A stretch of DNA of 64,000 nt from Dactylonectria macrodidyma (Eukaryota > Ascomycota > Sordariomycetes > Hypocreales > Nectriaceae). The stretch spans positions 558,001 through 622,000 of the forward strand of contig JAGMUV010000030.1 in the NCBI GenBank assembly GCA_020744425.1. The letters are read 5' to 3'. The translations under genes were made by a program, and so were the position numbers. Every line of letters starts with the position of its first letter. Position 1 is the stretch's first letter. The notes under the pieces were generated by a model. The model did no database searches. It had not been told where the DNA came from and saw only the letters and a program-made list of their open reading frames with translations. Below, in pieces: positions 1 through 64,000 of this stretch.

Positions 1-1143
1 ACACATAACCCGCGATAGCTTATATATTCAAAGGGTGATAGACATGTGCGGTTCATTTCTCACAATCCGGAATGGCTATGTGTATCTCATTCATCAGTCC
101 GTCAAAGATTTCCTGACGACCGAGATGTCAGTTAAAAATTTCCAGCATGGATTCACAGCCACACATCATACGATATTCTTGAAATCGATGCAAATCATAA
201 ATGAAACCTTACGACGTGATATGTACGACTTACAACATCCCGGCATCTCTATCGACGACGTCCGCCAGCCTGAACCGGACCCATTAGCTCCGGCACGGTA
301 TTCGTGTTTCTACTGGGTTGACCACCTAAGAGATGCCATATCGCATGGAGCTTCCAGGCCTATCGACGACCTCCACGACGATGGTACAGTCTATAAATTC
401 CTCAGCAAGAAGTACCTCTACTGGCTCGAGGCGCTGAGTCTTCTCCGAGGCATGCCTGAAGGAGTAGTTGCGATAACGAAGCTGGGGGCATTACTCGTAG
501 GCGAATTGACTTGATCATCGTATGGCACCGATGCGCTAATTAGTGTCTCTACTAGGAATGGTCCGATAAGTCCTATCTATTGGACCTCGTTCGAGATGGA
601 CACAGGTTCATCCTATCATGCGGATCGGCGATAGGGAAAGCGCCTCTTCAGGCATATACGTCAGCACTTATATTCAGTCCTAGGCAGAGCATAACGAGAA
701 AACTGTTCAAAGGGGAAGAGCCAAATTGGATTATCACTAAATCGGCTATACCAGAGGATTGGGATGCATGTATGGTGACGCTCGAGGGCCATAGCCGTGG
801 GGTTTACTCGGTGGTCTTCTCGCCCGATGGCCAGCGTCTCGCATCGGCGTCAGAAGATACGACTGTCAAGGTCTGGGACGCCGCAACGGGCCACTGCGAG
901 GCGACGCTCGAGGGCCATAGCCATGGGGTTCACTCGGTGGCCTTCTCAGCTGGTGGCCAACGCCTCGCCTCGGCGTCATATGACAAGACCGTCAAGGTCT
1001 GGGATGCCACGACGGGCCACTGCCAGGCGACGCTCGAGGGCCATAGCCATTGGGTTCAGTCGGTGGCCTTCTCGCCCGATGGCCAGCGTCTCGCATCGGC
1101 GTCATCTGACGGGACCGTCAAGGTCTGGGATGCCACGACGGGG
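1..1143 (+). pseudogene. NACHT-WD40 (NLR-like) gene, 5'-partial and cut off at its 3' end by hAT DNA
   Basis: The frame is open from the window edge. An intron at 497-555 (donor GTAGGC, branch GCTAAT, acceptor CTAG) joins two coding parts. The first carries the motif HQSVKDFLTT, typical of the winged-helix region that follows the NACHT ATPase in fungal NWD proteins. The second holds a linker and three WD40 repeats of 42 residues (about 775-1143, each with GH near the start and WD at the end) that are very alike, as in NWD genes whose repeats are homogenised. The P-loop NACHT part would lie left of the window. At 1144 the repeat array stops and reverse-oriented hAT transposon sequence begins, giving an unrelated tail and a stop at 1218. 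Family role: NLR-like sensors in heterokaryon incompatibility or immunity. This copy has lost the rest of its WD40 array and is probably dead. Confidence 0.85.
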
Positions 1144-2225
1144 ATTCTTCTCGTCTCTGAAAAAACAAGCAATACCGTAGAGGGCAAGCTTATTTCGAGA
1201 CGTCCAGCCATCAAATGAAATATGAAGGGCTCCAGGGGAGTTCCTCAGCACCTCGATAACCGTCTGCTTGTGGCGGTTATACTCTTGAATGATCTTATAT
1301 CGGACAGCCGTGGCAGTCAAGTTGGCGTGTTGGATGGAAACGGAGGGACTCAAATAGTCGAAGATTTCTCGGAGGATGGGGTTCTCGGCGAAGGAAAATG
1401 ACTGGTTGCTACTGACGATTAACTCGACTAGCATACGCTGAAAATGTTGCTTATCAAAGCGTGAGATGAAGCTATTCGCGATATTCTGTTCCGTAGGCTT
1501 GTTGACGTCCAGTTTCAAAACAGAGGCAATAGTCGGCTGGTTCGATTTCAGTGCGCCTTCGGATTTGAGCTGTGCTGTGCTCTTTTTCTCTCCCTCTGGT
1601 GCTGGTGTTTTGTGCTCACGCCATAGATGATTTGCCGCGTTCTGGAGACCTGAAGAGGTAAAACTCGCGATAATGGGACGATTTCTGAGGATACAGTCCT
1701 TGCAAGCCCATTTGCGTAAGCCATGACGTTGAATATCATAGCCAAAGTCCCACAGCCAAGAGCTAGTATCACGAGCGCGTTCTGACCAATTCCAGCCTCT
1801 GAAATGGCGAAAAAGACGGTCTTCGAGCTGCTGCTGTTGGCCTGGTTGGCCTGGCTGGTTGGCTGACATCAATTTTTTTTTTTGGCAAAAACAAAGCAGG
1901 AAATCTGTAGAAAACGCACTCAATAGGGGTAGTTTCTCGTCAATATTATTAGATTAGCTGTAGGGGTGATCGACCTCGGCTAACTTGGGTCCAGGTACCT
2001 CGATTTAATGGGCAGTCATATACAAAAATAAGTACTATGAACCATACAGGGTCAGGGAATATCCTACTGTACCTAAATCCACCTAAATCCACTCCATTAC
2101 ATCCACTTTCGTGTCCAAGTGTAGTGGATTATTACGTAATCTGAGCGCCGACAAGTGGATGTAATAGAGATGGGCCACTTATATGTGGTCCACGTGGATT
2201 TACAGTGTAGTGGGTTCGAGCCTTG
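1144..2225 (-). mobile_element. 5' half of a hAT transposon (truncated copy)
   Basis: This segment is the reverse complement of 16650-17731 in the full-length element. Both are exactly 1082 bp, and the encoded transposase N-terminus shows no residue difference up to the break. The outer end at 2225 has the terminal inverted repeat CAAGGCTCGAACCC (minus strand). The inner end is an abrupt break within the transposase frame, just after the conserved FDGW motif. No second terminus and no 8-bp target duplication are seen, so this is a rearranged fragment rather than a clean insertion. Confidence 0.92.
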
Positions 2226-2228
2226 CCA

Positions 2229-2525
2229 CTTAATGTGCTGCTATATGCAAGCTTGTCTGATATCCCTGGGTGTAAGATAGCATCCAGGCATACCACCGAC
2301 CCCTGAACCGCCAGAACCAGCTGGAAGGTTCTTCAACCCCCATGATTCCTACCACACCTCGCTTGGCTGATCATGTCGGCGTTGCCCCGGCCCTTCGGTC
2401 TCTCCGTGCTGTTGGTCCACCAGACCGGCACGACAAGAGTCAGTCTTGTGATCATCGATTCATGTCTCAGCTCTGGCGGCCTCCTTTGGCCATTCTGCCG
2501 GTCAAGGGTGGAAGCCCCAATAGCG
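2229..2525 (+). repeat. Dispersed repeat family, copy 1
   Basis: Homologous to 47880-48118 (opposite strand) and 50351-50537. Shared landmarks are GTGCTGCTATATGCAAG near the left end, the block ATGATTCCTACCACACC, and in copies 1 and 2 a right part ending GGCCATTCTGCCGGTCAAGG. The copies differ by scattered transitions. No transposase, long ORF or clear terminal repeats were found, so the class is unknown. Copy 1 directly abuts the hAT fragment. Confidence 0.75.
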
Positions 2526-3207
2526 TCAAAGGCTTTGAACAACGCCGCCGCCGCAGCCACAGCAGCAGCAGCAGGAGCAGCCAGGTCAACAAGGAAGCTA
2601 GATATCTAATGCAGCTACAGGTATCTAGGAGCCGCCGTAAGCAAAACGCCGATAGCACCTACAGACCAGATATCAAGCCTACAGACGCCGTAGGCAGCCA
2701 ACTTGAACCGTTTAACGTCCCAGACCGCGATATGGGTCCGCTATACGACCAGTCGACCATTGGCACTTTGAAAAGCACGTGCCAGTTGCATGTGTCGGCA
2801 AGTGGTGGAACCAATCCGAGAAGTCACACAGCCAGGCCCAGGTGTCGGAACTATTCCCACGGTCATCCAGAGAGACTCTGACAGCCAACAAGAAGACTAA
2901 TGTTTTGGTCCGGAGCCTCGGCTTGCGAACCATAGAGAAAAGAGTACCGCGACGTAATGTTAAACCAGGCTTAAATCTGGGGGAATGATCAACGATTCAC
3001 GAAATCCGATTAGTAAACACGGGTAATACGGAACAGACCCGAGTAGTCTTTTGAGGAGGTTAGTACCCCGCACGGCCCAGGAAGGGCGAAGTATATTGTC
3101 CGTCGGCGAGAATATAAGCCCGACTCTAAATGACTGATCAAAGTATTTATTCTTCATAGCCCATCTTTTCATTCTAAGGCAAAGAGACACGACAAATAGG
3201 CGTCAAT
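2526..3207. other. Non-coding stretch
   Basis: Contains a short (CAG)n-like run at about 2550-2585 that creates artificial Ser/Arg-rich or Leu-rich reading frames. No gene with motif support was seen. The last 100 bp are the upstream region of the SnoaL-like gene. Confidence 0.5.
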
Positions 3208-3708
3208 ATGGAAGTTCCATCAGGTGTCGCAGCGACAATCTCTGGGAAGAAAGCGATGTATGGCCGGTATATTGACACGAAAGAATGGGATAAATTTGGC
3301 CAGGTTGCGCTACCCGACGCACAGCTCAATTTCTACGACTCAGACGGATCTCTTTTAATGGTTGGACAGACAGCCTTAGCATTTGACTCGGCCGAGGCAT
3401 TCACCACATTTTTCAAAAAGTTCTTCGCGAAAGCGCAGACGCTTCACATGTTTGGACCGGGACAGTTACAGCAAACTGGGCCCGACGAAGTCAAGGCAAT
3501 CTGGGGCATGGAAGACGAAATCATAATGCGCGCTACCGCTGGCTTGGTTGAGGTTAGAGGCGGGGGGTATTACTACGAGACATGGAAACAGAAGGATGGG
3601 GACTGGTTCTTGAAGTCTCTGGACTTGCATAGAACATACACGAAAACAAGTCTATTGGCAAGAATCCTCATATTATTACAGACATACTCGGGGCTCACAA
3701 TCGTGTAG
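3208..3708 (+). CDS. SnoaL-like / NTF2-fold protein
   Basis: An intact single-exon ORF of 166 residues with an ATG start. The N-terminal part YGRYIDTKEWDKFG, followed by an acidic strand and a later W-x-L-x-x-L-x-L-x-R segment near the C-terminus, is the pattern of SnoaL-like domains (cone-shaped alpha+beta barrel of the NTF2 superfamily). Family members include polyketide cyclases, dehydratases and many small fungal proteins of unknown substrate. The length fits a single domain plus a short tail. The nearest gene, on the other strand, is the decayed VTC-like locus, so context gives no substrate. The fold assignment is reasonably safe; any enzymatic role is unknown. Confidence 0.8.
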   Translation: MEVPSGVAATISGKKAMYGRYIDTKEWDKFGQVALPDAQLNFYDSDGSLLMVGQTALAFDSAEAFTTFFKKFFAKAQTLHMFGPGQLQQTGPDEVKAIWGMEDEIIMRATAGLVEVRGGGYYYETWKQKDGDWFLKSLDLHRTYTKTSLLARILILLQTYSGLTIV

Positions 3709-4238
3709 GATACTTGCATAAAAAAATGGAAGATTTGAGGCGGATAACTTGAAGGTGTATATTTATATCTAGCCGATCATGGACCCAATGCAGGGAAACT
3801 GGCCTACTGTACCACGCCCTGCCTGTATTTGACAAAATACGTCCCAATCGGGCCTGTGCACGCGTTCTTGTCCCTCGGATTCTTTGTGTATTTCGTCCGT
3901 CCACGCTCGAAGGGCCCTTCCCCTGGCTAGTGCGCTGTCGTCATCTCCTCTTTTCAGCAACTATCTTAGCTCACCTCCTGTTCGGTGATGGTCTCGATGC
4001 TTCCGTTTCGTCTCTCTTGCAAAGCACCAACAAATTCTAGAATCTGTCTCTGGGATCTCCTTTTGAAACCTATAGCATCCGACTTCCTAAAGACGTCGTA
4101 AAGGTGCACCTCCTCGGATCGTACTCCTTGACTGAGATAGCCAGTCCCGCAGCGTACTCAACGGACAGGGAACCGAAACTGGCCCCTTGGGCTAGTTAAG
4201 TCAACCAGCAGAGAGCCGGTTGGGGCTCTCTTCACCGG
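3709..4238. other. Intergenic stretch
   Basis: Lies between two converging genes. No coding potential with recognisable motifs, no RNA gene and no repeat was noticed. Confidence 0.5.
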
Positions 4239-5381
4239 CTATTTATTTGTGAACCCCATATCGTCCTGCTCCCCGTCATTCATCCGAGCAAATGCTGCCC
4301 GATACTGTTTCCCTAGGTTATCACTGTTCGTACCCGGCGCTAGCTCAGACGCCCGACTCACCTGGAAGAAGAAGTTGAGAACCAGGGCCACCATCAGCGA
4401 GATGCTGATGATGATGGGCCCAACCATGTTGTCAAAATCCTTGCCACTCCGCTCCAGAATCATGATTCTCCGCACCCTCAACATTGCATAGCCCCAGACC
4501 CCGGCAAAGATGGCAATCAGGACGTAGATGATGCCCATGATCTCGGCAATGACATCCTTGCCCGCTGCCGTGTACAAGCCCACCGCCAGGACGCCCTGGA
4601 GGATGCAGATGTGCTGCCACTTGAGAAACGTGCGCTCGTTGGCGAGCCACACCTTGGGCTCTACCTTGAGCTGGCGATTGACCTTTTCTGAGTAGAGCTC
4701 GAATTCGCTGTTGTCTAAGTAGAGCGAGGTGACTGCGGGCGAGTCGTTGCCACTGGCGACCCCAGCAGCAGCGGCTGGTCTGGCGCCCGCCACTCCGGCG
4801 ACGACCCGTACTCAAACTCACTGCCTTGCCCCGTCAACAACACTGGCGTACCGCCCAGGTTCCCGTCCGACGTCCGCGACAACGACCTGGGCCTTTGCTG
4901 CTCCAAGTGCACTTGCGATGACAAGCGGGGACTTGGATGCCGACTGATCGCCGGTGCCGGGAGCAGCAGCTCCGCGGCGTCGCTCCCCAGGCTGCACTGT
5001 CCGTGGATCCTGTCTCGTCCCAAGGGCGTGGAGTGCGCCGACGCTGACATCTCCATTCCAAGGTCATTATCCCCAGGCGGGAGAGACGGCGACCCGAGCC
5101 CGTGGATGCGCCGGTATGCGGCCATCTTGTCGTCCTCGTCCGAGCGGAGGACGCGGCCCCCTAGCCGCATGATGCGGTACGTAGATGCGGTGCAGGTTAT
5201 AGGCATGCTGGTCGGCCGGGTCGAGGTCGATGAAGGCTTTGGCTCGGCCGCGCGAGGAGACGCCGCTCCTGGGAACACACAAGGTCAGTCGATGGTGTCG
5301 GGAATGTAGAGGGCTACGAGCCGTGGCAATAAGGGAGTATTATGGGAACAGGAACTTACCAGCACCAGCAGGTACCATCAT
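4239..5381 (-). pseudogene. VTC-like (DUF202) membrane protein gene, decayed
   Basis: A first exon (5381-5360) with a good intron (5359-5269; GTAAGT to CCCAG) leads into GC-rich coding sequence, but no single frame runs through. The 3' frame (4793-4239) has a remnant of the VTC polyphosphate-polymerase domain (SLYLDNSEFELYSEKV). This is followed at once by VEPKVWLANERTFLKW and three hydrophobic helices, the DUF202 membrane domain of vacuolar transporter chaperone subunits. Normally some 300 residues of catalytic tunnel domain separate these two motifs; here they are about a dozen residues apart, and no SPX domain is present. The middle part (about 5278-4715) is open in another frame. I infer an internal deletion plus frameshifts. 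Alternatively the 184-aa 3' ORF could be a short Vtc1-like protein in its own right. Confidence 0.55.
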
Positions 5382-8017
5382 CAGAACCGACCCTCAATCC
5401 CTGGGTCTCAGATAAAGCGAACACCGCTTACTAGTTATCAGTGATCTTCCAAACACCCATTATGCCCTTGAGATGGATTTCAGTACCGAGAGGTACCATG
5501 CCTTTCCCGTTGCACACATCATATTCTGCAGTGCATCGCTTTTCTCCGGTTTCGTTGGTCTCATAAACCGAAACAAAGCAACAACGCCATTCCAGTGTCT
5601 GATTGGCACCCTCAACCGCTGCTGGGGTTTTTCTAGCACCTTCGCTGAAGATTGTGGCCTTGTTCGGCGGCTCCAGGGTGAATTTCTAAGGAGGGCGTTA
5701 CCGACTATCTCGTCAGGCTTGCAGGTATAAACGGACCATCAGGATCTATTTGCCACCTAATTGACGGTAGCTCGCTATCGGGACGGAGTTCGAAAAGGTG
5801 GAATTCCAATCGGCTGCAACTTGTTGCCCTGATATTCGTCGCAAAGGAGAAGAAGCTTCTCTGAGGATCTGGGTTTCTGTTGAACAAAGACGCGTCAACT
5901 TGTTACCCTAGTACGGGTAGAGCGGAGGGGGGATTCAACAGGGCTTGCAGGGCTCTGCACATTGGCGGAGGACGTGCCGCAGGAACTAGGTGATCGATTG
6001 GTTGATCGACATTCAAACCAGAAGATGATAGAATTTAGGCATTGCAGTTATGTGTAACGGTTATGCTTATCCTTATTACCACTCGCCTCCTAACAGCAAC
6101 CGCATCCTCGGATTAATATGACAGGATTCGGGGTAAGCTGACTGGCATCATGCCGATCCATTTAACAGTTGATAGATGTGACAGAAACTATCTTCTTCCG
6201 GTGTGAACTTGGCTTTCGCACCTTCGCCGCGATGCACTCGCCCGGTCGAGCCTGCAAATGTTTGGCGGCGCCTGTCATGAATAGCATCGCCCGCGTTGTC
6301 TTGCTTCGAGTACATGCTCATTACTTCGGTCTCTCTTAGTCACTCTGGTATTCTTACCGCCTGCCATTGTAAAGGCGTAGAGAAAAGGTCGGCAAAGTAA
6401 AGCTCATATTCCGGTCTGGTATAGGATATATATAGCAAGCCATCTCTGTGTTCACCATTTTGTGTATTCAGGAAGCTGCTTTCTGAAATTTGACCCTTAT
6501 CAAGTTATTGCTATCAAAAATCTTGCCTGAGAAACCACTGAGGCGGCTCTAAGCCAGGTGGCCCGGCCTCTCTACTGGCCCGTGACTCAATTTGGAGATG
6601 CGGTGGTTCAACTCCACGGACTAAATGCTGAGTAAGCTGTCAACGCAACGCCACGTGAAGGCGAAATTGATGGAATTGAATTGATCGCCAGCCTGTGTGA
6701 GCTCAATGGGACTAGGATAAAATTATGTTCCATCAAGATTCAGATCTCGTTTCATTCCCTGAAATTAAAAACCTGGTCATACTTCATTCCATGAAATAAG
6801 AATCTAGTCCATCTCGTTCTACGAAATTAGAATCCGGCCCAATCCTGGTTCCAAGCCCGGGATGGGAAGAGACCAGGACGGGAAATCATGCTCTCGCGGT
6901 CAGCCTAGCAGCCTCGACTGATAAAAAGCAGCCCTGCTCTGAAACAAAAACGCAGAGACGTGATCGTCAGTTCGGGGTGTATATACCTACCTCCTATGGT
7001 TACGCACCGATCTTGGTCTCCGTAATTACCAGGGCCGCTTTAATCAGTCATGTGCGTGACGTTGAGGGGTATAGCAAAAACCCAGTGTTGGAAGCAACCA
7101 ATCTCACTATTCAGCTGCTCGGCTGCAACTGCTGGTATGCTGGAGATAACCAGCCGGGATTGCCAATCTCTTCAGTATAGACCTAAAGCCCGTTTTTGGT
7201 GAAAAGGGGGCCATGTTAAATGTATGGCGTTCTCCCTGGCTCTAAGAGATAGAATCCAATTGCATCAATTATCTCGCACTCTCCATACTAAGAATCTGCA
7301 GTTTCCGACTATAGAAGGTGTAAGACCTACCTGGTATATATAATCTCATGACCTTCCAACACCCAAAGCACTCCACACTATATGCGGAAAATTCTCCCGT
7401 GATTTTTCAGCGAAAGGAACTATTTCACTTTTGGATCTCACAATAGTCAGGATTTGGTTTTGCAACCTTGGAATTGGGATCTCATGGATTCTTAACGACA
7501 GATAAAGATTGCCTTGTAACATTATCAAAATATCCAAATCGTCATCGAATCAAATCATGCCAAGCGACTGTGTTTTCAAATTGTCCTAAATTGATTGTCA
7601 ACTTTTGAGTTTGCTTGCCCGTGGAAGGAATACAGCCCCTTTTGCTGCATATATAATCCATTACTGTCCCACCTGTAGAGCGAATTCTGCAGAGGAAAAA
7701 AATGAATGATAAAAATTCGCTCCAAAATCTCACTCAACTTCTCAGCTTGCTTGCGTGTAGAATGAGCGACAGCTTCTCACAGCATGTAGGAGATGATCAA
7801 CTTGGTATGCGACCAGGAGGCGGATACCGCTCAAGAAGGAAGAAAATGAAAATCCACCCTGAAATGTCATCCACTATACCAAAATTGTCATGAATGCCCC
7901 AAATTTCCTCACCACAATACCTGTAGCTTCATCTGCATATTTCCCAGGGGGACACTACATTATAACATCTCAACTAGTCAGCTTTACAGCGAACAGAGCA
8001 TGAAGGTTCCATCCCTT
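5382..8017. other. Long gene-poor stretch
   Basis: No reading frame here has motif support. Short ATG ORFs at 5473-5730 and 7702-7893 are open but featureless and lack coding-like codon bias. The region is AT-richer toward 6.7-7.9 kb and holds the downstream flank of the Cys-repeat gene. Confidence 0.5.
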
Positions 8018-9635
8018 TTACTGTGCTCTGGGCCACTTGCATTGGCCATGCTGACAAGTTTTAGGAGCCACGCACTGTAGCTAGTCAGCTCTATAATATC
8101 TAAAAATAGGAATTTCACTTACTGTTTCACAATTTCTTCCACAAGTGTTAGATGGACACTTGCATTGGCCGTGCTGACAAGTTTTTGGAGCCACGCACTG
8201 TAGCTAGTCAGTTCTATAATATCTATAAAACAGGAATTTCACTTACTGTTTCACAATTTCTTCCACAAGTGTTAGATGGACACTTGCATTGGCCGTGCTG
8301 ACAAGTTTTAGGAGCCACGCACTGTAGCTAGTCAGCTCTATAATATCTAGAAATAGGAATTTCACTTACTGTTTCACAATTTCTTCCACAAGTGTTAGAT
8401 GGACACTTGCATTGGCCGTGCTGACAAGTTTTAGGAGCCACGCACTGTAGCTAGTCAGTTCTATAATATCTATAAAACAGGAATTTCACTTACTGTTTCA
8501 CAATTTCTTCCACAAGTGTTAGATGGACACTTGCATTGGCCATGCTGACAAGTTTTTGGAGCCACGCACTGTAGCTAGTCAGCTCTATAATATCTAAAAA
8601 TAGGAATTTCACTTACTGTTTCACAATTTCTTCCACAAGTGTTAGATGGACACTTGCATTGACCGTGCTGACAAGTTTTTGGAGCCACGCACTGTAGCTA
8701 GTCAGTTCTATAATATCTATAAAACAGGAATTTCACTTACTGTTTCACAATTTCTTCCACAGGTGTTAGATGGACACTTGCATTGGCCGTGCTGACAAGT
8801 TTTAGGAGCCACGCACTGTAGCTAGTCAGCTCTATAATATCTAGAAATAGGAATTTCACTTACTGTTTCACAATTTCTTCCACAAGTGTTAGATGGACAC
8901 TTGCATTGGCCATGCTGACAAGTTTTAGGAGCCACGCACTGTAGCTAGTCAGCTCTATAATATCTAGAAATAGGAATTTCACTTACTGTTTCACAATTTC
9001 TTCCACAAGTGTTAGATGGACACTTGCATTGGCCGTGCTGACAAGTTTTAGGAGCCACGCACTGTAGCTAGTCAGCTCTATAATATCTATAAAACAGGAA
9101 TTTCACTTACTGTTTCACAATTTCTTCCACAAGTGTTAGATGGACATTGACATGAACCACTCTGACAAGTTTTAGGAGCCACGCACTGTAGCTAGTCAGC
9201 TCTATAATCTATAGGACAGAAGGATTTTACTTACTGTTAAGCATCGAGGTCCGCAATTACCGCCACCAGACGGGCACACACACTCGTGATTTCGACAAAA
9301 CTTGGGAGATTCGCACTGTTATTTCTCCCGTACAGTGGTTAGCTTTACAGATTGTGGAGCACAAAATCATGTTTTATGAAGAACACACGCACCAGTGGAC
9401 AGCAACACTGAAAGCCATTATGTGCTGCAGCTGAAGCACATTGTCCAACATTCCTCCAACACGGCGAAAAACGGTCTTGGCACCAGTGTGCACAGTCACT
9501 GTTGCCTCCTCCCTGTGGAATGGCCCAGGTAGTGACAACTGCCGCATCCATTAGCGAGAACTACAGAACGCCACGTTAAGAGCGCCTCCGAAACTCACTA
9601 AGAAGGAGCCAACTCAGCAAGAGGAGTCTAGCCAT
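8018..9635 (-). CDS. Secreted cysteine-rich repeat protein encoded by a tandem exon array (13 exons)
   Basis: I assembled exons 9635-9599, 9538-9393, 9315-9235, nine exons of exactly 75 nt (the first 9185-9111, the last 8197-8123), and a final exon 8074-8018 ending in TAA. They total 996 nt, 331 residues. The N-terminus (MARLLLLSWLLL, then IVTTWA) is a signal peptide, followed by a Cys-rich head that ends in CCCP. Exon 3 and every 75-nt exon encode one unit with spacing C-x5-C-x4-C-x-C-x4-C-x3-C-x2; exon 3 has x6 in the fifth gap. From exon 5 on the units are identical at protein level (CVAPKTC, then QHGQCKC, then PSNTCGRNC), differing only at synonymous sites. Introns are 48-49 nt, GTAAGT to CTACAG with branch CTGAC, all phase 0. 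The last unit breaks off after CK. The family is not recognised. A disulphide-rich extracellular or wall role is inference. Confidence 0.85.
8041..9185 (-). repeat. 123/124-bp tandem repeat = one exon plus one intron per unit
   Basis: About 9.5 copies, with unit landmarks at 8041, 8164, 8288, 8411, 8535, 8658, 8782, 8905 and 9028, then a diverged copy near 9150. Each unit is a 75-nt exon plus a 48- or 49-nt intron. Intron types alternate (AAATAGG versus AAACAGG core), suggesting higher-order two- or four-unit duplications. Introns are as conserved as exons, which points to recent unequal exchange. Confidence 0.95.
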
Positions 9636-9689
9636 TGCAAGCCGCTTTAGTACACACACTCGGGTCTTTTTGGTGAATAGTTAGGTATG

Positions 9690-9810
9690 AGGTGCAGAGA
9701 AGCAGAGAAGAAGATAAGCAGAGGAGAAGATAAGAAGAGGAGAAGAGTAGAGGAGAAGATAAGTAAAGGAAAAACAAGCTAGTTGCTGAGAGACAACACT
9801 ATACTTTTTA
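9690..9810 (-). promoter_or_regulatory. Pyrimidine-rich upstream tract of the Cys-repeat gene
   Basis: On the gene's strand, 9776-9692 is an almost pure C/T tract built from loosely repeated 17-18-bp units, lying 60-140 bp upstream of the ATG. A TATA-like AATAAAAAGTATAG precedes it. Polypyrimidine tracts just upstream of start sites are common in strongly expressed genes of filamentous fungi; activity here is inference. Confidence 0.45.
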
Positions 9811-9948
9811 TTCCCCAGGGGGATGGAATTCCTCAAACCAATACGTAATGCCAGCCAGCCACCTCAATTTAACCAAGTTACTAAGATGCTCGAGGTTGTG
9901 GGTCACCCCCTCTACAGTCGGGGAAGGCCGAGATGGAAAATACGAGAG

Positions 9949-10042
9949 TACCGTAAGTTTAATTTCTTGCTGCCTAATTGGTCACTGAGTCGTCAAAATC
10001 CTATTCTGACTAATTAGAGAGCCAGGAATTAAACTTACGGTA
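9949..10042. mobile_element. Small TA-bounded inverted-repeat element (MITE or pogo end)
   Basis: A 94-bp segment with perfect 16-bp terminal inverted repeats (TACCGTAAGTTTAATT) flanked by TA on both sides, as expected for Tc1/mariner-pogo insertions. It sits 100 bp upstream of a pogo-like transposase start, so it could be either a nested MITE or the structured left end of that element. Confidence 0.65.
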
Positions 10043-10141
10043 ACGTCATTCACAAGTGAGTGAGACAGACAAGCGAGTGAGACACGTCATCACAGAAACA
10101 CATCTCCGCACTTCAAACTCTCCCCTTCCTACAACATCGCA

Positions 10142-10525
10142 ATGCCCACACCAATTAACGAAAGTAATATGATTCTAGCCCTCCAAGCTATAGGAGAAGA
10201 CCCATCTTTAAGTTCAAGAGGCGCTGCTAAAATCTACAACATTAGTCATACAACGCTCTCTCGTCGCAAGAATGGAATAGCCTTATGACACAATACTATG
10301 CCAAATTCACATAAACTTACGGATTCCGAGGAATCAGCTATTATACAGTATATTCTCGACCTAGATGCACGATACTTTCCTCCCTGGCTTATTGATGTGG
10401 AAGCAATGGCCAATCGACTGCTAGTAGAGCGCGACATGCCTCCAGCCGGTAAGTACTGGGCTTTAAACTTCGCCAGGCGGCAACCAGAGCTTAAAATACG
10501 AATCTTTCGGAGATATGACTACTAG
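10142..10525 (+). pseudogene. pogo/Fot1-type transposase, N-terminal HTH domains, with nonsense codons
   Basis: From the ATG at 10142 the frame encodes a psq-type helix-turn-helix (SLSSRGAAKIYNISHTTLSRR) and then a CENP-B/Tc5-type HTH domain (SEESAIIQYILDLDARYFPP, then MANRLL and PAGKYWALNF). In-frame stops occur at 10286 (TGA) and 10523 (TAG), each explained by one C-to-T change, as left by RIP. Downstream similarity fades by about 10.6 kb and no DDE catalytic domain follows, so the element is a dead 5' remnant. Confidence 0.8.
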
Positions 10526-11166
10526 AGGGCCCAATGCGATGGTCTAGAGTCTGGCGAACTCAATTATGGCCAAGGTATCCAGCCAGCCTCGCAAACTAAA
10601 CGTGGTGGACACCTCCGGCTCGAACTGGTGGGATAATGGAGATGGTTGTTGCCAATCAAAGTGTCTCAGAATGAACTCGGACACAGGTGGGTTCCACATG
10701 AATCTCGATCCAAGCACTTATGTAGGTGGAAAAAAGTTTGGAACATATCAAATACCGCTGCAGCTACTCAGGGCCAGAGCATCCGACTGCGACGGAGTGG
10801 TGCCATTCCACGATTCAGCTCCTCGGATACGAAGCGAGGTCTAGATGTTCAAATGTCATAATGATAACTCTTCGTGACTTGCGGCCAGTTACTAGCGTGG
10901 ATCCAGAGACGGTTGAACAGTCCGGACAAAATGCGACTGGCAACCAAAATACTCTGCTTTCTTGCCATACGATCCAGCGCCTGTCTTCGCTAATTCCAAA
11001 TCCATAGCGGGAGAAAGAAATGGCTGGAGTAGGACTTCCACTAAAGGTAGATGGGCTCTGAACAGGGATAGCTCCGACCTCAGTAAGGAGGCGTGAACTG
11101 ACGGGTTCAAATTCAAGATGACGGGACGCAGCTGCGACGATGCTAAACATACGGACCTTGACGGCG

Positions 11167-11198
<32 letters not shown>

Positions 11199-12769
11199 TA
11201 GGACTAGACCACCCGGAAGAAGCTGGCTAACCAGGGCTTCCAATTGATGCCGTTCCGCGGACATTGCGATCCAGGCCAAGGCCTCCCACCTGGATCCTTA
11301 CATAGTACAAGCCTTTGCGCGACCCAAACCGTCCAGCAGTTGATTCCGACCCTCCAAGTCTGGCCTCTGGGCTTTTACCTGGCCAATCTACCTCACGCGG
11401 CGTCCAAAACAATGACGACACCATATAATAAGAGCTGTGAGAAGCGGAAGTCGCACTACCTCTTCACATGTTCCCCGCATGCGGGGCGTCGGAGGCGGAA
11501 CTCGGCGGGAGGTCGGGATATATACCGGTACTAGAAACTCAGATAAGTCCTGTAGCGGCAGCTGACTAGATTTGTATAGTTTAGCTATTGAGGGAATGGA
11601 TTTAGCCCGTCGCTTTCTAGCATCGCATGCTCGTATTTCTCTCTCGCCACCTAAACTTAAAATGCCGTCCAGCGCATATGAGCTGGTGAATGCAAGATCT
11701 TCGGCGAGGAGCCCCTTGGACGGCTCCGCCATAAAGATGGGACCTGCTGTGATTTAATCGTAGAAGCAGCATCCACAAGGTGCACCAGCGAGATTTCGTA
11801 GCTATTCTCCGTACCTTGGTGTTGAGTTCCAGCCCTGCCAGCCCAGACATTCGGGAATGGTACCACCCCCTGCAGATCGAAGGCCAATATACCGACGCCT
11901 CTTTGTCATGATCCGTTCACCATCACGTCAACCACCAGCTCCTAACGCTGAGCAGCGCCTCGAAGGGCTTCCCAATGATGTCTAGTATGTCTCATTCCAC
12001 GGCGCAGATATTCGTTCAGCGCCAGATCTCTTTTCATTCTCATAGTCTAAATACCAAGAAATCACATGTTAGTACCAAATGGACATTTTTTCAAGTGGTG
12101 GGAAACACCAGTTCGTGACGGAACATCGTGTGAAGTATAATAAGGAATATGGTGGGAAGGACATGTTCAGCATGTGAACAAAAGATTTGTTCATAGAGAT
12201 GATCTTTGGAAAGTGTGGTATGATTATGATGATCATATCAGGGTCTCGATCTTTCTGAGAAGGTTATCGGGATCCGCTAATTTCACATGCACCTGGGAGC
12301 AGACTGCTTGGAGACAAATACAAGGACATTGCGGCTGCAAGCCAGCTGAAGACATCTCAAGGCAGCTTCCAGTGAGCAAATAATGCGACCATTCCCAGGT
12401 GCTAATGTCTCTGCATCTGGACAGGACGACTTAGGTAGCAAGGCTGCAAATTGTGGTCCCACCGCGGGAGTTGTCTTGCGACATGCGTCTTTACTCGAAC
12501 AAAGCGGGAAGCTACACAGCTGAGTGACGTACAACACAACTCAGGAATGAATTGATTATCTCCGTAACTTTCTCGGCCGCCGGCTCGCGCGTAGCCTTTA
12601 CAGAATATTACTTTTTGCCATCGATCCAGCTCTGTACTCGATCTATTTTTATTACACATGGCTAGTGCTGGTGCAAATCTTGATTTTCTTGTTGTAGACC
12701 CGAAAGACTCCAAGCTCGCTAGCACTCACTGACAGACGCCGCAGCCGTCCTGTGCACTACAATACTTAA
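10526..12769. other. Degraded region without a supported gene
   Basis: Contains a run of 30 A (11167-11196). Minus-strand frames between 11887 and 11388 show faint resemblance to the middle region of Zn2Cys6 regulators, but stops and frame changes are frequent and no zinc cluster is present. No intact gene was found. Confidence 0.4.
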
Positions 12770-13201
12770 GAGAATTCAATAATCGCCGCCCCACGAATTT
12801 TGGTAGTGTCCGGAGAACTTTCTGGCGTTGACCATGAGACATTTGGTTCCAACGAACTGATGCATAGGTCCATCAACCCGCCTTTGAGGGTGGCGCTGAC
12901 GGAGGAGGACGTTCCCCAGACCTTTGCGCAGTTCTCCGAGGGTTGGGGCGGGGAATGCCGCCTCGAGGTCACAATGACCGCCCAGCTTGTGACAAATCGA
13001 CACATCCTTGTCATAGTCAACGGGAAGTTCTTTGAAGGCGATAGTGAAACAACTACAGACTTGGAAGACGACAGGACTCAAACGGTTCTCGTCCCGAGGG
13101 GTGCCATTCCAATTCCATTCGTTATGCAGTTGTATAATCCAGGTGCTGGCGATACAGGAACTATCCGCCTGACCTTTACGAACACGCCCCGCGATGAGTA
13201 A
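12770..13201 (+). CDS. Orphan beta-rich protein, start undefined
   Basis: The frame is open from 12770 to a stop at 13199-13201 (about 143 codons). The first ATG in frame falls well inside, so a small upstream exon is likely; an ATG at 12658 precedes several possible donor and acceptor pairs. The sequence has even spacing of hydrophobic and polar residues, as in a beta-sandwich (HILVIVNGKFFEG, then VLVPRGAIPIPFVMQLYNPG), with no membrane segment and two Met-rich turns. Codon use looks coding. I do not recognise the family. Confidence 0.45.
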   Translation, partial: ENSIIAAPRILVVSGELSGVDHETFGSNELMHRSINPPLRVALTEEDVPQTFAQFSEGWGGECRLEVTMTAQLVTNRHILVIVNGKFFEGDSETTTDLEDDRTQTVLVPRGAIPIPFVMQLYNPGAGDTGTIRLTFTNTPRDE

Positions 13202-13851
13202 GATGTGGTCCTACCTCAAATCTTTATGTGGACTAGCTGCCAGTTACATAGAATTTTCTGGGTCGAGCCTGGTCGCTCATTGTCTTCGAACTTAGTTTAA
13301 CTTCAGAACATGATGTTGCGAATTTAATTCACTTTTTTTAGGAACTAAGGCGATACTGTCAGTGCTATCTTCAAGAGCCAATGTGAAGGCGTTGAGCGTT
13401 CATCGACATACTGAGATAACTTTTGATAGATTGAATTGCAAATGTTTCCACTCATCGAAAGTCTCTGCGCCATAGGCCATATCCCGACTAGACAGAGAAA
13501 CAATGCCTACTGTAGACACACCCACACAAGTCTATTACGCCTGGTAGGCCATGCTCAAAAGGGCTCTAAAGCTAAAAATACATCTAGTGCTACATACCCA
13601 AATCAACTTTACTACAGAGGCAGAGCCAAAAAGTCGCTGCCCAAGAAATAGGAATAATAACGCCACAGCTGAGTAAGTATAAGGAGTACATCGAACCAAT
13701 TTGATACTACTAGAGGCCAGTATCCTCTAGTACACTCTAATAAGTAACTACAACGCTAAATTTGAGATAGCCCCTAAATTTATAGGGATAATGGGGGAAA
13801 GACCTTCTAAAGCAGATTAAAGCATATGTACCCGCAAGTAACTAACATTGA

Positions 13852-14562
13852 AAGCTGGCTAGTTTGACCGATTCTGCGCCCGTTGATAAAGTCAATTTTA
13901 TTCGGTCATACGCGAAAGCTAGAGAGGCGGGCATGAGGAAGGAGATTATCTTATCCGGCTGGAGGTTTACTGGAAATTGGCCTATAAACCGTCGCAAAGC
14001 TCTAACACATCCGGAAATTCAACCAGATAAAGAAAAAGTTCTGGAAGGCTTCAAGACGCCCAGCCCTCCTCATCGGGACTCAGATGATACGCCGAAAACG
14101 AGCCGCCAGGTGAGAGATTTGGCCAAACATCGAAGTCGTCCGACCAGGCGGAAGTACAGTAAGATCGCAAAGGGGCTGGAAGCTTTAGAGATGAAGGTGG
14201 CCGTTCAGAATGCGCGGATTACTGGGCTGGAGGAGCAGGTGTCCCAGCTGCGGCGAGGGAAGAAAAGAAAGGCGGTACCGAACCCGAACCGACGATTCAT
14301 GGCTCTAGCAGAGGCTCTAGCGGCTGGAGAAGCTCTTCCTAACTCAAAGGAGGGCTACTCCGAAGGCTGGCGTTCCGGTGAGACGATGCTTGCAGCTTGC
14401 GGCTCAGGGCGGCGCTGGGTCCAGACCAATCTGCATGATGCCAGCCGTAGCCAGCCAAACATCTTAGTACTGATCGGGTTACCAGGTTTTAACCCTCTTG
14501 GCTTTCGGACTCTGGTGTTCACATGCATTTCAGGCAGCGATGGGTGTGTTCAGGTAAAGTAG
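13852..14562 (+). pseudogene. C-terminal fragment of a pogo/Fot1-type DDE transposase
   Basis: Encodes the region after the third catalytic Asp: TDSAPVDKVNF, then ILSGWRFTGNWPINRRKAL and the basic coiled-coil tail (RRGKKRKAVPNPNRRFMALA). It matches the corresponding part of the better-preserved copy at 41685-43036. Upstream of 13852 stops interrupt the frame. After about 14340 the reading frame continues into unrelated sequence. No ATG fits the start. This is a dead fragment. Confidence 0.8.
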
Positions 14563-15454
14563 AACTGGAAAGTAACTTTCTTAGTAGGGAGTAGTATCCA
14601 CGGAATTGTCTACGACAGCGTGGAGGACATCGTCAGCACTGGGTGATGTCAACTGAACATCCTGTCCCTCGCTCCCGCTGAATCCAGGTCCGAAACGCCA
14701 AAGCAGAGCATCATGGCGACTCCCAATCCCAATCCAACTGCGAAAGCCTTGCATACGGGGACAGGCACAGGCGAGAGCACAGGTACAGGGTTGGACGGCA
14801 GCTGCAGCGAATTTTGCAGCAAAAGCTTTCGCAGTTCAAGAAGCTTTATCCAAGATTACAGTACGCTCTCAGCTCAATTGTATGGGGAAAGATAAAAGTG
14901 TTCCTCGCGCTGGCTTACCACAACCCCCGTCATCACACGAGCTGAAACTCACCGAGTGGCGACATTGGTGCAGGCTTGTCGGGTGGTCATTCGATTGAAC
15001 GGCCATGTTTTCACCGCACGGCACTCCGAATGACAGCATTGCCTGTACGGCGGGCAATCACAAGGAAACAGAACCCATCGCATTCGCCAAGCGCGCCGTC
15101 GGGTGCATCGAGACAGCGGCCGGCCGCAACCAGAACTGGGCGTAAGTTCAGGCGTACATACTATGAAGACCAATGACTCCCCGGCAGAGTGACCGGTGTG
15201 TCCAATACGAACTTCAGCTGCGGCTGAGACGCAGCCATTCACCAACTCTGAGATCACACCACCCTGTGGATGCCCTATTATGCCAAGTCATTGAGAAACT
15301 GCATCTTTATAGGATAGATGCTGCCTAGGACTGCACCGACATGTGAATCAGATGATCAGCATAACCTACAGTCGCTAGCGAAACCGGCTTCCCCTCAAAT
15401 GGGGCTGAAATAAAGTTCTTTCCAACCAATCAAGCAGAGGCTATATACTAGGAT
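14563..15454. other. Intergenic stretch
   Basis: A 60-codon ATG ORF at 14713-14895 is Gly/Thr/Ser-rich and featureless; I do not call it a gene. Nothing else was recognised. Confidence 0.4.
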
Positions 15455-15600
15455 CCTTCGTGACAATGTCTCCTTTGGTTGGAAACGGGTTTGGTACGCT
15501 AATTTCTAGTTTACCGGTTATTGGTGCCCATGTATGGAAAAGCACTCCCATCTCATCCATGTTGTACACGCTCTCTGGCAGGACGGCAGGACCACTGAGC
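15455..15600 (-). pseudogene. Tiny fragment of a DDE transposase
   Basis: The minus strand at about 15581-15542 encodes LPESVYNMDEMGVL, which matches the first-Asp motif of pogo-family DDE transposases (usually YNMDETG). The frame stays open to about 15455 but loses recognisable motifs, and stops lie on both sides. Confidence 0.5.
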
Positions 15601-16649
15601 TACTTTCCGATCACTCCAAACCATTCCACTACTTTAGATGAGACAGCACGGCGATTAGCCAGATCCCTACTTCACCTTCACATGTATGATATCTCGTGCG
15701 GATTTTGCCGGGGCTAGCAGAAGAAAGCGCTGCGATGCGCTCGGGAAGCGGGAAGCGGGAAGGCGTGATAGGTCCCGGGGGGATCGACGGCGGGTCTGGG
15801 GAGCTGGAGGGCGGCGCGACGTTTCGTCTGTGTGTCACGGAAGCTTTCGTGTTAGTATGGTCGTCCATTGCACTGCATATCAAGGTTGTACGATGGTCAA
15901 TAGCTGGCGCATCGTAACGGCCCATACCCGTAGGGTATATGGTCATAATAGAAAAAAAAAACACATACACACACAAACACACACACAAGCTCAAACTGTG
16001 ATAGAGAAGTACCCTCTTGTACCATGGCAAATCACATGCCTTCCCACCCTAGATTAATCATAAATCTTATGATAATCCATCCTAAATATAGGCCCACGCG
16101 ACCAAGTTCTTTTGGAGTACATAACAGAATCACTGCACAAGTACGATATTCCTGAATATTAGACTTTTATTGAGCACCGTTCTCAGACAATAATCTCAAC
16201 TCAGGGTGGATTAGTACTAAGTGTTTACTGTTATCTAGTGTCATATCCTGAAACCTTCGCCAAAAAGTCTAACGTTCAACCTCAGCCACACCTCATGCTT
16301 GTGCATCACAGCTCGCGTTGCAGCTCTGAGCTGATTCTCGACTCAGCTACATATGATTATCACATGTCGGTCCTAATACTATTGTTCAAGCGCCCCTCTG
16401 TCAAAACGTCGGCAGCCAAGGCAGATCACATGGTGCACCCCTTGTATCGATATATGGGCACCCGGGCTATACCCTTGAATGCATTCTTTCTTTTGCGGTG
16501 TCGTACCGCATTCAACACTTGAAGCACTGCTGGCCAAGTCTCAGTGGGGAGAACAAGTCATTATCTCGTGAAGTGGGCAGACTATCCACGGCAATTCATG
16601 GGTTAAGAAGGACGATATTGCAGCTGACACGGTTAATGATTTCGATGCC
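15601..16649. other. Intergenic stretch with a CA-rich microsatellite
   Basis: An A-run plus (CA)n-like tract lies at about 15951-15990. No supported gene. The 3' boundary is the left end of the hAT element. Confidence 0.5.
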
Positions 16650-19600
16650 CAAGGCTCGAACCCACTACACTGTAAATCCACGTGGACCACATATAAGTGG
16701 CCCATCTCTATTACATCCACTTGTCGGCGCTCAGATTACGTAATAATCCACTACACTTGGACACGAAAGTGGATGTAATGGAGTGGATTTAGGTGGATTT
16801 AGGTACAGTAGGATATTCCCTGACCCTGTATGGTTCATAGTACTTATTTTTGTATATGACTGCCCATTAAATCGAGGTACCTGGACCCAAGTTAGCCGAG
16901 GTCGATCACCCCTACAGCTAATCTAATAATATTGACGAGAAACTACCCCTATTGAGTGCGTTTTCTACAGATTTCCTGCTTTGTTTTTGCCAAAAAAAAA
17001 AATTGATGTCAGCCAACCAGCCAGGCCAACCAGGCCAACAGCAGCAGCTCGAAGACCGTCTTTTTCGCCATTTCAGAGGCTGGAATTGGTCAGAACGCGC
17101 TCGTGATACTAGCTCTTGGCTGTGGGACTTTGGCTATGATATTCAACGTCATGGCTTACGCAAATGGGCTTGCAAGGACTGTATCCTCAGAAATCGTCCC
17201 ATTATCGCGAGTTTTACCTCTTCAGGTCTCCAGAACGCGGCAAATCATCTATGGCGTGAGCACAAAACACCAGCACCAGAGGGAGAGAAAAAGAGCACAG
17301 CACAGCTCAAATCCGAAGGCGCACTGAAATCGAACCAGCCGACTATTGCCTCTGTTTTGAAACTGGACGTCAACAAGCCTACGGAACAGAATATCGCGAA
17401 TAGCTTCATCTCACGCTTTGATAAGCAACATTTTCAGCGTATGCTAGTCGAGTTAATCGTCAGTAGCAACCAGTCATTTTCCTTCGCCGAGAACCCCATC
17501 CTCCGAGAAATCTTCGACTATTTGAGTCCCTCCGTTTCCATCCAACACGCCAACTTGACTGCCACGGCTGTCCGATATAAGATCATTCAAGAGTATAACC
17601 GCCACAAGCAGACGGTTATCGAGGTGCTGAGGAACTCCCCTGGAGCCCTTCATATTTCATTTGATGGCTGGACGTCTCGAAATAAGCTTGCCCTCTACGG
17701 TATTGCTTGTTTTTTCAGAGACGAGAAGAATCGGCCATGCAAAATCATGATTGGAGTTCCAGAGGCTCATCGTCACTTCGGCTCAACGATCGGTGGGGAG
17801 GTTCTCGACGTCCTACACACTCTTGGCGTGGGTCCAGAGAAGGTTGGCTATTTCACGCTTGACAATGCAGAAAATAACGATACTGCTATGGAGGTCATTG
17901 GTGCTGAACTTGGGTTCGATGGCCGACTGCGCCGAGGACGCTGTATTGGCCACACAATTAACTTGTCAGCCAAGGCGCTCTTATTTGGCAAAAACGCCGA
18001 CGCGTTCGAGAAGCAATTGTCAGACGCAGAAGCGTTATCTGATACTGAATACGCTCAATGGCGCAAAAAAGGACCAGTTGGCAAGTTACACAATATCGTA
18101 GTTGATGTGCGTATTAGCCGCCGGCTGATTTACTTGTTCAAGGAGGTCCAGAGGGTAAGCGGTTTAACTAAATCCTATTCGTCTCATATTAACTCGGTAT
18201 ATCTAACAGGACGAAATTAATCGCGCCACCACCCTTAAACTCCGATCGAAGAAACCACTCAAGCTAATTATCGACAACGACACGCGTTGGCTGTCACAAC
18301 TCTACATGATCCGCAGGGCTCTACGGTTGAAAACCTCTATCGAACTCCTACTGATCAAGTATAAGGCGCAATGGGAGGACGAAAATCGGTCTAAAAAGAC
18401 TGGCCAAGTGACACAAGCCAAGTTGGCGAAAAAACCACGCATCCTCCGAGACGAGAATCAGCTAACGGACAAAGACTGGGAGGTTCTTTACCATTTGGAG
18501 GCTATTCTGACTGTTTTTGAGACCGTGGTAAAGACGCTTGAGGGTGATGGACACATCCGCAGGCGTAAGCAAGGCTGGACCGGCTCCTATGGCAATATCT
18601 GGGACGTGGTGCTTGGCTATGAGTTGCTGCTTAACACACTGGAAGAATATAAGCAGCTTGCTGCTAACTTTCCTGATCCAGAGCACTTCCGCATCGGAAT
18701 CAACCTTGCTTGGGATAAGCTGGATGAATATTATCGGCGGCTGGACGAGACGCCCATCTACTATACGGCTATGGCGCTCCATCCAGCTTATCGTTGGGAC
18801 TGGTTTGATGAAACGTGGGCTCATAAGCCTAGCTGGGTTGAAAAGGCAAAAGAGATGGTTGCCGACGTCTGGCTGTCCGATTACGCTCGTCTCGAGGTTA
18901 GAACCAGCAGCAGCAGAGGCGACGACGAGCCACCAGCAAAAAGACCTCGGTTTTTCAATCCCTTCGAGAAGAACAGTCGTCTGCCAAGCTCAATACCAGC
19001 CTACGCAGCAGCTATTGTGGGTGACGAGTACCAAGCGTGGCGGACGGATCGTGACGCCAGCGACGGCAACGTTCGTGATCCAATTGGTTACTGGATCACT
19101 AAGCAAGGCAGATATCCTCGGTTATCCAGGATGGCCTTGGACTTCCTGACGATCCAGCCGATGTCAGCCGAGTGTGAGAGGTTATTTTCAGCTGCTGGCA
19201 AGATGGTCTCGGGGTTGCGTACGAACCTAGATGCTGAGATTATCGCCATTTGTCAGGTCTTACGCTCTTGGTACCGTGCTGGCCTTATCAAGGACCTGGA
19301 TCCATTGCTTAAGCCACACCTCGAAAGTAAGCTGGATGCCGGCTGTGGGACTCTAAGCGACGACGAGCTGGCTCTTGCTGAGTCAAAATGGCTATTCGAG
19401 GGCGAGGACAGCGCCAGCGAGGTTGACGATTCATCACAGCAGCACGAGGCTGAAGAGTTAGTGTCAACCTCTGAAAGTGAGGCTGAATAGGCGTCGACGA
19501 GGTTGTGAATAGCCTCAAAAGTCCACTTACAAAAATCCACTTATAAATCCACGTGTACATCCATTCCACTCCGGTCGAAAGTGTGCTACATCCGCTTTGT

Positions 19601-19671
19601 AATTGCCTAAAAATGGTCCATCCACTCTACTTGGTCCAAAAGTGGAGTGGATGTAGTGGTTTCGAGCCTTG
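16650..19671 (+). mobile_element. hAT transposon, apparently full length (3.0 kb)
   Basis: Both ends carry a 20-bp terminal inverted repeat with one mismatch (left CAAGGCTCGAACCCACTACA; right, reversed, CAAGGCTCGAAACCACTACA), fitting the YARNG start of hAT ends. Both subterminal regions are dense in short GTGGAT/ATCCAC motifs, candidate transposase binding sites. Inside lies one intact two-exon transposase gene. The expected 8-bp target duplication is not seen (left TCGATGCC, right CCTGTACA), so at least one flank has been rearranged. Confidence 0.93.
17006..19490 (+). CDS. hAT-family transposase
   Basis: Exons 17006-18154 and 18210-19490, joined in phase 0 over a 55-nt intron (GTAAGC to TAACAG), give 809 residues. 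I start at the ATG at 17006 because the frame upstream of it has no ATG. The order is: a Cys/His region (WACKDCI, then NHLWREH) resembling a BED-type zinc finger at about 55-90; the first catalytic Asp in HISFDGW; the second in FTLDNAENND; RCIGHTINLSAKALLFG; and the C-terminal dimerisation region with the catalytic Glu in SAECERLFSAAG and a Ser/Glu/Asp-rich tail. All three DDE residues and the frame are intact, so the protein could be active. It cuts and pastes hAT ends and could act in trans on the truncated copy. Confidence 0.93.
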
Positions 19672-20207
19672 CCTGTACACCAGAACTGATGCCTCTGGTG
19701 GCTGGTTGAGGTGTTCCGACAACGCCACTTACGTTGTGATGATAAGGGGTCTTGAGATTGTCGTTGAATGTTACCCTTCGAACCCCGCGCGGTATCCCAC
19801 AGCGATCAAGGTCGGTGGCGCATAAGGTTTTCGAAGCGGTCATCAGCAGCGGCCAGAAGCACCCATGGAGTAATCCAAGGAGCGCTTCTCGTAAACTGCA
19901 AGAGAAGCAGCCAACTGCTCATCCCGGCTGGTTATTTGATAGATGGTCGGGACGGTCACCGGCGGTCGCGTGCTCCACCTATTTGTTCAAGCTCTCAACA
20001 AGATCGTAAGCCAGGGCACCCGGAGATGGGCTCGCGCAGAATGTAACAGGAAAACAGCCGTCAATCCCTGCTCTCAACTCATAATATAGGCTAGTCATGA
20101 CTGATCATAGTGACCATCGTGCTTACACTTTCCTATATAAAGGTTAAACTCCGTCCCCTTAGGACACCTGTACTTCTGCTTATAGCTGTCTCAAATTATT
20201 TGGCCTT
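19672..20207. other. Intergenic stretch
   Basis: No supported gene. It borders the palindrome on the right. Short ORFs at 19752-20046 lack motifs. Confidence 0.4.
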
Positions 20208-20640
20208 GACATTTATATTACTTAGTCTTAGGGTCGAACTCCTAGCCGTTGGGATACTTGCATTGCTTGGTCTTAGGGTCGAACTCCTGACCGTCACTGA
20301 GGGGCACACCAGTCACCCATCATGCTTTTCAAACACTTCCTCCTCAACACACTTCTTACCCTAACCTCGCGGGGTCACCATCGTCAACCCTAGCCTTGAG
20401 ACCGTAATTCACGGTGCCAGGGTTGGGGAGGGTGGTGACTGAGGTTAGGGCAAGAAGTGTGTTGAGGAGGAAGTGTTTGAAAAGCATGATGGGTGAGTGG
20501 TGTGCCCCTCAGTGACGGTCAGGAGTTTGACCCTAAGGAAAGAAGCGCAAATGCTCTGATGGTCAGAAGTTCGACCATGTTACCAAGAAATGCAAACGCC
20601 CCGACGGTCAGCAGTTCGACCCAAGACTAAGCAATGCAAC
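20208..20640. repeat. Large palindrome built from a decayed Cys-repeat coding sequence
   Basis: The core arms are 20272-20368 and 20441-20537 (97 bp each, 3 mismatches) around a 72-bp centre, with weaker symmetry outward. Reading outward from the centre, both arms encode a repeated peptide of the type C-x3-DGQEFDPKTK. On the right this includes KKCKRPDGQQFDP; on the left (minus strand) RSDGQEFDPKTKQCKYPNG followed by a stop where Gln is expected, and later CPKGTEFN. Several stops are C-to-T type. The parent was probably a secreted Cys-repeat protein gene; now it is an inverted, mutated remnant. Confidence 0.7.
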
Positions 20641-21948
20641 GAGCTAACAGCTAGACGGGCCAAGGCGGAAGAAGGATTACCGTATCGACTCACCAAATTC
20701 GCCCAAAATTTGTCCCTACAAATGCAGAACGGGTTTACCAATGGCCAACAGTTCCGTGGATCGGTTTCTTATTTCTGTAGATCACTTCCCTATATAGTTA
20801 GTTGTGGAGTATTTGTGCAGAAGGATTTTGGGCGAATTTGTCGAGACGATATGGTAAGGTTGTACGGTGTTGCAATGCATCCATCGGTCAGAGGGTAGAA
20901 TCATTCACGGAAGAGAAGCTGAAACACATTACGAAGGAAGACGAACTGAGTTGTTCCGGCGCAACACCCAAATTCTCTACAGTGATGAGGATATGAGGTT
21001 AGTGTTTGGCATAGATATATGCTATACTTCTTGCTCATGAGGTTGACTGTGAGCTGAAATGTGTACGTAGAGACTATGAGTTTGGGAGAGACGGAGGAGG
21101 CATAGGAGATCAACAGGCGATTCATCTGACCATAAGGAATAAGCGGAGACGAATACTTTGAGGTTATTGAGACTAAGCGAAGTCGAACAGCAGTGAACTA
21201 AAAGGAGACATACATTAGTGGCCACAGCATCCAGGGACATGCAACCACGCATTGTCGTAGAGGTTGTCTGGCCCTCATCAGAAGCTTGTCCCTTGTAGAT
21301 ACTGACATCTGGCGGCCGATGTCCCGAAGTCTCATGGCGCAAACCCTCTCCGTCAGTTTGTCGTCATCGTTCTGCACCCCATCCCGGAAGTTATGCCTCC
21401 GAAAGATGGGAAGGGCCCTAGACAGAAAGGAAGGGGGTGGGAAGGGAAGAATATGGACAGAAATGAAGAAAAGAGCGGGTCTGAAGACATACATAATACG
21501 ATCATGCAGGCTGCCAGCAGATACTTGCCACATGCGCCATGTGAGTAGGCAAAAGTTGTGAAAAAGATCAGGCGAGGGTGATGCGCTGGGGAAAAGTAGA
21601 TGGGCCGCAGCAGGCACAACACGCAGAACGATGTAGCGGTGACCATTTCTTACAGATCTGCGAGGGGAATTGGGAATTAATGGCCAACACAGAGCAGCAT
21701 GATGTAGTGCGACGATGGGGATATTACATCCTCGGATCAGTGCGCAAGCGGCAAGCCTCTCGACCTGGGTTGTCCTAAAGCTTAGCTGTAGGGTTACCAC
21801 CAGCATCGGCCCGTGACCGCATCACCTAGCTCCTCCTTGCCAAAGACCCCCAACAAACAGCTCCGAGGAACTGCCCCGAGGTTTGGCCACTAGTAACTCT
21901 GTTGGGGTTATGGGTTGCATCTCCATTGGCTAAACCGAGATAGACCGT
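20641..21948. other. Gene-poor stretch
   Basis: Long opposite-strand ORFs (such as 21806-21198) have no recognisable motif, unnatural composition, and overlap other equally open frames. Nothing was called. Confidence 0.4.
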
Positions 21949-22107
21949 TACCGTAAAAACTCTGTTAACTCGAACGCTTAGCGTTCCTATCTTTATGTCC
22001 ATACTCCACTTTTAACCGCAAAATATGCGTGATTCACTCAGTTGATTGGTTGTACTTGCTTTTTGTGGGGGCCACGAAGCGTTCGAGTTAACAGAGTTCT
22101 TACGGTA
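21949..22107. mobile_element. 159-bp MITE of pogo/Tc1-mariner type
   Basis: Terminal inverted repeats of about 30 bp (left TACCGTAAAAACTCTGTTAA, right end TTAACAGAGTTCTTACGGTA) with TA at both ends and no coding capacity. The outermost bases TACCGTAA match the termini of the element at 9949-10042, so both may have been moved by the same pogo-like transposase. Confidence 0.8.
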
Positions 22108-22859
22108 CATTGTCAACGGCTTCTTCCGCCCCAGCCCCATGGCCCAGGAACCACGAATTTTTTTAGGTGCAACTCGCGTAGGATTGCTGCAACCCTCGGT
22201 CATCTCTTCTCATGCTTGGGTTTTCCTTCCCTCAATTGCTGTCGACATGGATGACTGCCGGGTCCTTTCTTATCGGAAAATAAGAGGCATCTAGGCCGGA
22301 TTTAATTTGATCATCTCCTTGTCATCCAGTAATTTCTCTTCTATTTTAAACATCGAGCCGGGGGCATGGAAGATGGATGGGGAAGGTGCATGGGCCAAGT
22401 TCTGACCCAATACCAGATCCGAGAAGCGTGCACGGACCAGAAGAAATGGTATTGGGTGCCAATACCAGTGGCTATCTCTTTGACTGTGCAAATGCTTGTG
22501 GGGCGGCAGGCGCCCCACAGGACCCCTGTGCGGAATCGTAAACGCAGCTCTGTACAGTGAGGGCCACCATACAAAGTGGCCTATCGTAAGATTCGCGATA
22601 CTCCCTATTGCCACTTAGAACACCTTGGTCATAGAAGAAATTCGATAAGCAGGTCAAGTGGTAGGTGAGGTTAACGGCAACGCCCAAGCCCCCAAAAGGC
22701 CGGCCAAGCAGACCTACTACGGGTGTGATAAGTGCGATGTACCGATTTGTGCTCTGCTTCAACGTCTGTGATAACGGTTCATAGGATCGGCGACAGGTGG
22801 TCAATCGTGGAGAGGCAACTGCAAGCCTGGAGCCACCTTCTCCGCATTGGGAAGAAGCT
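22108..22859. other. Intergenic stretch
   Basis: No gene with support was recognised. Confidence 0.4.
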
Positions 22860-23240
22860 GAGGATAAATGTTTCATTCAAATATGTGGAGAATAGTAAGA
22901 CAACCCGCACTACTGGCCGAGGAGCGACCGCTGCTCAGTTGGCAGACAGGGGGGTGCGACTAGATGCAGAGCAAGCTGTATTAGAGGGTCCGGCATCTTG
23001 GAGGCATGTATACGGTATCATGCGGTGCCCAGGGCCTCCATGCGATCGTGGTCCCTATTGTTAGCAAGATCCTGATGGCAAGAAGCATTACAAGCTCCTG
23101 GGTCATCAGTTAAGGGGCCTCGTTAAATTTGTACAAGGAGGTGGCAAGTTAGAGACCCATAATGACATGCCACAGGATATTCGTACGCAGTTAGATGCCG
23201 AGGAACAACAGGACTTGACCCGTAAGCGGAAGCGACAAGA
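22860..23240 (+). pseudogene. Fragment of a fungal hypothetical protein with a Cys/His-rich module
   Basis: The frame reads WRHVYGIMRCPGPPC, DRGPYC, then a TAG stop at 23062-23064 where Trp is likely (TGG to TAG), then QDPDGKKHYKLLGHQLRGLV, a conserved-looking stretch LETHNDMPQDIRTQL and a basic end (TRKRKR). From memory this CPGPPC...GKKHYKL...H module recurs in fungal hypothetical proteins of possible mobile origin; I cannot name a family. The nonsense codon and missing start mark it as dead. Confidence 0.5.
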
Positions 23241-23983
23241 TTCACAATCTCATCGAGCAACGCTGGGCTTGGCGTCTCAAAGTTTCTCCACACCACGTCG
23301 TTAAGTTTGACGACATGTGATGAATGCGCGAATGGTTCACGATAGATGCGGAGCATCGTAGGTAAAACGTCACTAGGAGGAGACCACGCTTCAAACCAGT
23401 CAAGACGGTATTACGACCATGGACAAGCAAGGTCCCGTTTTCGTCAAGGAGCACAAAACTGCTGGAGCGGTAGGTGCAAATTTCCCTCCCAGATTCGCCT
23501 CAGAGTTATGACGTTTGGGTGCTCCTTCACTGCGGGTTGCGCACGACACACAGCCCTGCGGCCGAAATTCAATCTGTTCGGCCTATTTTGATACGTGTAG
23601 AGAAGTCATCAGATTTGATGATCTTCTTTCTTGGTAACTTGGTGCACACCAGTCGTCGACATTAGGGAGAACTTGGAGGTGCTGGCGACTGCCCCGGGTT
23701 CGGAGAGTATGCAGGGTGATTTCGCAGCTCGTGGACCCTGAAACAAACACTTCCACCTCCCCGAAGCAAACAATGGTTAATGATGGTAGGTGAGAAAGGA
23801 ATTGAGAAAGAGACGAAAAGGACAGAATGAAAGTCAGGGATAAAAGAAACAAAACGGTACGAATAATACCAAGTCCCCGACGAACGAGGTATCCAAGAAA
23901 AAGTATCCAAGTGGGATATCATTCAAGGGATCGCTCCTCACCGAGCAATCTCCATGTTTCTTCTTCTTCCTTCACTCACTCAC
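23241..23983. other. Intergenic stretch
   Basis: Holds the 3' flank of the Nramp gene, with a short (TCAC)n run at about 23972-23990. No gene supported. Confidence 0.4.
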
Positions 23984-25728
23984 TCACTCACCCTTCCCCA
24001 GCAAAACTAGATTTGCCACGTTCATGACGGTAATGACGAGCCACACCAGACCAGCAAAAATAGCCGTGTGCCACGAATTGCCCATCTTGACAGCACCAGC
24101 GCTCTCTCCTTGACCCGCCGTCACAGGTCCTCCAAAGAATACCACGCCGGCTCTCTCGACGTGGAAACGACCCATACCAGGCTGGACCGTCATGTATCTA
24201 TCGCGACAAGTGAAATAGATGAGCGGCGCTGTGACGAAGGGCAGGACGATGCTCAGCGCAACTTGCGATCCGTTGAGGGCCGCATTCAGCCCGGGCCGTC
24301 CGACAGCGCCCGCAATAATGATGCTTGGCGTAATACTGATGCTTCTGGTCACCAGGCGACGCACCCACGGGCGGAGCTTCCAGTTCAAAGCGCCCTCGCT
24401 AACCATCTGCCCGGCAATGGTGCACACAATTCCCGCCGAGACGCCAGACAACAACAATGCAAGGGCAAAGACTGTGCCCGCAGCTGGGGAAATTGACGCC
24501 GAAAGCAAGCCGTGGATACTAAAGATATCTGCCTCGAGGGCTTCCGGGTTGTTGTACAAGGAGGCACCAGCTACGATCAGGATGGCCGAGTTGACGAAGA
24601 GGGCGAAGGTGAAGAGAGCGATAGCTAGCTCGAGGATGGAGACCTTGAGCGAATGTTGGATAGCCGCGAGAGACGGGATGTAATAGGCCTTTTCAATGCC
24701 ATCGTTGGTGGACTCGGGAGGGAGAAGCCCGCGTCTCTTGTCATAGTCTCGCAGACGGGGCTGGACTATGCCGGACCCTAGATAGAGACTGTGCGGCATG
24801 ACTGTTGCTCCAAGAATACCACATGATTGGTAGAGTCTTATGCGGTGAGAAACGCTCACAAGCGATGGGGATGACATAGAACTAACCCTTGCTGCTCAAC
24901 AATTGCGCCCGACGGCAGGTAGCCCTTGAGAACTTGTCCAATGGGGGTGTCTTTAATTAGAGATAGTTGGATGCAGAAGCAAACTACAACACCAAGCACC
25001 AGGCACATGATGAAGTACTCGAAGATTCTGAGGCCCCGCATCGACTTCTCAGGACGGTAGAAGAGGAGGATGACCATGACGTCGACGATGGAAATGGCGC
25101 ATCCGGCAACTAACGGGACCTGCGGGATCAGGAGGTTGAGTGCAATGGCAAATCCGATTACCTTGGGAGTTTGCAGTTAGTTCGAGCCACATCTAGGAAT
25201 CACTTGGACACAAGCAACAGAGGTTGACGTGATGGCATACCTCGGCAATGTCCGTGGCGATAATAGCAACTTCGGCGAAGAAGTACAGGATATAGTTAAG
25301 CCATGGTGGGAGAAAAGCCCGACAAGCCTCTGCGAGATTGAGTCCACTGACAGTTCCAAGCTTGATGGCAAGACTCTGGAGGAAGATGGCGAATACGTTG
25401 GCCAAGAGGACGATGAACAGTAGCCGGAAGCGGTATGAGGCACCAGCGGCAATGTCCGTAGCATAGTTTCCGGGATCGACTAGGTGACGGGATGTTTGTT
25501 ACAGGACTCGAAGTATGAATGGACTTAGTCGGGGGGGAAGAGACATGGTACTTACTGTATGCAACAGCAATCATGAAACCAGGCCCGATGAAGGAGCTGA
25601 ACTTGAACAGGGCAGACTTGAGGCGTTGGCCTGGAGAACGGTGAAAGCGCCTATGGCTACTGGTGATGGAGCCATGGTTGAAGCCATCGCCAAGGCCATC
25701 ATCGTGGGGAGCAATGGGAGGGGAGGGA
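23984..25728 (-). CDS. Nramp-family divalent metal transporter, 5' end lost or displaced
   Basis: Exons: about 25728-25556 (open at its 5' side), 25479-25241, 25161-24887 and 24836-23984. Introns (76, 79 and 50 nt) are GT-AG and the exons join in frame. Diagnostic motifs are GPGFMIAVAYIDPGNYATD in TM1, with the metal-binding DPGN, and GATVMPHSLYLGSG in TM6 (MPHS metal site). About ten hydrophobic helices follow in the Nramp order, ending NLVLLGKGE. The family moves Mn2+/Fe2+ with protons at the plasma or vacuolar membrane (yeast Smf proteins). No ATG lies in frame upstream of TM1; the frame runs straight into a 19-bp satellite. The usual N-terminal cytosolic segment therefore seems replaced, or sits in a missed distal exon. 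Confidence 0.85.
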
Positions 25729-25729
25729 G

Positions 25730-25967
25730 ATCCCGGTTTTAGTCAAACATCCCGGTTTTAGTCAAACATCCCGGTTTTAGTCAAACATCCCTGTTTTAGT
25801 CAAACATCCCTGTTTTAGTCAAACATCCCGGTTTTAGTCAAAGATCCCGGTTTTAGTCAAAGATCCAGTTTTGGTCAAATATCCAGTTTTGGTCAAATGT
25901 CCAGTTTTGCCAAACGTCCAGCTTTACCAAAACCCCAGTTTTGTCAAATGTCCAGTTTTATCAAAGG
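25730..25967. repeat. Decaying 18-19-bp tandem repeat
   Basis: About 13 units of the form ATCCCGGTTTTAGTCAAAC, regular near the Nramp gene and drifting to GTCCAGTTTTGCCAAAC further out. It starts at the point where the Nramp coding sequence loses its N-terminus. Confidence 0.9.
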
Positions 25968-26126
25968 TCAGAAATGGATGTTGGGGTATCAGGAAGCTCA
26001 GCCATAATGTGGTGATAAAGTTACTACGGAAAGTCATCGACTCGGATCAGCGCTCGACACTATCGACGAATCTAACCGCGAAATGGATCAGCACCAGACA
26101 CCATCGACGAGTCTAACCCACCCAAT

Positions 26127-26369
26127 ATGAGAAAAGAGGAGGCATTATTCCTATTGGATGAGACCAATGGCGAGTATGCAGAGAATGGCATTTGTAGCCT
26201 GGAGGAGGAGATGCCTGTATATCCCTCCGGCACTTCGAATTCAGGGGCAGAGATTGATCAGCATGACCCATTTCAGGCAGAAGACACAATTAACGTGCAA
26301 TACCTGAATGAGCTAGATGTAATACAATATTTGAGAAACTCCGCTACATTCAGTGCGCTCTACGGCTAG
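26127..26369 (+). CDS. Small acidic ORF, hypothetical
   Basis: ATG-started, 80 residues, acidic (Glu/Asp-rich), with no membrane segment or motif. The codon pattern is neutral and no intron signals are clear. It could be a small gene or a chance ORF. Confidence 0.25.
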   Translation: MRKEEALFLLDETNGEYAENGICSLEEEMPVYPSGTSNSGAEIDQHDPFQAEDTINVQYLNELDVIQYLRNSATFSALYG

Positions 26370-27497
26370 CGATATAGAAGTCGGGGTCATTTCATTGTGG
26401 AAGGTGGAAACCCGCGGGCATGAAGTAAGTGACGCTTTTGGGACTGCTTAATGCTGTTAACGGTATGGCAGTAACGGCCGTGCTAGACCGCTATACCAAG
26501 GGGCAAAAGATTGGTTAATGATCACTGTGCTGGCAATCATCTGGGCACATTTCCCGCACTATAAGGCCTCTATTGCTGTTCGGTGAACCAAGCCGTAACA
26601 AAAAGGGCTGGCTATAGTAATAGTAGTATGCCTGGAATGAATAAGCGTCTGCTAATTATAAGTAGGGAAGGCTTCCTTTCTGGATTGGTTAACTGAACCT
26701 ATTTTTATATTGGTATTCCCAATTCCTATTTATGTCATGCCTAACTTTCTCATATTGAGACGTAAAATAACTGGTCGACTATTGTTATCTGCCATAGCGA
26801 TAGCATAGTAGGCTGCGCAATAATAAATACAACCCAAGATGTAATTGAGCGTAGAAGGTACTTTGCGTTGCTTTATGTATCAAGTTAGGTATGAACCACT
26901 TTCTGTCCTTAGGTCCACTTCTGTCCAGTCCACTTCTGTCCTTTAGTCCACTTCTGCTCAGTCCACTACTTCTGTTCAGTCCAAGTCTGTTCCGTCACGC
27001 TAAACAATGATTACACATTGTCAGAACGGCCTAGTCTCGTCGGTGCGACGTGGACCGCCATCACCGCGAGACAGATTATCTCGCAGATTATCAGTTCTCT
27101 TTCGCGCTACCTCGCAAGATCTTTCTTGCGAGGCCGACCGTGCTCGCAGGAGTTCGTCCACATGCATACTCTCGGTACCCAGAACAGCCGAGCAACACAA
27201 TGTCGCCCCTCCTAGTGTACTGTACTAATCAAGGTGCCTTGCCGTTCTCTGTGTGGGTTCAAGAGTGCCGTTCCTTCTCATTCGTTTTCGCCGTGACTAT
27301 TCACGCTTCCTGTAGCTTATTCGGCGCGTCTTGGTGTCCTCACAAGAGAACAGTCTTGCTCATGAACCCAATCGCGTAACTACAGATAGGCTGTGCAGTT
27401 AAGGACCACAGCCAGCTCTACGCACAGGAACTATGATCTTAAGTATGAAGGCAAAAGAATATTTTATTATCCAGACTGACGTTGAGATCTATTCACT
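26370..27497. other. Intergenic stretch with a short satellite and a hairpin
   Basis: About 26894-26996 holds degenerate tandem copies of GTCCACTTCTGTCC. A perfect 10-bp-stem hairpin (CCTCGCAAGA, then TCTT, then TCTTGCGAGG) lies at about 27109-27132. No gene was supported. Confidence 0.5.
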
Positions 27498-28928
27498 CTA
27501 CTCTGGTGCTGCCTTGATGGTAATACTGACTGGGGCGGGAGTTTGAATCGGTCCGTTATAGCCCTCGTCGTCGCTGTCGTCGGCACGCGGCAAGGCGGAA
27601 AGGTCCTCAATGTGCAAAGCATCCTTGAGCTGCTTAACTGTGGGAACGGTGATAATGGAGTTGTGTCCCAATAGAGGTATGTTGCTATATAGCTCCTTCT
27701 TGGTAATAAAATCGAGGTTGTCGATCAGTGGATTGTGGCTATTGAGTATCTTGAATATAGCCTTAGGGCTTAGGAGACATTTGAGTACCTCGGACTCATC
27801 AAGAGACGTCAGGTCATTGATGTCGTTCTCTTTCGTAGCAAAGTTGTCGATTTCGATGTACCCACTAACGGCGGTTTGACTCAGGTGCTTGGTCATGAGC
27901 ACGGAGGAGATTTGGAACTGGGTGCCCTGCCCTTTGACGACTTCCGCCTGTTGCTGGCTCTGCTGTCGGAGAAGTTTCTTTGCCTCCTTAGCCATCTCGT
28001 TCCCCTCGCTTTCATGGAACTTCTTGATTGAAGCTATCTCGGTTGGCTGCATGATAGACCCCAACAAGAAGAGGTTGGTGATAGGATACACATCCTTACT
28101 CGGATCGGCCGTACTTTGCTTCATGAGACGTATGTAATATCCCATTGACCTTTCGTAGATGAAACGAATGGAGTTGAGGGATTTGGGCTGTTTTTGGGCT
28201 GCGAAGATAGCCGAGCCGTGGTACCGGATCAGGCTTTCGGCGTTCAAGTCCCGCTGGTGCCACCCATGCCAATATGGAAGCATTTTCTCACGAACATGGC
28301 CTAGAAACTTGACGTGCTTCTCATCTTCAGTTTCCCCCTTTGCGAAATTTTCCTCGTTGTTGAGCCATTTCTGGATCCCCAATTCAGTTTCCAGTATAGA
28401 TGCACCAGCCACAAGTTGAACAGCCCCCTTCCAGCTATCAGTACCCCACAGATCCCTCAGGGATTTGAGACAATTCCTGGAATTATCTGAGAGGTTCTTG
28501 CTCTTTGTATTGGGGTAGCTCGTAAAGTAGAAGGTCATGTTGCAATCGGTAGCTTTTCCCAGCTGCAGGCAGATCAGAGCTATCAATTGGATCGCATTCC
28601 TAGTGTCCGAGTTCAGCTGGTAGTTGCTGTCAATCCATATGTCGAAATGTCGCTCCTTGAGGATGTTGAAAGCACCCGGGATCCCGCATAGTTTCAGACA
28701 GTCTGCCTGCCGTATAATTTGGAGCAGAGCGTCGACTGAAGCTATAGACTCATACTGCGGTGCATCATCATCTTGAGTGACGATCCGTATACTGGATTGG
28801 TGGGCAATGCCCTGAGGTTGCCTCGCTTTGCCCTTGTCATGCGGTGCTTTAGAAGTGAAGTCGGGAAGAGAAACGTGGGCGTTCGGTGTCGGGTCTTGGT
28901 CGGACTCTCTGCCGCATAATTGGCCCAT
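27498..28928 (-). CDS. Orphan 476-aa protein with a putative lipid-anchor N-terminus
   Basis: An intact single-exon ORF with an ATG start. The N-terminus MGQLCGRE has Gly2 and Cys5, the arrangement of dual N-myristoylated and palmitoylated proteins. After a disordered stretch (to about residue 70) comes a mixed alpha-helical domain with a 'KLCGIPGAFNIL..RHFDIWIDSNYQLNSD' type region, a long central helical part, and a C-terminal acidic segment (ADDSDDEGYNGP). No transmembrane helix, no nucleotide-binding motif and no recognised domain. Neighbours are also orphans. Membrane tethering is inferred from the N-terminal motif only. Clean coding sequence of this length makes a real gene likely. Confidence 0.75.
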   Translation of the reverse strand: MGQLCGRESDQDPTPNAHVSLPDFTSKAPHDKGKARQPQGIAHQSSIRIVTQDDDAPQYESIASVDALLQIIRQADCLKLCGIPGAFNILKERHFDIWIDSNYQLNSDTRNAIQLIALICLQLGKATDCNMTFYFTSYPNTKSKNLSDNSRNCLKSLRDLWGTDSWKGAVQLVAGASILETELGIQKWLNNEENFAKGETEDEKHVKFLGHVREKMLPYWHGWHQRDLNAESLIRYHGSAIFAAQKQPKSLNSIRFIYERSMGYYIRLMKQSTADPSKDVYPITNLFLLGSIMQPTEIASIKKFHESEGNEMAKEAKKLLRQQSQQQAEVVKGQGTQFQISSVLMTKHLSQTAVSGYIEIDNFATKENDINDLTSLDESEVLKCLLSPKAIFKILNSHNPLIDNLDFITKKELYSNIPLLGHNSIITVPTVKQLKDALHIEDLSALPRADDSDDEGYNGPIQTPAPVSITIKAAPE

Positions 28929-29752
28929 CTTTGAGAGGTTGAAGTCGGAAAATGGGGCCGGAAAGCAAAGGGTGCTGACGAAATGAACAAGGTATACGAA
29001 TCACCGTGGACAACTTGGCTCATGATGTGAGGGGAATGAAGAGGAGGAACAGGTGGAGAAAGGGAAACTACGCTGGAGAAGTTCATACTTTATATAGTAG
29101 GATGCTCTGCGGTATTCGGTAACATATGGTGGGTGGGGGAACAAAATTCAGCCTGGTTGCAAGCCATGCGCAAGGCACACTTTTGCAACTCAGCATGGCG
29201 TAGCAACAACGCCGCATTCATGCTGTAATCCCTGAATAAAGGCCTGCAGTTCTATTGGACAACGCAATGCACTGAGGCGAGTAACCCCGCTGAAGGCGAA
29301 CCAGATGTATACGCTTAATCCTTCCTAGCTCAGTACTAAATCGCGCTCATCCCTGCACAATCATCCTTAAGAAGATTCCTTAATCATAAAATCATCTATG
29401 GTGGTTCCTCTTGACATTCCATATCGTCACGCTCAGCTCATCCTGAGGACTTGGTCTTCAAACTTCTATTTCTTGACCTTGGCCACTTCCTGACCTTACT
29501 CGCGTTTTGGCCTGATCCGAGTTGGCTGAAGACGATGTGGAACTGCCTTCTAGACTAAGAATGTTCTCACGTTAATTGCGGACTGTCTGGAAGCAATAGC
29601 GCCGCTCTAAGCGACTTTACGCTAATGACAAGCGTGCTTGGGAAATAAGAAGAAACTATATGCAGTGGAGGAAGATATCAAAGGAGGGAACGGATGAGAA
29701 ATTAAACAGGGATAATTACAGTAAACTGACACCAAGCTTGAATTGTACTATA
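28929..29752. other. Upstream and intergenic region
   Basis: 28929-29100 is the promoter region of the 476-aa gene, with CTTTATATAGTAGG as a TATA-like box (plus-strand CTATATAAAG complement near 29090). The remainder shows nothing recognisable. Confidence 0.4.
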
Positions 29753-31244
29753 CTACAATGGTCTAAGAATAATCTCAAACTCTAAAATCCTCGAAGAATC
29801 TCGTTCCATCCAAATACAATCCTCTACCTGCAGCTTAAAAAACCTCCGCAGACGCACAAATCCCTCCTCATCATTAATAAGCACCTTGGCACGATGTTCC
29901 CTTGGAGCTGTATTTTCTCTTGCGGGTATTTTAAGCGTAAAGTTCAGCTCCTGGTCAGTCATTATAAAGGGACACCACTGCATAATCTTTTCAAGCGACG
30001 TTGTCCAAAATTGTCCTTTGGAGTCCAAGAGCCTGCTCCGATTTGGAGACTCGTAAACGCTAAAATAGAACCAACATTTCCGCGCCCCTAGTGCTTGATT
30101 AGCTATGAGCTTTAAGTGGAAGCCCGCTAGTGAAGGTTGACCTTTGTTCTGTGGGTGTAGAAAGTCGTTTGTGGCTGTCAACACTTGGCATTCTACAGCA
30201 CGAGTAGTATTTTGAGGTTGTCCAGTCATATGCGCCTCACGTAGAAGTGTGACTTCATCTGTGACTTGCGTAGACCCTATATTTCCTGTCGTAGATGGCA
30301 AGGCCACAGGGGCGGGATGAGACGTTGGTTGGGGGATGATAGGCAGATTTTCGGAACCTAAAGCGTCTACATCAATTATGTCGCGGGTCTGACACAACAG
30401 CTGCCTTTTTGCCACTGGACGTTCTTCATCTTGAGTAGGGAGAGAGCGTTTCCGAGTAGTCGTGGTATATTGCGAGTTAGCTCCTATTTAATAGGAATGT
30501 AATTAATTCACACTAACTGAATGCTTTGGTCCTGACCTGTCATAGGTATTGGTGGGCGCCTGCCCTGAGGTCGGACTCAAGTTATTACCAGTCTGCCATG
30601 AAGATGACGTTGGCGTTGCGGTTATGCGTGCACCACCGTCCCTATTAAGATTAGAGGGCGAACTAAATCATGATACTAGATATTCACTAACCCAGCGGAA
30701 ATATAGTGAGAACTCGTCAGCGAGAATCGATTGTTATAGGCCTGTTCCTCATCTTCATGACTTCCATCCCCCTGGTTGTTTTCTTCAATCTGCAAGGCGT
30801 TTGGGGCTGCTGAGTTTTCCTGAACCATCAGATTGGATTCAATCATTCGAAAGAATAGCACGACGAGAAGATCTCTAATTCTAACCTTTAAATTAGACTC
30901 AACCGTACTCTAAATATACTTAGTGCTACTTACTTCTCGCGGTCCTTTGTAAGCTGTAGCTTCTGAGATGAGGTCTCCCCCCAGAAAGATTCGCCTTCCC
31001 GACGTAAAAGTCTGTTTGCTATTTCCTCCCGACAGTTCCTATCGTGAGGGTGAGACCATCTCGAGGGGTTGGACTTTAAATCTTTGAAAAGCGGTCGTAT
31101 GGCTTCGAAGAGCTTTGTTTTGCCAAGGTCATGATCGTAGCCGAGCTTCTGCAAGATCTCAGGGATCATAGGGGCATCTCTCATAGCGGTATATTTCGGG
31201 GAACGACCCCTAGCTTGAGAATGAGAATGTGGAGAAGGAAACAT
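29753..31244 (-). CDS. Orphan multi-exon gene, about 400 aa
   Basis: Exon 1 31244-30934 starts at ATG and encodes a compact basic helical domain (IPEILQKLGYDHDLGKTKLF, then SNPSRWSHPHDRNCREEIAN). Intron 30933-30881; exon 2 30880-30692 continues in frame (IRDLLVVLFFRMIESN, then an acidic Gln/Asn-rich stretch); intron 30691-30642; exon 3 starts at 30641. A last large exon (to 29753) carries a Ser/Pro/Thr-rich linker with a basic patch (TTTTRKRSLP) and a second folded domain rich in aromatic residues (ARKCWFYFSVYESPNRSRLL, ending LEFEIILRPL). The exon 3/exon 4 junction near 30600-30490 is not settled by sequence alone. No family recognised. Confidence 0.6.
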
Positions 31245-31829
31245 TGAGAAGCTCACTTTTTGAATGTTTTGTTGAAGATTTTAAAGAATGTAGTGTCTAG
31301 TAAAGGGTGTGGAAAGTATGTATATTTATATGTAGCAGAACATCCCTGGGTTTGTATAAATAGAAGTGGAGTCTAGCACCCTACTCTACGTATGTTTCCA
31401 GCGCCCAATAGCAGCCATAGGCTACAACCCTGACGGTAGTCGCGGATCCAAGAGTCCTAGATCCGCCAACCAACTGCGAGATATGGGCTAGCACTTTTTC
31501 TAAAGAGCGTTGAACATGGAGGGATGTATACTAGGGTACCCCTGGGGACATATTACCCTACACTATAGGCTTCAGGCTCAACTACGAATAGTTACAGTAC
31601 CGTTGAGTTATCAAGGAGGTACTGAGAAAAAGAGGCTAGAAGAGCCAGAAGTAGACAAGTTGGAATTCAGGGCAACTCCATTTAGACCAATCGTATCCTT
31701 ATTACAAACACACCAGCCAGGCGGTATTCGGCACCGGCGTCGCATAAATCGATGAGGCCACCGAAGCAAATCAAGAGTTCCGTTAATACGATTACTACCA
31801 CCCCTAGCCGCAGAGAAATGAGAAGGGGC
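31245..31829. other. Intergenic stretch
   Basis: Flanks of the two neighbouring genes; the ORF at 31510-31755 lacks motifs. Confidence 0.4.
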
Positions 31830-32534
31830 CTACTCGCCGACAGTGACTGTAAGATAGACCTTGCCGGGGGGGATGTTCAAGCCGACACCGTCCAGAAGCT
31901 CTGTGCCCTTCACATATGCGTTCTCGCCTGTGCCATCGGCGTTGATGGTGGAGCATATCCCAGAGCTGCAAACTTTGAGGGCAGGAGTTTCGAGCCCATG
32001 ACTAGCAGCAACAAGGCAGGATGCATCCGCACCAGACCAATTATCGTTAGACTTGTTGCCAAAGTCGAACTCCAGCCACGTGCCGGCGAACTGGCCGTTG
32101 GCGGTGGGGACCTTACCGATACCGCAAACACAGCCGCCCTGGGAATTGGCGTCAAACGCAACGATCTCGGTACCACCGACAGGGAGGGTGAAAGAGATGG
32201 CCTCGTTGCCGCTCCAGGAGCCGTCATTTTGACCATCAGGACCAATCTTGTTAAAGCATACGCATGCCTGGTCCTCACTAACGACATTAATAAAGGTAGC
32301 GATGTAGTCGTACTGAGAAGCGATTGCTTGGCTGACAGTCATTATATTGCAGCCATAGTGTTCTTCAGTACCAGTGTTGCCTTTGTAGGCGATCTGCTCG
32401 GCGGTGGCACGTTTAGACTTGCTATTAGAACAGAACTGGACGTAGGTGTTGGAAGGGTTTCTGACGTCTCGGCCAACGAAGTGAGCGGAGGCACCAAGGG
32501 CGGTGAAGGAGATTGCGAAGAAAGAAGTCTTCAT
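31830..32534 (-). CDS. Secreted Asp f 4-like protein
   Basis: An intact single-exon ORF of 234 residues. The N-terminus (MKTSFFAISFTALGASAHF) is a signal peptide. The mature part follows the pattern I know from Asp f 4-type fungal secreted proteins: GCNIMTV near the start, then FNKIGPDGQNDGSWSGNEAI, FTLPVGGTEIVAFDANSQGG, GTWLEFDFG, NWSGADAS, and a closing VYLTVTV strand. Relative to that pattern some Trp/Ala positions are Cys here (QACVCF, GCVCGIG), giving about eight Cys and probably extra disulphides. Role in the fungus is unknown; the family is known mainly as an allergen. A TATA-like element lies upstream on the minus strand. Confidence 0.65.
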   Translation of the reverse strand: MKTSFFAISFTALGASAHFVGRDVRNPSNTYVQFCSNSKSKRATAEQIAYKGNTGTEEHYGCNIMTVSQAIASQYDYIATFINVVSEDQACVCFNKIGPDGQNDGSWSGNEAISFTLPVGGTEIVAFDANSQGGCVCGIGKVPTANGQFAGTWLEFDFGNKSNDNWSGADASCLVAASHGLETPALKVCSSGICSTINADGTGENAYVKGTELLDGVGLNIPPGKVYLTVTVGE

Positions 32535-32798
32535 GCTGGAAATCGCGATTATGTTTCGCTTTCTAAGCTGAATTGTGTAGTGTTATTTGTAGAATGTGCT
32601 AGTTGGGCTTGTAATAAGGTAGTGTCGAATGTGGTTTAAAAAAGAAAAGCCAGATATTGACAGGATGCAATGAGGGGAGCAAATAATAGTACCTGTAAGA
32701 CCGATGAGGAACGACTAAATACTGCGGACCCAAACGGAACGCTACACTTCGCTTTACTGGCTTATAAATATAAACACCTAACGCTAAGACTATTTATA

Positions 32799-33116
32799 AT
32801 GAAAACTCTGGATATTAAACAACATTCTAAGTCAATGCTGGAGAGTACCATAATTTCCCAAGAGACTCAAGACAACGGATTAGAGAATCGAAATACGCAA
32901 AGTCCAAATTTGAGATCTAAGAGTGGGAAACAGGCGGGAGTCGAAAAAGCAGAATCGTTAATGAGACTTACAGCTTCTTTCCTAGGGGTTCTCGCAAGGC
33001 AGGAGAACGCCATATTAGAAGCGGAACAAGAAAGCATTAGCACGATTCAAAAGGCACAGTCGAATCTAGCGAGAAAAAAGGAAGAGACCATGGAAGTCTT
33101 GAGAACATTATGGTAG
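32799..33116 (+). CDS. Small coiled-coil protein, hypothetical
   Basis: I choose the ATG at 32799 (105 aa) because a TATA-like CTTATAAATATAAAC lies about 35 bp upstream of it; an upstream in-frame ATG at 32670 would give 148 aa. The C-terminal half is a clear amphipathic helix (LARQENAILEAEQESISTIQ, then NLARKKEETMEVL), probably a coiled coil. No other domain and no signal peptide. Confidence 0.45.
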   Translation: MKTLDIKQHSKSMLESTIISQETQDNGLENRNTQSPNLRSKSGKQAGVEKAESLMRLTASFLGVLARQENAILEAEQESISTIQKAQSNLARKKEETMEVLRTLW

Positions 33117-33209
33117 ATTATAGCAAGCTTTTGCAATTTGGATTCTCATCGTTCTCCTAGTCTATCTCAAATGTCCTGCTTCCGATACAGTGTGTGCCCT
33201 GGTGCTGAA

Positions 33210-33971
33210 CTAACGGGTTCCCTGTCCTAGCAGAAGATGTCTCGCATTTTTTATTATCAGAACTGCGAAACACAAAGGCGCCTGCAACCCCCAACCACCC
33301 CGCCCAACAAGACTAATCTCAATTTCAACCAATCCATCTTTTTGTGCCTGTTTAATTACCTTGGTAAACCAAAACTTTGTCTTCTGGAACATGTCCTCGT
33401 CCCAAACCGGCGCTCTACACTCTAACCAATGTGTATCCAGACGTGCTCCACCTCTCATTGGGACCGACTGGTGGTTGGGGGTGGAGGCCTGGAGGACAAA
33501 ACATAAGCGCCCCTGGCTTCCGGATATTGAAAGCTTGCTGAAGAGGTCACTCAATGTCTTGTCAAAAAAGTCGCCTGCAGGAGTCCAATCGCGGTCGCCT
33601 TCCCCACCCAGATTTTTGACGTATAATGTGATGTGGGGTTAAAACCGCCTGTTGATGTAGGAAGTTGTGAGCCATTCGCTCCTTTTCACGATTCGTATCC
33701 CGAGCATCTGTCGGTTCTTTTGCATTGCAGTTTTGACTTGGCTCCATATGTTCTCGTAGTCGGAGACTAGGGATACAAGAGCTATCTGACGTGGAGAGTT
33801 CCGGAGACGAATGAGGTCGCAGTGATCAATGGACAAGTAACAGTTATAAAGGAAGGGTCTTTCGAGAGTGAGAGCGTTGACTTTTCCTTGAAGCCGAGTG
33901 ATGGTTGAATGACCAAGGAGCGGAAGAAGGAGGAAAGGCGCCTTTAAGTACACCAGACAGCTGATGATCAT
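33210..33971 (-). pseudogene. Orphan gene interrupted by one TAA
   Basis: A single frame runs through both parts (33971-33639 and 33638-33210) except for TAA at 33641-33639. CAA (Gln) there would restore the flow into PHITLYVKNLGGEGDRDW, so a C-to-T change of RIP type is the simplest cause. The first part lies inside the inverted duplication and is repeated, truncated, at 44179-44400. The second part is unique and well formed (ending HLLLGQGTR). No family recognised. Confidence 0.5.
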
Positions 33972-35026
33972 TTGAGAAAATGCATGGACGGGTCAAACCG
34001 GGCGGTGAAGAGGGGATGGAAGCGGTGGGACGTTGAAAGTCTGCGACCCCTGGAATTCAACTATGCTCCACTTGAGTCAAAATGATGATAAGGGAGTAGG
34101 GGTACACCTGGACAAATAGCCTGAGGAGCTTTCACAGTCATAGCTGAAACTGACAGTATCCTGATACCTACTATAACAGATTCAATCAAGAAATGCAGAA
34201 AACTCCATTGTGTCACTACATTCCTGCTGCACTCGGTCTATCAATGATGTAAATTGAGTCAGTGTTGCAAGACATTTGAGGAGAAGTGACTCGTTTAGTT
34301 CCGCTCTCTTGGACTCCGTTGTGAGCTGTCGAGAAATTCTGTCACACTCGTCCTGCTTTTCCTTAAGCTCCATCAGCAGACACTCCGTTTCATTCACATT
34401 CTTTAGCACCTGGTTCTCCAGTGGTGTATTACGATGGGAATCTTGCACGGCTAGAGAAGATAGACCAGCAAGCTCGGTAGACTGACTATTATTCATCCCT
34501 GCAGAGGATACCGTATGAAATCTGTACCCAACTCCGTCATAGAGCTCTTTGCATGCTGCCATTCCATGATCGCTGAGGTTCTTGGAAAATAAGTGCGCAA
34601 CGTCCTTCACATAGCACCAGGTGTAGCAGTCGCTCTGTTTAGTAACTAATCGGACCTTTGTCGGCTTAACCGTTATTCCGGTCGTTTCTTCTTCCAGTTG
34701 TTAGCTTCTTGACTTCTTAAGCAGAGTAGGGGATGCCTGACTAATATGATTTGCAAGCCTTTTTCGGCACCTTCTCCTAAGTGCCGTTCTTTCATTTGTG
34801 TTTTCTTCATCGGAATTGGTGGCTGAGTGGTCGATATCTTGGTTCATCCTGAAAATATAATATCGGTAGGATGTATTTCGTTCGTTTTAATTTTAGGGTA
34901 ACTGTGCATGTGGACATGTTATAGCTTAAAAAGGGGGGGAAACCACCAGTTGTCGTTCCAGTGGCTACATATCTAAATATGATCCATACGTCTCATAACC
35001 GGTTACGTGTTAAGCTTGCGCAAAGA
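33744..35026 (-). repeat. Inverted segmental duplication, copy 1
   Basis: The reverse complement matches 43038-44398 at high identity, with small indels: the other copy has about 60 bp and 23 bp extra and lacks 6 bp. Each copy carries one complete small gene plus the first exon-like part of the PHITLYV gene. No terminal repeats or target duplications were seen at the edges (GCGCAAGC side and ATATGGAG side). Confidence 0.9.
34182..34847 (-). CDS. Duplicated orphan coiled-coil protein, copy 1
   Basis: Exons 34847-34742 and 34690-34182 joined over a 51-nt intron (GTCAGG donor, branch GCTAAC, acceptor GGAAG) give 204 residues. Without splicing, the in-frame TAA inside the intron would stop translation, and both copies keep this arrangement. 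The N-terminus is acidic then basic (EENTNERTALRRRC), followed by KDVAHLFSKNLSDHGMAACK and a C-terminal coiled coil (LENQVLKNVNETECLLMELK). The partner at 43212-43877 differs at about seven residues. Function unknown; no DNA-binding motif identified. Confidence 0.65.
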
Positions 35027-35512
35027 TTTGAAAAGGAATATTCTATGTAGGCCTCTAGCAACACGCCGTCATCCCAGGCTCTACGATTAGTCCAAAAGTT
35101 GTCACACTGCACCTCGATTCTCGACCCGTCTTGTGCCCCGCTTTTCTCGTCTTTGATCTTTGTGAATGAATGCTGGCCTATGGACTGGACACAACCATCT
35201 ACAAACCAATGCATCCAATTGGTGAATTATGGCTACGGAAATTTTGTTAGGGTTGGGCGTGTCGGCCTCCTAGGATGGGATTTTGGAGAGTTCACCTTCT
35301 CTGGCCCCTCTTTGTCGGATCTAATGGCGAAACCTCAGAACCGCGACGCCTTAGGTATCGGAAATTTCGGGATACCGCATATGGCTCCATTTTAGTTTTG
35401 ATACTAAAATACTACATCACCCCATGCACATTGGAGTGGCGATGGGGCGCATGGGGTAGCCTCAGCCGAAGGCTGTGTGTCCGCGGGCCGGGAAGCTATT
35501 ACTACTACTGCA
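35027..35512. other. Intergenic stretch downstream of Helitron helicase fragment
   Basis: Contains a small GC hairpin (CAGCCGAAGGCTG at about 35462), a structure often seen near Helitron 3' ends, but no clear CTRR terminus was established. No gene supported. Confidence 0.35.
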
Positions 35513-36298
35513 TTATCTACGTACTGATCCATTGCCATGGCCATTCTTGGTATTATGTGACATGTACGGATTCCGTGTGAGCACCTGCCGCTTCCTAAGC
35601 TCCTGATCCCTCATCTTCATCTTCATGCCATCCGGGGGAGACCCGTAGACCAGGTGATTACGATCAAATGGTGCATCCAACATCAGACCCTCGAGCGTTT
35701 TCACGCGAGAGACAGCCACGTAGCCTAAACCAGTCTGAAAGTCCCGGCAGGACAGATCTGTAACTACTATGTCTTCGGTGATGCTTTGTGACTTGTGCAC
35801 GGTAATTGCGTAGCATACGATCAGGGGAAACTGGGTGCGAGCGCAGAGAATGGCTCCGATGAGGAAGTCCCTCTCCACTGGGAGAATCGGCACAATCTTC
35901 CTGCCATCAGGGGTGGCCAGGAATACCGATCCGCTGTATTTGTCAAACTCCATCATGATAACACAGGGAGGGTCTTGGATGGGGTCGGCCCCAGGTGCCC
36001 AGCCGATATCGTAAACTGTGCCGCGAGCGCCGTTGCAGAGGCCAACTGGCTGCCAAAGGTTGGACGTTAGCATTAGACGGGAGCCAATGCATATGAGGAT
36101 CTGCTTCGCAAGGTTGCCCGCCTTGTCATCAGGCGCAGCAGCCGCGCCGGGGCCGACGTTCTTAGCCATGACCTGGATGACTGGCCGGCTGAGGCGGTCG
36201 AGGTGATAGTGGTTATATTCGTTCACCCTATCTTTAGTGTCGTATACTCGTAAGGCGTTGACAAACCTTGCGACCTCTTGATCGTCTAGTTTCCCACT
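35513..36298 (-). pseudogene. Helitron PIF1-like helicase, C-terminal part
   Basis: The open frame begins near 36298 (LDDQEVARFVNALRVYD) and contains helicase motif V (CYAITVHKSQSITEDIVVTD) and motif VI (GLGYVAVSRVKTLEGLML), plus the region NLWQPVGLCNGARGTVYDIG typical of PIF1/Helitron helicases. The Walker A and B motifs and the Rep domain are missing. It meets, head to head, a plus-strand Helitron N-terminal fragment. Confidence 0.85.
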
Positions 36299-36947
36299 TC
36301 TACCGCCGATACTGCCTCTTTCGGGATATCGTGCTAAGCAAGAAGTTCAGCATCACGGATTACTGGGATCGTTATGAATGGCAAGGGCGTGGGAGTCCAC
36401 ACAACCACGGCCTGTACTGGATGGAAAATTGCCCCGGAGCTGACATGGAGGACGAAGCCGCTCGTGATGTTTTTGCACGTGGGGATTCCACGACACTGCC
36501 ATTAACCCCGAGCCGAGTAGGACTATGCCACAGGGTGAGGGTAATCCGCTGAGCGTAGATCCCCCAAGCATAGAGATGACATTCCTGCGGCTCTCGCAAA
36601 TTGTCAACCGTTGCCAGCGCCACAAGTGCAACACCACGCACTGCTTGCGTGTGAGGAAGAGAACCGGTGACATTGCGAGGGATATGGAGGGCGCTGCTGC
36701 AGACATCGAGGCGGCCAACGCGGCCAATCCGGAGAGGGAGTGTCGTTTTGACTTCCCTCGTGCCCTGCGAATGCTTCACTTAGTTAGTGTTGAATGTCTT
36801 GCGGAGTGGGGAGACAGAGCTGACATGAGAATTGCACCGACTACGACATTCCAGGCAGTTCTTGGTGTTCCCAGCAGATTTCCGTTTGCTGACGAAGTCA
36901 CCAGCCGGTTTCTTCTCGCCGCAGCGGGCACAGACAATGGACACTAA
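36268..36947 (+). pseudogene. Helitron N-terminal (Helitron_like_N) part, frameshifted
   Basis: ORF 36268-36552 reads DYWDRYEWQGRGSPHNHGLY, the conserved Helitron_like_N motif. After a short gap with stops, a second frame from 36525 continues with EGNPLSVDPPSIEMTFLRLS, then CQRHKCNTTHCLRVRKR and ECRFDFPRALR, which belong to the same protein. At least one frameshift and an indel separate them, and the HUH nuclease motif is not visible. The sequence after about 36770 is different. Confidence 0.8.
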
Positions 36948-36960
36948 GTCATCTTGAAGC
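36780..36960 (-). other. Zinc-binding-like ORF fragment
   Basis: The minus-strand frame holds C-x2-C-x8-D-x12-C-x2-C (CARCGEKKPAGDF, then NTKNCLECR), a four-Cys pattern common in short fungal proteins. There is no start codon with support; it may be a gene end or a transposon passenger. Confidence 0.3.
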
Positions 36961-37751
36961 CCTTGAGGAGTAGACTTCGGATGCATTACGCAATGACGCA
37001 AGACATGAAGATGCGTTGCGTGAACGAAGTTTCCATGCCAAGCCAAATTCCGAGTAAACAAGCCAGGGGGACTGCTAGCTGGCAAGCTAGGCCCACCTTT
37101 TATGACCCGTCGTCCAGTTGCGGTACGTTTTGTGGCCGTCCATACAAAATTTAAACCAATCAGAGACCGAGAAACTTATTAATCCCTGTCTCACCAAACT
37201 GGGGAGCAGCCGCCACACCGGCTTGCTAGGAAGGCCTCCCGTTAGGAAGCCACATTTTATTAGCCAATCAGAAGGTAGATAACTTTGCAACCAATCAGAG
37301 GCCAGGGACGGGGGTGTGAAGGGTCGGGCGCGAATAAGAAAGACCTTCCTAACGGAAGGCACCCTCATTATTGGGAAAACTTATGGATTAATGTAGAGTC
37401 AGCCTTCGGCTGAATCAGCGAGACAGAGGCCGACGGCTTGCCTTCAAAGGGGAAAGACCCATCGCGATCGGCGCCGTTGATCAGAAGGATATCATTACTG
37501 ATGCCGAAGGCATCATCTGGAGAGCTTGGGTGCAAAGCCTGATTTGGACACAATAGCAATCGGCCCCCTCTTTTAGGATAATGACGTAATAATAAGGGTT
37601 AGGCTATTATACAGTATAACGCATATCCTAGTGGGCCTGGGTCTGTTTGCGCGACCTGAGCTCCTCGATGTCAGGTAAGTTACGCAATAGCCAAATGTGT
37701 ATTTAAAGCAGGCACATCAACCCACCAGCCACTATCTAATTAAACTGTCAG
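36961..37751. other. Intergenic stretch with repeated CCAAT-type motifs
   Basis: AACCAATCAGAG occurs at about 37153 and 37291, with AGCCAATCAGAAGG between. Short GC hairpins lie at about 37222 (GGCCTCCCGTTAGGAAGCC), 37346 (CCTTCCTAACGGAAGG) and 37401 (CAGCCTTCGGCTG). These could be transposon-end remains. No gene. Confidence 0.4.
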
Positions 37752-38177
37752 ATGGCGCAAATCGCAAACCATATTCAGCTAACTAAGAACCCCGATCTGG
37801 CAAGCAAACTCGAGCGGATGGCGCGGCGTTTGTTTCCCTTTGTTGAGTTAGATCAAGGCCTCGTCCACCCCGCATTCCCACAGACAGTGCTGAGTTTCTG
37901 GCTTTTGACAGACGAGCAACTCGAGTCTCTCGCAAAATTCTATCACCAAAAAACCCTAAATCGGTATACTGACTTATACCCGTGCAAAATCACATGGAGA
38001 CATAATATGTCGCGCGAGGAGAAGCGCTGCGAAATGGGCAAGTTTATTGGCCTCCCGGCTCGCGACCTGTGCATCCAACAGAAAGGCGACGAGGAAATTC
38101 AGGTCGAGGCTCGAAGAGCAAGACTCGCTATGGAGGATGATAAACAGCGACGGAAGCTATACTATTATCGTCCCTAA
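37752..38177 (+). CDS. Small fungal hypothetical protein, 141 aa
   Basis: ATG to TAA, single exon. Compact helical protein with FPFVELDQGLVHPAFPQTVL, SFWLLTDEQLESLAKFYHQ, a CxxxW near the middle and a basic C-terminus. From memory it resembles a recurring group of short hypothetical proteins in Eurotiales (P-A-F-P and F-W-L-L-T-D core), but I cannot name a domain. It is clean and complete, so probably functional. Confidence 0.65.
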   Translation: MAQIANHIQLTKNPDLASKLERMARRLFPFVELDQGLVHPAFPQTVLSFWLLTDEQLESLAKFYHQKTLNRYTDLYPCKITWRHNMSREEKRCEMGKFIGLPARDLCIQQKGDEEIQVEARRARLAMEDDKQRRKLYYYRP

Positions 38178-38298
38178 GCTGTTCTAAAAATCATCTCTTC
38201 GGATGATATGATCTGTGTTTAGCTTCATAACTATTAATGTAAATAAAGAACTGGTTGAAATATTCTAAGTTTACTAATAGTCATCTCTTCTGTCCTGT

Positions 38299-38763
38299 CT
38301 ATATTCGTTGACACAACCCCATCCCTAAGTCGATTAAGAGAGATATCGTCTCTAGTTTTGATTCTCGCGTGGTTATAGCGGCTGTTAGTGGGGTTGTTTC
38401 CCACAAAATCTCATTTATTCCCATTTTTTTCTCTTTTATTAAGAATCTCACCACATCATTGAGATTAGCACGGGCGGCCTCGCAGAGGGCAGTAGTTAAC
38501 AACCAGTAAAGTGAGGCCCCGTTCTCAATCAGCAATCTTGCCACAACGCCATGACTCGATCTCAGCGCTGCATAGAGTGGGGTTTGACCGGACGAGTCCG
38601 CGTCAATAGGTATAAGGTCCCTCTCGAGGATGAATTCGAATACTTTTTCCAGGCCTCTAAACGCTGCGACGAAGAGTGCATTGGCCAGTATTATTTTAGG
38701 CTCTCGGAAGCCAGGGCACCTCAAAGAGCTGCCTCTTTTCGAAATCGCTACAGTAATGTTCAT
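38299..38763 (-). CDS. Ankyrin-repeat protein, short
   Basis: ATG at 38763, 154 residues. About four ankyrin-type units are visible: ALFVAAFRGLEKVFEFILER, then GQTPLYAALRSSHGVVARLL with IENGAS, then ALCEAARANLNDVVRFLIKE, then TPLTAAITTRESKLETISLL. The first and third units are degenerate. Fungal ankyrin proteins are usually longer, so this may be a fragment of a larger gene. Confidence 0.65.
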   Translation of the reverse strand: MNITVAISKRGSSLRCPGFREPKIILANALFVAAFRGLEKVFEFILERDLIPIDADSSGQTPLYAALRSSHGVVARLLIENGASLYWLLTTALCEAARANLNDVVRFLIKEKKMGINEILWETTPLTAAITTRESKLETISLLIDLGMGLCQRI

Positions 38764-40045
38764 TATTGCCTTCCTCTTTCACTTACACTCTTTGAGAGTG
38801 TCACCGGACCCACATAGTATGAATAATCAGTTATGAACACAGTGAACCTCAAAAACGACTGATGTGACCTACGGAATAAAGTTTTACCGATACCCAAGAC
38901 AAAGCCCTGGGGATCAAGGCAACAATGTGAATTCTAGGTGCCTGTACCTTACAGTGTGGACGACACTGTCTTAATCTATTATGTAAGCTGTGGCGCTGCT
39001 ATGTACCTTGCAGTACCTTAGAGGACTTATTCTCAACGCCACTTTTGGATCTTTGATTACTCTACAGGCAAAATTGCCCAGTAGAGTCAGCCACTTCTGA
39101 CCCTCTAATAAAATTATGTATTCCTAGGTACCCGTAAGTACCACTGGTCCGTGCGTCTTGCCTGAAAGAATGGGAAGAGAGATCCGGAGAGGAAAGCGAT
39201 AGTGAACATGACTGTATCTACTGAAAGAGTGATAGACAATGTCCTGATGATGGTGTCTTGATTCTTATATAACTTGACAGCAATACTGTATGTAACAATC
39301 GCCGACGAAGTGCTGTAACGTTTGTTGTGGCGGTAAAGAATGGGATTCCAAAAGAGAGCAAGAATCCGTTTTAACAGATCCGGCCTCTATTTGACTTCCT
39401 ATCCTCAGAGATCCATTTATTAACAGTGATCAAAGCGACGCAGCGCAGGGGTCTCGTTCAAGTAAGGACTAAAAGCGCGGAACGCTTTTTTACTAAGGAC
39501 AAGGATCTGTTTTGACTAAGGGCTGGAATCCGTTTTGACTAAGGGAAGGATCTGATTTGACTAAGGGCAGGGCTCTCAAAAGTAAAGACCTGTTTTTGAC
39601 TATTGCAAAATCATCTCTTTGACTAAGAGCAGGGAGATGGAATATCCATGTAACTGAATGGCGGTTACCTAGCATTTTTCAATCTAAAGATCCACTTGTC
39701 ATGGGTTGGTGAAACTGCACCCTATTGGTGTGTGCGAGACGGAACTGGATCGGCGGCGGATTAGTAGCTTGGACTGGGCTGACCACTAGCCGGGGTAACG
39801 CAGTTTATTATCTGAGTCCAGGTTCGCCATCTTATTGGACAGGTTAACAACAGGGGTGTCACTCTGAGCTTCTATTCCTTTGCCATTAGTAATCCCTATC
39901 CACGATTTGCTGAAAGCCTGTGATCGGTAGACAATTTACCCGGACCCGACCCAATCTCATTCAACTAAGTATAAGAACCCATTCCGTCGACAGCTGTTCC
40001 TGCTTACTACCATTTCCCTTCCACATTTGCACCATCCTATCGATC
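38764..40045. other. Intergenic stretch with a minisatellite
   Basis: About 39480-39640 holds imperfect 23-bp units of the form TTTTGACTAAGGGCTGGAAT. The TTTTGACTAA core also appears (reverse strand) in the satellite at 25730. A TATA-like GTATAAGAACCC at 39967 precedes the RING gene. Confidence 0.6.
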
Positions 40046-40946
40046 ATGTCCCGTCATGACGCCTACTGTACAGCTTGTTTTCACCGTCTTCAGCCTGATA
40101 TACCACAATGGCGCTTCCCAAACTCGAAACTTGTAAGCTAGGAATGCCCTCTTGTATAACGTTTCAGCTAACTCGTCTGAAGTTGTATTGTAAGAAGTAT
40201 ATCGGATCCATGATACGACAGTATCACTGGAATAAGTGCATGATATGCTGGGACACTGGGGATATCATCTTTTTTGACTGTGGTAAGGCGAGCAAAAAGC
40301 ATTTGTCACAAGGAACTGACATAATTAAGGCCATGGCTCTTGTGCGACGTGCTGGGTTGAGTGTCGTAAGACGTACCGAGAGACGCATGGGGCCCCTGCA
40401 CATTGTCCTATTTGTAAAAAGGGGCCTCCGATCTTAACAAAGAAACATGAAGCCTCCTCTGATGATAAACTATTTATCCTAGGAGCAGCTGCCTTATTGG
40501 GTATCAGTCAAGCTGCCGTCAGCGATGGCGATATCGATCAGCAGGTTTCATCGGATACCCCTCATCCCGTCCAGCACGGGCAAACTCATGGAGGAAGTGG
40601 TTGTGATCACGAGATTGCGCCTCACGTCCTCAGTCCAGATCAGAGCCACCCATGTAGAAGCACAGCAAAATCTCCTGAGCTCCTTACATACAAATCTGCC
40701 TCGACTCAAGTTCCTGGTCAATTACACAGAGCGCCTACGATAATCATAGGGAACCAAGTGTTCATTGATCTCACCCTGGTTGATGATGATGACTCATCAA
40801 GCATGACATCTTTAACTAGGGTAGAAAGGAACTCTACCAATACCAAGTTTTCCACACATAACCGTCGAAGGAGCTTATCACAACGGAAAAGAACGAAGCG
40901 AATCCTAGGGACGGCTGCAGCCGAGGACATAATAGTGATAGATTAG
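40046..40946 (+). CDS. RING-finger protein (C3HC4), 267 aa
   Basis: Three exons, 40046-40132, 40183-40282 and 40330-40946, total 804 nt. Introns (50 and 47 nt) have GTAAGC/GTAAGG donors and GCTAAC/CTGAC branches. Splicing the second intron restores a textbook RING: CMICWDTGD, then FFDCGHGSCATCW, then HCPICKKG, i.e. C-x2-C...C-x-H-x3-C-x2-C...C-x2-C. An N-terminal Cys pair (YCTACFHRL) and a later YC may bind another zinc. The rest is disordered, Ser/Asp-rich, with a short acidic patch (VDDDDSSSM) and a basic stretch (QRKRTKRIL). RING proteins usually act as E3 ubiquitin ligases; the substrate is unknown. Confidence 0.75.
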
Positions 40947-41684
40947 CGCGAAATCAGAAACTATTTTATTATTTGTCCATGCCTCTTTACTCCAAGATTG
41001 TTCATCTCCTTTGGCTACTGTCCCCTCCTCCTAGCTCCCCCAACCTAACGCTGTTACTGCCCGGCTCTTCCTTCACTGTTCAAATTCTCCGACGTGGTAA
41101 GAATTGCTTAATCAAATTTACACCTCGGACGATGGGAGGAGCCTAACGTACATCGCCACCTCCTCCCAAGACAAAGGTGAGTGGGTGGAATGGGAGCGCT
41201 GATCTCCAGCACGGCTCAGCCCCAGCCCCCCCTCCCCTCAGAGCAAACAGCAAACAGTGTGGCAGTTAAGCCAACAGTTGCAACAGGAAAAAGTGGAGAA
41301 TGAACGGCTGCAGGGGGCTCTTGTGTTGGCCAACAACCAGTGCGAACGCCTTGCCAGGAGAGCAGAGAGGGCGACCCTGAACGATAAACCAAGTAAAGCA
41401 AGGGGGTCCCATCAACCAAGTCAAGTAGAGGGTCCAAATTTTGCTTTACTTGGTTGATGGGCACACTGTCTTCATGCCGCAGTGGGCATGACCTTGAGGT
41501 CATTCTATGGCCTAAGGTGTGGCACCTACCATGCAGTACCCACCTGCCGGTAATACCCACCTACCGGTAAGCAAAAAAAATATTTCCCCATACAAAATGC
41601 AATTTTTCAACCATATGTGGAAAATTCACCAAAAATAAAAACCATGAAATAATTTTCGAATTTCGTTTTAGAATCAAGTGGATT
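40947..41684. other. Intergenic stretch, probable transposon flank
   Basis: Contains a roughly 17-bp inverted repeat around CATCAACCAAGT (about 41411-41457) and paired CACCTGCCGGTAA/CACCTACCGGTAA at 41541-41569, possibly terminal motifs of the adjacent pogo-type element. No separate gene supported. Confidence 0.4.
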
Positions 41685-43036
41685 TTAATATTTTCGCGGT
41701 ATTTTGACTTCACGCCCTGCGCGTGTGCGTACCACAGCTAACTCTTCCTCCCCCGAATTTGACCTCTCATCATCTTCCATCCCTCCTACCTCAATCACAT
41801 CCTCAACAGCATCCGCCCCTTCAATTGCTTCGTTTGCCTCGGAAATAGTGTCACCAGCCACTAGAGCCTCCGCCAATGTCATGAACCTTTTGTTGGGATT
41901 CGGTATCGCCTTCCTCTTCTTGCCTCTGCTCAACCGCCCAACTTCCTCCTCCAGACTGGCTATTCTGGTGCTCAGAGAGGCGATCTTTGACTCTTGAGCT
42001 TCAAACCCTCTCGATATCACAGAATAGCGCCTTCTTGTTGACGGGCTCTTGTTCTTCCCCAGATCTCGGATGTGGCGGCTGGTCTTTGGCGTATTATCAG
42101 AGTCGACTTGCCCGTCTCTGTGGCCGTCCGACCCGGGCGTCGTTTCCCTCTTGTCCGGCTGAATCTCAGGATGTATGAGAGCTTTCCGCCGTGAAATCGG
42201 CCAGTTTCCAGTCACCCTCCAGCCTGAGAGTATATTTTTCTTCGTCATACCCACTTCCCTGGCTTTGGCATAGGCCTTGATGAAGTTGACCTTGTCCACC
42301 GGCGCAGAATCGGTCAGGCAGGTCAGTTTCTGCAGTTCCTTTCGGTAGGCAGCCTTGGATACATTGAAGACGCCATTATCCAGCGGCTGCAGCCCATGAG
42401 AGCAGTGTGCAGGCAGGTAACAGCAATATATGTTGTTCAAAAAGCACGTAGCCATCCACTCATCCTGGATTTTTAGTCAGCGCCGCCAGTGGTATTTCCG
42501 ATCTAGAACAGGTAGATACTCACAGATACATGGCTCCCATGGCCATCTAATATGATGAGCCTTGCATCAGACTCATCCGCCGGTTGCGTTTGAGGCAGAT
42601 AGACCTCCTTGAGCCACTCGACTGCGATATGGTTGTCCGTCCAGCCATTGTCGGACGTGATATAATACCAGTCGGCGACCCCCCGGAGCTCATCGATAAA
42701 CCACTGTTGCTGAAGCTCTTTACCTTTGAAGATGATCCCCGGCTTCAGAAGACGGCCATCTGCGGTGACGGCTTCGATAAAGGTAGTCCAAGTGCGGGAC
42801 TGCGAGCCCTTGAGGAAGGCCTTCCTCCTAGGATCGCTACTGCCAATGACCAAGGAATCCAAGCCTATTTTTTCAGTGGATTAGTGAGTTTCGTAGCAAA
42901 AATGATCAATGCTCACCAAATCCAGCCATGATACCGCCCTCGTCAACATTAACCGTGTTCTCCGGTTTGATCCAGCCATATTCGCTCTCCCGGATGTCAA
43001 AGTACCAATTGACGGCCATTGGGGTAAACGAATTGA
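41685..43036 (-). pseudogene. pogo/Fot1-type DDE transposase, N-terminally truncated, with two introns
   Basis: Coding blocks 43036-42917, 42863/4-42524 and 42464-41685 join in frame over introns 42916-42865 (GTGAGC) and 42523-42465 (GTGAGT). The catalytic Asps lie in ENTVNVDEGGIMAG, in ARLIILDGHGSHVS and in LPAHCSHGLQPLD. The C-terminus (SGWRVTGNWPISRRKALIHP, basic coiled coil, ending REVKIPRKY) is intact. The HTH domains are missing because the inverted duplication abuts at 43037. The DDE core looks undamaged, but without DNA-binding domains the protein is unlikely to transpose. Confidence 0.85.
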
Positions 43037-43037
43037 A

Positions 43038-44398
43038 GCGCAAGCTTAACACGTAACCGGTTATGAGACGTATGGATCATATTTAGATATGTAGCCACTG
43101 GAACGACAACTGGTGGTTTCCCCCCTTTTTTAAGCTATAACATGTCCACATGCACAGTTACCCTATAATTAAAACGAACGAAATACATCCTACCGATATT
43201 ATATTTTCAGGATGAACCAAGATATCGACCACTCAGCCACCAATTCCGATGAAGAAAACACAAATGAAAGAACGGCACTTAGGAGAAGTTGCCGAACAAG
43301 GCTTGCAAATCATATTAGTCAGGCATCCCCTACTCTGCTTAAGAAGTCAAGAAGCTAACAACTGGAAGAAGAAACGGCCGGAATAACGGTTAAGCCGACA
43401 AAGGTCCGATTAGTAACTAAACAGAGCGACTGCTACACCTGGTGCTATGTGAAGGACGTTGCGCACTTATTTTCCAAGAACCTCAGCGATCATGGAATGG
43501 CAGCATGCAAAGAGCTCTATGACGGAGTTGGGCACAGATTTCATACGGTATCCTCTGCAGGGATGAATAATAGTCGGTCTACCGAGCTTGCTGGTCTATC
43601 TTCTCTAGCCGTGCAAGATTCCCATCGTAATACACCACTGGAGAACCAGGTGCTGAAGAATGTGAATGAAACGGAGTGTCTGCTTATGGAGCTTAAGGAA
43701 AAGCAGGACGAGTGTGACAGAATTTCCCGACAGCTCACAAAGGAGTCCAAGAGAGCAGAACTAAACGAGTCACTTCTCCTCAAATGTCTTGCAACACTGA
43801 CTCAATTTACATCATTGATAGACCGAGTGCAGCAGGAATGTAGTGACACAATGGACTTTTCTGCATTTCTTGATTGAATCTGTTATAGTAGGTATCAGGA
43901 TACTGTCAGTTTCAGCTATGACTGTGAAAGCTCCTCAGGCTATTTGTCCAGGTGTACCCCTACTTCCTTATCATGATTTTGACTCAAGTGCTTCAATCCA
44001 AACAATCTCATTAGCTGGTTACTGCGCCTCCAATTTGCAGTCGCATCCAGAAGAGAATGGAGCATAGTTGAATTCCAGGGGTCGCAGCTTACCAGAGCAA
44101 GCTTCCTTGCCTTTCAACGTCCCACCGCTTCCATCCCCTCTTCACGGCCCGGTTTGACCCGTCCATGGATTTTCTCAAATGATCATCAGCTGTCTGGTAT
44201 ACTTAAAGGCGCCTTTCCTCCTTCTTCCGCTCCTTGGTCATTCAACCATCACTCGGCTTCAAGGAAACGCTCTCACTCTCGAAAGACCCTCCCTTTATAA
44301 CTGTTACTTGTCCATTGATCACTGCGACCTAGTTCGTCTCCGGAACTCTCCGCGTCAGAAAGCTCTTGTGCCCCTAGTCTTCGACTACGAGAACATAT
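43038..44398 (+). repeat. Inverted segmental duplication, copy 2
   Basis: Reverse-complement partner of 33744-35026. It begins exactly where the pogo-type transposase loses its 5' part, so this copy is probably the inserted one. It ends inside the duplicated PHITLYV-gene frame, whose continuation exists only beside copy 1. Confidence 0.9.
43212..43877 (+). CDS. Duplicated orphan coiled-coil protein, copy 2
   Basis: Exons 43212-43317 and 43369-43877, 204 residues, same 51-nt intron as copy 1. Differences from copy 1 include SCRT for RCRK near residue 30, GHRF for GYRF, NNSRS for NNSQS, TKESK for TTESK and MDF for MEF. Both reading frames being intact despite these changes suggests that each was kept functional, or that the duplication is young. 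The gene lies directly beside a truncated transposase. Confidence 0.65.
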
Positions 44399-44533
44399 AG
44401 AGCAACATTACCAGCATCGGCATCAACTAACCCCACCAACCGCGTCACGCCTGTGCCGGTCCAGCAGACGGTCTGAGTCAATTCCGAACTTCTTCTTGTA
44501 TCCTTCCTGGAGCAGACCACGAGATAATGCATC

Positions 44534-45487
44534 TCAGTAATCCCTGCTTGTAACGGCGATGTCCCGAAGCCGGATCTGGCTTGATCCCCCTGGCGAAGAT
44601 GCCCTAGGTCCCGGCGTTCGCAGAAGTCGCGGTAGCAGGTCGGAGGTGGGCGCCGGTCTGAAACTCTTCGTCCATAACCTTTCAATGACGGGTATAAGGC
44701 AGACGAGAAAGCCTTGGGCTCCAAAAACATTCGAAAGAATCTAACAGTGTAAGTTTAGTCTCGTCTGGAAGCTCAGTACGTACCAAGTGCCTGCTTGTCG
44801 CTGACTCCGTTCTCAAAGCCATAGCACTGGCTATCATGGCCAACGTCTCAATCAGCAGGACGGTCTTGATTTTCGTATACTGTCGTGATGTGCACGATGC
44901 AATGAGCATCCACTCGAGCACCATCCAGCACCGGAAAGTAATAGCTGATGCTGCTGAGAGTTCATTGAGCACTGAGCTTTGGGAAGTTAGGATGGTGCTG
45001 ACGATAAATGGCACCCCAGTGGTTGCCAGGAGACATGCTAGGGGCCACGGAGCAAATGCACACTGCCCTGGGCTCCAAGAGCCGCCAACACACAAGCACT
45101 TTCGATCGTTAGAATTGATCCAGAGCCAGGATACGCACTTACTTCTCTAATCATGCTGGAAACGATGATGGAAGAGCTCAGGTATGTTGACCAGGGATCT
45201 CCACGTTCCTGCATCAGAACTGCGAATGCAAGTGCGGAACCGGTAGCAATCACGCAGTGCGTAACCACTACCGCCATGAATGTACTGGGATATCTTGTAG
45301 ATAATGATGGAGGGGCCACAGACACTGAGCTCGCCCCTCGATGGTTTCGTTGCGTGTTTTGATACCGCAGGATGGCTTTGACAGATGTTGATAAATTCGC
45401 CGCGGCACCGAGGACAAATGCCGTGGTCAACGCGGTCGATACAAGATATGGGAGACTCATCGTGATAAAAGTTAAGGTCATAATCAT
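44534..45487 (-). CDS. Polytopic membrane protein, 3' exons resolved
   Basis: Three exons fit perfectly: up to 45143 (from at least 45487), 45098-44784 and 44740-44534, with introns of 44 and 43 nt (GTAAGT/GTACGT donors, branch TTCTAAC in the first) in phase 0. The product has several hydrophobic helices: MSLPYLVSTALTTAFVLGAA, then TFMAVVVTHCVIATGSALAF, then LACLLATTGVPFIVSTILTS, then KIKTVLLIETLAMIASAMAL and VFGAQGFLVCLIPVI. A hydrophilic C-tail rich in Arg/Pro follows. Upstream, hydrophobic pieces in other frames (LAWFVVLFSLSGGMGM near 45790; TIPFTSLCIMILFPY near 45650) look like earlier exons I could not join. Family not recognised. Confidence 0.55.
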
Positions 45488-46534
45488 ACAACCATTTGCC
45501 AGTCACGAAGACAGAACGATTGGGGAAACAGGGCTTATAAATAGAGAACAGCCTGGCCACGTGCCCTTCTATTTTCAAGCCAACGCCCCCGGAGCCCACA
45601 TCCAGGTTTCGCTGATCCTTGTATGGGAAGAGTATCATGATGCAGAGTGATGTAAATGGGATCGTGTAGCATTTACCGAGGTCAACAGCCTCTGTTGTCA
45701 TGTTCCGCAGGCCCATGTTTAGGTAGTCCTCATCCATGCACCGTTGGCATCCCCATTCCACCAGACAGACTGAAGAGGACCACGAACCATGCAAGGCCAT
45801 CTTCGTATGGTATACGGTAATGAGATCCAGCACTGGGGAAGATCATCAGGTAGTCACACACCATGGACGTTGCCTTTTCCCGCTTTACCCGACCACCAAG
45901 TCTGTGAGATCGCTGATGGAACACAGGACAGCATCAGTGGCCTTATCATCTCTTCCTTCCCCAGTGCTCTCTTCGTCTGGCTGTGATTTCGTGTTACAGC
46001 CCGGTCTCAATAGCACAGCCGTTACATTTCGCATCGCGTCCTGAAAGTGTTTCCCCCTTTCGGGATTATGAAGAGAGTTTTTGCCGCTGACGAAGCAGAT
46101 ACAAGCTAAGAGGACTCTCGTATAGCTTCGGGGAGCATTCGGACAGCCAGGTAGAACTCAGCCGTCAGCGGATCCATGATCCTTCAGTCATCCTGCATGA
46201 TCACCTGTAGTCACACATGGCCGCTAAGATCGTTATGGAATACTCCTCCGGGGTAGTGCCATGGTATCTGTTGGCTGAGACATTGCAGAAAGGGGCACCT
46301 CCTGCATATGGGAATTTCAGGGAGTCACAGCCCCTTTTACCTTGCACAGTGGTTGTGTTGTGTGTTGTCAGGGGAGGGAGGGTGGGTGTTGGTACTGCAT
46401 GCTGGGCAGGCTTCACTGCTAAGGGAATATCGAGGATGGCGTGGAATAGAGAGTACGCCTTACCATCGGCTACCACCAGCAGCTGTCATCTTTGACTTGC
46501 TGCACTGGCAATCTTGAGTGTAACTATAAAGCCC
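45488..46534. other. Probable 5' part of the membrane gene, then a dispersed repeat
   Basis: 45490-45950 holds unassigned hydrophobic coding pieces on the minus strand. 46300-46495 is similar to 47740-47880 (shared TTTTACTTTGCA-type, GATATTGAGGA-type and ACCATCAGCAGCT-type blocks). Confidence 0.45.
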
Positions 46535-47205
46535 ATGAGTTTTCCAGTTGTCCCAATCCCTCAACATCCGTCTCTCAAACCTGTCACGTCACATGTTCCT
46601 ATGATCGATATCATGAGCGCTCCGCAGAGTCTTATTCCCACCCTGCCTACTTCGACCAAGTCTTCAAGGAGTCATTCATCAATGGAGAGCAATTGGCAAC
46701 TAAGATTCTTCCTGGTATTCAGCAAACAGAAGACGCGGATGCCTCCAACGAAGCATCGGACACAAGAAAGAGGCGTATAGAAGGTGAAAAGCGACAAGCA
46801 GGTACAAGAGCCCTTTCATCTGCGGTGATAAATCTAATTTATTTAGCAGTAAAACGTTCGAAAGAAAGACACTTCAGAGACTCACTACCTACACCATGGA
46901 AGGCGGACTCCTTTGTCGAAGGGCCATTGAAAATCATGCGGGAAGAGAGGCTTGTTCGAGAGGAGAAGTACAAGATTTCCATTGACACCTCCATACCCTC
47001 AATCAATCGCATTAAGGACCGAATGTCCAGCAAGGGATGGGATTTAAAGTACACCACTGTCAGCAACTCTGATGATCTCATCGTCAAGGTTTGTGTTAAG
47101 GTTCCGTCGGAGTTCGGACATAGCTTTCCACATATTCTAGAAGACTTGAAAGAGATCCTTGCAATAGAGGCAGGAATGGATCTGCAGGACGATACAGGCA
47201 AATAG
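46535..47205 (+). CDS. Orphan protein, 5' end uncertain
   Basis: The 3' frame (open from 46492 to TAG at 47205) has coding character: YFDQVFKESFINGEQLATKI, EREEKYKISID-like segments, SINRIKDRMSSKGWDLKYTT and a C-terminal VKVPSEFGHSFPHILEDLKE. It lacks an ATG near its start, while the ATG at 46535 (MSFPVVPIPQH) lies in another frame; one more intron near 46600-46670 would connect them. A 45-nt in-frame GT-AG intron with a TCTAAT branch lies at about 46800-46845 and may or may not be spliced. No family recognised. Confidence 0.45.
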
Positions 47206-47739
47206 AGTACTTTTGTGAGGATGCCTTGGCATGTTTTGTCTAACAAGCTGACCAGGTTGCCTTACTTGACTCATGCTACTTGATGGCTAGATCCTCTCCC
47301 CTTATGTGTGTTTGACTTATTGTCTAGAGCTGGTATCACTCGCTGCACCTCCACAAGTATAGGCAAGGCAGACTTGAGAACCAGGAATTATGCCTCAACA
47401 CGTCAGTCAGATCACGTCATGGAGAGGCCGGGAACATCGGAATGACCATGCCAAGCGAGGGGTGGCAGCCAGAAGAATCAAGGGACATGGGCCTCGTTCT
47501 CAGCTCGCATCAACGGCTCGGCCATCGAGACCACCTCTTCACCAACCTAGTAACTCCAGGAACTCCGTCGAAAACCTAAGAAGAGGATTCCAGTCAGCCG
47601 GACCCTTTCTTAAAGTGCGGCACGCTGCCCTCTACGACGTGGGTTTGATCCGCGCATACACGGGGCACATTGAGGAGTAGTCCGTCTTTACTCTAAGAGC
47701 ATGCCGAGGGAGCAGGGACGGCTCCCACAAAAATCTTAC
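47206..47739. other. Intergenic stretch with a weak ORF
   Basis: An ATG ORF of 96 codons (47390-47680), Arg/Ser/His-rich, might be a small gene but has no motif or intron support. Confidence 0.3.
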
Positions 47740-48118
47740 CTCCATTCTTCCCCTGAAAGTCTGGGGTCCAAGCCCATTTTACTTTGCATAGTAGTTGTGT
47801 TATCGTCCCAGGGGGTGTTGGTGTAAGCTGGATATTGAGGAGGTGTGGAGTAGACAGTGTACCTCACCATCAGCAGCTCCCACCCTTGACCGGCAGAATG
47901 GCCAAAGGAGGCCGCCAGAGGCATAGATCAATGATCACAAGACTGACTCTTGTCATGCCGGCCTGGCGGACCAACAGCACGGAGAGACCGACGGGCCAGG
48001 GCAACGCCGACATGATCATGCCAAGCAGGTGTGGTAGGAATCATGGGGGTGAAGCACCTTCCAGTTGGTTCAGCCGGTTCAGGGATCGGTGGTATGTCTG
48101 GATGCCATCTTACGCCCT
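47740..48118 (-). repeat. Dispersed repeat family, copy 2 (composite)
   Basis: The right part (47880-48118) is the reverse complement of copy 1 at 2229-2525. The left part (47740-47880) resembles 46300-46495. The joined structure suggests that the original element contained both blocks. No coding capacity was identified. Confidence 0.7.
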
Positions 48119-48355
48119 CCCTATGCATCTCCCCTGATTACACTACCCTGTCCATTACAAATTCCCACCTCAGATAGTTCTCTGAAAGGCCAAATGTGAC
48201 ATAATATAATTGGAGGCCGCAGCAAGGCGGCTGTATACGGGGGATTAGCAAATCCTAGAAGCTGCATGTTAAATATAAATATCTCCCAGTGCCCAGGTAC
48301 CCATCTTGTTTCGCTATTGTCTTTCGTGAAGAGCCAGACGTCTCCACTCTTAAGA

Positions 48356-49185
48356 ATGACTCCAATACAAAGCAACTCGTCGGTCTCTGAATCCAAACGC
48401 CGTCGGTCGGCTCGGGCATGCCTCGCATGTAGGAAGCGCAAAGTCAGATGCGATGTCACACAGGACGACAGCTGTACGAACTGTCGATTGGATGGCTTTA
48501 CATGTGAAATTGCCCCTCGTGAGAGGTATGGACTGTTTTACAACCAATCAGCAGTTTAGCCTTTCTAAAATTATGCGTCCAGGCGCCAGAAAACGGACAC
48601 GATGCGCACAAGATATGCAGGCATGACTTCCCTTGATCAACGCAATAGCAATCCGAAAAACGAAGTCACTGAGACTGTCTTTGGAGGTACGTTTCAAGTG
48701 TGAATATTGTTCTTTCTCTCATATATTTCTAGTGTCAACAAGATGAGGCCATCAATAATGAGATTCTACCATTGGCATCGAGTACACCACCAGCCGAAGT
48801 TGATCTCTTGATGATACCCCTGGTTAGAGAGAAGCTACGAACCATCTGTCGGCAAGTAACCATTGAAGTATGCATTAGGCATGTACTGATTATAGACACC
48901 AGAGAAATTGACTCTCTCAAATACTTAGCCAGCTTTAGCCAAGACAACACTTGGGCAACCATCTTTCTTCGAGCCATCAGACCGCTTGAGGAGGAATTCC
49001 AGTTACTCCTTAAAAGGACCAATCCTGACCTACAATCCTTCGACTGCTCGGTGGAGGCCACTTATCCTCAACTCTTAACTCAAAAGCCCACCATCTTTGA
49101 CAGCCTATGTTCGGATCCGAGCCTAGATCAAGGACCAGATCTGCCGCCCTACCTAGGTACGACGCGCATTTTATCTCCAACATAG
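48356..49185 (+). CDS. Zn2Cys6 binuclear-cluster protein, short
   Basis: Exons 48356-48525, 48583-48686 and 48743-49185 sum to 717 nt, 238 residues. The zinc cluster is complete near the N-terminus: C-x2-C-x6-C-x6-C-x2-C-x6-C (ACLACRKRKVRCD, then SCTNCRLDGFTCE), preceded by a basic ESKRRRSAR. The C-terminal part is helical (LMIPLVREKLRTICRQ, then LRAIRPLEEEFQLLLKR) but lacks a recognisable fungal transcription-factor middle homology domain, so it is short for the family. The acceptor of intron 3 (CAACAAG) was chosen because the nearer TTTCTAG would give an immediate stop. Likely nuclear DNA-binding protein; target unknown. An open frame at 49190-49465 might be a further exon. Confidence 0.7.
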
Positions 49186-49477
49186 GAACCATGAGTTCGA
49201 ATTGGCTTTGCTCTGCGATTTCCAAGAGGGTGTCGAGTTAGCGCGTGTGTATCCTGGATCAACTGATGCTGAGATCTTCACGGATTTTACCGACCAGCTA
49301 TTGCATTGCTGCGGGAAGGTCGGCCCGGTTGGCGGACTGGGTGCCGACACGGTGAAAGACCGGCAGAACCTCGATGACTCTTGGGACGGGGGGTATGTAA
49401 TGGAGAAGAAGGATGATCTACCTGGGTTGGCGGATATAAAGATAAAGCTGGTCTTAGTATTATAACTTCTAGAATAT

Positions 49478-49899
49478 CTAGGTCCTCTTCTCGGACGGTT
49501 CTCCCTGGCTCGCCTCTAGCCGACTCTTGTTCTGCTCTTTCAGGAGTCTTAGTTGTTCCTGGAAGAGCTCGAACGCCCTCTGTGTCCCTGGCGTAACTGG
49601 CCGCCCCGATGCAGTTCTCAAGGTGTCGCCATCCCTTTTCGGCATCTCTATCTGTTTCTTTTCGATCCTTTCTGGCTTTCGAATAGTTCTGGCATGTTGT
49701 TTTGATTTCTTCGCCTTGCGCCTTCCCCCAGGCTTCCGAGTTAGACTGGTGCCATGACGGCCTGCACTTGCGGTCAGAAGCTTTCTCATAAATACCTAGT
49801 AGAGAGTCAACCTGTACTGTCTCCATCGGCAGGATCGACTGGATTTGGATCGGTGGGAGTGTTCGCCGGAAGATTGGTATTGTGCTTTTTGAGAGGCAT
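49478..49899 (-). CDS. Small basic coiled-coil protein, 121 aa
   Basis: Exons 49899-49818 and 49761-49478 (366 nt) joined over a 56-nt intron (GTACAG donor, CTGAC branch, acceptor TGCAG). The N-terminus is Pro/Asp/Asn-rich (MPLKKHNTN), the middle very basic (RKPGGRRKAKKSKQ), then MPKRDGDTLRTASGRPVTPG and a Gln/Glu/Lys helix (FQEQLRLLKEQNK). Highly charged with no membrane segment; possibly nucleic-acid-binding, which is inference. Not recognised. Confidence 0.55.
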
Positions 49900-50350
49900 G
49901 TGATTTAAGTTTATTTTCTTCCTTCCAGGACGCTCGTGCAGAGAGGAGCTGTCGCCTAGAATAAGAGAAGACATTGTTTGTAGGTATAAAACTCAGAAGA
50001 CAAAGTCTAGGAGGCGGTAGGATGGGAGGATCAGAAGAAACGGAGAAGAGGCGTGAATTTATGTTCTCCTGAACGGAGTACCCCGAGTCAAGCAGGGCGG
50101 CCTGCATGAAGGTGGCGTACCACATAAGTTATGTGATGTTGTGAACCTGGAAGAGGCCGTCTCAACCTGGCTACATAGCCAGGCCCGGCCAGGCAGCATA
50201 GAGATTCAAAGAGGGATATTTGCCCCATCCGGCAAGGATCCGGGCATGACGATGCTACTTAATGGGGTAGCGCCCGCAAGATGGTCAAGCCTCCTCGCAC
50301 AGCCATTTTGTTTTGCATCGCGGGCCCGTTTATGACGACATCCTCGCCGC
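49900..50350. other. Upstream region of the small basic protein and intergenic DNA
   Basis: No gene recognised. Confidence 0.4.
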
Positions 50351-50537
50351 TTAAGGTGCTGCTATATGCAAGCCGGTCTGACATCCCTGGGCGTAAGACA
50401 GCATTCAGACCTACCACCGATCCCTGAACCGGCTGAACCAACTGGAAGGTGCTTCACCCCCATGATTCCTACCACACCTGCTTGGCATGATCATGTCGGC
50501 GTTGCCCTGGCCCGTCGGTCTCTCCGTGCTGTTGGTC
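50351..50537 (+). repeat. Dispersed repeat family, copy 3 (right-truncated)
   Basis: Matches copy 1 from GTGCTGCTATATGCAAG to GTGCTGTTGGTCC, then ends abruptly. It is closer to copy 2 than to copy 1 at several shared substitutions. Confidence 0.75.
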
Positions 50538-51421
50538 CGAGAATGTGCTTAGCTACTTGGACGAAATTCGATTGACAGTCGGCCAGCCTCCAATCCCGTC
50601 GAGGACATCCAAATCGAGCGCGGCGAGCGTAAGGGAAGCAGGTAGGGAAGAGCGGTTTAAGGAACTAAAAGCTCTTCAACTTGAGACAGCAGAAGCGGAA
50701 TAGTCTTGCTGTGCAGCTCTGTATTTGGTCATCTTGTATTTGGTCATCTTGTATTTAGTCTGTCGTTTCTGCAACATAGGCAACCACACTCTTTTAGAAA
50801 ACAACAGTTCTTCATTTTTGTTAAATACTTGTTTTCCACGTAGTGTGATGGTGCCAACGGGCACCTGTTAATGATGTTCGGGCTCACGAAGGCGAAGTCA
50901 TCACAACAGCACCAGAAGGCCATTAAGATGCTTGGTCTTCAAAGCCCACCTGTCTCTCTGGGGGGTGGCGATGGGGCATTCACCAGGGCCACGATTTGAC
51001 ACCTTTTGTTTTGACCTACGAACGGCAGAAGCTGCATGTTTTATTCCCTGCTTTTCCTCATTTTTGTTGACTTTTGCTCTATTTTGGTGGTCTCAACACC
51101 ACGGTTTTGTTCAAATTCGAAGGCACAACCCTTCGGAATAGCTTCAGCTTTGAGAGATGTCATTGGTCAGAGAACCCATAGAAACCTGACCAATGAGGGG
51201 GTGTGTTGGAATGAGGATGGAAATGAGGCAAGGATCACGATCATCGTGAACAAGTTCACGATGAGAGTGAACGACCACAACTAGTATCAGGCAGCAGCCT
51301 GCTGCCTATGATATTGGCAGATTGGACATAGGTATAAGAGACCGACCTTCGTCACTCTCTTAGAAGAAGTAGCTCAATTCAATGTCTTCTGGCCACATCC
51401 TATGTTGCACCCCCTAGACTC
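50538..51421. other. Intergenic stretch, possible solo LTR
   Basis: Three 15-bp copies of a TTGTATTTGGTCATC-type motif lie at about 50716-50760. 51203-51409 begins TGTTGGAATG, has a TATAAGAG box and ends TGTTGCA, a layout like a copia solo LTR, but no target duplication was found. ATGTCATTGGTCA and TGACCAATGA near 51160-51190 form a short hairpin. Confidence 0.35.
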
Positions 51422-51684
51422 GTGAGACGGTGACCGCGGGCGCTAGCGCGGCAGACCTAGCGGCGGAAGTGCGGCGTTCTTCGCAGGCCGTCTGGGCCGA
51501 GGGCGTCGACCACGGCGACGAGCGCGACGCCAACCGGCTCTGGAACGACGAGCGCCACCGCGTCATGCTCGTTGACTTCGACCACGCAACCCTTCTTCCA
51601 AAGAAGAGGAAACGGCAGGGAGATGATTTTGGGAATTACAACCGGAAACATGGTTTCCTACCGGGTCGCCTGCAGCCAGTATAG
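51422..51684 (+). pseudogene. Fragment of a fungal kinase-like (APH-fold) protein
   Basis: The frame carries AVWAEGVDHGDERDANRLWN followed by HRVMLVDFDHATLL. This is the catalytic-loop pattern H-x-D-x4-N and the metal-binding DFD of the short kinase-like proteins common in filamentous fungi. Only this C-terminal lobe is present; there is no ATG and no N-lobe. It is a relic or 3' exon. Confidence 0.55.
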
Positions 51685-52093
51685 TAGCCACTTGTTCACC
51701 CTGCAAGAAGACAAGCTTGCGCATGGTCTCAAAGTTGATAACAACACTCAAAGGGCATGTCGTATAGACTGGAACCAACTGCAGGTGAGAAACTGATTGA
51801 ATCATACAGATATCACACTGTGTTTGTGAAGTAAAGGTCCAATATCGGTGCAATCAGTGCCATGTCAATATCTCGGCCATTCGCTCGGTACATCCATCGC
51901 CCTACCTCGATCAGAAAGTAGATTCTATGACCTCGCCCAGTGACGTCACCGGATTTAGGCCACCACTTAAAGGCGCAGTCTTCCCACACTTGCACTTCCT
52001 TAACTCCTTACGCACTCTCCATCTCCAACACACTCCGAGAATATACCGTACATCAATCTTACACCGCCAACTACTCTCTAAAAGCTGCCACAA

Positions 52094-52510
52094 ATGTTGT
52101 CTAACCTCCTCTCCAAACTGACAGACGCTGCCATCAACCGCCATCCCAACAGCAGCGCCAGCTACTCCTTCTCGTCCTCGTTCCACTACTCCAACGGCAC
52201 GCACGCCACGTCCAGCGGCTCGCGCCACGCCACCATACATGAGACCGATTCGTCCGGCTGCACAACGGTGCGGACCGTGAGCCAGAATCTCGGCGAGCCG
52301 GTTATCACGGAGACAAGACGATATGACGCTCAGGGGCGCGAAATCCTAGGACACGATTTGTCGGGCAGTGTACCGGCAAGGGGGGAGATTGTGGATGTTA
52401 CCGAGTATGATAGTGAGGATGAAAGGGAGAGGGAGAGGAAGAGATGGGCAGATGAAAAGTATCGGAGGAGGATGAAGGATGGGCGTGTGAAGAGAGCGGG
52501 GAGTGCGTGA
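52094..52510 (+). CDS. Small Ser-rich protein, hypothetical (138 aa)
   Basis: ATG to TGA, single exon. Ser/His-rich N-terminal half (NSSASYSFSSSFHYSNGTHA), a middle strand-like segment (GCTTVRTVSQNLGEPVITET) and a highly charged C-terminus (EYDSEDERERERKRWADEKY). No signal peptide. Codon use and composition are coding-like. Not recognised. Confidence 0.6.
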   Translation: MLSNLLSKLTDAAINRHPNSSASYSFSSSFHYSNGTHATSSGSRHATIHETDSSGCTTVRTVSQNLGEPVITETRRYDAQGREILGHDLSGSVPARGEIVDVTEYDSEDERERERKRWADEKYRRRMKDGRVKRAGSA

Positions 52511-52602
52511 TTTATAGCTGGGTGCTGATGTGGTAATGACTGATGTCGGTCGGTATGGAAGGTCTGGGCCGTACGTGCATGGAGTGTGCGATATTTCAGT
52601 CT

Positions 52603-52878
52603 TCAATGCGACACCCTCCTCCGCATCTTCGACTGGTCCAACGACATATTGTATGCCCTCAATTCCTCCTCTGCCTTATTTAAAGTCGTGACTTCTTTGG
52701 TTGTTAATGTTGCAGAAGACGGTGTGATCCGTAGAGGATGCCAGCTCGGACGGTGAATGTATGCCGGGGTCTTCTCGTAGTCTAACAGTCGACAGGAATA
52801 AGAGCAGTAAGCTGCTCCCTCTGTCTGCATTCCGCAACCGAGGCACGGATCAAACGTCCATTCTAGATGCGGCGACAT
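52603..52878 (-). CDS. Ecl1-like small zinc protein
   Basis: I use the ATG at 52878 (91 aa); the frame is open further upstream but without ATG. The motif DPCLGCGMQTEGAAYCSYSC followed by RLLDYEK fits the Ecl1/life-span regulatory factor pattern (C-x2-C...YCS-x2-C-R-x2-D-Y-E). In yeasts such proteins affect chronological life span and zinc or sulphur responses. The rest is Ser/Thr-rich with a basic end. The upstream region could hold a short first exon. Confidence 0.6.
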   Translation of the reverse strand: MSPHLEWTFDPCLGCGMQTEGAAYCSYSCRLLDYEKTPAYIHRPSWHPLRITPSSATLTTKEVTTLNKAEEELRAYNMSLDQSKMRRRVSH

Positions 52879-54502
52879 ATTGGAAGCGTTAGAATGCTTA
52901 CAGATTTTGGTTTGGGAGCCTAAGGTAACGACCACAGGGTTGGCACATTTTTATATTGTAAATCTCGAGACGTTTAGTGTCGGGAAATTGCTTGCCCCAG
53001 CCGCTGACGCGAGAGAAAAGGTTCGGTCAACCCGCCAAGGATTCGTGTAAAGCTATTTCTAATGGATATCTCCCCCCAATAATAGAACTCTCTGTGGGTC
53101 GACGACGGTTAAATCAGCCATTTAGGGGTAATAGTGAACAGGGTTGGGACTTGGACTTGAGGAGGATGCACAATAGAAATCTGAGACAAAGTTCATTTTA
53201 TCTCATATATGTCTTAACCTTTTGGGACATGCCTCTTCCCATGAGTGGTGGCAAAGTCACAATACCGCGCTTCCCCTCTGCAAGCGACAAGGCTTGTGGC
53301 ATGAAAATCATATTACAAAACAATTGCATTAACATTACTTTTATACTATAGATTTATCTACAACCAGCAAAGCGCTAAAACCTTGAACCATGACTGGCTG
53401 AATCGGTAGCCATGGCTTGCCGCCGCTACAACTGGCTGTTCACCCTCTGGTGTGAGGACTGTTGTCTTGTGAGAATGGTCTGAGTGCAGAGGACGGCTTC
53501 CAATGGGAGCTCTGGTAGTCGCAATCGTGACGTCAGTCAGTCACTTCTCGAAGCTTCGAGCACTGGGGGGGCGCAACTTGCCTTGGTCCTTAGAAGCTTC
53601 TGGATCTCATGGGTCCAAAACTTTCTTTGCTGGTGGGGGGGACACGTGTGTGATTCAGACGGCATCTTGGGATGACGGCCTGGAGCCTAATCGGAAAGGT
53701 AGGTAGGTAGTTTTTATTCGCCCGGCTAATCGGAAAGGGCTCTGGTGGCCAATCACTCATTTCCACCGGCCCAATTCTCCACCCTCCTCGTCTTACTAAG
53801 GCATAGGCCGCATCTGACTTGCGTGACTTGCGCGACTTGCGCGACTTGCGCGACTTGCGTTATTTCTTCGCAAAAGTCTAACAAAGTGGCACCTTATACG
53901 GGCTTCATGCGCAAAAAGTCGCGGGATGTAAGCGTGCTGAAAAGATGATGATAAGGTTGGCTGACCATCCTACTAGGAACGGCAAAGGCCTGCTACATTC
54001 AGCGTGTGGTTTGGAATGAATACCGTATTTCCTACAGTGATGAAATTGCAGATTGCCGGAGAATAGACCGAAATGAACCGCGAATTTGCCGAGGGTTCAG
54101 CGGGGCGAAGTGGGGCATCTCATTATATTTACGGTGCAGCGGATGCCAGCCCATCCTGCTGAGTGGGAGAGTTGGAGGAGAGACAAATCTCGCCGTGGTC
54201 TGCACATCTGCCATGGAGACAGCGTCCTCAACAAGCCTCCACGACGGTCCCGAAACAAAATCAATTCTCTCTGGAGGTGCTTCACGGTAGTGATTCATAC
54301 GTTCTCGACCCATTGAGTGACGGGGGGGTAACTCCCGGCGAAGGCCAACGGGGGCACCCCATCCAAAACTGTGCATGATCAAATGTAGCACTGTGTTGAC
54401 GGGGTCAACCTTTGCGCACGCTCTCCTCCTCCTTCCAACCTCCCCCTTTCGGTTCAAGCCGTCGGGCGTAATAAATTGTGCCTGCCTTCCAACCTCCCCA
54501 AG
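52879..54502. other. Gene-poor stretch with a 9-bp satellite
   Basis: 53814-53862 is a 9-bp tandem repeat (GCGACTTGC type), related to the longer array at 56839. Short ORFs on both strands at 54006-54457 overlap and lack motifs. Confidence 0.5.
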
Positions 54503-55489
54503 ATGAGTTCGAAAACCTTTGAATGCGATGTTTGTTCCATGTCCATTACGCTACAAGATGTGAAGACCCATGTGAGGACACATCAAGTAAGAACATCACA
54601 TCTGGCTATGTACCGTTTCTAATGAGCGCTATCTAGGCCCAAATCTTGGATCTGTTGGATCGATTACCAGACATCCCCATCGATCCACGAACTAGCGAGG
54701 ACCCCGTTCACAATCCCCATTTGCCATGTCGCATAGCAAAAAGACATGCTACTCTCTCGCTACCCGGTGCTCAGCATCACAAGCGTGCCCGGATCCCGAG
54801 GGATAGGCCATTCCAATGCCCCAAATGCCCACAACAAATCGACCCACGCCGGCCCAACGACTTCGTTCGGCATTATTCTAGACGTATAACCTCATTATCC
54901 ATCAGCCAAGTGTGGGGACTGATAATGTACAGATTACCCAGATCATCCTCGTCGAATCAAGTGCCCCATATGCAATATGCAGTTTCTTCAAATGAGCGTA
55001 TTCAACATTCACCCGTGCTTTGCTAAGGAAAATAAGCCATCGCCCGAGTTGATCGAGTTTCAAAGCCGGCTGAGAGGAGAAATTGAACAAGTGCTCGGAT
55101 TGGAATTTAACCATCGAAAACTCTCAGTTATCCAGGCCTGCACTCCCGACGTTCCCTACATTACGCCAACACCGCCGGGCGTCATACCCTCTGACGGTCC
55201 CGTCGAGGTATCGCACTCTAGACAAGAGACTATTACCCAGGCCTCGGAGGGTGCGAGGACACGGCCCGACATCTCATTCTCTGGAGCAGGGCTCTTAGCA
55301 GCTGACGTTCCGTATTGGGAGAACGTTTCACATGACGCACCCATAGAAATGTTCTTTCAGGGAAACTTGACGCCGTCAACAAGAGAATCACATGATTTCT
55401 TTGCAAGTGGTTTCGATAAAATTCATCACGATCTCTTCCACAACACTCTACCCTCAGACGATCAACACATCTCGTCATCCCTTTCTTAG
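54503..55489 (+). CDS. C2H2-type zinc-finger protein, 295 aa
   Basis: Exons 54503-54586, 54637-54883 and 54933-55489 sum to 888 nt. Introns of 50 and 49 nt have GTAAGA/GTATAA donors and a CTGAT branch in the second. The first finger is canonical: C-x2-C-x12-H-x3-H in FECDVCSMSITLQDVKTHVR. A second module spans exon 2 and exon 3 (RPFQCPKCPQQIDPRRPND, then FVRHYSRHYPDHPRRIKC) and a third is PICNMQFLQMSVFNIHPC; both are atypical in spacing. The C-terminal 150 residues are Ser/Thr/Pro/acidic and could be a transactivation or interaction region. Nuclear role inferred from the fingers. Confidence 0.7.
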
Positions 55490-55645
55490 GACTACTGCTC
55501 ATTGTGATGCACTTGAATCTTTTGCATCTCTTTTGCACCCATACGCCATTGAGAAGGAACCATCGCTGGAGCCAAATACAACCCGAGGGTGTACCATCAG
55601 TCTGTTGATGGTTAACACCCAGTGACGGCGTCGGGAAAAGGTAAC

Positions 55646-56286
55646 TTACACGCCTCCTCCATCCATCTCTATGACTCTTTCATTTAACTTTCTTATGTCC
55701 TTCATAAAGGGATATGGGACCTGATATAGCCCATTCGACGCCTTTGACCCTGCTAAATAACCGATGTGACTTTCAGGGAAAAATTCCAGGATTGTACGGT
55801 TGGTAAATATATAAACGGTGGCTTGGTTAGCTTGATCTGAAGCCGATTGTAATGCAGTAGCAAAATGAGGTCCTGTACGACCGCCGAATGGATAGGTGAA
55901 CTGTGGTACGTAGGATTCGAGGATTTTCTCAAGTCGCTAGAGGGAGTAAGTAAAAGAGATGAATAGTCCACCGCAATACACACTGGATCTTTCATTTCGA
56001 ACTCCCGTAAGGAACTAGGCTCCGAAAGCGCCGGGATACCCAGCTCTGCTGCTCGTCTTGCGATAGCTGCGTCTGCGAAGTAGAAGATTCCATGCCGTTC
56101 GAAAAAGGCGGGTGCATCACTGACGGTTACCGCAGAAGAAATTTGCGTCTTTTCGAATGGTGACGTCATAAGGAGTGTGGGAGAAGCAATATGAGAGGGA
56201 AAGTTCTGAAGTTTGCCAGATGTTGTCGCGGGGCAAAATCTGGAATGCCACTCACGTGCAGCGGATGAGCCCATGTTATTATGCAT
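55646..56286 (-). CDS. Orphan 197-aa protein
   Basis: Exons 56286-55984 and 55936-55646 (594 nt) joined in phase 0 over a 47-nt intron (GTGTGT to CTCTAG). Features are an N-terminal Ser/Thr-rich segment, HGIFYFADAAIARRAAELGI, then RLEKILESYVPQFTYPFGGR, FATALQSASDQANQATVYIF and an aromatic C-terminus (GLYQVPYPFMKDIRK). No signal peptide or domain recognised. It is transcribed toward the C2H2 gene, the two 3' ends lying about 160 bp apart. Confidence 0.65.
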
Positions 56287-56490
56287 TTAAGCAGAAATCG
56301 TGTCACATGGCACATCGTGATCATTTTACCGGGTTTTCATTCCTGCCCATTTTCATTATTTCATGCCCAACCTCGTCCCATATACAAGGTCCGCAAACAA
56401 GCACCGCCTACGCTGTTCCCCAACGAACACCTTACTAATATTTCCACCTATATATTTCAATATCCCAGTAAACCGAGAAATATAACTACC

Positions 56491-56580
56491 ATGTCTGGAC
56501 CGGATTGCGGGGCGTGTGACGGCTCCGGTCTCACGTCGAAGGGCACAATATGCCCTCTGTGCGGCGAGAAAAAGGGCTGA
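56491..56580 (+). CDS. 29-aa Cys-rich microprotein
   Basis: ATG to TGA; the two Cys pairs (CGACDGSG and CPLCGEK) are spaced like half a DnaJ-type zinc finger (C-x2-C-x-G...C-x2-C). A TATATATTTC element lies about 40 bp upstream and CTACC immediately before the ATG. It shares a divergent upstream region with the 197-aa gene. Too short to be sure; it might be the first exon of something longer. Confidence 0.45.
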   Translation: MSGPDCGACDGSGLTSKGTICPLCGEKKG

Positions 56581-56838
56581 GATAAGATACTCAAAGGAAA
56601 TGCCTCGTCTGGTAAGTCCACCACGAACGCGAAATTTTCTTATATTAACTTTGGATAAAAAATTAGTTACTAGAATGCCGGGCAGCGCAGCTTAAAGGAG
56701 TCATTATTGTGAATTGGACGGATCAATATTTCAATGGGATGTCATAATTGTACAGTCAAATAGGCTAAAGGGGGAATTGATTGTTCACATCCGTGAATAT
56801 TTTCAAAAGCAGTGTGAAATGCCTGAAAGAAAGTCCGC

Positions 56839-57017
56839 AAATCACGCAAGTCCCGCAACCCAAAGTCACGCAAGTCACGCAAGTCACGCAAGTCACGCAA
56901 GTCACGCAAGTCACGCAAGTCACGCAAGTCACGCAAGTCACGCTAATCACGCAAAACACAAGCCACGCAAGTTCCGCAAGTAACGCAAGTAACGCAAGCC
57001 ACGCAAGTCACGCAAGT
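56839..57017. repeat. 9-bp tandem repeat (TCACGCAAG)n
   Basis: About 18 units, perfect in the middle. Because 9 is a multiple of 3 and the unit lacks stops, several frames on both strands stay open and give tripeptide repeats (Ala-Ser-His, Val-Thr-Gln, Arg-Asp-Leu, Cys-Val-Thr). None of these is supported as a protein. Confidence 0.95.
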
Positions 57018-59495
57018 AAAGCGACCGGAACACTTCCGGAACACTTAGCTGGCAGAGACCCACAACCGCCAACCTGCTAAGATCGTCTCGGATTGGCCAA
57101 GAGGAGACAACACGAACAGGATCTCGGTTCAACCATGAGGAAGGCCGATATGTCGGGTAGAGATCCCCTTGAAGTGAGCTTGTGCAGGTGGTTGTTGGCG
57201 GATATCAACTTGAACATGCATATCGTCACCGTGTCACGTAGCGTTGATGGTATATCTCCCTAGGGGCTCATCATGGATCTGCACGGCAACCTTGTGAGAT
57301 ATCCAATACGATGTGATTGCGATATACACGGCGTCACCTGCAATGCGATTTCCACTGAGGCTCACGCGCACCCACTTTTAAGCCAGAGTAGGCTTTGCTG
57401 ACCGGGCTGATGAGATGATGGATAATGGAGGATGGCTGTTTTCACGCTGGCCTATGATCGCCCCCAATGGCTGAAGATGGAGTGGACCATGGGTGTGTGC
57501 ATGGTGTGGATAGAGGGTCTTAGTTCGAAAGAGAACCGGTGGGCCCCGGTCTGCTTGCATGACTGTAGTTCTGGTGGCTTGCAGAATCGGTGAATGGCGA
57601 AGAACCAACGACAAGAGGAGCTTGGCGTGACACGGAGTTACCATTATGAAGGCCAGGACCAACGCAGACCTACAGAATCGATCTCAATGAGACCAATTCA
57701 TCCTGCGGGGAGGCGGCCAAAGGTGAGCTGTCGACCTCACCAGGCTCCTCAATCAGAATGTAACAAACTCATCTGGCTGTTACTAATGCAGCTGAGGAGT
57801 TCTTATGAGTTTGGATGTGCCACACCCTCCGTGGGCAGAATGAGGCGGACGGGCCCCAAGCGGCCAAGTGGATTAGGATCAAACATGGTGGCTACCACTC
57901 AGCATAGCTTGCATTCGTACTGCGGGGGGCGGCCAAGGGTGAGATGTCGACCAACTACCTCACCAGGATAGTGGTCCGTTGGTTGAGTGTGGTTACCAAT
58001 ACATGGTCGACTCTAACCGTAGATTATTAATAGCGAGCAGTCTTATACAAGCCGTAACACTAGGCTAGACGTCCCTCAGTTGCCAGAGATAATGAATAAT
58101 GGAGGGTGGCCGACTTCACACTGGCCTATGGTCGCCCCCAACGGTTGAAGTATAGCTTGCCTTAACGAAGGCCAGCGCCAGCGCAGACCTACAGAATCCA
58201 TCTCGATGAGACCAATTCGTACTGCAGGGGGCGGCCGAGGGTAAATATCGACCAACGCCCTCACCAGGGGGTCTGTTGTTCGAGTGTGGTTACCTATATA
58301 TGGCCGACTCTGACTGCAGATCATCACAGCCCATTGACCAATCGCTAATGCATGAGCTGTCGATAGCGTGCGGTAGGGGTTGAGAAATGGAATATATGTC
58401 CCAATTGGAGAGGCGTATGCGACCACTTTGCTAACCGGGCTGATATCCTCAGGGAAAGTGCATGTCACATTTGGCCAACACCGCCCTTGTAGTCCTGACT
58501 TGCCGTGGGGACGCCTCCGATCACTTGCATAAACGAACTCTCACGGCGGAGTGTGGCACATCCAAGCTCATAAGAACTCGGCTGTATTAAAGGCTTCTAT
58601 GTAGCTAATTGCTGGGTCATCATGGCCTACCCCTGATGGGATTAGAGTGACTGATCCAGTTGCGTTGAACAGTTGCTGCAGGTCAACGCAGCATGAACGA
58701 GCTTAATACCAACCCGCATGTAACTAGGCTGAGAAGTTCTTACGGTCGACAAAGGGGAGACAACAAGGATAGGTTCCCTGACGTGTCCATGGCGTCCGGG
58801 TCGATGGCATGACAGAGACGAGACATGTATCTTCGGCCCCCATTTTGACGCTCGCGCAATGGCATGCTAAATAGTAGCTTTGCTACGGTCCGTATCAACT
58901 TAGCTTGACATGGTTCTTACTCCGTTCTTCTGCAGTAGTCAAGTCCGCCTCGCATCGCCGTGGCCTGTAATGGAGACCTGGCTGAGAATGACACGCAGCC
59001 ACACAACAAACAGGCTAGAACAGAAAGAGGAGAGAGGCCGCATATGATGGTCTGAACTGATGTTCTGGGGTTGTTTATTGATCAGTCCTCGTCGTAGTTG
59101 CTAACGTCCCATCTCGCCTGCAGAATTACTGTGATATACGTGTTAGGGGAGCAGCCCGCCCTATCACTTGCACTCCGGGGCGATTTGGACTTCCTTATAG
59201 CTTAGGGCCCATCGAGATGCTCTCGCTGGGTATAAGATGAGGCGCTCTCCCACGTCTAATCTGAGAGTATATTTACAACTCGCCTAGTTCGACAGGATTT
59301 CGGGCATATTCTTTGAAAACACAGTTATATTTCTTCTCTTTATTATCTGCCGCTTGTGGATAGCCTGTTACAACTTAATCCTGCTATCACTCTGTTCAAG
59401 TTAGACCTGCCACTCGCTCTCCAAGTTCTTGCTTCTAACAGAACACAGCTATTCTCAACATCTCTGGTCGTCGCCCAAGTATTCACAATCTCATA
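57018..59495. other. Decayed repeated DNA
   Basis: Three diverged blocks recur: 57395-57500 with 58080-58150; 57640-57735 with 58160-58260; 57910-57990 with 58205-58325. Landmarks are ACGCAGACCTACAGAATC and TCGTACTGC followed by GGCGGCC. They look like remnants of a transposon or tandem duplication with many transitions. No coding region recognised. Confidence 0.5.
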
Positions 59496-59686
59496 ATGGC
59501 GGACAAAGAAACCCCAAATCCTCCCCCGCCGCCACCACCTACAGGGAGTACTGTTGGTCAAGTTCGGGCCAGTCAAGTGGTGACAGGAGAAGGGCAGCCA
59601 CTGCCCGAGGCGTCTGGTAGGTAGAATTACGAGACGGTTAACTTTTACTAATAAGTCTCGTAAAAGGACCTTCAACGGCAAGATAA
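59496..59686 (+). CDS. Possible 46-aa Pro-rich small protein
   Basis: Exons 59496-59616 and 59667-59686 (141 nt) over a 50-nt intron (GTAGGT, branch ACTAAT, acceptor AAAAG). Pro-rich N-terminus (NPPPPPPPTGST). A TATA-like TATAAGATG lies about 265 bp upstream. The intron signals are good, but so short a product needs transcript evidence. Confidence 0.35.
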
Positions 59687-59986
59687 GGCTGATTAGAAGC
59701 TACAATCGAGTTGAGTTGAGAACTTGAGGTCAATCGGTTGTGTCTAGGGTAGTCTATATCTATTTACCACTTCTGCGTTCTTCACCGGATCATTGATATT
59801 CCGCGATTGAGTCACCCACGTGCCTGCATTTTTGACTCACCTGATCGATCGTGCGGCCACCAAAGCTTCTATGTACTGGTCGAGGCATCCCCATTCATGC
59901 CACAAACTATCATCAAGTGGCCCACTAAACCTCACCAAGTATAAATTCTATCATTCCAACCCCTTCTCAAATCATTCATCGTCATC

Positions 59987-60571
59987 ATGTCTAAGCCTGA
60001 TCAATATGTTGGGTTTTGCCGCATCCCATTGTCCCAAGAGCTGCAAGAAACGCTCCGCGCAACAGAAGAGTCTACAGTCACTGTTGACCAGATGACGAAG
60101 CTGAACTTTAAGGGAGCCGACTTGCGTGAGCTTCCCTGGGAGGGAACACCGAAGAAAGCTGCTGGACTGAAGGTTATACAAGGACAAGTAAGGCGTCATT
60201 TATCAAGGAGAATGCATTTTGACCAGCTAATTAAAAAGCTATCTCTTCTACAGGATTGGCCCGGGAAGAAGAACATGCGTATAAATTGGATCGGTAGAGA
60301 TTTAGTACTGTTCAAGTACGCCGTGATCACCGATGAGAATGAAAGGGGTCTCTATGTACCTCGGCCATTCTCGCCGGAAGCCGATGTGAAGGCAATAATA
60401 CACAACACAAGGACCAATGCATCACAGATATTCAGTTGGGACGAGTCGCATGCGTTTTTGCTTGAGGAAGGTGTCCGGGTCATTGCAATGACGATACCAA
60501 TTCGATTTTTTCTACTTCGTTTCTACTTCACCACAGAAGTCAACGGCCAGGAAGAACATGAGCAAGATTAG
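59987..60571 (+). CDS. Orphan protein, 194 or 172 aa
   Basis: ATG to TAG without a break. A 66-nt segment (GTAAGG...CAGCTAAT...CTACAG, about 60189-60254) has all the marks of an intron and is a multiple of 3 without stops, so spliced and retained forms both stay in frame. Segments: YVGFCRIPLSQELQETLRAT, FKGADLRELPWEG, MRINWIGRDLVLFKYAVITD, and a hydrophobic C-terminal stretch (PIRFFLLRFYFTTEV). TATA-like GTATAAATTC upstream. It converges with the 638-aa gene, their 3' ends 42 bp apart. Not recognised. Confidence 0.65.
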   Translation: MSKPDQYVGFCRIPLSQELQETLRATEESTVTVDQMTKLNFKGADLRELPWEGTPKKAAGLKVIQGQVRRHLSRRMHFDQLIKKLSLLQDWPGKKNMRINWIGRDLVLFKYAVITDENERGLYVPRPFSPEADVKAIIHNTRTNASQIFSWDESHAFLLEEGVRVIAMTIPIRFFLLRFYFTTEVNGQEEHEQD

Positions 60572-60613
60572 GATCGGTGATGGATTGGAAGCGAAACGAA
60601 TGCACATGGGTAT

Positions 60614-62628
60614 TCAATTAGTGAAATCGTTAGCCAACTGGTCTGCTTCCCCCAAGTTCCCAAATATCTCACTCGAACCGACATCCGGGATGGCAGCTAG
60701 TATTCCATCCATGTCCAACGTTTCCCAGTTGGCCAGGGTTTCAAGGGAGTCAAAGAGGGCAGTTGTGAGTGCCATGTCGTAGTTCAGTTGTGGAGAGTCC
60801 TCCGTCTCCGGGAGATCGGCGTTGACCGGGACCCGCGTTTGATGTTCTCTGACATCAAGCGCCGAGGGCATTTGATGCGTCACCCTCCCTGCCTGGTCAT
60901 CAGGGGCTGCCGTCGAAAGACTTGCCGAGGCCGACAGTGATCTTGGCGGATGGTCACGATCGCTTGGCTGAGCAGGTGAGGGGTCTTGCGTCATGACCGA
61001 ATTCCCTGTGAAGCGAAGGCTGGTATTGTTGCCAGCTGTGTTTGCTTTCTCGCTTGGCTCCACAGCAGAGTGTGGGCCCCGCGACCCTTGAGGAGAGTGC
61101 GGGTGCCCCGAAGCGTCGTGGGATCGACCGCGGTCCTCTGTATTCACTGGGCGGAATTCTAAGGAAGGACAAGGATGGGCCCATATACCCGTTGACAGTT
61201 TTGTGACTTCAGCCGCCATGAGCATAGGAGAAGTTGTGCGAAGCGGCGATTGGTTCTGTTGGACTAGAGTCGAGCTCACGTTTGGTGGCGAGGATGGCGC
61301 GGGCTGATGGGGCAAACCGGTCTCTGGACCCTCGAGAAGTTGCTGGCTGCTAGGCGCTTCCCGGATTGGAACATGGCTCCACGACTCCTGCCGGGGCTCT
61401 GGGGCGGGAGCAGGACTGGGCCCATCAGTCGCTTCAGGTTCCGCCAGCGTATGAGGCGTCGAGCGAGACCGTAGTACCACCCCTTGTGATGCGGTGGCCG
61501 CTGGTCCTAACGTGCAATCAAATGATCGCCTGGATGCCATCCCCGCATTCTCTGGTTCCGGAGTACTGTGAATGGTAACACACCTCTCAAACTCTATCCG
61601 ATGATCGTCGAGGCTGGATGAAGGGCACGCTAGATCGGTTGGTTTCGACTTCTTCCGTGCTCGCTGGTTCTCAGTTGTGCTAGAAAATCGTGAGGATTTC
61701 CGCTTTACTTTCCAAGTTGTATGATCTTCCTTGAAAAGGCCAACCGACTTCCAATATTGTAGTAGGTGGTTTTCGAAGGCTTCGCCAACTGTCGCGCAGT
61801 CATTGGCGGCTTTTTGGATCCCTCTCCTCTCTAAATCTTCGAAGATCTTGCGTCTCTTGGTGGTGTTCTTCTCATTCGCCTCCTCGTTCTTATTATTCTC
61901 TTCGCTTACGGGGACTTTCTCGGCCCTAGAAATATCGTTTTAGCAAAGTTATTAGTGCCTTGCTGTCAACACTCACTCTGTACATGAGAAGGGGATAATG
62001 ATGAGAACCCCCGTACCCCACCTCTCAACGAATAGGTCGTACACCTTGCCGTGGTGAAGCCATCTCGAACACTTTCTCTCGTCCACTTCAGTGCCGTCTT
62101 CTTCTAGGCGCTTAAGGAAACTCTGCTTGTGTCTGCGGCCCCAGGATGCTCTGCACCGATAGAACATCCATTTTATAAATCGCAACCTGATGTCCTTGAT
62201 ATAGTCTGCCTCCTCGGCGTTAGTGATGTACTTAACTATGCCCTGTTTCAGCGAGAGAGAGGGCCGGTCGAAGACATCTGCTGGAAAAGCTATCCAATTG
62301 TGAAACTCTTTCAATAGCGTTGCGTCAATCGTGATCGTGTTTTCGGTTCTAGGTTTTATCTTGGCTGAATGCGGCGCCTCTGTTGACTGGCGGATGATGG
62401 CATAAGTCTGGGGCTTAGCGATGTTCTTCTGTGTTTGCGGTGGGATTGTCTCCCAAATGGTGAAGAAGCCCGATAGTAACTAGCTGTTGGTCAGCACGAG
62501 TGTATAAGGTTGGAATTCTTACTGACCTTTTTGACTAGATCGAGACAGATGCTTGGTTCATTTGGGTCGGCTTGATCGCAAGCATCAAGAACGCCCTGAC
62601 AGAAGTCTCGAATTTGATTAATGCTCAT
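60614..62628 (-). CDS. Orphan 638-aa protein, possible nuclear regulator
   Basis: Exons 62628-62527, 62479-61977 and 61925-60614 sum to 1917 nt. Introns of 47 and 51 nt have GTCAGT/GTGAGT donors, the second with a CTAAT branch. The N-terminal 200 residues are folded and helical (SINQIRDFCQGVLDACDQA, then TLLKEFHNWIAFPADVF, then RLRFIKWMFYRCRASWGRR, then ERWGTGVLIIIPFSCTE). Next come two basic clusters like nuclear-localisation signals (NTTKRRKIF and RARKKSKPT). A long Ser/Pro/Gln-rich disordered region follows. The acidic-hydrophobic C-terminus (LFDSLETLANWETLDMDGI) is of the type seen in activation domains. No DNA-binding motif recognised. The regulator role is inference. Confidence 0.7.
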
Positions 62629-62732
62629 TGTTGCTTGGGGCAAGGAGAAGTGCCAGCGACAGCGGGCGCCGAGACGACGCGTGGAGCGTCGATTCTTAGC
62701 CTGGCCCCTCGACCCCAGTTGACCAAAAAAAG

Positions 62733-62795
62733 GCACCTTTCCTTTCTAGGTCCAACTTACCACAGTGGTAAGTTGGACCAAGAAAGGAAAGGCGC
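62733..62795. repeat. Near-perfect 63-bp palindrome
   Basis: Arms of about 29 bp (left CACCTTTCCTTTCTAGGTCC, right GGACCAAGAAAGGAAAGGCG) meet at ACTTACCACAGTGGTAAGT, with two or three mismatches in total. It can form a long hairpin and lies about 105 bp upstream of the 638-aa gene. It may be a minimal foldback element. Confidence 0.85.
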
Positions 62796-64000
62796 GAAAG
62801 CCCCTTGGTTTCTTGTTCCATTAATGACTAGGTGGCCCCTTCCGCGCCATGCTTACATTGCTGTGTATATGATGATCCAGGCCCAGCTGCACTTTCCTGC
62901 AAACCGCACTGCTCTCGCCTCGTTGCCTTAATTTATTCCCCCGCTGATCATTGCGAACCATGTCTTGCCCATCAATGGAGAAGCCCAAGTGTCTCATATT
63001 GGTCACAACCACAATAACTTACACTGTGAGTCATCGACCTAGCTCTTTAGGGATATTAAAGCTGATCAGATCAGTTCTCCCTAGTTGTGAAACGATTGAA
63101 TAAAGAGGAGGTGTCGACCCGGTGTTGGGCTGAGGCCCTTCCTCTGTATGAGTAGGCTGCCAGCAGCGTAGCCAGTGAGGACCAAGAATAGCTGCTGGCG
63201 AACAAGGCAGCTGGAAGGCCTCAAAACGGGGATGGCATGGATCAAATGTCGGTGTGAGCTTGGGAAGAGATCGGATACATAGGACCAAAAGAGCCTCATT
63301 TCAAGAATTCAATGTTCATAAAGCGACCTGCGCCAATTTGACCTCCTTATCCATTGTCTTTCGTAGGTTCGACAGACTCCGAGTATTTCTCCACTACATC
63401 ATCAAAACATGTCGGTACTCGGCAAAGTTCCTTCAGCCAAGTCATGCTGTCGAGATTTCTGGCTCACACTAGTAATCCTGCCTTCAACGCAATGCTCTAG
63501 CTAACCAGCAGCGGTCGCCGCCTCAGGTTCGAAATTCCTTGCCCTCATCCATCTCGCCAACGGAACAGTACCTAACTCGGTAATTTCAGCTAGCACCATC
63601 GCCCGTTACAATTGATGTATCTATTGACTTTTAGGCCTTTTGACCCTGCCAGATTCCGTTCCGTGACTGTACATCACGTGTCCCCGAAGCTTGACACCTC
63701 CGCTTGCAACGCATCAGCTATGTAGAGGCCAGTTCTAGTGGCGTACTTGGGCCCGCCCTCATCAGCGCCTGAGTTTCCTGTCGGCCACGCCCGGTCTTCC
63801 GCTTAGCTGTCCACAGACTCCGCGGATGGCACTTGCGGGCGGTTGTTGGACGCGTGCCGATGGGACTCGAGCGAGACATTGAGTACTCAATAGACCCAGC
63901 AGACGGCAGCTGACAGGAATTAAGCCTAGCTTCGGGTTTACTTATGTCTTGCACCGGAAGGCATGGCTTGAGCGCTTCGGTAATACGGAGTATTGAATCG
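62796..64000. other. Terminal stretch without supported genes
   Basis: Several overlapping ORFs of 60-85 codons on both strands, none with motifs or intron-linked continuation. Nothing called. Confidence 0.45.

Follow-up and report, generated by a model that had tools for sequence, protein, structure and literature searches.

In Coccidioides, the gene encoding SOWgp (spherule outer wall glycoprotein) carries repeated exons that, together with their associated introns, are nearly identical and undergo concerted evolution by unequal crossing-over. According to the part of PMC2576457 that deals with it, the gene is single-copy and polymorphic in repeat number; the account is credited there to Johannesson et al. 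2005 (Genetics 171:109). The same part of that source describes the SmPoMuc genes for polymorphic mucins of Schistosoma mansoni, in which exon 2 and its flanking introns are tandemly repeated, up to about 20 times: different loci carry different types of exon 2 (r1 or r2), and recombination is the source of diversity (PMC2576457).

Tandem modules that are nearly identical recur in progranulin (in Aplysia, 11 of 13 are identical), and the excerpted account states that its authors detected granulin-related genes in no fungus (PMC4527844). BAD-1 of Blastomyces contains 41 tandem repeats, each short and constrained by disulfides, and strains differ in how many they carry, as given in part of PMC3708853; introns go unmentioned in the main text of that paper. 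The SP7-like effectors of arbuscular mycorrhizal fungi have 6-11 repeat units, variable in number and with the last one truncated (PMC11333574, in part). The bicycle genes of aphids, which are putative effectors, contain many small exons of the same phase, and tandem duplications within the gene account for the growth of one large candidate relative (passages of PMC9168663). Background on adhesins is provided by part of PMC8654403.

Here we describe a gene of the fungus Dactylonectria macrodidyma. The original prediction, made from the letters of the DNA, stated that no described fungal family with this layout was known to it; that claim falls, given the description of SOWgp in the relevant part of PMC2576457. 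A search of open-licence PMC full texts returned no description of the gene itself or of its module.

Structure of the gene

The window is the whole 64,000-nucleotide stretch of DNA that was analysed. On its minus strand, from 9635 to 8018, a spliced model of 13 exons gives an open 996-nt coding sequence of 331 amino acids, which starts with an ATG at 9635 and closes with a TAA stop ending at 8018. No open reading frame of 250 or more codons overlaps it. The model opens with a predicted signal peptide, followed by a Cys-rich exon 2 that is unique, by ten six-cysteine exons and by a truncated last unit. The features are as follows; exons 2 to 12 are given as in the spliced model.

9696-9770, minus strand: pyrimidine-rich tract 5' of the gene; also present, and longer, at the C32 paralog
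9599-9635, minus strand: exon 1, 37 nt, start codon and hydrophobic part of the predicted signal peptide
9539-9598, minus strand: intron 1, 60 nt, phase 1, acceptor GCGGCAG
9393-9538, minus strand: exon 2, 146 nt, unique Cys-rich N-terminal domain
9316-9392, minus strand: intron 2, 77 nt, phase 0, identical in the C32 paralog
9235-9315, minus strand: exon 3, 81 nt, founder-type six-cysteine unit
9186-9234, minus strand: intron 3, 49 nt, phase 0, with 0 differences to the array intron of the C32 paralog
9111-9185, minus strand: exon 4, 75 nt, divergent edge unit (also from unit comparison)
8987-9061, minus strand: exon 5, 75-nt unit
8864-8938, minus strand: exon 6, 75-nt unit
8741-8815, minus strand: exon 7, 75-nt unit
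8617-8691, minus strand: exon 8, 75-nt unit
8494-8568, minus strand: exon 9, 75-nt unit
8370-8444, minus strand: exon 10, 75-nt unit
8247-8321, minus strand: exon 11, 75-nt unit
8123-8197, minus strand: exon 12, 75-nt unit
8018-8074, minus strand: exon 13, truncated unit (three cysteines) and stop codon, with the same end in the C32 paralog
8034-9208, minus strand: exon-intron units in tandem, repeating every 123-124 nt (Tandem Repeats Finder)

The pyrimidine-rich tract is probably the core promoter region. As had been proposed, ten consecutive exons (exons 3-12) encode one cysteine framework, C-x5-C-x4-C-x-C-x4(or 6)-C-x3-C, and nine of them are 75 nt long; the tenth is exon 3, at 81 nt, in which the fourth loop is longer than in the other units. 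The array introns are 48 or 49 nt long and run from GTAAGT to CTACAG. Short introns with GCTGAC-type branch sites, WD40-repeat sequence and an Adp1-like transporter (see below) suggest a filamentous ascomycete. Two further details of the original prediction held in part. Introns 2-12 are all in phase 0 as stated, but intron 1 is in phase 1. The introns, said to be nearly as conserved as the exons, do keep to 48-49 nt, but across exons 5-12 they are somewhat more variable in sequence (pairwise diversity 0.0195 in exons versus 0.033 in introns).

Tandem Repeats Finder recovered the array with a period of 123, 9.5 copies and a score of 2131; given this score, and given two loci with different periods (see below), chance and assembly noise were rejected as its source.

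Other elements were recorded in the window. A hAT-type transposon lies at 16650-19673 (Dimer_Tnp_hAT, E 1.5e-15), with near-identical copies at 1143-2226 and at L009 4796-7001. At 774-1142 there are about three near-identical 126-nt units that appear by eye to be WD40 repeats, which we take to be of NWD/HET-E type; this WD40 gene may be broken, because the units end where the partial hAT copy (1143-2226) begins. On the minus strand, an open reading frame at 23984-24877 matches Nramp metal transporters (E 3.8e-44, covering only model positions 160-350 of 357), and another at 41685-42455 has a DDE_1 transposase match (E 7.9e-12).

Paralog and segmental duplication

Searches of the genome itself with protein and DNA queries, covering 77.3 Mb in 77 contigs, gave the C24 and C32 genes only among the best candidates scored; with exon 2 as the query, no match beyond the window and C32 loci was found among the best candidates scored. 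An exact search of the 77.3-Mb assembly for a 24-nt unit core returned 10 occurrences in the window array, 8 in the C32 array and 0 elsewhere (the reversed pattern, used as a control, gave 0 matches). A fragment on C8 was rejected as a paralog: its match is confined to sequence downstream of the gene (window 7475-6809).

The C32 paralog (L009 2682-4095) has 11 exons and encodes 294 amino acids. It has the exon 1-3 layout, the splice sites and the C-terminus of the window gene, with an exon 1 that is 3 nt shorter. For intron 1 the acceptor GCGGCAG is favoured, since the paralog reads TTG in place of the more upstream TAG that would be the alternative. The arrays differ in both number and type of unit: seven 81-nt units with 49-nt introns and a period of 130 on C32, versus nine 75-nt units in the window.

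The two genes lie within a segmental duplication:

7364-12710, minus strand: segment duplicated at C32, a colinear match except for 9927-11337

The interval C32:468526-472294 is colinear with window 12710-7364, minus a window-only stretch of 1,411 nt (9927-11337, minus strand), which lies 0.3 kb upstream of the window gene and is missing from C32. The duplication extends past window 9926, because the C32 match to 11338-12710 is both colinear and low-copy. Within the window-only stretch, approximately 10152-10539 has at least 38 further matches in the genome at ∼68-75% identity (40 of 76 candidates scored), and this repeated part is probably a transposon. A self-inverted repeat occupies 9949-10042. 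A divergent locus on C15 (71%) matches two parts of the window, 11805-11562 followed by 11337-11221, without a change of order. Because this match keeps its order across part of the junction, it hints that the stretch was lost at C32 rather than gained in the window.

At its 3' boundary the C32 copy ends at the start of a hAT-type element; the hAT copy at L009 4796-7001 follows the paralog's stop codon at a distance of 0.7 kb. Past this element, the next 18 kb read show no return of homology to the window, and no convincing target-site repeat was seen at the 3' end of the copy. Across 33 kb around C32, outside the duplicated segment, the window matches only the hAT element and a 144-bp stretch at 51227-51369.

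Just past the paralog's stop codon, L009 4096-4200 holds a candidate decayed unit with a donor site, in a stretch from which the window locus lacks 49 nt. Its local alignment, in register with the 3' end of the exon and the donor, has a score of 28, which was reached by 9 of 1000 letter shuffles with exon 5 as the reference and by 16 of 1000 with exon 4; against the paralog's own unit the figure was 45 of 1000. A decayed further unit at this position is thus suggestive, and statistically weak.

Change within the arrays

The array unit of the C32 paralog is a mosaic: its 5' half resembles the window unit, and its 3' half, along with the intron that follows, is identical to the paralog's own exon 3 and intron 3. 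At 36 informative sites the C32 unit was set against window unit 5 and the paralog's exon 3. Of the sites within nt 1-45, 15 are window-like, two are exon-3-like and three are neither; in the last 36 nt, none is window-like and 16 are exon-3-like (Fisher P = 1.5e-7, with a split point picked after viewing the alignment). The breakpoint coincides with the fourth Cys/Pro codons and is placed between nt 42 and 45. The C32 array intron shows 0 differences to intron 3 and nine to a window array intron. That the unit is a mosaic points to a recombination inside an exon that actually happened and gave rise to it. In-frame recombination within the exon between an exon 4-type and an exon 3-type unit, followed by amplification, would account for the C32 array; gene conversion may have contributed to array change.

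Changes of a second kind are visible in the window. Units 6, 7 and 8 differ from units 10, 11 and 12 by 1, 1 and 1 nucleotides, respectively, and unit 5 differs from unit 10 by 0, the pattern that duplication of a block of several units would leave. The most diverged unit is exon 4, the first of the array, with 9-11 differences to each other unit. Over their first 40 nt, array units show a mean of 3.4 differences between loci, versus 1.2 and 0.5 within loci. Growth by duplication of whole exon-intron units with in-phase unequal exchange, as originally predicted, is supported by the mosaic array on C32 and by the signs of block duplication in the window. The original prediction further saw in the layout a possible mechanism for length polymorphism and, through exon skipping, for isoforms.

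The flanks of the paralogs differ at only 4 of 286 positions upstream and 22 of 640 downstream. This low divergence suggests that the content of the arrays changed recently.

Evidence for and against coding constraint

Within exons 5-12 all four variable sites are synonymous third positions. With an expected synonymous fraction of 0.20-0.27, this has a P of about 0.003 (0.0017-0.0052, depending on the assumed transition bias), and the reading frame of the window array looks constrained as a result. Diversity in these exons is 0.059 at third positions and 0 at first and second positions; in introns it is 0.033. No stop or frameshift occurs in the 13 + 11 exons of the two gene models. Exon lengths differ by multiples of three (34 or 37, 75 or 81), whereas array introns differ by a single nucleotide (48 or 49), and retention of any of the 12 introns would bring in an in-frame stop (12 of 12).

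Other parts of the genes do not follow this pattern. All seven substitutions between the paralogs in exons 2-3 are nonsynonymous, changing six residues (chance ∼0.14 under neutrality); on the sequence at hand, seven are too few for a claim of diversifying selection. Exon divergence is not lower than that of introns or flanks (7/261 in exons versus 2/186 in introns, P 0.32; flanks as above), so exons 1-3 bear no sign of purifying selection. In the C32 array one of two variable exon sites is synonymous, and several amino-acid changes separate exon 4 from the other window units.

These observations bear on the possibility that the array is a duplicated minisatellite in decay. A gene that formerly coded would have been copied along with its surroundings and would now evolve neutrally, its open frame a relic of recent amplification. 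Exons 1-3 diverging as fast as non-coding DNA, with every change nonsynonymous, is what such a history would leave; both loci have copies of transposons nearby, and no homologous protein was found in a set of 5.8 billion (see below). We nonetheless consider it unlikely, in view of the wholly synonymous variation in exons 5-12, the uninterrupted frame of both gene models and the restriction of multiples-of-three indels to exons.

Properties of the predicted protein

Hydropathy profiles of the window and C32 proteins contain one strong N-terminal hydrophobic segment and none later. The Kyte-Doolittle peak of this leader, encoded by exon 1 and the start of exon 2, covers residues 5-19, and, with no second peak, it lends support to the signal peptide of the original prediction. 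Both proteins are ∼20% cysteine; in both, dibasic sites (KR, RR, KK, RK) number 0, and N-glycosylation sequons and a C-terminal hydrophobic segment are absent. The complete array units (exons 4-12) have no F, W or Y and contain CxC and CxxC spacings.

No relative of the 331-aa protein was recognised in a set of 5.8 billion proteins. The full window protein drew 14 candidates and no match (E limit 0.001), and its first 113 residues two candidates and no match (E limit 10); for the C32 protein, none of the 7996 top candidates that were scored was a match (E limit 10). Such searches depend on exact words in common and lose power with a repetitive, Cys-rich composition; similar genes in other genomes may be un-annotated. 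Neither full-length protein matched a Pfam family at E ≤ 1, and residues 1-163 of the window protein matched no PDB chain by sequence at E ≤ 10. Matches to pieces of the C32 protein were rejected: a weak one to an NCBIfam model (E 3.4, with 7.6 bits where the cut-off is 100 bits) and those to Pfam TCR (E 0.79 and 1.3). An AlphaFold2 prediction of one unit, a step that the original prediction had proposed, yielded a low-confidence model with one short hairpin (pLDDT 65.8, pTM 0.27), which matched no solved PDB structure.

One resemblance is to EGF-like modules. A four-unit piece of the array scores 22.4 bits (E 1.3e-4) with Pfam EGF_laminin (PF00053), above the cut-off of 21 bits and in 4 stretches; the same piece scores 9.9 bits with EB and 9.5 bits with EGF_Tenascin, both below their cut-offs. 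None of nine Cys-keeping shuffles reaches the cut-off of any family. Counted for this purpose, the unit has the spacing C-x5-C-x4-C-x-C-x8-C, which we take to be that of the last five cysteines of tenascin-type EGF modules. The gene could then encode an authentic EGF-like protein (superfamily of laminin/tenascin type), one that had entered this fungus or persisted in it. Yet both full-length proteins go without a Pfam match, pieces of the C32 array have no EGF match at E ≤ 10, an extra cysteine interrupts the last loop, and the low-confidence model of a single unit resembles no solved structure. The level of noise is also high: among the Cys-keeping shuffles, EGF_2 gave 16.3 bits with one, and a family unrelated to it gave 16.9 bits (E 0.0045) with another. 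We regard true membership as slightly less likely again than a neutral minisatellite, and the EGF-likeness of the unit as a lead.

Elsewhere in the genome EGF_laminin has three matches, all below the cut-off, and Tandem Repeats Finder found no arrays comparable to the window's around them. Two of the three lie at L040 2700-4400, as an EGF-like extracellular segment in an apparent ABC transporter gene, presumably a fungal transporter of the Adp1 type.

Six cysteines in a module of peptide size would also suit a precursor that is cut into many small Cys-stabilised peptides, either in the manner of progranulin, whose modules are releasable by proteolysis according to part of PMC4527844, or by Kex2 as in fungal repeat precursors. 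The sequence of the chain makes this distinctly improbable: just two residues separate the last cysteine of one unit from the first of the next, and the two proteins have no dibasic site. Repeat precursors processed by Kex2 carry dibasic sites between their repeats. Taken with the lack of a C-terminal hydrophobic segment, the absence of dibasic sites makes an intact soluble chain likelier than either a peptide precursor or a GPI- or membrane-anchored protein. Very unlikely, finally, is a secreted metal-binding chain of metallothionein type in place of a disulfide-bonded rod: the cysteine content, the CxC and CxxC spacings and the lack of aromatic residues in exons 4-12 would fit, but metallothioneins are cytosolic, Cys-rich proteins not known to have a signal peptide, the probable signal peptide here leads into an oxidising compartment, and both the six-cysteine spacing and the Gly/Pro positions that exon 3 has in common with the array units resemble those of a fold.

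Discussion

Building on the open gene model, the paralog, the mosaic unit and the constraint on the array frame, we consider it probable that the window gene is expressed and encodes a secreted, disulfide-rich modular protein, its array shaped by unequal recombination and its product an intact extracellular rod. The gene would be transcribed and spliced, and its product would start with a signal peptide and a unique N-terminal domain rich in Cys. Six-cysteine modules of 25 to 27 residues would follow in a chain, each encoded by a phase-0 exon of its own. Near-identical exon-intron units would recombine unequally, so that copies are gained in blocks, lost and homogenised; recombination within an exon could create a new type of module that goes on to fill an array, as in the C32 paralog. 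Once secreted and folded through its disulfides, the intact multivalent rod would most likely act outside the cell, at the fungal surface or directed towards a host or competitor, as a surface or effector-type protein. The grounds for an extracellular role are the signal peptide and the cysteines.

A bolder reading, which we put forward tentatively and think doubtful as it stands, is that the two genes belong to a module-switching family in which promoter, N-terminal domain and C-terminus are shared and each locus bears, wholesale, an array of a different six-cysteine module. One of the modules would have been made by recombination within an exon at the fourth Cys codon, and both the number of units and the type of module would turn over within a few percent of neutral divergence. 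Surface or effector diversity might then arise much as in SOWgp and SmPoMuc, from what would be a new fungal disulfide module, possibly EGF-like.

The exon-intron repeat layout and the mechanism are of known kinds; the novelty lies in the six-cysteine module, in its lack of recognised relatives and in the paralog's mosaic array. Of the proteins with cysteine modules or variable repeats, progranulin is described as a secreted chain of Cys modules from repeated exons, but its 12-Cys module is split over N and C exons, and the window units have six cysteines each and no CC within them. BAD-1 is a fungal surface protein with a secretion signal, as predicted for the window protein, and with tandem Cys repeats; the described features of its own are two cysteines per repeat, a WxxWxxW motif and a C-terminal EGF-like anchor, and the complete units of the window gene have no Trp. 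The SP7-like effectors are secreted, as the window protein probably is, and resemble it in having variable repeats with a truncated last repeat; they differ, as described, in hydrophilic repeats, in a conserved intron before the first repeat and in the signature Y[KR]Rx[AP]x[AP] at repeat ends (the window protein has no Tyr). Nor is the spacing between repeats of the Kex2 type, with 0 dibasic sites in both proteins. The bicycle genes are those of an insect, with phase-2 exons and, in the description given, fast-diverging sequences in place of near-identical units.

SmPoMuc shares with the window/C32 pair its exon-intron repeats and unit types that differ by locus; it is unlike the window gene in being an animal mucin from a multi-gene family, with a 27-bp exon in repeats of about 1 kb, as far as its description goes. 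SOWgp, likened by the description of its layout, is a fungal extracellular protein, as the window protein probably is, and its gene has near-identical exon-intron repeats. Such units in tandem, a feature of SOWgp-type repeat genes, are what the window gene contains, and the mosaic array on C32 and the block duplication match concerted evolution with unequal crossing-over. SOWgp is reported as single-copy, whereas the window gene has its C32 paralog. The repeats of SOWgp are rich in Pro and Asp and are not known to be six-cysteine modules.

Together, the window/C32 pair offers a clean natural record of a modular protein growing by the copying of exon-intron units, with a sister gene that bears the mark of a within-exon recombination and the subsequent spread of a new module; with its six-cysteine module, which has no recognised relatives, the pair adds a further fungal case beside SOWgp.
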